38,710 nt of DNA from Fibrobacter sp. GTDB lineage: Bacteria; Fibrobacterota; Fibrobacteria; Fibrobacterales; Fibrobacteraceae. Location of the stretch: assembly GCA_031271785.1 (NCBI GenBank), contig JAISUZ010000038.1, forward strand, positions 1-38,710. Direction: 5' to 3'. A program made the position numbers and the translations under genes. This document shows, piece by piece, positions 1 through 38,710 of this stretch. Every line of letters begins with the position of its first letter. Position 1 is the stretch's first letter. Under the pieces are notes generated by a model, which saw only the letters and a list, made by a program, of their open reading frames with translations, was not told where the DNA came from and did not search any database.

Positions 1-221
1 CCACCAACCAAAAGATTGAATAGAAATTGTGTTTTGCATGCGGAAAATTTACATAAAGAATGGAACTTTGTCAATAGGCAAATCCATAAATTTTGAAAAT
101 TTATATAAAAATTCGTTCACTCCGCATTCATCGGGCATGAAAAGCAGGGATAGGAGGCAAAGGATTAAGTAACAGCACAGACAAAGGAATTTTACACAAT
201 CACTTGGACTTGAAATAATCC

Positions 222-357
222 GGCGTGCCCCCGCGCTTCGCGCGGGTCGGGCTGTATTTTCGTGACAACAAGTTGCCAACGAAAACGGAGCCGCGCTTAC
301 CGATCACTTCGGTCAAGTAACTCGCGAGTCTCCGCCCTTCGGGTCACCATCCCTGCC
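222..357 (+). repeat. R1 multi-hairpin repeat, copy A
   Basis: About 136 bp. It shares with copies B, C and D the blocks GCGTGCCC, GGGTCGGGCTGTAT, CGGAGC, CTCCGCCC and GGGTCACCATCCCT. Between the blocks the sequence differs, but stems are kept: CCCGCGC/GCGCGGG around TTC, TTTTCGT/ACGAAAA, ACCGA/TCGGT, and an enclosing GGAG/CTCC. It looks like an extragenic palindromic element of the kind common in Bacteroidetes and relatives. A structured RNA is an alternative. Confidence 0.75.
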
Positions 358-620
358 CGGACAATCCCGCACGATACTTCTTAGCCATCTTGCACAACTA
401 CTCCAGTTTTAGGAACATTCTCATCGAACCGTTTTTCTACCGCCAAACCGTATTTTTGCAAAACTTATTGATCTTAAACCGCTAATTTTCCATGATTTGT
501 TTATCAGAACTCACGCGAATATAACCAAAAATCATTCTGTTTCTCCGTTTTACAATAGTCATTTTGCCCCAAATTAACGAAAAAACGCAGAAAACTAAGA
601 AAATAATGTGCTAAAAAAAG

Positions 621-717
621 AGATCTCTTAAATCCACCATTCAAATATAATTCATTTTGTCGAATTCAATTCAAAAATGCAAAAAAAAATCGAAAAAGTG
701 GTGGATTTAAGAGATCT
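621..717. repeat. 19-bp perfect inverted repeat flanking a 59-bp AT-rich spacer
   Basis: The left arm (621-639) reads AGATCTCTTAAATCCACCA and the right arm (699-717) is its exact reverse complement. The 59-bp spacer contains a TATAAT hexamer at 646-651 but no convincing -35 box. The right arm ends 37 bp before the start codon of the first FISUMP gene. It could be an invertible promoter segment, a large operator, or an mRNA leader hairpin. The sequence alone does not decide. Confidence 0.7.
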
Positions 718-754
718 TAAAATTCCACTTTTTTAACCCAAACAGGAATTTAAA

Positions 755-1918
755 ATGGCTCTTTTTTCAAAAAAAATAATCATGCTGTTCGGCGCGGCAG
801 TATTTGCCTTTTCTCTCACCGCCTGCGGTGGTGACAGCAGTACCGGCGGGGACGATATTGAATTAAGCAGCAGTTCCATTGAAGCAGACGATCCGAGCAG
901 TTCAAGCGAAATAAAATTGTCCAGCAGTTCTCATACGGATGTAAGTGATCCGCTCAGCAGCAGCTTGCAAGAAATTTCCTCTTCTTCAACTGAAAGTGTT
1001 TCCAGTTCGTCTTCTGTTGCAGAGTCTTCGAGCAGTGCCGCACAAGAAAGCTCCAGCTCCGGTGAAGAAGTCTCCAGTAGTTCGACTGCCGAAGAAAGTT
1101 CATCTTCCGGTTTGGAATCAAGCAGTAGTATAGAACAGAGCAGTTCCAGTAAGGAACCGGAATCCAGTTCCTCTTCCGAAGATAATATGTGCGGCACTGT
1201 TCCTTATGATCCGCGTGCCGAATTTTGTTTTAAAGACAACATTTACGACAGATGCGGCGGTGACCGTTATACTCCGAATACAAAATTCTGTTTTAAAAAC
1301 AGGGTTTATGACAAATGCAACGGCATGGAATATGACCCGTCTAAGCAAATTTGTACAGATGATGTCGTTTTGTCGAAATGCGGGGACCTTATCGGTTATG
1401 ACCCGGAGAAAGAGTTTTGCGATATCCGTGACTACCAAACTTATAAGTGGGTAAAAATCGCTACCCAAACTTGGATGGCGGAGAACTTGAATTATACCAA
1501 GTCACCGATCAATAGCTGGTGTTATGATGAAGATGATGCCAATTGTGACATTTACGGTCCGCTTTACGATTGGGAAACGGCAATGGCGGCTTGCCCCGAA
1601 GGTTGGCATTTGCCGAGCAGAGAGGAATGGAATACATTGGTGAGTTTTGCCGGCGGTTTAGAGGCCGCAGACAGATTAAAATCAGCGGACGGCTGGGACG
1701 GCGCGGGTAGATTCGGTTTCAACGCCTTGCCGGGCGGCAGCCGCAGCTACCTCAGTGGCAATTTCAGCAATGCCGGTAATAACGGCTACTGGTGGACGGC
1801 TACGGAGAACAATAGTGACAATGCGTACCGCATGGATATGCGCAGCGGCAACAATGAAGTGACTGGCATGAGTAACAGTAAGGATTACGGATACTCGGTT
1901 CGGTGTGTTAAGGACTAG
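755..1918 (+). CDS. FISUMP-domain surface lipoprotein with poly-serine linker and Cys-rich repeats
   Basis: 387 residues. A lipoprotein signal (basic FSKK, hydrophobic core, lipobox LTAC, lipidated Cys24) predicts a lipid-anchored, probably surface-exposed protein. Residues about 37-142 form a low-complexity linker rich in SSSS runs. Residues 146-222 carry four degenerate repeats of about 21 residues with the pattern C-x4-YDP-x4-FC-x5-YDKC. From about 229 follows one FISUMP domain (PF09603-type), with TQTWMAENLNY, CPEGWHLPSREEW, GFNALPGG, YWW and SVRCVKD. The family has no known enzymatic role; binding or adhesion is an inference. Residues 329-379 differ sharply from the paralogues while the flanks are conserved. 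The start is supported by an upstream AGGAA and by identical N-termini in the next two genes. Confidence 0.9.
   Translation: MALFSKKIIMLFGAAVFAFSLTACGGDSSTGGDDIELSSSSIEADDPSSSSEIKLSSSSHTDVSDPLSSSLQEISSSSTESVSSSSSVAESSSSAAQESSSSGEEVSSSSTAEESSSSGLESSSSIEQSSSSKEPESSSSSEDNMCGTVPYDPRAEFCFKDNIYDRCGGDRYTPNTKFCFKNRVYDKCNGMEYDPSKQICTDDVVLSKCGDLIGYDPEKEFCDIRDYQTYKWVKIATQTWMAENLNYTKSPINSWCYDEDDANCDIYGPLYDWETAMAACPEGWHLPSREEWNTLVSFAGGLEAADRLKSADGWDGAGRFGFNALPGGSRSYLSGNFSNAGNNGYWWTATENNSDNAYRMDMRSGNNEVTGMSNSKDYGYSVRCVKD
1739..1891 (+). other. Hypervariable C-terminal segment of the first FISUMP domain
   Basis: Codons 329-379, between the conserved ALPGG and GYSVRCVKD. Aligned without gaps to the second domain of the next gene, most codons after the shared N-A-Y differ, and mainly at first and second positions, while the following 30 nt are almost identical. 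Codons ending in C or T predominate. The pattern resembles the variable region of retroelement-diversified C-type-lectin-like proteins, but it is only paralogue divergence as seen here. Confidence 0.45.
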
Positions 1919-1983
1919 AATTTATCGTAATATCTCCGATCATCCCTTAAATTCACCTTTTTAACTCTAACAAGGAATTTAAA

Positions 1984-3432
1984 ATGGCTCTTTTTTCCAA
2001 AAAAACAATCATGTTGTTCGGCTCGGCAGTATTCGCCTTTTCTCTTGTTGCCTGCGGCGGTGACAGCAGTATCGGCGGGGATGATATTGAATTAAGTAGC
2101 AATTCCATTGAAACAAGCGATTTGAGCAGTTCTAGTACTACGCCGGAAAATTCCAGTTCCTCCGCAAATTCTGAAATCAGCAGTTCTTCATTTGCAAATA
2201 AAATTTGCGAAGGTCAGGAATATGACCCCGGCACGGAATATTGTTTCGAAGGAGTTATAAAGGAATACGGTGAATTTATTGATTCCCGGAATGACCGGAC
2301 TTATAAGTATGTAGAAATCGGCGCCCAAACCTGGATGGCGGAAAACTTGAATTATGCCGCAGCAAGCGGCAGTTGGTGTTATGAAGATGATGCTTCCAAT
2401 TGTGACACTTACGGCCGGCTTTATGACTGGGAAACGGCAACGGAAGTTTGCCCCGGTGGTTGGCATTTGCCCAGTGATGATGAATGGACTGCATTGGTGA
2501 ATTTTGCCGGCGGCGGTTTAACAGCCGGAACCGCGTTAAAATCAATGACCGGTTGGGTTGATAATGGTGATGGCTTTATCGCTGGCGCGGATGATTTAGG
2601 CTTTTCTGCCTTGCCGGGCGGCAGCCGCAACAGCGAAGGCAGTTTCTTCTATGCCGGCAGTTACAGTCAGTGGTGGAGCAATTCGGAGGTCGGCAGCAGC
2701 GGTAGCAGCGACGCTCATTACTTGAGCATGATGACTAGTGATGCGGGTATAACTGAAGGTTCCGGCAATAAGAACGATGGTTTTTCGGTTCGTTGTATCA
2801 AGAACTCAGGTGTAGTTTCCAGTTCTTCTGCAAATCCTGAAATCAGCAGTTCTTCCCTTACAAATAAAATTTGCGGCAGTCAGGAATATGACCCAGGCTC
2901 AGAATATTGCTCCGGAGGAGTTGTAAAGGAATACGGTGAATTTACCGATACCCGGGATGATCAAACTTACAAGTATGTAGAAATCGGCGCCCAAACCTGG
3001 ATGGCTAAGAATTTGAATTATGCCGCGGCAAGCGGCAATTGGTGTTATAAAGATGGCGATTCCAACTGTAAAACTTACGGCCGGCTTTATGACTGGGAAA
3101 CGGCAAGGAACGTTTGCCCCGATGGCTGGCATTTGCCGAGCGGAGAGGAATGGACGGTATTGGTGGATTTTGCCGGTGGTTTAGGTATCGCGTTAAAATC
3201 AGCGACAAGCTGGGATGGCACGGATGATTATGGGTTTAATGCCTTGCCGGGTGGTTACCGTAGCTACGGCGGCAGTTTCGGCGATATCGGCAGTAACGGC
3301 TACTGGTGGAGTGCTTCGGAGGGCAGTAGTAGCAATGCCTACAGTCGGTTCATGGGTAGCGACATCGCGATTGTGAGTGAGAGTAACGACAATAAAAGTT
3401 ACGGATACTCGGTTCGGTGCGTTAAGGACTAG
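1984..3432 (+). CDS. FISUMP lipoprotein with two FISUMP domains
   Basis: 482 residues. The N-terminus nearly matches its neighbours (lipobox LVAC, Cys24). The serine linker is shorter (about 38-70). Two full modules follow: residues about 74-274 and 296-482, each opening with a Cys-rich motif (ICxxQEYDPGxEYC), then KEYGEF, IGAQTWMAxNLNYAA, a YGRLYDWETA core and a GWHLP motif, and ending SVRC(I/V)K. The two modules repeat at DNA level with a 666-bp period (222 codons) and are joined by a second short serine linker (SSSSANPEISSSS), so an internal duplication built the gene. The variable segments are residues 214-266 (2623-2781) and 425-473 (3256-3402). The 65-bp spacer before the gene is almost identical to the one after it. 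Confidence 0.9.
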   Translation: MALFSKKTIMLFGSAVFAFSLVACGGDSSIGGDDIELSSNSIETSDLSSSSTTPENSSSSANSEISSSSFANKICEGQEYDPGTEYCFEGVIKEYGEFIDSRNDRTYKYVEIGAQTWMAENLNYAAASGSWCYEDDASNCDTYGRLYDWETATEVCPGGWHLPSDDEWTALVNFAGGGLTAGTALKSMTGWVDNGDGFIAGADDLGFSALPGGSRNSEGSFFYAGSYSQWWSNSEVGSSGSSDAHYLSMMTSDAGITEGSGNKNDGFSVRCIKNSGVVSSSSANPEISSSSLTNKICGSQEYDPGSEYCSGGVVKEYGEFTDTRDDQTYKYVEIGAQTWMAKNLNYAAASGNWCYKDGDSNCKTYGRLYDWETARNVCPDGWHLPSGEEWTVLVDFAGGLGIALKSATSWDGTDDYGFNALPGGYRSYGGSFGDIGSNGYWWSASEGSSSNAYSRFMGSDIAIVSESNDNKSYGYSVRCVKD

Positions 3433-3497
3433 AATTTATCGTAATATCTCCGATCATCCTTTAAATTCACCTTTTTAACTCTAACAAGGAATTTAAA

Positions 3498-5060
3498 ATG
3501 GCTCTTTTTTCCAAAAAAACAATCATGCTGTTAGGCTCGGCGGTATTTGCCTTTTCTCTTACCGCCTGCGGCGGTGACAGCAGTACCGGCGGGGATGATA
3601 TTGAATTAAGCAGCAGTTCCATTGAAACAGACGATTCGAGCAGTTCAAGCGAAATAAAATCGTCCAGCAGTTCTCATACGGATATAAGTGATCCGCTCAG
3701 TAGCAGCAGTTTGCAGGAAAGTTCTTCCTCATCAACGGAAAGTATTTCCGGTTCGTCTTCGGCAACGGATAACAGTTCTTCTTCTGTGAATAATATGTGC
3801 AACACTGTTCCTTATGATCCCGCCTCGGAAAGTTGTATTGACGGCAATATTTATGGTAAATGCGACGATGTTCTTTATCCTGTATCAGCAAAATTTTGTG
3901 TTGCCGGTGTCATTTATGATAAATGCGGCGGTCGGGAGTACGACCTTGCCACGGAAGGTTGTTCCGGTGGCGTCATTTTGCCGAAATGCGGTAGCACTCT
4001 TTATGATCCGGCTGTAAACTTCTGTTTTAGAAATAACGTTTACGATAAATGCAGTGATGCGGAGTTTGACCCGGCTGTGCAATTTTGTTTTGAAAGTAAT
4101 GTTTACGACAAATGTAGCGGTCGGGAGTACGACCTTGCCACGGAAGGTTGTTCCGGTGGCGTCATTTTGCCGAAATGCGGTAACACTCTTTATGACCCGG
4201 CAGTAAAATTCTGTATCGAAAATAGCATTTATGATAAATGCGGCAACAGCAGTTATATTCCCTCTACACAATTTTGTTTTGAAAGTAATGTTTATAACAA
4301 ATGCGGCGGTCAGGAATACGACGTTGTTACGGAAGGTTGTTTCGGTGGCGTCATTTTGCCGAAATGCGGTAACACTCTTTATGACCCGGCAGTAAAATTC
4401 TGTATCGGAAATAGCATTTATGACAAATGCGGCGGCGTAGAATATGATCCGGATGCAGAATATTGCTCCGAAGGGAGTATAGAGAAATACGGTGAATTTA
4501 CCGATACCCGGGATGATCAAATTTACAAGTATGTAGAAATCGGCACCCAAACGTGGATGGCGGAGAATTTGAATTATGTCACGGCAAGTGATAGTTGGTG
4601 TTATGATGATGATAATTCCAACTGCAACACTTACGGCAGACTTTACGAGTGGACAATAGTAATGGGTTTTGAAGCTTCATGCGCTTATCATAGTTGTGCC
4701 GTTCAGATTCAAACAAAGCATCAGGGAATTTGTCCGGAAGGCTGGCATTTGCCGAATAATGACGAATGGACAATACTGATAGATTTTGCCGGTGGTCCGG
4801 ACATGGCGGGAACCGCGTTAAAATCAGCAGTCGATTGGAACGGTACGGATGATTACGGATTCAACGCCTTGCCGGGTGGCTACCGTAGCAACGCCAATGG
4901 CCGTTTCCTTGATGTCGGCAGTAGTATCAGGTGGTGGAGCGCTACGGAGAGTAGTAGCAGTGGTGGCCTTGTGTACTCCTACCGACTCTATAACAGTAGT
5001 GTTACTCTCCTTCACAATTCTAAGATCTTAGGATACTCGGTGCGTTGTATTAAAGACTAG
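3498..5060 (+). CDS. FISUMP lipoprotein with an expanded Cys-rich repeat region
   Basis: 520 residues. It has the same lipoprotein signal (LTAC, Cys24) and a serine linker to about residue 97. A long run of about eleven repeats of roughly 21 residues follows (CGxxxYDPxxxFCxxxxxYDKC), in which three consecutive repeats form a 63-residue superunit repeated three times. The C-terminus is one FISUMP domain with TQTWMAENLNY, an inserted loop (AYHSCAVQIQTKHQG) that is also found in the next gene, EGWHLP, ALPGGYR and SVRCIKD. The paired Cys spacing suggests many small disulfide-linked modules forming a stalk; this is inference. The variable segment is residues 463-511 (4884-5030). A strong terminator lies 34 bp after the stop, so this gene ends the first transcription unit. 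Confidence 0.9.
   Translation: MALFSKKTIMLLGSAVFAFSLTACGGDSSTGGDDIELSSSSIETDDSSSSSEIKSSSSSHTDISDPLSSSSLQESSSSSTESISGSSSATDNSSSSVNNMCNTVPYDPASESCIDGNIYGKCDDVLYPVSAKFCVAGVIYDKCGGREYDLATEGCSGGVILPKCGSTLYDPAVNFCFRNNVYDKCSDAEFDPAVQFCFESNVYDKCSGREYDLATEGCSGGVILPKCGNTLYDPAVKFCIENSIYDKCGNSSYIPSTQFCFESNVYNKCGGQEYDVVTEGCFGGVILPKCGNTLYDPAVKFCIGNSIYDKCGGVEYDPDAEYCSEGSIEKYGEFTDTRDDQIYKYVEIGTQTWMAENLNYVTASDSWCYDDDNSNCNTYGRLYEWTIVMGFEASCAYHSCAVQIQTKHQGICPEGWHLPNNDEWTILIDFAGGPDMAGTALKSAVDWNGTDDYGFNALPGGYRSNANGRFLDVGSSIRWWSATESSSSGGLVYSYRLYNSSVTLLHNSKILGYSVRCIKD
3931..4497 (+). repeat. Three tandem 189-bp in-frame repeats
   Basis: The block GTCGGGAGTACGACC recurs at 3931 and 4120, and in diverged form (GTCAGGAATACGAC) at 4309. 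This is an exact 189-bp spacing, 63 codons. Each unit carries three Cys-rich subrepeats and the shared block GGCGTCATTTTGCCGAAATG. The unit length is a multiple of three, so copy number could change by recombination or slippage without breaking the frame. Confidence 0.85.
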
Positions 5061-5094
5061 GGTTTACCGAAATCCAAACCAAGGTTTTCATTAC

Positions 5095-5124
5095 AAGGGC
5101 ATGGTATCATGCCCTTTATTTTTT
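5095..5124 (+). terminator. Rho-independent terminator after the third FISUMP gene
   Basis: A perfect 9-bp stem AAGGGCATG/CATGCCCTT closes a GTAT loop (5095-5116) and is followed by a T-rich tail to 5124. It separates genes 755-5060 from the fourth FISUMP gene. Confidence 0.92.
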
Positions 5125-5243
5125 GGTGGTATTTTTCTTGTTAATTTGTTTATATGGATATCAGCTCAAAAACCGGGGAAATGAATTGAAAAATATGATA
5201 AAAAAAGATAATTTAAGTGCGCAGTTACACTCGGAGTTTATTA

Positions 5244-6044
5244 ATGATTTTTTCAAAAAAAGCAATCTCTTTATTAGGCTCGGCAATACTAATCCTCTTT
5301 CTTTCAGCCTGCGGCGGCGGCAGTACCGACGGAGGTAGCAATATTGAACTTTCCAGCAGTTCTGTCGGAGATTCGGGATATCCGTTGAGCAGTAGCAGTT
5401 TGCAGAAAAATTCCTCTTCAAGTTTGGATTTAAGCAGTTCAAGTATTGTTATTATCGGCGGAACATTTACCGATGCCCGTGACAATAAAGAATATAAGTG
5501 GGTCGAGATTGGTTCTCAAACTTGGATGGCAGAGAATTTGAATTATGTTACAACAATCCGCTCCTGGTGTTATGATAACGATGAATCCAACTGCGCTCAA
5601 TACGGCCGGCTTTACTACTGGGCAACGGCGATGAATTTGCCGGATTCATGTGTTTTTCAAAAGAATGAAAAAGAATGTTCATCTCAAATCCAAACGCCAC
5701 ATCAGGGCATTTGCCCTGCAGGCTGGCATTTGCCGAGTAATGTTGAATGGACAACACTGCTGGATTTTACCGGTGGTTCATCCGTCGCCGGAATCAAATT
5801 AAAATCAGCGACCGGTTGGGATGGCACAGATGATTACGGCTTCAATGCTTTGCCGGGTGGCCGTCGTTTTAACCTTGGTGGCGCATTCAGGGAAGTTCGC
5901 ACTGGCGGTTATTGGTGGACAGTTACAGAATATGGTAGTGGTACTGCTTATTACCGGCGTATGTCTAGTGAGTTCACCTTTTTGAGTAAGGGCGATGAGG
6001 CTAAGAATAACGGATTGTCAGTTCGTTGTGTCAAGGACAATTAG
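5244..6044 (+). CDS. FISUMP lipoprotein, short form without Cys-rich repeats
   Basis: 266 residues from the ATG at 5244, chosen because GGAG (5233-5236) sits 7 nt upstream and the protein then begins MIFSKKAISLLGSA with lipobox LSAC, matching its paralogues. An in-frame ATG at 5217 would put nine residues before the signal peptide. A short serine linker is followed directly by one FISUMP domain: GSQTWMAENLNY, a YGRLYYWATA core, an inserted SSQIQTPHQG loop shared with the preceding gene, AGWHLP, GFNALPGG, YWW and SVRCVKD. The variable segment is residues 207-256 (5862-6011). It is more diverged than the first three genes and has its own leader after the terminator. Confidence 0.88.
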   Translation: MIFSKKAISLLGSAILILFLSACGGGSTDGGSNIELSSSSVGDSGYPLSSSSLQKNSSSSLDLSSSSIVIIGGTFTDARDNKEYKWVEIGSQTWMAENLNYVTTIRSWCYDNDESNCAQYGRLYYWATAMNLPDSCVFQKNEKECSSQIQTPHQGICPAGWHLPSNVEWTTLLDFTGGSSVAGIKLKSATGWDGTDDYGFNALPGGRRFNLGGAFREVRTGGYWWTVTEYGSGTAYYRRMSSEFTFLSKGDEAKNNGLSVRCVKDN

Positions 6045-6056
6045 GGCTCATCGGGC

Positions 6057-6887
6057 ATGAAAATCAAAGTATTTTTATTCTTTTTGTCTTTCGGTATTTT
6101 GAATGCCGCGAGCCCCTTTATTCATTTCGACTCCTCCAAAGACTTGTTTACGGGAACGCAAATTTTTGCCGCTTTGGATTCGGTAGGGAAGGGAAACTGG
6201 ATGGAATGGGACAAACAGGGAATCCGGGACGCTGAACTCGCTGCTTATTTTTCAAGTCATCCGAAAGCGAAAACGGCCTGGTTTTCTTTGGAAAGTCCGC
6301 AAAAGGGGATTTTTGCCGTTCTTTATCCGCAGTCTTTAAAAAAAGAACGCCTCGCGTTTTACCGTGTGGAAAAATTTGCCCCAAAACCTCAGAAACTTTC
6401 CATGCACGCCTTGCTCGATGAAACCAAAATCTTCAGGGATTACAGACAAACGGCAGAAAATGAATTAGTACACTTGGATAACACGGAACTGCGTGTGACT
6501 CTTTTTGAAAATCGGATTCGTTTTGAATACCGCCATCCGGATACGGAAGGGCTTTTTATACCGAAAAATTTTGCCGCTTTGGAATCGTATGAGAAAAAAC
6601 AATTGGTAGAAGCGTACCTCGCTTTTTTTAAAAATGAATATGCGGTCATGATTCGCGCCTTCGTTCAAAGTACGAGCGGACTCTTTAATTGGCAGCCCTG
6701 GCATTGGTATCTTCCGGAATGGACTTCACCTTACTTTATCTCAAGTGCGGAAGTGGAGGCGTTGCTGTCTGCTCCCGTGCCGCCGGCGGAATTCCGAATT
6801 TTCTTTGCCCGCACCGCCGGCGGAGAAACGGTCACTTTAAAAACCAACGGCAACGGCTTTTATATCATGGAACTTTTCAAACCTTAA
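6057..6887 (+). CDS. Secreted protein of unknown function
   Basis: 276 residues with a typical Sec signal peptide (MKIKVFLFFLSFGILNA, cleavage near A17-A18) and no lipobox Cys, so probably periplasmic or outer-membrane associated. I do not recognise a family. The mature part is mixed polar with several aromatic stretches (NWQPWHWYLPEW). It starts 12 bp after the fourth FISUMP stop and ends 5 bp before the VanZ-like gene, so it is probably cotranscribed with both. The start codon lies inside a CGGGCATGAAA motif that recurs between genes elsewhere in the window, and no good ribosome binding site precedes it. Confidence 0.75.
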   Translation: MKIKVFLFFLSFGILNAASPFIHFDSSKDLFTGTQIFAALDSVGKGNWMEWDKQGIRDAELAAYFSSHPKAKTAWFSLESPQKGIFAVLYPQSLKKERLAFYRVEKFAPKPQKLSMHALLDETKIFRDYRQTAENELVHLDNTELRVTLFENRIRFEYRHPDTEGLFIPKNFAALESYEKKQLVEAYLAFFKNEYAVMIRAFVQSTSGLFNWQPWHWYLPEWTSPYFISSAEVEALLSAPVPPAEFRIFFARTAGGETVTLKTNGNGFYIMELFKP

Positions 6888-6892
6888 TTCCT

Positions 6893-7294
6893 ATGGAACC
6901 TTTTACTCTTTCCCGCTACCCGATTCTCCGTTATCTGCCTTCGATTTTAATCATGGCATTCCTCTTTTACGGCTCAAGCAAACCGGGTTCCGGAATGACA
7001 TGGCTTGTGCCGCCTTACGATAAAATGCTTCACGGTTTTATTTATGCCTGTCTCGGAATTTCTTACGCCCTTTGGTGGAAACCCGCCGCTTGGGAATCCA
7101 AACGCATTCTCGGGATTTTTTGGGTCACGCTCATCTGCCTTATTTTCGGACTTTCCGATGAGTTTCACCAAAGTTTTATTCCGGGAAGGTCCGCCTCCAC
7201 CGATGATTTAATTGCCGATGCGGTCGGCGGGCTTGTGGGCGCGCTCGTATTTGCGCTTTTAAAACCCTGGAAACGGTTTAAAATTTTCCGGTAA
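6893..7294 (+). CDS. VanZ-like family membrane protein
   Basis: 133 residues from the ATG at 6893; a longer in-frame extension overlaps the previous gene and is rejected. Four hydrophobic segments and the motifs DKMLHGFIYACLG and GLSDEFHQSFIPGRSASTDDL, followed by a D-AxGG helix, are characteristic of the VanZ-like family (PF04892). VanZ gives low-level teicoplanin resistance in enterococci, but most family members have no known function, so no resistance role is claimed. It is convergent with murB, whose 3' end overlaps it by 17 bp. Confidence 0.85.
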   Translation: MEPFTLSRYPILRYLPSILIMAFLFYGSSKPGSGMTWLVPPYDKMLHGFIYACLGISYALWWKPAAWESKRILGIFWVTLICLIFGLSDEFHQSFIPGRSASTDDLIADAVGGLVGALVFALLKPWKRFKIFR

Positions 7295-8156
7295 AAATGA
7301 TTTCGCGTTCGAGGGTGATGCCCGAATGAGCGCGCACTTTTTGAATGATTTGCTCCGAAAGATCGTAAATATCTTGCGCGCTCGCGTTTCCGGTATTGAT
7401 AATAAAATTGGCGTGCTTTTCGGAAACTTGCGCTCCGCCCACGGTAAAACCCTTGAGTCCGGCGGCTTCGATCAGCGCTCCCGGAAACCCTGCCGCCGGG
7501 CGCTTGAATGCCGAACCCGCGTTCGGAAATTCGAGAGGTTGTTTTTCCTTCCTTTCTTTCATCACTTTCGCCGCCTCTTCTTTTAAAACTTCCGGATCTC
7601 CGTTTTGAAATTCGAGTATTGCAGATAAAATAATTTCTTTGTTCTTTTGAAAAACAGATCGGCGGTAACCGAATTCACATTCTTCCCGGGAACGTGAAAC
7701 CGTTGTTTCGGTTTCCGGATCGAAGCTCCGGACTTCACGGATGCAATCGGCTATTTCCTGCCCGTAAGCGCCGGCATTCATGTAAACCGCGCCGCCGGTG
7801 GTGCCGGGAATTCCGGAAAGCAAATGAATCCCGGAAAGCCCGCGATGGATGGATTCTCTCGCGAGTGCCGAAAGAGAACTCCCTGCAAAAACTTCGCAAG
7901 AATTCTCTGAAAAATGAAAAGAAGATTTTGAAACGATGCGGATCACAAGACCGTCGAACCCCGCATCGGAAAACACCACATTGCTCCCGCGCCCCAAAAT
8001 GAAATAGGGGAGTTGGCGTTCCTGTGCAAACCGTATTGCAAGTTTCAACGAATCCGCACCGGAAATATCCGTAAAAAACCGCGCCGCGCCGCCCACGCGG
8101 AAGGTTGTATATTGTTTTAAGGAAACATTCTCTTGTATATTTAAGGGGTCTTGCAT
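7278..8156 (-). CDS. murB: UDP-N-acetylenolpyruvoylglucosamine reductase MurB
   Basis: 292 residues. MurB reduces UDP-GlcNAc-enolpyruvate to UDP-MurNAc with NADPH and FAD in the cytoplasm, the second committed step of peptidoglycan synthesis. Visible motifs: YTTFRVGGAARFF and LGRGSNVVFSDAGFDGLVI (FAD-binding), SGIPGTTGGAVYMNAGAYG, FGYRRSVF with the catalytic-region Tyr/Arg, NAGSAFKRP with the proton-donor Ser, and a C-terminal Glu in REIIF. The length fits the shorter type II (Bacillus-like) enzymes. The start is unusual: no ribosome binding site is seen and only 17 bp separate it from the divergent primase start. Confidence 0.96.
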   Translation of the reverse strand: MQDPLNIQENVSLKQYTTFRVGGAARFFTDISGADSLKLAIRFAQERQLPYFILGRGSNVVFSDAGFDGLVIRIVSKSSFHFSENSCEVFAGSSLSALARESIHRGLSGIHLLSGIPGTTGGAVYMNAGAYGQEIADCIREVRSFDPETETTVSRSREECEFGYRRSVFQKNKEIILSAILEFQNGDPEVLKEEAAKVMKERKEKQPLEFPNAGSAFKRPAAGFPGALIEAAGLKGFTVGGAQVSEKHANFIINTGNASAQDIYDLSEQIIQKVRAHSGITLEREIIFTGKF

Positions 8157-8173
8157 TTTTTAAATTTAGAAAC

Positions 8174-9259
8174 ATGTTTGTAAAGCGCGACCATATCGAA
8201 TCCTTGAAAGCCTCGCTCTCCATCACGCTCGTGGCGGAGCGTTTGGGCTATCGGGTGATCCGCGGTAAAATCCGCTGCCCGTATCCGGGGCGGCATGCTC
8301 ACGGTGACCGCACGCCTTCGGTTTCGCTCTCGGAAGAAAAAGGACTTTTTAATTGTTGGGTTTGTCCGGATGTTCGCGGCGACGTGATTCGTTTGGTGGA
8401 AATCACCAAGAATATTTCTTTTCCCGAAGCCGTGCGTTATCTTGAAGAGGAGTTTAAACCGTGGGATGTTTCCGCACAACCCGTGCGCGCCCGTGAATTT
8501 TATGAACCGCCGGTGCCTGAAAACGGAAAGGTGGAAAAAAAGGAAAAAGCGGACCCTGCCAAAGTAAAGGAACGCTCGGAGATCATTTATTCGTTTTTGA
8601 AAATGCTTTCTCCTATTGAAGAAAATACGCCTGCTGCCCGTTATCTGGCGAGCCGGAAAATTTTCAAAAAAACATGGCAGAAAATGCTGCTCCGCGTGAT
8701 TCATGATTACCCGAAAATCAACAGTGCTCTCCTTGAACTTTACGGGCTTGAAAAACTGCAGGGCGCCGGGCTTTTTAATGATAAAGGGCACCTGCGTTAT
8801 TACAAGCATCCGCTGATATTCCCGTATCTGGACGAAGATAACCGCGCCTTGTTTTTTCAGGCGCGCGCCATTGAAGCGGGCGTTGAACCCAAAGAACTTA
8901 ATCTCCGCGCGGCAAATGCAATTCCTTACAACAAAAAAGTTTTGAACGGAGAACCCGGTTGGGTTTACCTCTGCGAAGGCGTGATTGATACGTTAACGCT
9001 CATTGACCGCGGTTTTGAAGCCGTGGGGATTCCCGGCGTGAAATCGTTTAAACACGAATGGGTTCATTTGTTCAAAAACAAGAAAGTGGTTCTTTGCCTC
9101 GATCAGGACGAAGCCGGCCGTAACGCTACGGCGGTGATCCGGAATCTTTTCACAGGCGCTCATATCGAGTGTGTTGTTTTCGGTGAAGGAATCACGCCTC
9201 ACTTTCAAATGAAAGAGGGGCAGGATATTAACGATTTATTCCGGGGAAAGCGGTCTTAA
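8174..9259 (+). CDS. Short DnaG-like primase (CHC2 zinc finger plus TOPRIM)
   Basis: 361 residues from the ATG at 8174; the frame is open further upstream but runs into murB. An N-terminal CHC2-type zinc ribbon has C35, H41/H43, C61 and C64 with the family signature GDVIRLVE. The central part (about 200-260) resembles the DnaG catalytic core. A TOPRIM domain follows, with CEGVIDTLTL (E268) and LDQDEAGR (D310, D312). It is far shorter than housekeeping DnaG (about 600 residues) and lacks room for the C-terminal helicase-binding domain, so it is probably an accessory or mobile-element-derived primase. No phage or plasmid genes surround it. Confidence 0.85.
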   Translation: MFVKRDHIESLKASLSITLVAERLGYRVIRGKIRCPYPGRHAHGDRTPSVSLSEEKGLFNCWVCPDVRGDVIRLVEITKNISFPEAVRYLEEEFKPWDVSAQPVRAREFYEPPVPENGKVEKKEKADPAKVKERSEIIYSFLKMLSPIEENTPAARYLASRKIFKKTWQKMLLRVIHDYPKINSALLELYGLEKLQGAGLFNDKGHLRYYKHPLIFPYLDEDNRALFFQARAIEAGVEPKELNLRAANAIPYNKKVLNGEPGWVYLCEGVIDTLTLIDRGFEAVGIPGVKSFKHEWVHLFKNKKVVLCLDQDEAGRNATAVIRNLFTGAHIECVVFGEGITPHFQMKEGQDINDLFRGKRS

Positions 9260-9957
9260 ATCTGGCAGGAAACGTAGATCGAAAGGCGTACTTTATCGTT
9301 GTTATCGGATTGAAGAACGCCGATTGCGACTTCTCCGGAGAGTGTCAGGTAAGACAAAATACCGACGTCGAGGCGCGGCAGGAGATCCAGCATAAAATCT
9401 CTTGAAATCTCGCCTACGCTTCCGGAAGTGAGTAAACCGATGCTCGCGCGCACCGGTTCTCCGATGCGGAATTGCGGGATCACGGCTCCCGAGAATTTAA
9501 CCCAACCGTCGGGACTCACGATACCGTTAAACAGGCCGAGCCGGGCTTCGTAAAGAGCGGTAAAATTTTTAGAAATGGTTTGGAGGGTATTGTAAGTGAA
9601 AGAAAGCCCGCCGCCGTTGTCGTGGTTGAGCCCCATCAAAATATCCATTTGAAGGGTAGCGTTCGATTGAAAACGGTACTTTGCTCCCACGTCGATATGA
9701 GCGTAAATGTCGTCTAAGTTGTTGTAAGAGGTGAAAAATATTTTGCCGCCGACTTCCCAATAATCGTTGACTCCGATTTGAATATTCACCGGAAGCGCTG
9801 CGTCGGCTTTGTATTCGGTGTAAAAACCGGCGCCGACGGTAAAACGGTCTTTGACCATAAATTCCGGACCAAAGGTATAGCGGGCATCCCAAAAGCGATC
9901 TAGTGCACTCGCGGAAACCGCGAGAAAGCAAAGAAAGAAGAGAATAATTCGTGCCAT
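9256..9957 (-). CDS. Outer-membrane beta-barrel-type protein, unknown function
   Basis: 233 residues with a Sec signal peptide (MARIILFFLCFLAVSASA). The mature part alternates polar and hydrophobic residues in short strands (FTVGAGFYTEY, YWEVGGKIFF, IDVGAKYRF) and ends in a hydrophobic strand (RLSIYVSCQI). This suggests a small porin-like or transporter-like barrel. I cannot assign a family. It is convergent with the primase (4-bp overlap of stop regions) and divergent from hisC. Confidence 0.7.
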   Translation of the reverse strand: MARIILFFLCFLAVSASALDRFWDARYTFGPEFMVKDRFTVGAGFYTEYKADAALPVNIQIGVNDYWEVGGKIFFTSYNNLDDIYAHIDVGAKYRFQSNATLQMDILMGLNHDNGGGLSFTYNTLQTISKNFTALYEARLGLFNGIVSPDGWVKFSGAVIPQFRIGEPVRASIGLLTSGSVGEISRDFMLDLLPRLDVGILSYLTLSGEVAIGVLQSDNNDKVRLSIYVSCQI

Positions 9958-10022
9958 ATTAGATTAAATTTACTTAAAAAGATTAAAAAAGATGAATTTG
10001 TTTCGCTTTAAAAGGATTTTAT

Positions 10023-11129
10023 ATGATTGAGCCACGCCCGGAACTCGGGAAATTATCGGATTATGTTCCCGGAAAATCCATTGAAGAAATTCAAAACCGT
10101 TACCATTTGGACCGGGTGATTAAACTCGCCTCCAATGAAAATACTCTCGGTGTTTCTCCGCGCGCAAAGCGCGCGTACGAAGCGGCGGCGGACTCCTTTT
10201 ATTTGTACCCCCGCGGCGAAGCGCCGCAGCTGCTTTCTGCCTTGGCGGAAAAATACGGCGTGGAAAAAAGTCAAATCATTATCGGAAACGGTTCCGATGA
10301 AGTGATTGAGTTTGTGGCGCGGGCGTTTGTGCGGGAGGGCGACACTTGCCTCGGAATAGCGCCCACGTTTTCCGTTTATCGTTTTGCCGTTCTTGCCGCC
10401 GGCGGTAATTGGGTGCAAGTCGAGGCCTCTTCTCCGGAAGAAAAACCTTCGGTGGTGAGTATTTTATCTCAGGTAACGCCTGAGGTACGCGTACTTTTTC
10501 TATGCAGCCCGAATAACCCCACGGGTTGGTATTATTCGGAAGCGGAAATCGAAACGCTGTTAAAAAATTTGTCGCCGGAAACGCTTCTCTTTTTGGATGA
10601 AGCGTATGCGGAATTTGCGGAAGCTTCCGATTTTCCGGATTCTTTTTCCATGATTCGAAAATATCCGAATTTGCTTGTGAGCCGTACGTTCAGTAAAATT
10701 TACGGGCTTGCCGGGCTTCGCGTGGGTTACGCTTTGGGGAACGCCGAAGTGGTGCGCCATTTGTGGAAGATCAAACCGCCTTTTGATGTGAATAGCGCGG
10801 TGCAGGCCGCGGCGGTAGCCGTTCTTTCCGACCGGGAATATTTTGAACAAAGTCTTAAACTTGTGCGTAGAGGGAAAGAGCAGCTCATACCGGCGCTCTC
10901 GGCGATGGGATTTTCGGTACAGCCCACTCAGGCGAATTTTATTTGTGTAAAAATCGGTGCGCAGGCAATGGCTCTCGTGGAGTTTCTGGAACAAAACGGC
11001 GTGATTATCCGCCCGCTGAAAAGTTTTAAAATGGATGCTTATGTGAGAATCACTATCGGCACTTCCGAAGAAAATGCGGTATTGCTTTCTTTGATTTCCA
11101 AATGGCGTGAGGAAAATAAAAATGGCTGA
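10023..11129 (+). CDS. hisC: Histidinol-phosphate aminotransferase HisC
   Basis: 368 residues, a normal length. A PLP-dependent class I/II aminotransferase that converts imidazole-acetol phosphate and glutamate to L-histidinol phosphate. Motifs: KLASNENTLGVSP near the N-terminus, IIIGNGSDEVI (83-95), SPNNPTG (162-168), DEAYAEF with D192 and Y195, and RTFSKIYGLAGLRVGYA with the Schiff-base lysine K225. It overlaps the following phosphatase gene by 8 bp; that gene product catalyses the next step in the pathway, which supports the HisC call over other aminotransferases of this fold. Confidence 0.95.
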   Translation: MIEPRPELGKLSDYVPGKSIEEIQNRYHLDRVIKLASNENTLGVSPRAKRAYEAAADSFYLYPRGEAPQLLSALAEKYGVEKSQIIIGNGSDEVIEFVARAFVREGDTCLGIAPTFSVYRFAVLAAGGNWVQVEASSPEEKPSVVSILSQVTPEVRVLFLCSPNNPTGWYYSEAEIETLLKNLSPETLLFLDEAYAEFAEASDFPDSFSMIRKYPNLLVSRTFSKIYGLAGLRVGYALGNAEVVRHLWKIKPPFDVNSAVQAAAVAVLSDREYFEQSLKLVRRGKEQLIPALSAMGFSVQPTQANFICVKIGAQAMALVEFLEQNGVIIRPLKSFKMDAYVRITIGTSEENAVLLSLISKWREENKNG

Positions 11130-11928
11130 AACTCGGGAATTATTGGAATTTGCGCTCGCCGCAAGCCGCGCCGCCGAAGAGGTGATTTTAAATTATTACG
11201 GGCGCGGTGTGAATGTGGAATGGAAGCCCGACAATACTCCCGTGACGATCGCCGATAAAAGTGCGGAAGAAATTGTCCGGAATCTTTTGATGCGGGAAAT
11301 GCCGGAGGCCGGGTTTATCGGAGAAGAAGGCGGCATTGAAAATGAGAACGCCGAATACCAATGGATTATGGACCCGATCGACGGCACCAAGTCTTTTATT
11401 CATGGAGTTCCTTTGTTCGGAACGCTGCTTGCGCTTTACCGTAAAGGAATTCCTTTGGTGGGTCTCATTCGTTTGCCGGCTTTGAAATCTTGTCTGTGGG
11501 CGTCTCTCGGCGGCGGTGCGTTTTTGGACGGCGAAAAGATTACCTGTTCTTCCGTATCTTCGCTTCAAGAAGCGCTTGTGCTTTCGGGAACGCTCAATAC
11601 CATGGAAGATAAAGGCCGGGGAGAAGCGTTCACCAAACTCCGCCGGTCGGCGCGTTTGTATAGAGGTTGGGGCGATTGCTACGGTTATTATTTAGTCGCG
11701 ACCGGCAAAGCGGAAGTTATGGTGGATCCGGTAGTTTCTCTTTGGGATATAGCGCCGCTTCCGTTAATCATGAAAGAAGCCGGCGGCGTATTTTCAACGC
11801 TCGATGGGAAAACCGAGCTTTTCGATGCCGTCGGAAAACCAACCGGGAGCATTTACGAAGGCTTTACCGGAATCGCCGCGAACGGCGCGCTCTACGAGCG
11901 CGCGCTCAGTTTTTTTTCCAAAGCGTAA
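11122..11928 (+). CDS. hisN: Histidinol-phosphatase, inositol-monophosphatase family
   Basis: 268 residues. The ATG at 11122 is chosen over an in-frame GTG at 11107 because GAGG lies about 10 nt upstream of it. Metal-binding motifs of the IMPase family are present: IGEEGG (66-71), DPIDGTK (84-90) and WDIAPLPLIMKEAGG near the C-terminus. Members next to hisC usually dephosphorylate L-histidinol phosphate. An inositol-phosphatase or nucleotide-phosphatase role is possible from the fold alone. Translationally coupled to hisC; the 3' end overlaps the convergent MauE-like gene by 23 bp. Confidence 0.88.
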   Translation: MAETRELLEFALAASRAAEEVILNYYGRGVNVEWKPDNTPVTIADKSAEEIVRNLLMREMPEAGFIGEEGGIENENAEYQWIMDPIDGTKSFIHGVPLFGTLLALYRKGIPLVGLIRLPALKSCLWASLGGGAFLDGEKITCSSVSSLQEALVLSGTLNTMEDKGRGEAFTKLRRSARLYRGWGDCYGYYLVATGKAEVMVDPVVSLWDIAPLPLIMKEAGGVFSTLDGKTELFDAVGKPTGSIYEGFTGIAANGALYERALSFFSKA

Positions 11929-12565
11929 TCAGCGATTTATTTTTTCGCGTCATAAGCCAAATATTCGGGCCGATCAGTACAAGGTCGCGGATGAGAGCCG
12001 TCCAGGCTTCCGCTTTATCCTGCGCGCCTTCGAGTTCAAAACAGCCGCAGGTAATACCGAGATCGTGAAAGAGCGCCCAGGAAAGCGCCACGATAAAGGA
12101 AAGAAACATCAGGAAAATTGCAAAAGCGGCTTCGCGCACGAACGGCGAAAAAATCAGCGCAATCCCAAACCAAAGTTCGAGCTGGGGCATGAAGAGCGCG
12201 AAAAAGTTATTGGCAAATTCCGGAAGAAACTGGTATTGAGCAACGAGGGTTGCGAAAGTAAGCGGGCTTTGAATTTTGAAGATACTTGCAAAGATAAACA
12301 TCCCGCCGATCCCGAGCCGCAAATGGTTCTCCAGAACTTTTTCGGTAAAAACGCGGTTTGCTCTCCAGGCGGGGATCACTAAAAGCGCGGCGAGTGCTAC
12401 CAAACAGATTCCTGTTTGAAGCCCGTATTTCCAAGCCTTCGGGAAGATAACCAGTACAAATTCTTTATCCGTAAAGGTAATGAAGGTTTCCGGAAAAGAA
12501 ATCTCGGCGATACCGAGAATAGCGAATAATGTAGCGAAAGTGAGGCAAATGAAAGAAATAACCAT
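11906..12565 (-). CDS. MauE/DoxX-like integral membrane protein
   Basis: 219 residues from the ATG at 12565, which is 2 nt after the stop of the upstream small ORF and preceded by GGAG; the longer in-frame extension overlaps that ORF and is rejected. About five membrane segments. RLGIGGMFIFASIFKIQSP is typical of DoxX/MauE proteins, and the pair C173-G-C175 sits where MauE-type proteins carry a redox-active C-x-C. MauE is needed for disulfide-related maturation of methylamine dehydrogenase; here the partner is unknown, so only a redox-linked membrane role is suggested. Confidence 0.75.
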   Translation of the reverse strand: MVISFICLTFATLFAILGIAEISFPETFITFTDKEFVLVIFPKAWKYGLQTGICLVALAALLVIPAWRANRVFTEKVLENHLRLGIGGMFIFASIFKIQSPLTFATLVAQYQFLPEFANNFFALFMPQLELWFGIALIFSPFVREAAFAIFLMFLSFIVALSWALFHDLGITCGCFELEGAQDKAEAWTALIRDLVLIGPNIWLMTRKNKSLITLWKKN

Positions 12566-12567
12566 AC

Positions 12568-12729
12568 TCACTCCGGTTTTTCCATAATGGGTTGAGAACC
12601 GATCCACTCCACGGAATCGGCGCTGTCCACACGGAGGTTATTGACGATCGCGAGTAGAAAACAAGCAAACCCGAGAATCAGAAGAAACTTCCAATTCAAA
12701 CTTTTTAAGTAGGCACTTAATTTTTTCAT
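12568..12729 (-). CDS. Small single-span membrane protein upstream of the MauE-like gene
   Basis: 53 residues beginning MKKLSAYLKSLNWKFLLIL: a basic N-terminus, one hydrophobic span (about 14-30), then a polar tail ending MEKPE. Its stop codon is 2 nt from the start of the MauE-like gene, and its last codons provide that gene's GGAG ribosome binding site, so translational coupling is likely. I do not recognise a family. Short length makes the call less certain, but the coupling and membrane-protein composition argue it is real. Confidence 0.6.
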   Translation of the reverse strand: MKKLSAYLKSLNWKFLLILGFACFLLAIVNNLRVDSADSVEWIGSQPIMEKPE

Positions 12730-12745
12730 CATAAGACGAATTTAC

Positions 12746-12768
12746 AAAAAAAGCGAGCCGAAGCCCGC
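12746..12768 (-). terminator. Rho-independent terminator of ilvD
   Basis: Read on the minus strand: stem GCGGGC/GCTCGC (one G-T pair) with a TTCG tetraloop, followed by seven T. It lies 10 bp after the ilvD stop. Confidence 0.88.
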
Positions 12769-12777
12769 CTTGTAAAG

Positions 12778-14631
12778 CTAGGAGCAAAGCCCGGAAAGGT
12801 CGCGCACCGCACCTTTGTCTGCACTCGAAGCCATTGCCGCGTAAGCCTGCAACGCTTTTGAAATCTGCCGGTTCCGATTTTCCGGCTTCCAGGCGCGGTT
12901 TTCTTTAGCATCCATTGTGCTCCGCCGCGCGCTCAGTTCCGCATCGGTAATACCGATGTTGATTTTCCGCCCCGGAATATCGATCTCAATTATATCCCCG
13001 TCTTGAACGAGCGCAATATTCCCGCGGTTCGCCGCTTCGGGGCTCACATGCCCGATGGAAAGTCCGCTGGTACCGCCGGAGAACCGTCCGTCCGTCACGA
13101 GCGCACATGCTTTCCCGAGCCCCATGCTTTTGAGGTAACTTGTGGGGTAAAGCATTTCCTGCATGCCGGGACCGCCTTTAGGGCCTTCGTAACGAATCAC
13201 CACCACATCGCCGGCATTCACTTTACCGCCGAGAATACCCGTTACCGCGTCTTCCTGACTTTCGAAAACCACGGCCTTACCGACAAAATTCCAAATGGAT
13301 TCATCGACGCCGGCGGTTTTCACAATACAACCGTTTTCCGCGAGGTTTCCGTAAAGAACGGCGAGTCCGCCTTCGCGCGTGTAGGCGTGATCGAAAGAAC
13401 GAATGGCGCCGTTCACGCGGTTTTTGTCCAAATCCGGATAAAAAGAGGATTGCGAAAATGCCACGAGATTGAATTTACCTCCCGGCGCGGCGAGGTAACG
13501 TTTCTCCACCGTTTCGGATGGGTTTCGCATAATATCGTATTTGTCGATCGCTTCGCCGATGGTTTTTTCATGAACGGTGAACGCTTCCCGGTGAATCAGC
13601 CCGGCGCGATCCATTTCGCCGAGAATACCCATAATGCCGCCGGCGCGGTTTACGTTTTCAATATGAACATCGTGAACCGTCGGCGCCACTTTGCAAAGGC
13701 AAGGGGTGGTTTTAGAAAGCTCGTTAATGTTTTTCATAGTGAACGGCACGCCCGCCTCTTGCGCTACCGCGAGTAAATGAAGCACGGTGTTGGAGCTCCC
13801 GCCCATTGCAATATCGAGCCGCATCGCATTTTCAAAAGCATCCATGGTTGCGATGGATTTCGGAAGAACGCTCTCGTCGTTGTGATCGTAATAACGCCTG
13901 CAAAGTTCCACAATGCGGACGGCCGCTTCTTCAAAAAGCGATTTCCGTTCGGAGTGGGTCGCGACCACCGTCCCGTTTCCGGGGAGAGAAAACCCGAGAG
14001 CCTCGGTCAGGCAATTCATGGAGTTCGCCGTAAACATACCGGAGCATGAACCGCAAGTCGGGCAAGCCGCGAGCTCCACCGCTTCCGAATCTTCGTCGGA
14101 AACGTTCGGGTTTGCCGAATCAATCATCACATCAATAAGGTCCAGAGAGCGTTCGGAACCGTCGCTCATCTTTGCTTTTCCGGCTTCCATCGGCCCGCCG
14201 CTGACAAAAATTACCGGAATATTCAGGCGCATGGAAGCCATCAGCATCCCGGGAGTCACCTTGTCGCAGTTACTGATGCACACAAGCGCATCGGCGCAGT
14301 GAGCGTTCGCCATGTATTCCACGGAATCGGCGATGAGCTCGCGGGAGGGGAGACTGTAAAGCATTCCCGAATGCCCCATGGCAATTCCGTCGTCGATCGC
14401 GATCGTATTCATTTCTTTCGGAACGCCGCCTGCTTTTTCGATTTCGCGCGCCACCAGGGTACCGATGTCTTTCAAATGAACGTGTCCCGGCACAAATTGA
14501 GTGAAACTGTTCACCACCGCAATCACCGGTTTTCCGAAATCGGAATCTTTGGTTCCCGTGGCCCGCCAGAGCGCGCGAGCCCCGGCCATTTCACGGCCCT
14601 CGATGGTGGTTAATGAGCGAAGTTTCGGCAT
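12778..14631 (-). CDS. ilvD: Dihydroxy-acid dehydratase IlvD
   Basis: 617 residues, matching the length of the E. coli enzyme. It dehydrates 2,3-dihydroxy-isovalerate and dihydroxy-methylvalerate to the 2-keto acids in valine and isoleucine synthesis. Key residues: C122 in [12 protein letters not shown], and [11 protein letters not shown] (C190, C193, C196) for the iron-sulfur cluster, D80/D81 for Mg binding, and the C-terminal [11 protein letters not shown] motif. An AGAGG ribosome binding site precedes the start. It stands alone between repeat DNA and a terminator rather than in an ilv operon. Confidence 0.97.
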
Positions 14632-14720
14632 ACGGACCTCTTAAAAATTTTGAACGAGGGAAAGATAGGAAAAACTTTCCTTGCAGAAACCGATAAACGG
14701 GAAGCGTGAAAAGAAAAACA

Positions 14721-14857
14721 GGGCGTGCCCCGGCGCGTCGCGCCGGGTCGGGCTGTATTTTTAGGGCGCTAAAGCGCCTCCAAAAACGGAGCTTCACGGA
14801 TAAAAACTTCGCAAATGTCACCGTGAATCTCCGCCCGTACGGGTCACCATCCCTCGC
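14721..14857 (+). repeat. R1 multi-hairpin repeat, copy B
   Basis: 137 bp with all R1 blocks. Stems: CCCGGCGC/GCGCCGGG around GTC, TTTTT..GGCGC/GCGCC..AAAAA, GGAG-TTCACGG/CCGTGAA-CTCC, and CCCGTACGGG. The stem sequences differ from copy A while pairing is kept. Confidence 0.78.
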
Positions 14858-15108
14858 ACATAAATCGGGTCGAATATTTTCGACCTCTGCCGTTATCATA
14901 ATCATCATTGTAAATCCTTGTACGGCACTGCGCGCTTACGTCGCGAGCCTCACACTACCGAACTCGGGCATAAAAGTCAGGGATAAGAGAATGGGAATCG
15001 AAATGTGATTCCGGATTTCGATTCGCAATTGAAACATGACAATAACGATGGTAGGGGTCGAATATTTTCGACCCGGTTTCAGGACGGATCATCGCAGACT
15101 TGAAACGT

Positions 15109-15186
15109 TAGGGCATAGCCCGTGGCGATCCGGACACGGATTGTTCCTTATTGGATCGCCACACGCGTTCCGCGTTCGCGATGACA
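15109..15186. repeat. Degenerate TGTCAT-type palindromic element (family I)
   Basis: It shares CCGGACACGGATTGTTCC with the copy at 24756 and ends in TTCGCGATGACA, but its left end has lost the TGTCAT terminus. Confidence 0.6.
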
Positions 15187-15200
15187 TTATGTGCAATTTT

Positions 15201-15253
15201 AATAATAGGTATCGGCGCACATTTGGAAAATCTTACATGCCAGATCGAACTAT
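15201..15253 (+). repeat. F repeat, single unit
   Basis: It matches the ~60-bp unit (AATAA-GTATC, CGCACA-TTGGAAAA, TCTTACATGCC, GATCGAACTA) and directly abuts G1, as does the third unit of the array at 25007-25179. Confidence 0.65.
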
Positions 15254-15350
15254 GGGGGTAGCGCAAAACCTTCCGCTCGCGCCGGCGACTAACGGAAGCC
15301 GGTAAAGCGCGGGCGATCGGAAGGGTTGAAGCGAGGGGGACATTCCCCCT
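15254..15350 (+). repeat. G repeat, copy 1 (97 bp)
   Basis: It begins GGGGGTAGCG and ends with an AGGGGGACATTCCCCCT hairpin. The central stems are CCTTCCG/CGGAAGG and CGCGC/GCGCG around CCGGC-GAC..GAA-GCCGG. Nearly identical to copy 2. Confidence 0.8.
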
Positions 15351-15386
15351 GCCAATACAAACAGCAGCAACGCGATTGCAGACAAA

Positions 15387-15905
15387 TTACTGTCTTACAA
15401 GTGCGGCGAGCGAAGTTTCCAAATCTTTAAGGAGAACTTTGTTTGATTTCACAATCGTTTTTTGCCAGTTTCCGGAAGTTCCATAAGAATAATCCTTCAT
15501 CCATTTCCAGTCTCCGGATTTTCCCACGCGGACATAAGTATCAAGTACCGCAGCGCCGGCGCCGAAACCCACAAGCATACGAGCAGCCTTGCTTCCCGGG
15601 TTGTAGTTTGTGATTTTAACTTCAATCACCCAAATATCCGGATTGCTCGCTTCATTCAAATTATCAATGAGGACGGCTTCATAACCGGCATTTTTGAACG
15701 ACTCCAGCAAGTTTTCTTTATAATAATTTTCAATCGATTGCCGTTGATCCACGTGATTCGGGTTTTCCCGGTCGATTTGCTCCCAGCCGGCATCGAACAA
15801 AAGCATCACCGGAAGCGAACTTCCGTCGTGATTCGTTACGGCGCGCGGTCCGGAGCAAGCGGCAAATAAACCAAGAGATACGAGAGCGAACAATAATTTT
15901 TTCAT
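15387..15905 (-). CDS. Lipoprotein, probable DUF4410-like
   Basis: 172 residues. A lipoprotein signal (MKKLLFALVSLGLFAAC, Cys17) anchors it, probably to the outer membrane. The segment NYNPGSKAARMLVGFGAGAAVLDTY resembles the glycine-rich core of DUF4410-type proteins. The N-terminal half, with LLESFKNAGYEAVLIDN, looks like the alpha/beta part of the same family. Function unknown. The next gene upstream (15945) is on the same strand 39 bp away, so the two may be cotranscribed. Confidence 0.7.
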   Translation of the reverse strand: MKKLLFALVSLGLFAACSGPRAVTNHDGSSLPVMLLFDAGWEQIDRENPNHVDQRQSIENYYKENLLESFKNAGYEAVLIDNLNEASNPDIWVIEVKITNYNPGSKAARMLVGFGAGAAVLDTYVRVGKSGDWKWMKDYSYGTSGNWQKTIVKSNKVLLKDLETSLAALVRQ

Positions 15906-15944
15906 AATGCACCTTTTTAAAATAAAGATGGAAATATAACAATA

Positions 15945-16781
15945 TCAGAACACATAACCGAATTTCACATTCGCGGAATAAGTGCGGCCGCCGATATGCT
16001 CTCCGGTGATTTGCGTAACGCCGACTCTCGCATCGTATTTTTTACGGAACAAGTATCCGAATTCCACATTTTGCTGAATAATGTAAGGAAAATCAAAAGG
16101 CACATCATACCCGTGTATCGTTTCCGCGCCCCAAGGATAAGCGATCGCGCCGGAATAAGTGACGGCAAAATCTTCAAAATAAAAACTTAAAAACGCGTTG
16201 AACGAAGTGTAAACCTGAAAATAATTTCCCTCCGACGTGCCGGTTACTAACGTATCTTCCGAAAACAACCGGTCCCGGAGCGCAAACCCCGAAACGGAAA
16301 CATCGTTCACGCCGAAACCGAGAAGCGGGCTGACGCCGATTTCAAAAAATTCCGTATTGATCCCTGCCGACGGCGCCACATAAGGAAACGGAGCAAAGCC
16401 GGCATTACCGCCTACAAAGAAACTTCCAAGTTTATGAGAATAAAGAAAATTCGCTTCGAATATGGTTTGAACCAAACGGTAAGCGGCGTTCAGATTGGAA
16501 TCCGGCACATCCAAAGGCTGCCCGTTAAAATCCGTATATTTCTTATGCTTTTCTTTTAACTCATATAATTTTTTGGTTTTATTATGCCCGAGATTCAAAT
16601 CGGCGCTGACATACATATTATGTTTTTCATCCAAACTCCGGTGGTTCCCGGTCAAATGCGGCGGCTTGATCACCTGAAAAGTTCCCTCATAAAGGTTCAG
16701 CTTTTTGGAGGTAGAGCATCCTGTAAGGAACGCAAAAGCCGCAAGAATTAAAACACGGAAGATCAGGTAAGAATATTTCAT
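15945..16781 (-). CDS. Lipoprotein with beta-barrel-like C-terminal part, unknown function
   Basis: 278 residues from the ATG at 16781; the longer reading frame to 16922 crosses R1 copy C and is rejected. Signal MKYSYLIFRVLILAAFAFLTGC ends in a lipobox (Cys22). The mature part has many short alternating strands rich in Gly, Tyr and Phe (FFVGGNAGFAPFPYVAPSAG, FYFEDFAVTYSGAIAY) and ends in a strand-like NVKFGYVF, suggesting a barrel or barrel-like fold. No family recognised. Confidence 0.65.
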   Translation of the reverse strand: MKYSYLIFRVLILAAFAFLTGCSTSKKLNLYEGTFQVIKPPHLTGNHRSLDEKHNMYVSADLNLGHNKTKKLYELKEKHKKYTDFNGQPLDVPDSNLNAAYRLVQTIFEANFLYSHKLGSFFVGGNAGFAPFPYVAPSAGINTEFFEIGVSPLLGFGVNDVSVSGFALRDRLFSEDTLVTGTSEGNYFQVYTSFNAFLSFYFEDFAVTYSGAIAYPWGAETIHGYDVPFDFPYIIQQNVEFGYLFRKKYDARVGVTQITGEHIGGRTYSANVKFGYVF

Positions 16782-16836
16782 ACTATATAAGTTATATAAA
16801 TTTTCCGCAAGCCTGCCTGATTTTATCAAATATTTC

Positions 16837-16996
16837 GGCGTGTCCCGGCGCGTCCGTACGCGTCCGGTATGAAACCCGCGCCGGGTCGGGCTGTATTGCA
16901 CTAAGGCTAAAGCCAAGTGCAACGGAGCCGCACTTACCGCTAACTTCAGTCAAGTAACTCGCGCGTCTCCGCCCTGCGGGTCACCATCCCTCACGC
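16837..16996 (+). repeat. R1 multi-hairpin repeat, copy C (extended first hairpin)
   Basis: 160 bp with all R1 blocks. The first stem CCCGGCGCG/CGCGCCGGG encloses an extra CGTCCGGTATGAAAC loop that is also seen, diverged, in copy E. Other stems are TTGCACT/AGTGCAA and GGCT/AGCC. It ends 4 bp from the epmA stop, in the opposite orientation. Confidence 0.78.
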
Positions 16997-17000
16997 ATAC

Positions 17001-17954
17001 TCAAGCAATATCATCCGGAAAAAACAACACGTCTTCAATCCGCTCTTTGGATAATGCAAGCATAAACAGCCGGTCCAGCCCGAGAGCCACGCCCGAACAC
17101 GCGGGCATTCCGGCGCGAAGCGCCTCTAAAAAGAGAGAATCCGTTTCGGGCTCCGGTTTTCCCATTTTCTTCCGGAGCTGAGTATCTTCTTGAAAGCGCG
17201 CCGCCTGTTCTTCCGCGCTCAGTAATTCCTGATACCCGTTGCAAAGTTCCACATTGTGAATATAAAGTTCAAAACGGCAGGCCCACCGATTTCCCTTTGT
17301 GTCTTCCGTAATTTGGGCAAGCGCCGCCTGCGAGGGCGGATAATACCAGATAAATTCGGGAACGGTCTTTCCGAGCTCGGGTTCGATCACCATCACCATC
17401 CAATAGTCCCACCAGTCTTCCTGCTCAAATTCGCCGGCATTCTGAGGCACGGGAATGTTCATTTGTTTGCAAGCCGAAATCCAGGATTCCGTTTTTTTCT
17501 CGAACGGGTCCATTTTTCCGTAAGTCTTAAACGCATCTTCCCAGCGGGTGCGCTTAGCCCGGACCGGACTGCCGAGAATTTGCGAACAAAGTTGCTCCAC
17601 CTCATCCATCAACGTTTCCATGGAGTATCCCAGACGGTACCATTCGAGAATCGAAAATTCCGGATTATGCCGCGCCCCGCTTTCCTCTTTCCGAAACGCC
17701 TTGGTGATTTGAAAAATATCTCCAAAACCCGCCGAGAGCAAACGCTTCATGTGAAACTCGGGACTTGTCATCAAATAACGCTTGGGAGAGACCGTTTCAA
17801 AATAATCCAAATGCGGGTCGGTACCGCCCGCGCGGGAAAGCACCGGGGTTTCGACTTCAAGCACACCGCGCTCTTCAAAGAAAGAGCGCGTTTTCCGCAA
17901 AAGTTTTTGCCGGCAAATCCAGGTTTCCCGGGCCGCAGTCGGGCGAAATGACAT
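17001..17954 (-). CDS. epmA: Elongation factor P beta-lysine ligase EpmA (PoxA/GenX)
   Basis: 317 residues from the ATG at 17954; an in-frame TTG at 17981 would add nine. A stand-alone class II lysyl-tRNA synthetase-like core without the anticodon-binding domain, which is diagnostic for EpmA. Motif 1 surrounds RGVLEVETPVLS; motif 2 is FRKEESGARHNPEFS (87-101); motif 3 is GVALGLDRLFML. EpmA attaches (R)-beta-lysine to a lysine of EF-P, helping ribosomes through polyproline stretches. EpmB and EF-P genes are not in this window, so the substrate is inferred from the family. Confidence 0.93.
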   Translation of the reverse strand: MSFRPTAARETWICRQKLLRKTRSFFEERGVLEVETPVLSRAGGTDPHLDYFETVSPKRYLMTSPEFHMKRLLSAGFGDIFQITKAFRKEESGARHNPEFSILEWYRLGYSMETLMDEVEQLCSQILGSPVRAKRTRWEDAFKTYGKMDPFEKKTESWISACKQMNIPVPQNAGEFEQEDWWDYWMVMVIEPELGKTVPEFIWYYPPSQAALAQITEDTKGNRWACRFELYIHNVELCNGYQELLSAEEQAARFQEDTQLRKKMGKPEPETDSLFLEALRAGMPACSGVALGLDRLFMLALSKERIEDVLFFPDDIA

Positions 17955-17993
17955 GCGCCCAATATAGCCATTCGCAAACAAGGTTCAAAGGCG

Positions 17994-18111
17994 CCTCTAA
18001 AAATTGCTTTACGTTCATGAAAATGGGTTAATAGGGGTGATATATCTTTTCGGAAATACAGGGAAACGGGATATGTTACTGCCGATTTCACAGGAAATGA
18101 ATTTTTAGAGG
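17994..18111. mobile_element. MITE-like element J, copy 1
   Basis: 118 bp with terminal inverted repeats CCTCTAAAAATT (17994-18005) and AATTTTTAGAGG (18100-18111). The similarity continues inward (TTCATGAAA near the left end, TTTCA-GAAATG near the right). No reading frame. A second copy lies at 38411. It occupies most of the epmA-sufS spacer. Confidence 0.7.
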
Positions 18112-18138
18112 AACCCTAAATTTTCTATAATAAAAAAT

Positions 18139-19368
18139 GTGAGTTATTCAGCAGAACAAATCAGAAGCGAGTTTCCGATCTTCTCCGCACCTTCGGAAAA
18201 AGAACTCGCGTTTTTGGATAATGCGGCCACCACTCAAAAACCGGAATGCGTGATTGAAGCGATGAACCGCTTTTACCGCACTCATTACAGTTCGGTAAAG
18301 CGCGGCGTTTACCGCCTGAGCGAAAAGACAACGGAAATGTACGAAGCCGCGCGCAAAGACGTAGCCCGTTTCTTAAACGCAAAAAGCGAAAGTGAAATTG
18401 TTTTCACTCGCGGCACCACCGAAAGTATCAATCTCGTGGCCTGGAGTTTCGGCAGAAAATTTTTACAGGAGGGCGATGAAATCCTCGTCTCCGCCCTCGA
18501 ACATCACGCCAACATCGTCCCCTGGCAGTTAATTGCCGAGGAGCGCGGCGCAAGCCTCCGCGTAATTCCCATGGACGACGACGGCAACCTGATTTTAAGC
18601 GCGCTCCCCGAACTTATCAATCCCAAAAAGACAAAGGTCGTAGGCCTCACTCACGTGAGTAACAGTGTTGGCACCATCAATCCGGTAAAAGAAATTATTC
18701 AAGCCGTGCGCGCGCTTTCCCCGGACACTAAAGTTCTGGTTGATGCCGCGCAAAGCGCCCCCCATATTCGGATTGACGTTCAGGATTTGGATTGCGATTT
18801 TCTCGCGCTTTCCGGACACAAAATGTACGGACCCACGGGAATCGGAGTGTTGTTCGGAAAGCTTTCGTTGTTAAACGAAATGCCGCCGTATCTCGGCGGC
18901 GGCGAGATGATTGTTCAGGTGACTTTCGAAAAAACCACTTACGCGCCTCCGCCTTCGCGTTTTGAAGCGGGTACGCCTCCTATCGCCGAAGTGATCGGAC
19001 TCGGTGAAGCCGTTCGCTGGATGCAAGGGATCGGACTCCGGGAAATCGCCGCTCACGAATCCGCGATCACTCAATACGCGCTCGAAGAACTCTCCAAAAT
19101 ACCGACGCTCCGGTTGGTCGGGAACCCCAAAAAACACGGTTCGCTGATCAGTTTTAATTTGGATTCCGTTCACCCGCACGACATCGCCATGCTTCTCGAC
19201 GAAGACTTTATCGCCGTACGCAGCGGGCATCACTGCGCGCAACCGGTCATGGACAGGCTTCATATCACAGCCACCGCCCGCGCGAGTTTCGGCGTTTACA
19301 CGCTCCCCTCGGAAATTGACCGCCTCGTTCAAAGCCTGCAGCGCGTCACGAAATTATTTCAATTTTAG
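18139..19368 (+). CDS. sufS: Cysteine desulfurase, SufS/CsdA type
   Basis: 409 residues. A PLP enzyme that takes sulfur from L-cysteine for iron-sulfur clusters and other sulfur products. Motifs: LDNAATTQKP, the Schiff-base lysine K228 in LSGHKMYGPTG, and the active-site cysteine C366 in RSGHHCAQP, the pattern of group II (SufS/CsdA) rather than IscS. The start is a GTG; an overlapping ATG two bases upstream runs straight into a stop. No strong ribosome binding site is seen, and element J ends 27 bp before the start. No other suf gene is adjacent. Confidence 0.92.
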   Translation: MSYSAEQIRSEFPIFSAPSEKELAFLDNAATTQKPECVIEAMNRFYRTHYSSVKRGVYRLSEKTTEMYEAARKDVARFLNAKSESEIVFTRGTTESINLVAWSFGRKFLQEGDEILVSALEHHANIVPWQLIAEERGASLRVIPMDDDGNLILSALPELINPKKTKVVGLTHVSNSVGTINPVKEIIQAVRALSPDTKVLVDAAQSAPHIRIDVQDLDCDFLALSGHKMYGPTGIGVLFGKLSLLNEMPPYLGGGEMIVQVTFEKTTYAPPPSRFEAGTPPIAEVIGLGEAVRWMQGIGLREIAAHESAITQYALEELSKIPTLRLVGNPKKHGSLISFNLDSVHPHDIAMLLDEDFIAVRSGHHCAQPVMDRLHITATARASFGVYTLPSEIDRLVQSLQRVTKLFQF

Positions 19369-19450
19369 GATTCGGTTCGTGCTTGCATGAAATGAACATA
19401 GCCACCCTAAACCGGATACAAGATCTCAGTAGCTTTAACTCGGGTATGTA

Positions 19451-19474
19451 AGGAGGCTCCGGACGGAGTTTCCT
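19451..19474. terminator. Weak hairpin between convergent genes
   Basis: AGGA and TCCT enclose CTCCG-GA-CGGAG. It lies between the convergent sufS and lipoprotein genes and could end transcription, but it lacks a T-run. The rest of 19369-19552 holds only short phrases such as TCCCATGTCCCTTATCCC that recur near 22085. Confidence 0.3.
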
Positions 19475-19552
19475 GCCCCCGGTCCCATGTCCCTTATCCC
19501 TGCATCACCAATACTTGCCGATTTTCACTCCCACCCGGTGTTTGATTCTCTT

Positions 19553-19978
19553 TTAATGCCGGCCTATATTTTCCGCGTCCTGCGGTAAAAGTTCTCCCGG
19601 AGAAGAAGCTTCCTGGCGGCGCATCATTCTTTCCTTTTGAAGCGCCTCTGTTTTCTTTTCCGCCTGAAGTTCCACCAGGTAACGTTCCCAAGATTGAAGC
19701 GCATCGTCCAAATCACCGCGGGCGAGAAGCATCAATTCGCGCAACTGCGAAATTTCCTGCATTTGCTCGCGTTTCATAATCCAGAGTTCTTCTTCTTCGG
19801 GGAACCGCTCAATATTGAAAAGCAAATTCAGATAACGGTTTTCGGCTTCCGTATAAGCCTTGTAAGTGTCGCGGTACACGAGCGCGCGGTCGTTCACAAG
19901 AACCTGCTGGTAAGACTTTGTCCCCGAACAGGCCATAAAGAAAAGCGAACAGGCGAAAAAAGCAATGCGGAGTTTCAT
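19553..19978 (-). CDS. Small coiled-coil lipoprotein, unknown function
   Basis: 141 residues. Signal MKLRIAFFACSLFFMAC with Cys17 as the lipidation site. The mature part is highly charged and helical, with heptad-like stretches (about 35-115), suggesting a coiled coil in the periplasm or at the outer membrane. Last gene of the four-gene operon; its start overlaps the previous stop as ATGA (4 bp), so translation is coupled. Confidence 0.72.
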   Translation of the reverse strand: MKLRIAFFACSLFFMACSGTKSYQQVLVNDRALVYRDTYKAYTEAENRYLNLLFNIERFPEEEELWIMKREQMQEISQLRELMLLARGDLDDALQSWERYLVELQAEKKTEALQKERMMRRQEASSPGELLPQDAENIGRH

Positions 19979-20865
19979 TTTTTTACCGTGTAAAGGCGTT
20001 CCAGCGTAATCAGACTTTCAAAAACAGCCGTATCGCCTGTGGAAGGATTCACCATGGTATGCACCCCTTTTTTCACCTCGCGTTCCTGACAGGGAATTCC
20101 GGTAGCCGGGTCAAAAGCCACCCAATAGGCGGTTTGGTATTCGCCTTTGTGCCCGGTGCTGTAAGGCACGAACTGTTCCGTCCCGATTTTACTGTTCACA
20201 TGCTGTTCCCAGATAAAGTAAGGAAAACTTTCATTCTCCGTAAGGTAAACGGTGTAACCGAGACAGCGGCGGGAATCCAAATTATGAAAACCGTCCGTTA
20301 CCACCGAATCGATTTGAATCAGAGCAAAATTCAAACGCCCGCGGGAACGCACCAATTCCGTAACGTTTCCCTTTTCGGGAACGGTATCGCTTAACAAGTG
20401 ATCCATTTCCCAGCGATGCTTTTCCGCGCGAATCAGGTAACGGTCATAATTTTCGCCCGTAAGCTGATTCCGCCAACGTTCGGGCATCGGAATCTGTGCC
20501 ACCGTCGAATCGTAATTTTCAAACCCTTCTGCCGTCAGCACCCGCTGACCCAGCGCCTTAACCGTCACTTCGGGAATCCGCCAGGAAAGTTCCAGCGGCA
20601 ACGAATTTTTCAGATAACCTCTCGATTTATCAATCTCAAAACGGCGCGTCATTTGAAGCGTATCGCCTTTGGAAGCGTATTCGAGTTCAACGTAAGAAGC
20701 CGCAATCGTGCCCACACGCTCCACCCCTTCGAGATCAATTGTCGAATAATAACTTTCCGCATACAAATCAAGCACAACGGGCTGCGGCAATTGATAATGA
20801 ATCACCACATCGGACTTACAGCCCCATAACGCCAAAAGAATAAATAAAAGATAAAGTTTTTTCAT
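19975..20865 (-). CDS. Lipoprotein of unknown function
   Basis: 296 residues. Signal MKKLYLLFILLALWGC with Cys16. The mature protein is strand-rich (VVIHYQLPQPVVLDLYAESYY) with no repeats and no motif I recognise. It overlaps the following coiled-coil lipoprotein by 4 bp and starts 7 bp after the preceding lipoprotein, so it belongs to the same transcription unit. Confidence 0.72.
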   Translation of the reverse strand: MKKLYLLFILLALWGCKSDVVIHYQLPQPVVLDLYAESYYSTIDLEGVERVGTIAASYVELEYASKGDTLQMTRRFEIDKSRGYLKNSLPLELSWRIPEVTVKALGQRVLTAEGFENYDSTVAQIPMPERWRNQLTGENYDRYLIRAEKHRWEMDHLLSDTVPEKGNVTELVRSRGRLNFALIQIDSVVTDGFHNLDSRRCLGYTVYLTENESFPYFIWEQHVNSKIGTEQFVPYSTGHKGEYQTAYWVAFDPATGIPCQEREVKKGVHTMVNPSTGDTAVFESLITLERLYTVKK

Positions 20866-20872
20866 AACCCAC

Positions 20873-21304
20873 CTACCGTTTCACTTGAACCTGTTTGGAA
20901 GCAATCAAATTCCCGCCGGGAGCTTTAAATTCGATCACAAAATCGCCGCCGGTTTTTGTTTTAAAAAATTGAGCCGCTTTCAAATTCTCGCCGCGGGAAT
21001 TTTTCAGAAACACCGTATAAACCGCATCTCTTGAAGTGACAGCCGCCGTGCGCTTCACAATTTCTTTCCCGGAACTCACCTCTCGAACGCTCCATTCGAG
21101 AGCGGGGATATCAAACGTTTTACCGTAACGGAGCTCAAAAAAAACAGGATCGTCGAGCGAAAGCAAACTTGTGGTATCCGCCACCACTTTCACGCCCGCA
21201 TTCCATTCTCTCCCCACGATAATCGAAGCTTCGGAAGACTCGCGGCACGCCGAAACCATCAAAGAAACGAGGATGATTCCGAAAATTTCATAAATGCGTG
21301 CCAT
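20873..21304 (-). CDS. Small lipoprotein of unknown function
   Basis: 143 residues. Signal MARIYEIFGIILVSLMVSAC with Cys20. AGGAG sits 5 nt upstream of the start. The mature part looks like a single beta-sandwich-sized domain (ALEWSVREVSSGKEIVKRTA, FVIEFKAPGGNLIAS). Second gene of the operon. Confidence 0.7.
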   Translation of the reverse strand: MARIYEIFGIILVSLMVSACRESSEASIIVGREWNAGVKVVADTTSLLSLDDPVFFELRYGKTFDIPALEWSVREVSSGKEIVKRTAAVTSRDAVYTVFLKNSRGENLKAAQFFKTKTGGDFVIEFKAPGGNLIASKQVQVKR

Positions 21305-21322
21305 GACATCTCCTGTAAAAAG

Positions 21323-21880
21323 CTAGAACCAGAAACGAAGACCGATGCGGAAATAAACATCGGGCAATTTCCAATCCGTCTCGTTATCGTGTTTTTCGGG
21401 AATTAAAAGATGAAATTCGCCCACCGGATTCACTTCGAGATAAAGCTCCAGCGGAATATCCTGCGGGAAATCCCAGCCGACACCGCCGACAAGACCGAGG
21501 CGAAGCGCAATCCCGTTAAAATCGTAATGCCGCTGGTTCGCCGCATCGTACCAATAATCGTTGTTCCACCAGCCGATACCGCCCGCCGGCCCCCAATAGA
21601 GTCCAATGCGCCCGGCTTCGGGAGGGAGCACCAAAATATCATAATACTCGAAATAATAACCCGCATAAAACGCAAGCGCGCTCTCGTGTTTACTGAAATC
21701 AAAATGGACATACAAATCGAGAGCCGCAGAACTATCGCGCCGTATTTTCCAATCCAATCCGAAATTTTCTCCGGCGTTGCCGCCCTGAGCCCAACCGCCG
21801 ACCGCCTGTTTTTTCCCCTCATTCCCGGCAAAGGCAAAAGAAATCAAAACAAGGGACAACAAAAATAAACGCATTAACAT
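21323..21880 (-). CDS. Outer-membrane beta-barrel-type protein, unknown function
   Basis: 185 residues from the ATG at 21880, chosen because GGAG lies 6 nt upstream; the longer frame to 21934 has no such site. Signal MLMRLFLLSLVLISFAFA. The mature part is rich in Gly and aromatic residues in alternating strands (ALAFYAGYYFEYYD, IALRLGLVGGVGWDF) and ends in the strand FRIGLRFWF, whose terminal Phe is typical of outer-membrane barrels. First gene of the four-gene envelope operon (21880 to 19553). Confidence 0.72.
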   Translation of the reverse strand: MLMRLFLLSLVLISFAFAGNEGKKQAVGGWAQGGNAGENFGLDWKIRRDSSAALDLYVHFDFSKHESALAFYAGYYFEYYDILVLPPEAGRIGLYWGPAGGIGWWNNDYWYDAANQRHYDFNGIALRLGLVGGVGWDFPQDIPLELYLEVNPVGEFHLLIPEKHDNETDWKLPDVYFRIGLRFWF

Positions 21881-22296
21881 AAAATCTCCGTAAAAGAATA
21901 AGGTAAAGATAGTATTCGCAAACCCGCGAGGCAATCCGCGGCATTCAATAAAAATAGATGGGGGAATATCCCCCTCGCTTCAAAGCCGCTTAACCGCGCG
22001 CTGCTGCTGCTTCAGGTATAAAATCAGGGAGACGGGATATGGAGTTCGCGCGCAAAACGAGAAATCAATTTACCGAACCATCCTGTCCCATATCCCTAAT
22101 CCCGTATCCCGTGAAGAACATGCCGACTCTTCCGGCTTCCGCCGGTCGCCGGGCCGCGCGGCGTCTTTTACGCTACCCCCTCAAATCCGGTTCTTCGGGC
22201 ATGAAAGATTCGGGAATCGGAAATAGAGAATGGACAGCTCATGCCTTGTTAGTTCGCTGCGGCGTATAAAATCTTCTTAGTCTGCGGCGATACTTA
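21881..22296. other. Intergenic region with an interrupted G repeat
   Basis: 416 bp with no credible gene. It contains G4, a minus-strand G element split in two (21960-22180), the CGGGCATGAAA motif (22196-22206) and repeated TCCCATATCCC/TCCCGTATCCC phrases (about 22085-22113). Confidence 0.6.
21960..22180 (-). repeat. G repeat, copy 4, interrupted
   Basis: Read on the minus strand, the 5' half (22180 to about 22126) has GGGGGTAGCG and CCGGCGAC..GGAAGCCGG. The 3' half (about 22000 to 21960) has GAAGCGAGGGGGATATTCCCCC. About 120 bp of unrelated sequence lies between the halves. An insertion into the element, or two rearranged fragments, would explain this. Confidence 0.6.
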
Positions 22297-23442
22297 TTAC
22301 CTCACAAGCGTCACGAGCATTTCCAAATGCGGCGTCTGCGGATAAAAAGCAAAACCCTGCGCCGACTCCATTTGAAAACCGTACTCCCGGAGAACAGCGT
22401 AATCGCGAGAGAGAGTCGCCGGGTCGCAGGAAACGTAAAGCAGGCGTTCCAAAGAAGAACCGCCGAGAATCCCCCGGACTTCCGCCGAAAGCCCCAACCG
22501 CGGCGGATCCACAAGAAGCGTATCGGCGCCGTCCGTCAAGTTTTGCGAAAGCCAGGTTTCCGCAGACTCCGAAACAAATTCACAAGTGGGAGAGAGATTT
22601 TTCCGCGCATGAAAAAGGCAGCCCGCATCGCGTTCCACCGCCGTAACGCGCTCAAAATGTTCCTGCAAAAAAACGGAAAAAAATCCGACGCCGCTGAACA
22701 AATCAATGAGCCGGCGCCCTTTCCCGGCAGCGCTTTGCACCGAACGCACCAGCTCGCCCAAAAGCCCGAGATTCGACTGAAAGAAAACCGAAGCATCCAT
22801 GGAAATCGTTTTCCCTAAAAGCGAAACCGTATTCAAACTGTTTTGCCGGAATTCACTCTCGGACATTTGCGGATGATAAAAAGAAACGCGCCCCATACCG
22901 TTATCAAAAAAATCAATCTCGGGAACGTGATCCCAATGCGCACGGTTTTCTTCAAGCTCGCCGCAAAGCCCGGCAGACAAAACCGGGCAAGCCTCAATCA
23001 CCGCAATCCGCTCGGATTTCTGTTCGCGGAACCCCCAATCTTTTTTATAGCGCGCAAAGCGGGCGCGGTTACGGTAATGCCAGGGCGCGCCGGAAACAAT
23101 TTGAAAATCCTGCGGGAGTTCTTCTTTGGCAAACCGGAGAAACAATTCTTCGGTCGTTTCCTTGGCAACCTGAATTTGATATTCCGGAGTAAGATGCTGC
23201 AGGGAACACCCGCCGCACTTTCCGAAATAAGGACAGCGCGGTTCGGTGCGGCGGGGATTTTTAAGAAGAATCTTCACCGCTTTTGCAAGGGCGTAATCCT
23301 TTTTCTCTTTGAGGATCACCGCCTCCACCTCTTCTCCCGGGAGCGAACCTTCCACAAAGCAAACGCGTCCGTCGCTCAAATGCGAAATTCCCGCACCGCC
23401 GTGCGCCATTTTCTCAATTATGAGCGTAGGATTCTTATTCAT
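22297..23442 (-). CDS. rlmD: 23S rRNA (uracil-C5)-methyltransferase, RlmD/RumA family
   Basis: 381 residues. An S-adenosylmethionine-dependent enzyme that methylates a uracil in 23S rRNA (or tRNA in some relatives). A TRAM-like domain occupies about 1-60. Iron-sulfur ligands C70, C76, C79 (CPYFGKCGGC) and probably C152 follow. The methyltransferase core has LIDLFSGVGFFSVFL, LLVDPPRLGL and the catalytic C339 in LLYVSCDPATLSRD. The exact target (U1939, U747 or tRNA U54) cannot be told from sequence. Its start overlaps the upstream ABC gene by 4 bp (ATGA). Confidence 0.9.
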   Translation of the reverse strand: MNKNPTLIIEKMAHGGAGISHLSDGRVCFVEGSLPGEEVEAVILKEKKDYALAKAVKILLKNPRRTEPRCPYFGKCGGCSLQHLTPEYQIQVAKETTEELFLRFAKEELPQDFQIVSGAPWHYRNRARFARYKKDWGFREQKSERIAVIEACPVLSAGLCGELEENRAHWDHVPEIDFFDNGMGRVSFYHPQMSESEFRQNSLNTVSLLGKTISMDASVFFQSNLGLLGELVRSVQSAAGKGRRLIDLFSGVGFFSVFLQEHFERVTAVERDAGCLFHARKNLSPTCEFVSESAETWLSQNLTDGADTLLVDPPRLGLSAEVRGILGGSSLERLLYVSCDPATLSRDYAVLREYGFQMESAQGFAFYPQTPHLEMLVTLVR

Positions 23443-24395
23443 AACAACGCTTTAACGCAGCGCACCTGAACACTCGCGCCGCGGATTGAAACGGGAGCCT
23501 CCGTACAGCGAGCCTCTCTTTGAGAACAGCGCGGCGCAAAAGAACAACCGCAAAAGTCATCCGCCGGCATTTCGGAAATGCCGGCGAGAATCTTCGGCGG
23601 GTGCGTTTTATCAAGCGTCGGAATACTTTTCAAAAGCGCTTGTGTGTAAGGGTGCTGCGGGTTTGAAAATACCTGTTCCGCCGCACCGTATTCCATCATC
23701 TCACCGAGATACATCACAAGCACGCGATCGGCAAACGCCTTTACCACTTGCATATCGTGAGAAATAAAAATAATCGAGATTCCCATATCCCGGCGCAGTT
23801 CGTCGAGCAAATTCAAAACCTGCGCCTGAATCGAAACATCCAGCGCGCTTGTGACTTCGTCGCAAACAAGAACTTCCGGGTTTGTGATCAGCGCGCGCGC
23901 AATCGCGATACGCTGCCGCTGCCCGCCGGAAAACGCATGCGGGAACCGCGAAAGCAATTCCGGCGCAAGCCCCACGCGCGAAAGCATCGCCTCCGCTTTT
24001 TGACTGGCTTCCCGGGCGGAAATACCCCGGGATTTCAAAGGATAAGTTAAGATTTCAAGAACCGTCTGCCGCGGATTCAAACTCGAAAACGGATCCTGAA
24101 AAACCATCTGCACTTTATCGCAAACCTTTTTCCAGTCGGAAGCATTGTCCGTATGCACCGGATTTCCGATGATCCGGTAGGAACCCGAACGCCAGGGCGA
24201 AAGTCCCACGAGAGCGCCCGCCGCCGTCGATTTACCGCAACCCGATTCCCCGACAATCCCGAGCACCTCTCCGCGGGAAAGCGAAAAAGAAAGGGAACGC
24301 ACCGCTTTCACATAACGTTCCACACGGGAAAACAGACCGCCGCGCAGCGGATACCACACCGTCATATTTTCCACTTCAAGCACCGGAGGCGTCAT
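23439..24395 (-). CDS. Oligopeptide/dipeptide-type ABC transporter ATPase (OppF/DppF-like)
   Basis: 318 residues. Complete ATPase motifs: Walker A GESGCGKST (49-57), Q-loop VFQDPFSSLNPRQ, signature FSGGQRQRIAIARAL, Walker B VLVCDEVTSALD and switch SIIFISHDM. The C-terminal extension after HPYTQALLKSIP, with clustered Cys (CGCSFAPRC), is the oligopeptide-transporter domain. It would power import of peptides or related solutes together with a second ATPase and permeases, none of which are nearby. It is cotranscribed with xseB (3-bp gap) and rlmD (4-bp overlap). Confidence 0.88.
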   Translation of the reverse strand: MTPPVLEVENMTVWYPLRGGLFSRVERYVKAVRSLSFSLSRGEVLGIVGESGCGKSTAAGALVGLSPWRSGSYRIIGNPVHTDNASDWKKVCDKVQMVFQDPFSSLNPRQTVLEILTYPLKSRGISAREASQKAEAMLSRVGLAPELLSRFPHAFSGGQRQRIAIARALITNPEVLVCDEVTSALDVSIQAQVLNLLDELRRDMGISIIFISHDMQVVKAFADRVLVMYLGEMMEYGAAEQVFSNPQHPYTQALLKSIPTLDKTHPPKILAGISEMPADDFCGCSFAPRCSQREARCTEAPVSIRGASVQVRCVKALL

Positions 24396-24398
24396 AAA

Positions 24399-24620
24399 TC
24401 AGTCGATATTTTCCTCAAAAGCACCGTCCAGCTCCGTAAGAGATTCCTGAACGCTTTTTTCGGCTTCGAGTAAAATCTTCCGGCATTGCTTTAAAAGCGC
24501 TGTGGCTTCCTGCACCTGCCCGGCGAGTTCATCGACTTCCATTTCGGATTCATCAATCCGCGTAAGAATCGCCTCAAGTTCCGTCATGGCGGCTTTGTAT
24601 TTCATATTAGCTTCGCTCAT
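24399..24620 (-). CDS. xseB: Exodeoxyribonuclease VII small subunit XseB
   Basis: 73 residues, a typical length. The sequence opens with YKAAMTELEAILTRIDESEM, which matches the XseB pattern, followed by a second helix ending TELDGAFEENID. XseB binds the large subunit XseA, which degrades single-stranded DNA. xseA is not adjacent. First gene of the xseB-ABC-rlmD unit. Confidence 0.9.
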   Translation of the reverse strand: MSEANMKYKAAMTELEAILTRIDESEMEVDELAGQVQEATALLKQCRKILLEAEKSVQESLTELDGAFEENID

Positions 24621-24755
24621 AAAAAAGAATATAGAAAAGCGGGAAGCCTCCCTCTCGCTGCAGCTCGGGATGACCGCGGTTTCTTAACTCAAGTTCTTCG
24701 GGCATGAAAATCAGGGATTGGGGAATAGGGAATGAGAACAAAGCGGCGATGAACT

Positions 24756-24842
24756 TGTCATGGCGAGAGCTTTGCCCGCGTCCATCCGGACACGGATTGT
24801 TCCTCCCCGGATCACCACGCCACTGCGTGGCTCGCGATGACA
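24756..24842. repeat. TGTCAT-ended palindromic element (family I)
   Basis: 87 bp with terminal inverted repeats TGTCATGGCGAG and CTCGCGATGACA. The interior carries CCGGACACGGATTGTTCC and CACGCCACTGCGTGGC. Its ends match a palindromic repeat type that is widespread in unrelated bacteria (TGTCATTGCGAG...CTCGCAATGACA). Confidence 0.75.
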
Positions 24843-25006
24843 TTATGCGCAAAACACGAACAAAGTGAAGTGAGGTTATAGGGAATATTCAGATATCCGA
24901 ATTATCCATTCCACAGGCGAAGTTTCCGCCCGTATTCAATTCCACATTCCCCATAAACTATTCCCTATTTGCAATTTCTGAGTAACGCGGTTTCAAGGGG
25001 GTAGCG

Positions 25007-25179
25007 AATAAGTATCGTCGCACACTTGAAGAGTCTTACATAATATTGCGGACTAAACCGATGCGAAAAACCAAGTGGCGGCGCAGACTTGAAAAGTTTT
25101 ACATGACCTTTCGAACAGGGGGATGCGCAAATAAGTATCTTCGCTCGCTTATAAAGTCTTACATACCGGATCGAACTAT
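25007..25179 (+). repeat. Array of three F repeats
   Basis: Units begin near 25007, 25066 and 25127 (59-63 bp apart). The conserved core is CGCA-ACTTG-AAAGTCTTACAT and then GAAC, closing with ATGCG. The array sits between a GGGGGTAGCG at 24997 and G2 at 25180. Confidence 0.75.
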
Positions 25180-25276
25180 GGGGGTAGCGAAAAACCTTCC
25201 GCCCGCGCCGGCGACTAACGGAAGCCGGTAAAGCGCGGGCGATCGGAAGGGTTGAAGCGAGGGGGACACTCCCCCT
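25180..25276 (+). repeat. G repeat, copy 2 (97 bp)
   Basis: It differs from copy 1 at a few positions only. Stems: CCTTCCG/CGGAAGG, CCCGCGC/GCGCGGG and CCGGC/GCCGG around GACTAACGGAA, plus the terminal AGGGGGACACTCCCCCT hairpin. Confidence 0.82.
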
Positions 25277-25387
25277 CCCAACCACAAAGAATAAAACAAG
25301 CGCGTTCTTCTGCTATCCGCTGAAAGTCCCGCCGGAACATCAATTTGCGGAGGACTCAACCGCGTCACTTTTAACTAAATTAAGGGA

Positions 25388-26092
25388 ATGAGTTTCCTGA
25401 AAAACATCCTGCGCGCCGCTCCCTGCCGAAACTCATTCGCGCTTTTCTTCGCAATGCTTTTTTCGGGATTTTTGAGCTCCTGCCTGACGGCTCCCGATAC
25501 ACCGGGCACAAGCGTATTCCCTTTGAAAACGAGTCTCTTTCTTTTTCAAGACGGGCAACAGGATTCTTCAAAACTCCTGGCGTTTCCCGATTCTTCGTTT
25601 GTCTTAAAAGTGAAAATCACGCCGGATTCCGTGAAGAAACATCTCTCCCTCGCCTGGGTGGCGAACCGTGATACTTTGGGGTACGCCGATTCGATTTTGA
25701 TTCGGTCCCATACGGCGCCGATTCCTGAATTTTTAATTCTTGCGGATGCGGAAAAAAATACGATCCGCGTTCCGGTGGAAATTCTTTTTAACTCTCCGCC
25801 GCGAATGCTTCCGGAAACCGTTCCTGCCGAAGGCGATACCCTTTACGGCAACAAAAATACCGCTCTTTATTTTTCGTGGAACGCCGCAGATGCCGATGCC
25901 GAAGATACGCTTTCTTACTTTATCGAAATTGATTCCACGGTTTATGCCGCCGGGCACTCCGCCGCCATTCAGCAATCCGGATTTTCTTTCGGAAAGCATG
26001 AGTTCCGTATTTGGGTCACGGATTCTTCGGGCGACAGCGATACGCTTTCCGCACAAACGTTTTACTTTGTACCGGCGGAGAATCCAAAATGA
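25388..26092 (+). CDS. Lipoprotein, first gene of the five-gene envelope operon
   Basis: 234 residues. The signal segment reads FALFFAMLFSGFLSSC, with Cys32 as the lipidation site after a basic N-terminal extension. The C-terminal ~90 residues (LYFSWNAADADAEDTLSYFIEI..GKHEFRIWVTDSSGDSDTLSAQ) look like a fibronectin-III or PKD-type beta-sandwich; such domains usually mediate extracellular or periplasmic binding. AAGGG lies upstream of the start. Its stop overlaps the next start as ATGA. No specific family recognised. Confidence 0.75.
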   Translation: MSFLKNILRAAPCRNSFALFFAMLFSGFLSSCLTAPDTPGTSVFPLKTSLFLFQDGQQDSSKLLAFPDSSFVLKVKITPDSVKKHLSLAWVANRDTLGYADSILIRSHTAPIPEFLILADAEKNTIRVPVEILFNSPPRMLPETVPAEGDTLYGNKNTALYFSWNAADADAEDTLSYFIEIDSTVYAAGHSAAIQQSGFSFGKHEFRIWVTDSSGDSDTLSAQTFYFVPAENPK

Positions 26093-27366
26093 AATTCGTT
26101 TTCTTTTTAAGTATTCTTCTCCTTTTCTTGGCGGCTTGTGAAAATTCGGATAACGTTTTATTTCAAGATCCCGGACAAGAAAGTCTCCGCATGGAAGCGG
26201 CGGTCATTCGCCTTGCCGATCCCGCCGAACAGCAAAGAAATGCCGACACGCTCCTCTTAAACGACAGTGTTTTTTTTACCGCCACGATTTATCCTTCGAA
26301 AAGCGTTCCGTTAAAGAGTTTCTATTGGACGTACAACGGAATACGTCTCGGGAATGAATTCAGTTTCAAAACCGTTTTCCGGGAACTCGGGCTGCACCTG
26401 GTTTCTTTTACCATTGTGGATATTTTCGGAGACTCTCTTTCCGATACCATTCGAGTCCGCGTCACTCAAAAGCCAATATTGGATTCGCTTATTCTTCCGC
26501 GGGATTCCACACAGGGCGTTCATTCTCAAAACGGCGTTTCTTTTGTCTGGAATTTAAAGGAATCCGACCCCGGCGCAAAAGTTTTCTACCGTTTCAAACT
26601 CTTTGATTCTAAGAATACTTATGCGGATACTTTGCTTGAAAATCCTTTTTACTTTTACCCGGGAGAACTTTCGGATTATCAAAAAATAATGTGGAGCGTT
26701 CAAGCAATTAATGAATTTCAGGTAGCATCCGAACATACGATTTCCGCGGTATTTTATACCGGCAGCGCAGCAGACGGCGGGGTGACGGGAACCGTTTATA
26801 CACCGATTGCGGCGGCGATGCGAGACCTCACTTTTGAATTACGGGACAGCAATTCTCAAAAAGTTTCATTCGCTTCCCAAACACAACTCGACTCTCTCTT
26901 GGAAGAAGGTTTCCTTCACTTATCGCCGCTCGCCGCCGGGAATTACACTCTCGTGATTTCAAACAAATTATACGCCGATTACCGGAGTTCCGAAATCCCC
27001 GTTCGCATTGCAAGCGGAGAAGTTCTGGATATCGGGACCATCCTCCTCGTAGATTCCGCTCCCCCGCTTATTCTTTCGCTGGATTCCGATTCTTTGCTTT
27101 TGCCGCCGCTCGATACGCTGACCTTCCTGATTCAAGATCAAGGGTTACCTCGAACTGCCGAAAACTTTTCCCTTCTGTTAAACGGAATCGAATTCACAGA
27201 TTCGCAATTCCGGCAAGATACGCTTCATGTTTTCAGTCGTTCTTACCGGCATTCCTTTACCGAACAAATTCTCACCATCCGTTTCAGCGACGGCTTTTAC
27301 CAAAATCAGGAAAAAACATTTTATCTCGCTCCCTTTCCGCCGGCGGATGAAGGAGAAAATCCGTGA
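26089..27366 (+). CDS. Lipoprotein with PKD-like domains, second gene of the operon
   Basis: 425 residues from the ATG at 26089 (ATGA overlap with the previous stop); a longer frame from 26011 is rejected. Signal MKFVFFLSILLLFLAAC, Cys17. A PKD-like unit ends in GLHLVSFTIVDIFGDSLSD. A second beta-sandwich (WNLKESDPGAKVFYRFKLFD), a carboxypeptidase-regulatory-like segment (TGTVYTPIAAAMRDLTFEL) and a C-terminal sandwich (about 325-420) follow. It shares order and motifs with the next gene, so the two are paralogues. Function unknown; envelope binding or scaffolding is inferred. Confidence 0.75.
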   Translation: MKFVFFLSILLLFLAACENSDNVLFQDPGQESLRMEAAVIRLADPAEQQRNADTLLLNDSVFFTATIYPSKSVPLKSFYWTYNGIRLGNEFSFKTVFRELGLHLVSFTIVDIFGDSLSDTIRVRVTQKPILDSLILPRDSTQGVHSQNGVSFVWNLKESDPGAKVFYRFKLFDSKNTYADTLLENPFYFYPGELSDYQKIMWSVQAINEFQVASEHTISAVFYTGSAADGGVTGTVYTPIAAAMRDLTFELRDSNSQKVSFASQTQLDSLLEEGFLHLSPLAAGNYTLVISNKLYADYRSSEIPVRIASGEVLDIGTILLVDSAPPLILSLDSDSLLLPPLDTLTFLIQDQGLPRTAENFSLLLNGIEFTDSQFRQDTLHVFSRSYRHSFTEQILTIRFSDGFYQNQEKTFYLAPFPPADEGENP

Positions 27367-28679
27367 ACGCGCCGAAATATTTATTTGCCGCCGGCGCTAT
27401 TCTCCTCCTCTTTGCCTGCAGCAGTGAGGAATATCTTTACGAAGGCTCCGTTCCCGAAGTCAAGCAAGCGATTTACAATCCGGAAAAAGGATTCATTCGA
27501 GAAATCGAAGTGGATTTGGATGAAACGCTTTATCTCTATTATTCTTTATTCCGCTATGACAGACAAGTTTCGCCCGATTCTATTTCTTACCTGGTGGCGC
27601 GTTTCTTTTGGGTTTTTGAAGATAAAACCTATAACAGCTCTACCCTGCCGCTCACCTTTTCCGAAGCGGGCGTTTACAAACTCTCTTTGAATACGGTTGA
27701 TTATTTCGGCGACACGCTTCAGGAAAAACTCACCATTTATGCAAACACGCCGCTTTCTATTCAGGCAAATACGTCCCCGAAATCCGCAAACCCGCTGGAT
27801 TCGTCGGGAGTAGATTTAGAATGGGAAATTTCGGGCTTGGATTCCTGGGAAAAACCGCAGTGTATTCTTTATGTCTCGGCAAATCAAGAAAAACTTTGGA
27901 ACACGGCAAGAGACACCATTTCCTGCGAAAGTCCGTTTCATTTAAAGGGTCCTTTCTCAAGCCTTATTCCCGAAGCGTTCCGCGACACCTCTTACGTATT
28001 CTACTGGGGCATAAAAATTGAAATCACCAATACGAAAGACGCTAACCGCGATTCATCAAGTTTCTATTTCAGAACACGTCTTATCGAAAATCCGGAAGCC
28101 ATTTTGGAAATCCCGGTTCGTTATTCTTCGATCTCTCCCGAAAACACTCCGCAATTCCGCCTCTCGCTTTTAAGCGCCGGAGGCGATACTCTGCAAGCGC
28201 TTGTCTCCGGTGAAAAACGCGTTCGATTCCGGAATGTTTCTCCCGCAGCAAATCTTACCGTCAGTGCCGAAGAATTACTTTATCCGGAATACCGAGCGAA
28301 AGAAATTACGGAAAACGCGCTCTCCGGAATTTACAGCGTCACCGATACTCTATTTTTTGAAGACCTTACTCTCCCGGAGCGAAAACCGCTCCAAACGACT
28401 CTTGCCGAGGGCGATTCGATTGGTTTTGTAGCCCGCGATCTCGGCTCGGGTTTAAACAAAGATTTCACCGAAGTATTTATGAATGGAGCGGTAATTCCTT
28501 TCCGCTGGAGCGGAGATACGCTTTATTTCAAGAACGCCTGTTTCAGCGATTCCTGTGAAATTTCAGTACGCCTTCTGGATTACTCCGGAAACGAATCTTC
28601 CCCGGTTTACTGGGAAATTTCAAGACAAGATACACTCTTTGTGATCGGACATCCGAAAATTACGGAGGCGCGGCCATGA
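27363..28679 (+). CDS. Lipoprotein paralogous to the preceding gene
   Basis: 438 residues, starting with GTG overlapping the previous stop (GTGA). Signal MNAPKYLFAAGAILLLFAC, Cys19. It repeats the layout of the preceding protein: PKD-like GVYKLSLNTVDYFGDTLQE, a second sandwich with VDLEWEISGLDSWEKP, a middle region and a C-terminal sandwich (DSIGFVARDLGSGLNKDF, EISVRLLDYSGNES). The shared xxDyFGDtL motif marks the paralogy. Overlaps the next gene by 4 bp. Confidence 0.75.
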   Translation: MNAPKYLFAAGAILLLFACSSEEYLYEGSVPEVKQAIYNPEKGFIREIEVDLDETLYLYYSLFRYDRQVSPDSISYLVARFFWVFEDKTYNSSTLPLTFSEAGVYKLSLNTVDYFGDTLQEKLTIYANTPLSIQANTSPKSANPLDSSGVDLEWEISGLDSWEKPQCILYVSANQEKLWNTARDTISCESPFHLKGPFSSLIPEAFRDTSYVFYWGIKIEITNTKDANRDSSSFYFRTRLIENPEAILEIPVRYSSISPENTPQFRLSLLSAGGDTLQALVSGEKRVRFRNVSPAANLTVSAEELLYPEYRAKEITENALSGIYSVTDTLFFEDLTLPERKPLQTTLAEGDSIGFVARDLGSGLNKDFTEVFMNGAVIPFRWSGDTLYFKNACFSDSCEISVRLLDYSGNESSPVYWEISRQDTLFVIGHPKITEARP

Positions 28680-29305
28680 AAAAAATGCTTTTTATTTGCG
28701 CCGTTTGGGTGAGCACCGTTTTCGGAAACGATACCGATTCCACGTTTCGTTTGCATCTATCGTCTTTCCCCTCTCATGCCGAAGTTTTTTTGGGAGAACG
28801 CCCGGCTTCTTTTGCCCGCCAAAGCACCTTGCAAACGCCCGTCACCCTTGAAATTCCGCGGGATTCCTTACTGTTTCGCCTTACGCTTTTTAAAATGGAA
28901 TTTGCAGACACCACGCTTGATGTAAAATTCAAACGCCGCGAAGGCGACCAGTATTTAATGATTATGCTTTCTCCCGAAACCAGCGAAAGCAAACTGGAAC
29001 GCCAACAGAAAATTTTAGACCAAAGGCGGCACCGGGAATGGGGAAAAAACCTAACCAAGGTAAGCGCCGTCCCGCTTCTCGCCTCTCTTGTTTTTGCCGG
29101 ATTTTCAGCTTATCATTTCGATCAGGCGGAACAGAAAGCAAAACAAATTAACCGCACCTGGATCCGCGAAAATAACTCTTTCAACCAATTAACGAATGAA
29201 TTTCACGGCGAGAAAAAGAAAGGAAAAGATTTCAGAAATTATGCCGCCGTTTCGCTCGGCCTCTCTCTCCTCCTTTTTTCCGCGGGAATTTATTTTTACT
29301 TCTGA
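28676..29305 (+). CDS. PEGA-like protein with a C-terminal two-helix membrane anchor
   Basis: 209 residues. Signal-like N-terminus (MKKMLFICAVWVSTVFG). Residues about 25-105 resemble a PEGA-type beta domain (FPSHAEVFLGERPA..TLQTPVTLEIP). The C-terminus has two hydrophobic helices (VSAVPLLASLVFAGFSAYHF and AAVSLGLSLLLFSAGIYFYF) separated by a charged helical linker. The same two-helix module ends the next gene. Coupled to the preceding lipoprotein (ATGA). Confidence 0.75.
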   Translation: MKKMLFICAVWVSTVFGNDTDSTFRLHLSSFPSHAEVFLGERPASFARQSTLQTPVTLEIPRDSLLFRLTLFKMEFADTTLDVKFKRREGDQYLMIMLSPETSESKLERQQKILDQRRHREWGKNLTKVSAVPLLASLVFAGFSAYHFDQAEQKAKQINRTWIRENNSFNQLTNEFHGEKKKGKDFRNYAAVSLGLSLLLFSAGIYFYF

Positions 29306-29311
29306 GGTTTT

Positions 29312-30505
29312 ATGAAGTTAACGGCATTTCTCTTTTTCCTTTACGGCATCGCCTTCTCGCAAGGGATTCCCGTAAATGTGGAACTCCATTCCGGCCTCAA
29401 ACAACAGGCGGAGTTTTTGGGAATGGCGGGAGACACCGTGCGCCTCGGCGGCACTATTCAAGGAAAATTCACGGAAGTACATCTTCTTTTATCCGCATTC
29501 AAAGAAATCCGGGACGAACAGGGGAATATCCTTCCCCTCGACTCTCTCGCCGCCGCCGGGAATGAAAATCAAACGACAGATACCGCCGCCGCAGATACCT
29601 TAAACCCGGAAACCGTACCGGAAAACTCCGGATTGGAAACCGCCGCGCTCGAAGACTCCGCCGCCGTAAAACTTCAGGAAAATCCCCTCCCGCCGACACT
29701 CCCCGCAAAAGAAAAGGCAACGCCCGTAAAAAGTCATTTCTTTATCGACTCCGACCCGGACGGCGCGATCATCACCAAACGCGACAGCGACCCTATCTGC
29801 AAAACCCCATGCGCATTCACCACTTTCGACTCCAGCCGCGTCACATTTGATATTTATTGGAAAGTCGGCAATCACCTCTGGGCAGCGCACACTAATTTGC
29901 TTCCGATTCCGGGAGATACCGCCAAAGCAACGCTCAAATTAAAACGCGTGGAACCTGCAGTCGAATTCATCACTTTCCCTGAGGGCGCCGAAATTTTCCC
30001 GCCGGAAACGATCACCAAAAAAAGTAAACCTATCGGAAAAACACCGTTCGTTTACCGCACTCTGGACATCGGCTTTTCCGAATTTCGCTTGTGGATACCG
30101 GGTTACCGCGACACTCTCGTTCAGTTATATGTAACCCCCGACGAAAAAAATATTTTTAAAACGGAACTTACCGCGCTCACAAACTCCGAAGAAATCGAAA
30201 AACAAAACGCACTCATCAAAACGAGAAAACATTACGCACTCGGACTCACTCTCATGGGCTCTTCAATCGCGCCCGCCGTCGCCGGCGGCATCCTCTCTAT
30301 CGCCGCCCACCAAAAATACGACAAAGCGAAAACGCTCAAAAAAGACCTGGAACGCCCCGCCTCCGTGCAAGGCAAAAATTACCAGGCAAAAGTCAAAGAA
30401 AACAAAAAACGCGCCGATGAAGGCGACCGTTACCTCTATTCGGGAATCGCCTGTTTCGGTATCGCCGTACTCCTCCTGGGCGCCGGCATTTCATTCACAT
30501 TCTAA
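29312..30505 (+). CDS. PEGA-domain protein with a C-terminal two-helix membrane anchor
   Basis: 397 residues. Sec signal MKLTAFLFFLYGIAFSQG. The N-terminal part (VELHSGLKQQAEFLGMAGDTVRL) is followed by an Ala/Pro/Glu-rich low-complexity linker (about 88-140). Two PEGA-type domains follow, around FIDSDPDGAIITK..CKTPCAF and FITFPEGAEIF..IGKTPFVYRTL. The last ~95 residues form the same helix-charged linker-helix module as the preceding protein. GAGG lies upstream. Last gene of the operon; R1 copy D begins 9 bp after the stop. Confidence 0.78.
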   Translation: MKLTAFLFFLYGIAFSQGIPVNVELHSGLKQQAEFLGMAGDTVRLGGTIQGKFTEVHLLLSAFKEIRDEQGNILPLDSLAAAGNENQTTDTAAADTLNPETVPENSGLETAALEDSAAVKLQENPLPPTLPAKEKATPVKSHFFIDSDPDGAIITKRDSDPICKTPCAFTTFDSSRVTFDIYWKVGNHLWAAHTNLLPIPGDTAKATLKLKRVEPAVEFITFPEGAEIFPPETITKKSKPIGKTPFVYRTLDIGFSEFRLWIPGYRDTLVQLYVTPDEKNIFKTELTALTNSEEIEKQNALIKTRKHYALGLTLMGSSIAPAVAGGILSIAAHQKYDKAKTLKKDLERPASVQGKNYQAKVKENKKRADEGDRYLYSGIACFGIAVLLLGAGISFTF

Positions 30506-30514
30506 ATGTTTTAT

Positions 30515-30656
30515 GGGCGTGCCCCGGCGTTCCACGCCGGGTCGGGCTATATTTTTCGGGCGCTAAAGCGCCTCAAAAAACGGAGCTTCGCTTGTCTGTT
30601 CTTTAAGTTTGTTCTTCACCGCGAATCTCCGCCCTGCGGGTCACTATCCCTCACGC
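30515..30656 (+). repeat. R1 multi-hairpin repeat, copy D
   Basis: 142 bp with all R1 blocks (one C to T change in CACTATCCC). Stems: CCCGGCGT/ACGCCGGG, GGCGC/GCGCC, GGAG-TTCGC/GCGAA-CTCC. It lies 9 bp after the operon's last stop codon in the same orientation. Confidence 0.78.
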
Positions 30657-30791
30657 GAAGAAAAGGCATTCGTATATGCCTCCAAAAAACATTGTCAGCA
30701 CGCAAGCGTATTGACGTTGTTTTTATTCCGGCATATACAAACGCCTTGAAAATGTAAAATGTCACTTTCGCGCCGTTCCAACGCTTCGGGA
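30657..30791. repeat. Inverted-repeat segment downstream of R1-D
   Basis: Contains AAGGCATTCGTATATGCC (30663-30680) and its imperfect reverse complement (30730-30747). The segment from R1-D to about 30791 recurs on the opposite strand at 36146-36460, so R1 plus this segment behaves as one composite unit. Confidence 0.7.
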
Positions 30792-30827
30792 CAAACCGGA
30801 GCGGCTTCCGGCCTAAAAATTTGTCCC

Positions 30828-30992
30828 ACCAAGTGGCGGCGCAGATGAAGAAAGTCTTACATGCCGGATTGCTCTATAACAATGCGATAATAAGTATCAC
30901 CGCAGATTTGAAAAGTCTTACAAAACCTAGCGAACTAAACCGATGCGGTAATAAGTATCACCGCAGATTAAGGAAGTCTTACATGCCGGATT
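30828..30992 (+). repeat. Array of three F repeats
   Basis: Three ~55-60 bp units with the core CGCAGAT..GAAAGTCTTACA. Neighbouring units are joined by GCGGTAATAAGTATCACCGC, itself a GCGGT/ACCGC inverted repeat. The last unit directly abuts element I. Confidence 0.75.
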
Positions 30993-31080
30993 TGTCATAG
31001 CGAGAGCATCGCCCGCGGCCATCCGGACCCTGTATTGTTCTTCACCGGATCGCCACGCCACAGCGCGGCTCGCGATGACA
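30993..31080. repeat. TGTCAT-ended palindromic element (family I)
   Basis: 88 bp; ends TGTCATAGCGAG and CTCGCGATGACA; interior GGCCATCCGGACCCTG and GGATCGCCACGCCAC. Confidence 0.75.
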
Positions 31081-31134
31081 AAGGAATACATATAACATTC
31101 CCAAACCTTCCATACCCGAAGATCATGCTTTCAA

Positions 31135-31231
31135 GGGGGTAGCGGAAGACATGCCGCGCGTCCCGGCGACGGGTGAAGCCGAAAATGGACGCGCGATCAG
31201 CAGGGCTGAAGCGAGGGGGATATCTCCCCCT
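31135..31231 (+). repeat. G repeat, copy 3 (97 bp, diverged stems)
   Basis: Same length and layout as copies 1 and 2: GGGGGTAGCG, CGGCGAC..GTGAAGCCG and GAAGCGAGGGGGA. The main stem is CGCGCGTCC/GGACGCGCG instead of CCCGCGC/GCGCGGG, so pairing is preserved by compensating changes. Confidence 0.8.
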
Positions 31232-31254
31232 TCAAATAATTTCTGCGAGGCTTT

Positions 31255-32172
31255 TTAAAACCGGATCGGATAGAGCCAGAAAAATTTTCGCTCCGGATAA
31301 ATTTGCACGGTGGGCGCCGGAAACTTTATATAGTTCACAAATTTCACAATTTGGCGCGCAAGCCGAGACTTCGGCCGGAAGGCTTCAAAATCATAATCCA
31401 GCGCGAGGTAAACTTCGCGTTTTCCTTTCCGCCCGCGGATAAACGTGTCTTCATTCACGCTCACGCCCGCGGCAAAGGCAAGCCACATGGGGTAATATTC
31501 CCGGATCGAAGCCGGCAGCAGCCGGTGGATTTTTAAAGAGAGCCAATAGGTTTGATTCACATAATCATCGGTGACAATATCGGTTTCACTTTGTCTGAAA
31601 TACGCTTTGGAATTCATCCAGTAGCTCATCTTTACATCGAAATACTTGAACGCCGGAATGTAACGCTTCGCCATCGGGTAAAAACCGCCGAGAGTGCCCG
31701 CGAGCACATCAAAAATGCTGAATCCCCATTCCGGAGAATAGCCGTCTTTTATGTCGATCCCCACATGAACGAGGCTCGCCGAAATTCCGGAGAACAAATA
31801 AGAATAACCTTCGCTCACCCCCGACCAGCGATAGCCTTCATAAAAAACTTCACTCAGGAGCACGCCTCCCATAAAATGCCCTAATTTATCCAAATTCAGC
31901 GCGTACTCAAAATCATTTTCGAAATGAAAAGACGATTCTTCATTGTCCCACCAGCCTTTCTCAAAAACAAAAACATAAGCGGCGATAAAAGAAGCCGAAG
32001 TGAGGGATGCCATCGCCGCGAATCTCCAAGGAGAAAATTCGCGGCTTAAATCCAGCGTGTCCTCACTCCGGTAATCGAATGTCCGGTCGCGGTAATGAAT
32101 TGTTTCGGGTTCCTCGGCTTGCAGGGTACTTAAAAGCAACACGGCAAACAAAGGAACCAAGAACCTTTTCAT
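31255..32172 (-). CDS. DUF2279-type envelope protein
   Basis: 305 residues from the ATG at 32172, 1 bp after the fabF stop; an upstream frame to 32238 overlaps fabF and is rejected. Signal MKRFLVPLFAVLLLSTLQA. The segment FHFENDFEYALNLDKLGHFMGG and the later DIKDGYSPEWGFSIFDVLAGTLGG match the conserved pattern of DUF2279 proteins (predicted periplasmic or membrane-associated, function unknown). Probably cotranscribed with fabF, which hints at an envelope-lipid link, but that is only context. Confidence 0.75.
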   Translation of the reverse strand: MKRFLVPLFAVLLLSTLQAEEPETIHYRDRTFDYRSEDTLDLSREFSPWRFAAMASLTSASFIAAYVFVFEKGWWDNEESSFHFENDFEYALNLDKLGHFMGGVLLSEVFYEGYRWSGVSEGYSYLFSGISASLVHVGIDIKDGYSPEWGFSIFDVLAGTLGGFYPMAKRYIPAFKYFDVKMSYWMNSKAYFRQSETDIVTDDYVNQTYWLSLKIHRLLPASIREYYPMWLAFAAGVSVNEDTFIRGRKGKREVYLALDYDFEAFRPKSRLARQIVKFVNYIKFPAPTVQIYPERKFFWLYPIRF

Positions 32173-32173
32173 C

Positions 32174-33412
32174 TTAGTTCTTTGCGAAAACAATCGCGCT
32201 GTTATGACCGCCGAAGCCGAAGCTGTTGGACATTGCATAATCGAACGAGTGATTCACGGAACCCTTATCGCAAACATCCATAACAATTTCAGGATCTTTG
32301 TTGAATACGTTTGCCGTCACATGCACTTTCTGATCGAGAATGGATTGGATCGTCACAATCGCTTCAATCGCCGAAGCCGCTCCGAGCATGTGCCCCGTCA
32401 TGGATTTCGTGGAATTGATTTTCAGATTGTCGATTTTTCCGCCGAACGCTTTCATGATCGCGTTACATTCCGCAACGTCGCCGCGGGGAGTAGATGTTCC
32501 GTGAGTATTCACATAACCGATTTGAGTGATGTCAACGCCCGCGCTCTTCCGCGCCATTTCAATCGCAAGCGCTACGCCGGCGCCGTCTTCGCGCGGGGCG
32601 GAAATGTGATAAGCGTCACCGCTCACACCCATACCGGCAATGCGGGCGAGAATCTTGGCTCCGCGTTTTTGCGCGTGAGAGAGGCTTTCGAGCACGAGCG
32701 CGCCGCTGCCTTCGCCGATCACAAAACCGTCGCGGTCTTTATCGAACGGGCGGGATGCCGTTTCCGGAGAATCATTGCGTTTACTGAGAGCGCTCATTTT
32801 GGCAAAACCGGAATAAGCCACCGGGCAAACGGATTCTTCCGCGCCGCCTGCCACCATAATATCGGCGCGGCCTAAACGAATCTGGTCCACCGCCGAAATA
32901 ATGGCGTGGTTCGCCGAAGCGCAAGCGGAAACCGGAGCCCAGTTCGGCCCCATCCAACCCAGGCGGATCGAAACTTCGCCCGGCACCATATTAATAATAG
33001 ACATGGGGATAAAGAACGGAGAAACGCGGCGCGGGCCTTTTGTGCCGATAATCACGGAGTTTTCATAATAGATATCCATGCCGCCGATACCCGAAGTGAG
33101 CATGAGTCCGGCGCGCGTAATATCCACATCATTCCGCGAATCGTTGATCCCCGCCATTTTGAGAGCTGTTTCCACCGCGTGAACGGCATATTGAATGCTT
33201 CTGGCATAACGGGATGCATCTCTTTCGGAATAGTAAGGCGACGCATCGAAATTCTTTACCTGCGCCCCGAACTTTACATCGTAGCTTGTCATATCAAAGC
33301 GATCCACCATGGACACGCCTGATTTTCCCGCCAAAAGATTGTTCCACAAGTCGGCCGGATTATTTCCTAGACTGGAAACGCAACCCATTCCGGTAACAAC
33401 AACTTCTTCCAT
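32174..33412 (-). CDS. fabF: 3-oxoacyl-[acyl-carrier-protein] synthase II FabF
   Basis: 412 residues, a normal length. A condensing enzyme that elongates acyl-ACP with malonyl-ACP in type II fatty-acid synthesis. The catalytic triad is visible: C164 in VSACASANHA, H304 in NTHGTSTPRGD and H341 in TGHMLGAASA, with K336. The C-terminal SFGFGGHNSA motif completes the thiolase fold. It is divergent from orn and followed by the DUF2279 gene. No acpP or fabG is adjacent. Confidence 0.95.
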   Translation of the reverse strand: MEEVVVTGMGCVSSLGNNPADLWNNLLAGKSGVSMVDRFDMTSYDVKFGAQVKNFDASPYYSERDASRYARSIQYAVHAVETALKMAGINDSRNDVDITRAGLMLTSGIGGMDIYYENSVIIGTKGPRRVSPFFIPMSIINMVPGEVSIRLGWMGPNWAPVSACASANHAIISAVDQIRLGRADIMVAGGAEESVCPVAYSGFAKMSALSKRNDSPETASRPFDKDRDGFVIGEGSGALVLESLSHAQKRGAKILARIAGMGVSGDAYHISAPREDGAGVALAIEMARKSAGVDITQIGYVNTHGTSTPRGDVAECNAIMKAFGGKIDNLKINSTKSMTGHMLGAASAIEAIVTIQSILDQKVHVTANVFNKDPEIVMDVCDKGSVNHSFDYAMSNSFGFGGHNSAIVFAKN

Positions 33413-33469
33413 AAGATTTATCCTCTTAAAAATAATTCGCCAAGAATTTAGATAAATTTATTTTCCGTT

Positions 33470-34021
33470 ATGCCAAAGAAAACCGCCCCCAATCTTGTAT
33501 GGATGGATCTCGAAATGTCGGGACTTGACCCCGAACACGATGTGATTCTTGAAATCGCGACCATTGTCACCGGCCCCCACCTCGAACCCATCGCCGAAGG
33601 ACCGGTACTCGCCGTTCACCAAGGCGATGATATCCTGAACCGCATGGACGACTGGAACACGAGGCATCATACGCAGAGCGGACTGGTGGAGCGAGTCCGG
33701 CGGTCTCCTTACTCCGTTTCGGATGCAGAACATATCACGCTTGACTTTATTAAGCGCTACACTCTTGAAGGCGGGAATTTATTATGCGGCAATTCAATAA
33801 CGCAAGACCGCCGGTTTCTCTATAAGTATATGCCGCGCATCTCAAGCTGGCTTTGTTACCGCAGCGTTGATGTCACCTCCATAAAAGAGCTCGCCTTTCG
33901 CTGGTTCCCGAACCTTCCGGAATTTGAAAAACAGGAAAAACACCAGGCGTTGGATGATATCCGGGAAAGCATCGCCGAACTCGAATACTACAAGAAAACG
34001 ATCTTTCATTTGGTTAAATGA
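33470..34021 (+). CDS. orn: Oligoribonuclease Orn
   Basis: 183 residues. A 3'-5' exoribonuclease that degrades dinucleotides and short RNA oligomers, the last step of RNA (and pGpG) turnover. All DEDDh residues are present: D13 and E15 in WMDLEMSGLD, D113 in NSITQDRRFL, H158 and D163 in HQALDDIRESI. The stop overlaps the start of the next gene as ATGA. Confidence 0.96.
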   Translation: MPKKTAPNLVWMDLEMSGLDPEHDVILEIATIVTGPHLEPIAEGPVLAVHQGDDILNRMDDWNTRHHTQSGLVERVRRSPYSVSDAEHITLDFIKRYTLEGGNLLCGNSITQDRRFLYKYMPRISSWLCYRSVDVTSIKELAFRWFPNLPEFEKQEKHQALDDIRESIAELEYYKKTIFHLVK

Positions 34022-35241
34022 AACCGTTACCTCGCCAAATCCGGATCATCAACCGCGCAATTCTTATTTTGCTCGGCATTTTACTGCTCGTTCAGTGCGG
34101 AAGATGCGCCTTTGCCGGCGACCCGGATGAAAACATTCCGGGAGAAAAATCAACGGAAGGAATCACTTCGGCCGATTCGTCCGGGCAAAACTCCGCGAAA
34201 TACGCGCTTTCTTCTCCGGCAATAGACGATTCCCACATCAAAAGCCAAAAAGATACGGTTCTCGCCCAAAAAATCCACGGACTTCTCAAAACTTACAAAC
34301 CCGATAACGCCCTCTTTTTGATGGTGGATGCCAAAACCAATGAAATCCTCGCCTGGGGAGAACGCAAAGACAGCGCCGTTCAAAGCGTGCCCTCTTACCT
34401 TGCGCGCTCCACTTTCCCGGCGGCGTCGCTTATCAAAACCGTCACACTCGCCGCCGCGCTCGAATCCAGAAAATATGCACTCCATACCGAAGTTCCTCTT
34501 ATCGGCAAAAGCACCACGCTCTATAAAAGACAGCTTAAAATTCCCGAGAAATATAATGGGAATACGATTTCCGCTATGGACACTTACGCAAAATCCTGCA
34601 ACCCCACCGCCGCCATACTCGGGTTATCCGTCGGCGGAGACTACCTCAAAAAAACAGGAGAAAAACTCGGCTATAATACGGCATTCCCCGAAAACATTCC
34701 GGAAACCTCCGCATTCAACCCGCCGGACACCGGCTTCGGGCTCGCGGAAGCCGCCTCCGGATTCACGCAGGAAACGACCCTCTCCCCTCTCCTCGCCGCA
34801 GCCATTACACGAAGCATCCTTTTAAAAAAATCGCTCGAAATCCCGTGGTCGCAACACCTCCCCACAGGATTTGCCCCCTCGGGAGCGAACCCGCTTGAAG
34901 CGCCGCTTTTTTCGCAAAACACTTATTACGGCTTAAAAACCGCCATGCTTCAAACCGTTAAAAGCGGTACCGGCCGGAAAAATATCTCCAAAAGACACAT
35001 TTCCAAACGTTATTTAAACCGCCTGAACATCGGCGGAAAAACCGGCTCCAAAGACGGCGACGACCCGCCGGGGCGTTACGACTGGTTTGCAGGCTTTGCC
35101 GAAGACAATCAAAATCCGGAAAACGCGGTGATTGTGGTTGTCATGCAGGCTCACGGAGAAATGCGATCCCAGCCGGCAACGCAAGTCGCGGCGCTGCTTA
35201 TCCAATACTGGGCCAAAGAATACCTATCTTTCGCGCAATGA
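34018..35241 (+). CDS. Small penicillin-binding protein with only a transpeptidase domain
   Basis: 407 residues with one N-terminal hydrophobic span (about 12-26). A Ser/Gln-rich stretch follows, then a penicillin-binding transpeptidase domain: SxxK at S137-L-I-K140 (AASLIKT), S193-C-N195 (KSCNPT) and KTG at 341-343 (GGKTGSKDG). Typical class A or B penicillin-binding proteins are larger and carry a glycosyltransferase or dimerisation domain; none is seen here. It probably acts on peptidoglycan in the periplasm. A beta-lactamase-sensor or otherwise specialised role is possible. Coupled to orn and followed by lgt. Confidence 0.82.
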   Translation: MKPLPRQIRIINRAILILLGILLLVQCGRCAFAGDPDENIPGEKSTEGITSADSSGQNSAKYALSSPAIDDSHIKSQKDTVLAQKIHGLLKTYKPDNALFLMVDAKTNEILAWGERKDSAVQSVPSYLARSTFPAASLIKTVTLAAALESRKYALHTEVPLIGKSTTLYKRQLKIPEKYNGNTISAMDTYAKSCNPTAAILGLSVGGDYLKKTGEKLGYNTAFPENIPETSAFNPPDTGFGLAEAASGFTQETTLSPLLAAAITRSILLKKSLEIPWSQHLPTGFAPSGANPLEAPLFSQNTYYGLKTAMLQTVKSGTGRKNISKRHISKRYLNRLNIGGKTGSKDGDDPPGRYDWFAGFAEDNQNPENAVIVVVMQAHGEMRSQPATQVAALLIQYWAKEYLSFAQ

Positions 35242-35250
35242 GGTAATATA

Positions 35251-36096
35251 ATGACTTGGTGGAATTTAATCCCGACACACTTCGACGGCATCGCGATCCA
35301 AATCGGAAATTTTCCGGTGAGATGGTACGGCTTAATGTATTTATTCGCTTTCGCCACCTGTTACGCCGTTATTTGGAAAACAAACCAAAAAGAAAAATTC
35401 GGCATGACCAAAGAGCAGACCGACAGTTTCGCCACCTGGATTATCGGGGGAATCATCATCGGCGCGCGCCTCGGTTACGTGCTTTTTTACAACCCGGGAT
35501 ACTATCTCTCGCACCCTCTTGAAATCATTTTTCCGTTCCGCGCCGGCGCCGCAGGGCTTGATTTTGTAGGAATCTCGGGAATGTCTTATCACGGCGGGCT
35601 CATTGGCGGCGCCCTCTTTGCCATTATCGGTATCAAGAAAAACAAACTCCCGGTTTGGGAAACGCTCAACCTCGGTTTTTTAGCGGTCCCGCTCGGTTAC
35701 ACCTGGGGGCGCTGGGGTAATTTCGTAAACGGCGAACTCTACGGCGAAGTCACCACCTCTCCCATCGGCATGGTATTCCCGGCTGCCGGCGACGGACTCC
35801 TGCACCACCCTTCCCAGCTTTACGAAATGTTTTTCGAAGGAATTGTGCTTTTTGCAATCCTCTATTTCCTGCGGCGATACCCGCTTTTCAAAAACCAAAT
35901 GCTGCCGCTTTACCTGATCGGCTACGGATTCTTCCGGTTTTTCATCGAATTTTTCAGGAAACCCGACGAACATCTCGGGCGCGGCGATTTTTTCGACATG
36001 AGCCGCGGGCAAACTCTCTGCCTGGTTATGATCATCACGGGAATCGTGCTGTTTTTGCTGAAAAGGCGTACCCCGCCCGCTAAAGCGGGCGGATGA
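35251..36096 (+). CDS. lgt: Prolipoprotein diacylglyceryl transferase Lgt
   Basis: 281 residues with about seven membrane spans. It transfers diacylglycerol from phosphatidylglycerol to the lipobox cysteine of prolipoproteins, so it would modify the many lipoproteins in this window. Motifs: RLGYVLFYNP, GMSYHGGLIGG, the Lgt signature around WGRWGNFVNGELYGE, and HPSQLYEMFFEG. GAGG lies upstream. The last codons encode RRTPPAKAGG and form a CCGCCCGC/GCGGGCGG hairpin (36073-36092), suggesting that a repeat supplied the C-terminus. Confidence 0.95.
   Translation: MTWWNLIPTHFDGIAIQIGNFPVRWYGLMYLFAFATCYAVIWKTNQKEKFGMTKEQTDSFATWIIGGIIIGARLGYVLFYNPGYYLSHPLEIIFPFRAGAAGLDFVGISGMSYHGGLIGGALFAIIGIKKNKLPVWETLNLGFLAVPLGYTWGRWGNFVNGELYGEVTTSPIGMVFPAAGDGLLHHPSQLYEMFFEGIVLFAILYFLRRYPLFKNQMLPLYLIGYGFFRFFIEFFRKPDEHLGRGDFFDMSRGQTLCLVMIITGIVLFLLKRRTPPAKAGG
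36073..36092. repeat. Hairpin in the last codons of lgt
   Basis: A perfect 8-bp stem CCGCCCGC/GCGGGCGG with a TAAA loop overlaps the final codons of lgt. No T-run follows, so an intrinsic terminator is doubtful. Confidence 0.6.
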
Positions 36097-36471
36097 TTCC
36101 GGAATTCGTTATTTCATGCCCGAGGAATTCGGTAGCAATTTTTTATCCCGAAGCGTTGGAATTGCGCGGGAGTTGTATTTTACATTTTCAAGGCGTTTGT
36201 ATATGCCGTAAAATAAGCATCACCGCACTATTGGAAAGTCTTTCATGCCTTAGCGAACTCAATTAATGCGGTAAAACAAAGTCAATACGCTTGCGTGCTG
36301 ACAATGTTTTTGGAAACATATACGAATGCCTTTTCTTCGCGTGAGGCAGGCGGAGGGCGGCGAAAGCCGGTGCGCAGCACCGACCGGAGGGTAGCCCGCA
36401 GCCACGCCGACGCGGCGCGGTTTTCATGCCGGTTTTACACAAATGCGCCGGGGCACGCCCAAGATCCCGCA
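36097..36471. other. Repeat-rich intergenic region between convergent lgt and phnW
   Basis: 375 bp with no credible gene. It contains a reverse CGGGCATGAAA motif (36112-36122, minus strand) and the minus-strand composite R1 copy E plus downstream segment (36146-36460), which itself carries one F unit (36208-36270). Confidence 0.65.
36146..36460 (-). repeat. Composite repeat: R1 copy E plus downstream segment with an F unit
   Basis: Read on the minus strand it begins GGGCGTGCCCCGGCGC and ends CCAACGCTTCGGGA, collinear with 30515-30791. The R1 part (36460-36337) is diverged in its middle and has the extended first hairpin seen in copy C. The downstream part has an extra ~60 bp relative to the D locus: an F unit at 36208-36270 bounded by GTAAAA on both sides. 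It lies 11 bp after the phnW stop in the same orientation. Confidence 0.7.
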
Positions 36472-37590
36472 TCAAGTGTGAGATGATACGGGCCGGATTT
36501 CCCGGATTACCTTGATTAAGCGGCGGATGTCATCGGGATAGACTTCACCGATGTTGCCGATTCGGAAAGTGTCCACCTGCGAGATTTTTCCCGGATACAG
36601 TACAAAACCGCGTTCTTTCATTTTTTTGTAGAACGTGCCGAAGTTAAAGTCCGCTTCGGGGTACAGGAACGAAGTGATGATCGGGGATTGTAATTCCGCC
36701 GGTAACAGCGCTTCAAAACCGAGTTCGGTCATTCCTTCCGAAAGGAGTTTTTGGTTTTCCTGATACCGGGCGTGACGCGCCCGGATGCCGCCTTCCGCTT
36801 CGAGTTCGTCGAGCGCTTGATAAAACGCCCGTACGATATGAGTCGGAGAGGTGTAGCGCCACTTGCCGGTTTTGTCCATTTCTTTCCATTGGTCGTACAA
36901 ATCAAGACAAAGCGAGCGGGCAATGCCTTCGCACTTTTTCAATTCGTTCCGTTTGGCGATCACAAAGGCAAAGCCGGGGACGCCTTGAATACATTTGTTC
37001 GAGGAACTTACCAGATAGTCGATATCCATTTCGGCGATATCCATCGGTATGCCGCCGAAAGAACTCATGGCGTCCGCGATGAATATTTTTCCCTGCGCTT
37101 TGACGGCGCGGGCGATTTCTTCGAGCGGGTTGAGCATTCCGGTGGTAGTTTCGCAGTGTACCATCACCACATGAGTGATGCCAGGGTCTTCTTTTAGCAT
37201 CGCCGTTACTTTTTCCGGATCGGGGGCTTCCGTTTCGAGCAATTCGTATTCGGTGTGGTTGATTTTCAAGACTTTCGCCATTTTCACCGCGCGTTTTCCG
37301 TAAGCGCCGTTCGTGAGCATAAGGACTTTGCCTTCCGGTGGGATGATGCTCCCGAGTGCGGCTTCTACCGAGAATGAGCCACTCCCTTGCATGAGTACTA
37401 CCGTGTAATCTTCCGTTTTCGCAGTCGCGAGCGCTACTAAGCGGCGGCGGATATTTTGTACAATGTCTTCGTTGTAATCGGCATCCCAAGTACACCAGTC
37501 CCGCAATAAGGCGTTCCGAACTCCTTTGGAGGTGGAAAGCGGGCCCGGGGTCAGCAAGATATACGGGTTATCGGGAATAAATTCATACAT
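36472..37590 (-). CDS. phnW: 2-aminoethylphosphonate-pyruvate transaminase PhnW
   Basis: 372 residues. A PLP-dependent enzyme that converts 2-aminoethylphosphonate and pyruvate to phosphonoacetaldehyde and alanine. Motifs: [14 protein letters not shown] near the N-terminus, D173 in [10 protein letters not shown], and the Schiff-base lysine K199 in [13 protein letters not shown]. It overlaps phnX, whose product acts on the resulting aldehyde, by 8 bp. The two-gene set therefore forms the phosphonatase pathway. Confidence 0.95.
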
Positions 37591-38389
37591 ATCGTTCGGT
37601 TCCTTTTCCTTGACGGAGGCTGTTGATCAGTTCCGGTAATACGGAGATTTCTTCTATTACAAAATCCGCGCCGGCTTCTTTGTAATTCTGTTTGGCGATT
37701 TCAAATAATGCTTTGAGTTCCGCTTCACTCTTCAAGGCGAGTTCTTTTTCGGTTAGCCCGAGCATACTGGAGCCTTTTAATACGCCCACGCAAAGGCAGC
37801 CCGCATTTTTGGCTTCGTACATATCGGCGGCGGTATCCCCTACCTTCAAGACTTCATGAATGGATTTGGCGCGCAGTTTTTCCAAGTTGCGCCAGAGCAT
37901 GTACGGGTAAGGCCGGCCGATGCCGCCCACAGCGTCGGGACATACGATGCAATCGGGCGAGTAGCCTTTTTCTTTCGCAAGCGGTACCACGACATCCATC
38001 ATGGATTGCGTGTAGCCCGTGGTAGAGCCGGTACTTATTCCCATTTTCCGGATTTCGGCAACGACTTTCAATACTCCGGGAATCGGATCGGTGTGAGCGG
38101 CAAGGACTTCAAATAAGGCGGGTTCAAACTGTTCATAAACCAGGTCAATATCTTTTTGAGTGTAAGGCGCGCCTTGTTTTTCTTCCCACAGGCGGGAGAT
38201 GCGTGCCCCGTCAAGCATTTTTTCGATATGAGCACGTTTCTGCATTCCCATCGGTTCGCGTGTTTCTTCTATTGTCGGCGTAATGCCGAAATGTTCAAAC
38301 GCGACGATAAAAGCGTCCACCGGAGCGAAACAACCGTAATCTACCGTAGTTCCCGCCCAATCAAAAATAACCGTTTTAATTTTATGCAT
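37583..38389 (-). CDS. phnX: Phosphonoacetaldehyde hydrolase PhnX (phosphonatase)
   Basis: 268 residues. A HAD-superfamily enzyme that cleaves the C-P bond of phosphonoacetaldehyde to acetaldehyde and phosphate. The nucleophile loop is [11 protein letters not shown] (D10, with A12 as in phosphonatases). The cap-domain lysine that forms a Schiff base is K51 in MGMQKRAHI. The acidic loop is [16 protein letters not shown]. It lies between the end of an ABC permease gene upstream and phnW downstream, all on the minus strand. Confidence 0.95.
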
Positions 38390-38410
38390 ACGTTTTTTCC
38401 CTTTAGGGCT

Positions 38411-38604
38411 TCTCTAAAAATGGCGTTGCGTTCATGAAATCTCCAAACCAGGCAGCGGCGCACACTTGGAAATTCTTACACAACCGCTCGGACTTGATTG
38501 ATGCGCAAAAACCAAGCATAAGCAGGAGTGAAAATTGACAAGTATTTGTGATACGCTGATGCGATGTGTTATTGCAGATTTCATAGAAAATGAATTTTTA
38601 GAGG
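38411..38604. mobile_element. MITE-like element J, copy 2, containing an F unit
   Basis: Its left end is TCTCTAAAAATGGCG-TTCATGAAA and its right end TTTCATAGAAAATG-AATTTTTAGAGG (38593-38604), both matching copy 1. Between them lies an F-type unit (about 38445-38514: CGCACACTTGGAAA-TCTTACA..GATGCG). The element fills the spacer between phnX and the upstream permease, and its right end contains the permease stop codon. Confidence 0.68.
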
Positions 38605-38710
38605 TGTCCTTTGTTGATTCTGTGTTTGATAATTCTTACGGCGACCTCGTAGGAGACGCGCACGAGTACGTTTATCAGTAAGACAAGCAGGCTCATCGCT
38701 GCAGCAGAAC
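38598..38710 (-). CDS. C-terminal end of an ABC transporter permease (partial)
   Basis: Only the last 36 residues are in the window; the 5' part lies beyond position 38710. The visible residues contain a hydrophobic span (AAAMSLLVLLINVLVRVSYE) and a basic tail ending in RINKGHL, typical of the end of an ABC-importer permease. With phnX and phnW downstream, a 2-aminoethylphosphonate transporter is likely. The stop codon lies inside the terminal repeat of element J. Function is inferred mostly from context. Confidence 0.6.
   Translation of the reverse strand, partial: SAAAMSLLVLLINVLVRVSYEVAVRIIKHRINKGHL

Follow-up and report, generated by a model that had tools for sequence, protein, structure and literature searches.

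FISUMP domains and their divergent tails

Near one end of contig JAISUZ010000038.1 from Fibrobacter sp. lies a run of tandem genes coding for domains of one family whose C-terminal tails differ sharply, and the question that they raise is whether a diversity-generating retroelement (DGR) makes these tails, once made them, or has had no part in them. Within the window (the entire 38,710-nucleotide stretch analyzed), open reading frame calls and the Pfam model PF09603 place four putative lipoprotein genes, marked by a lipobox-like sequence and a Ser-rich linker, with five Fib_succ_major (FISUMP) domains between positions 755 and 6044 (Table 1). All four proteins score 106–216 bits, with the curated cut-off at 33.9, and the count of five domains in four tandem genes given by the initial annotation is borne out, with domains 2 and 3 both in gene 2. 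The closest FISUMP matches in named records come from Fibrobacteres, including those of the termite gut and rumen.

Table 1. Positions of the FISUMP genes, the spacers between them and the variable tails in the window
Feature	Positions	Strand	Description	Evidence
Gene 1	755..1918	+	Lipoprotein signal (SLTAC resembles a lipobox); Ser-rich linker; Cys-rich repeats; one FISUMP domain	ORF, PF09603 E=2e-32
Gene 2	1984..3432	+	Lipoprotein, two FISUMP domains	ORF, PF09603 E=8e-64, two stretches
Gene 3	3498..5060	+	Lipoprotein, Ser-rich linker, tandem Cys-rich repeats, one FISUMP domain	ORF, PF09603 E=4e-30
Gene 4	5217..6044	+	FISUMP lipoprotein; GTG start at 5217, later in-frame ATG as alternative	ORF, PF09603 E=1e-30
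Spacer copy 1	1919..1983	+	65 nt, 98.5% identical to 3433-3497
Spacer copy 2	3433..3497	+	Second copy of the 65-nt spacer
Variable tail 1	1724..1915	+	ALPGG...SVRCVKD	Aligned to relatives' DGR templates
Variable tail 2	2608..2805	+	3-codon insertion after WWSNSE
Variable tail 3	3241..3429	+		Genome's best match to template/tail profile
Variable tail 4	4866..5057	+
Variable tail 5	5847..6038	+

The tails run from ALPGG to SVRC[VI]K[DN] and are 55–72% identical in nucleotides, as against 70–81% for the domain bodies that precede them. From the early description of near-invariant flanks around variable segments, the conserved motifs and the greater variability of the tails stand; the flanks themselves are not near-invariant, pairs of bodies having about 58–75% of their amino acids in common. 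Similarly, the last stretch of about 30 nt, taken to be almost identical between genes, is so in domains 1 and 3 (30 of 33 matches) and not in the other pairs (21–26 of 33). Identity reaches 88–93% over 120 nt at the 5′ ends of the genes and 98.5% between the two 65-nt spacers, well above that of the domains, which suggests that these 5′ units may have been recently duplicated or homogenized. Given this gradient, from 88–98.5% at the 5′ ends down through the bodies to the tails, the window genes can be seen as mosaics in which the 5′ units are homogenized or of recent duplication, the bodies are older and the tails have diverged.

Cys-rich tandem repeats of the type LYDPAVKFC..IYDKCGG occupy positions 3800–4480 in gene 3 and 1190–1420 in gene 1; those in gene 3 reach 86% DNA identity among themselves and weakly match Galaxin_repeat (PF24748). 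In the gap that separates gene 1 from the contig end, a G+C-rich stretch (220–370) with a small palindrome (cccgcgcttcgcgcggg) in A+T-rich surroundings looks like an intergenic repeat; Rfam gave no match over window positions 1–7300. For the domain at 2941–3429, an AlphaFold model was obtained with a pLDDT of 94.9. Its best PDB structure matches are mostly C-type-lectin-like (not significant, with E≥0.05 and TM at most 0.44 by query length), those in a viral library are phage FISUMP and DUF1566 proteins, and the domain profile matched nothing when the PDB was searched by sequence; a lectin-like fold is likely for this domain, although these matches fall short of proof.

Complete DGRs in related Fibrobacteraceae

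Published DGR targets include Fib_succ_major (PMC4159848, PMC8143477, PMC8934634). The targets described from human gut metagenomes (PMC4159848) and from Bacteroides uniformis phages (PMC8143477) have in common with the window genes the Pfam domain and a C-terminal variable segment, and a lipoprotein example has been reported; however, they have a reverse transcriptase (RT) and a template nearby, neither of which was found in the window genome. Within the family Fibrobacteraceae, RVT_1 is present in 31 of 111 genomes, and the DGR-type RT motif GNLTSQ occurs in 19 of 20 fetched RT regions, 15 of these 20 also having template/variable-repeat pairs with adenine-focused mismatches. In four examples, every mismatch falls on a template adenine (L094, 32/32; L089, 30/30; L088, 28/28; L081, 22/22). 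Read in frame, the relatives' templates begin with ALPGG and finish with SVR[CL]..D, either exactly or nearly so; their consensus is ALPGGN.N..FNN.GNNGNWWSATENN..NAYNRN...NNNNK..SVRC, and they have Asn codons where the targets vary. Among these targets are several lipoproteins that, like the window proteins, combine a FISUMP domain with Ser-rich linkers. The DGRs L076–L094 therefore agree with the window in target architecture, tail boundaries and variable columns, while differing from the window genome in being complete RT-template-target cassettes with adenine-focused mismatches. This comparison shows that the domain, the tail boundaries and the variable columns are those of proven template/variable-repeat pairs in relatives, and, because boundaries, Asn columns and architecture all match, the window segments fall into one family with segments proven to be DGR targets.

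Cassettes with FISUMP templates are also found on IMG/VR (viral or prophage) contigs (L203–L211), and a chromosomal contig (L092:2491-3405) bears the same template as these, with a target that looks phage-type and ends in a FISUMP domain. The last residues of the viral templates read SVRLVKD or SVRCLKD, where the window tails have SVRC[VI]K[DN].

Variation at the template-Asn columns

In an alignment to the relatives' templates, amino-acid identity among the window tails is 14% over the 19 template-Asn columns and 69% over the others. Pairs 1-3, 3-5 and 1-5 differ by 0.47–0.71 at template-Asn columns and by 0.12–0.14 elsewhere (4–5 times). Changes had been described as falling mostly on first and second codon positions; this holds at the template-Asn columns of pairs 1-3 and 2-3, where differences at the three positions over 19 codons number 9/9/6 and 14/12/6, and fails for the five tails taken together, in which third positions differ in 53% of replaced codons against 50% in the body.

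A second signature lies in codon endings. Codons ending in C or T do dominate the tails, as first noted, at 67–77% against 54–63% in the bodies, and at the template-Asn columns 90% end in C or T, with K, E, Q, M or W encoded by 5%. In both shares, the window tails are nearer to those of RT-bearing loci (89% and 4%) than to the FISUMP tails of other relatives (77% and 12%). Stratified by amino acid, the C/T excess over the body has an odds ratio of 14 (p=1.5e-5) at the template-Asn columns, as against an absent or weak excess at other tail columns (only 1.7, p=0.06). It is also seen in eight near-complete genomes without a credible RT by the DGR-RT profile (odds ratio 4.3, p=7e-16). A stricter control, using replaced codons at other C/T-ending columns, found C or T in 6 of 7 cases in the window and 24 of 30 in its genome, numbers that are small; in the larger set from the RT-less genomes, the difference was kept under the same control (0.87 vs 0.70, p=0.006). 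The bias, which at first looked like very strong proof of a DGR, was weakened by this control, and since other C/T-ending columns of this genome show a similar bias, it counts as support only.

No RT or template found in the window genome

The window genome (2.28 Mb in 112 contigs, 95.5% complete) contains 29 FISUMP matches. The window had been noted to contain neither RT nor template; this is correct and extends to the 95.5% complete genome, where RVT_1 found no match and an 8-sequence DGR-RT profile, which reaches E=1.5e-189 in the relative G098, found none at E<=10. DNA and profile searches for a template repeat likewise gave only FISUMP tails and chance matches, none of them Asn-rich, and the weak candidates on the genome's own contigs C96, C32, C99, C35 and C76 proved on inspection not to be Asn-rich templates. 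The genome-wide search for an RT and an A-rich near-copy, proposed as a check of the initial annotation, thus goes against a present-day DGR in this genome. Descent of the window segments directly from any of the templates compared, all from other genera, is ruled out by a non-A mismatch of 28–45%. No second genome of the same genus was found in searches of 111 family genomes.

Eight contigs of this assembly (C19, C26, C44, C52, C58, C73, C78 and C80) start no more than about 1.5 kb from a FISUMP match, so that FISUMP arrays probably interrupt the assembly. At the end of another contig (C32:38929-39033; L304, L314) stands a short remnant, NAYSVRCVKD, with the remainder of the FISUMP domain missing.

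Frozen and fresh tails

The age of the tails can be gauged from their silent sites. Co-targets of one template in relatives have third-base differences of 0.06–0.14 at same-residue codons and of 0–0.22 at replaced codons, whereas the window tails differ by 0.25–0.52 at constant columns and by 0.32–0.74 at template-Asn columns. The former contrast implies that no shared template recently rewrote the window tails, and with third positions differing in 32–74% of codons at variable columns, no direct A-to-N record survives in them. The resemblance to DGR targets is real and specific, down to templates in relatives that run from ALPGG to SVRC-K-D with Asn codons at the variable columns, and it comes with no present-day system found here; since neither RT nor template was found and silent sites have diverged, these segments can be called a "target of a DGR" by ancestry, not by any activity demonstrated in this genome.

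Across FISUMP pairs with 80–100% identical bodies, positions 1 and 2 of the template-Asn codons are mostly either at most 0.2 or at least 0.4 different, the former, frozen group consisting mostly of orthologues without an RT nearby and the latter being saturated. This division into two groups suggests that orthologues usually preserve the template-Asn columns, which change in bursts. G103, a one-contig genome that yields no RT to RVT_1 or to the DGR-RT profile, is the clearest case: its tandem FISUMP genes have bodies that are 96–98% identical, with zero third-base differences at constant columns and 0.45–0.71 differences at template-Asn positions 1 and 2. These arrays lie at C1:1008000-1022000 (L348) and 366000-380000 (L349), and no source of diversity was detected in the genome; a template candidate with a short frame at C1:2492835 turned out to be an ordinary FISUMP tail that is truncated. 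Because a genome without a detectable RT bears such freshly diversified genes, orphan DGR targets, fresh and old, exist in Fibrobacteraceae, and the window tails fit the old end of this series.

Both Fib_succ_major DGR targets and orphan targets are already published kinds. Treponema denticola isolates without RT and template keep orphan DGR target genes (PMC4891356), and Thiohalocapsa has DGR loci with missing or pseudogenized machinery (PMC10907252). The T. denticola case resembles our reading of the window in that target genes remain after loss of the core DGR; however, its orphan variable regions match a known template of a sister strain, whereas the window tails match only templates of other genera, by way of a profile.

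Origin of the window tails

Taken together, these observations are best accounted for if the window tails are old, orphaned variable regions of the targets of a lost DGR, frozen and since then drifting and recombining, a reading to which we give a probability of roughly two in three. In an ancestor, a DGR like those that related Fibrobacteraceae still have would have rewritten the C-terminal segments of FISUMP lipoproteins from an Asn-rich (AAY) template, altering template adenines in the process. It would then have been lost from the lineage, its absence being established as far as a 95.5% complete assembly allows, and the genes would have diverged afterwards by point mutation, duplication and homogenization of their 5′ ends. 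The FISUMP domains are envisaged as lipid-anchored, probably at the cell surface, and presented on a Ser-linker, with a variable face that is likely to recognize ligands carried by other cells, phages or plant polymer.

The main surviving rival, which we regard as improbable though deserving of weight, is ordinary divergence: point mutation, selection and recombination among copies would have set old FISUMP paralogues apart at the positions that contact ligands, with no DGR ever in the lineage, and DGR templates elsewhere would merely have Asn codons at the same tolerant positions. Paralogues can indeed diverge functionally at ligand-binding sites without a DGR, and several of the above findings are as this account would have them: silent divergence in the tails is like that in the bodies, third positions differ as often in both, the 5′ ends exceed the bodies in identity, such that recombination or homogenization does occur, and codons at other C/T-ending columns of this genome are biased to much the same degree. 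However, RT-less orthologues with 80–100% identical bodies keep their template-Asn columns nearly unchanged, an argument that these columns are not intrinsically fast, and the 4–5-fold concentration of differences on them in three window pairs also speaks against it. Past DGR activity in the window lineage, like the binding role, is what we infer. Continued DGR action on these genes, by way of an RT and template in unassembled DNA or supplied in trans by a mobile element or prophage, is very unlikely. The unseen 4.5% of the assembly, the several contigs that end near FISUMP genes and the cassettes with FISUMP templates on viral or prophage contigs leave it some room, but co-targets of an active system should agree at constant codons as they do in relatives, which the window tails do not; moreover, sensitive profile searches of the genome for RT and template were empty, and the viral templates have a different end from that of the window tails.

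The old-orphan reading of the window bears on the family at large. The F. succinogenes major paralogous (FISUMP) repertoire, TIGR02145, is the same family as in the window, and Fibrobacteres genomes mostly have dozens of copies, tabulated among "other cellulose-binding proteins" (PMC4704652); in the literature searched, no published link between this repertoire and DGRs was found. It is conceivable, though we hold this tentatively and at somewhat less than even odds, that the Fibrobacteraceae repertoire was built by transient, hit-and-run DGRs, whose cassettes arrive, rewrite tandem lipoprotein genes and vanish, leaving frozen receptor banks, of which the window would be an aged example and G103, with no detectable RT, a fresh one. 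If this is true, the most expanded paralogous family of these fiber-degrading bacteria, so far classed with cellulose-binding proteins, would in good part be the accumulated output of vanished mutagenic retroelements, and one could trace what becomes of diversity made by DGRs through a dated series of variable regions, some fresh and others frozen.
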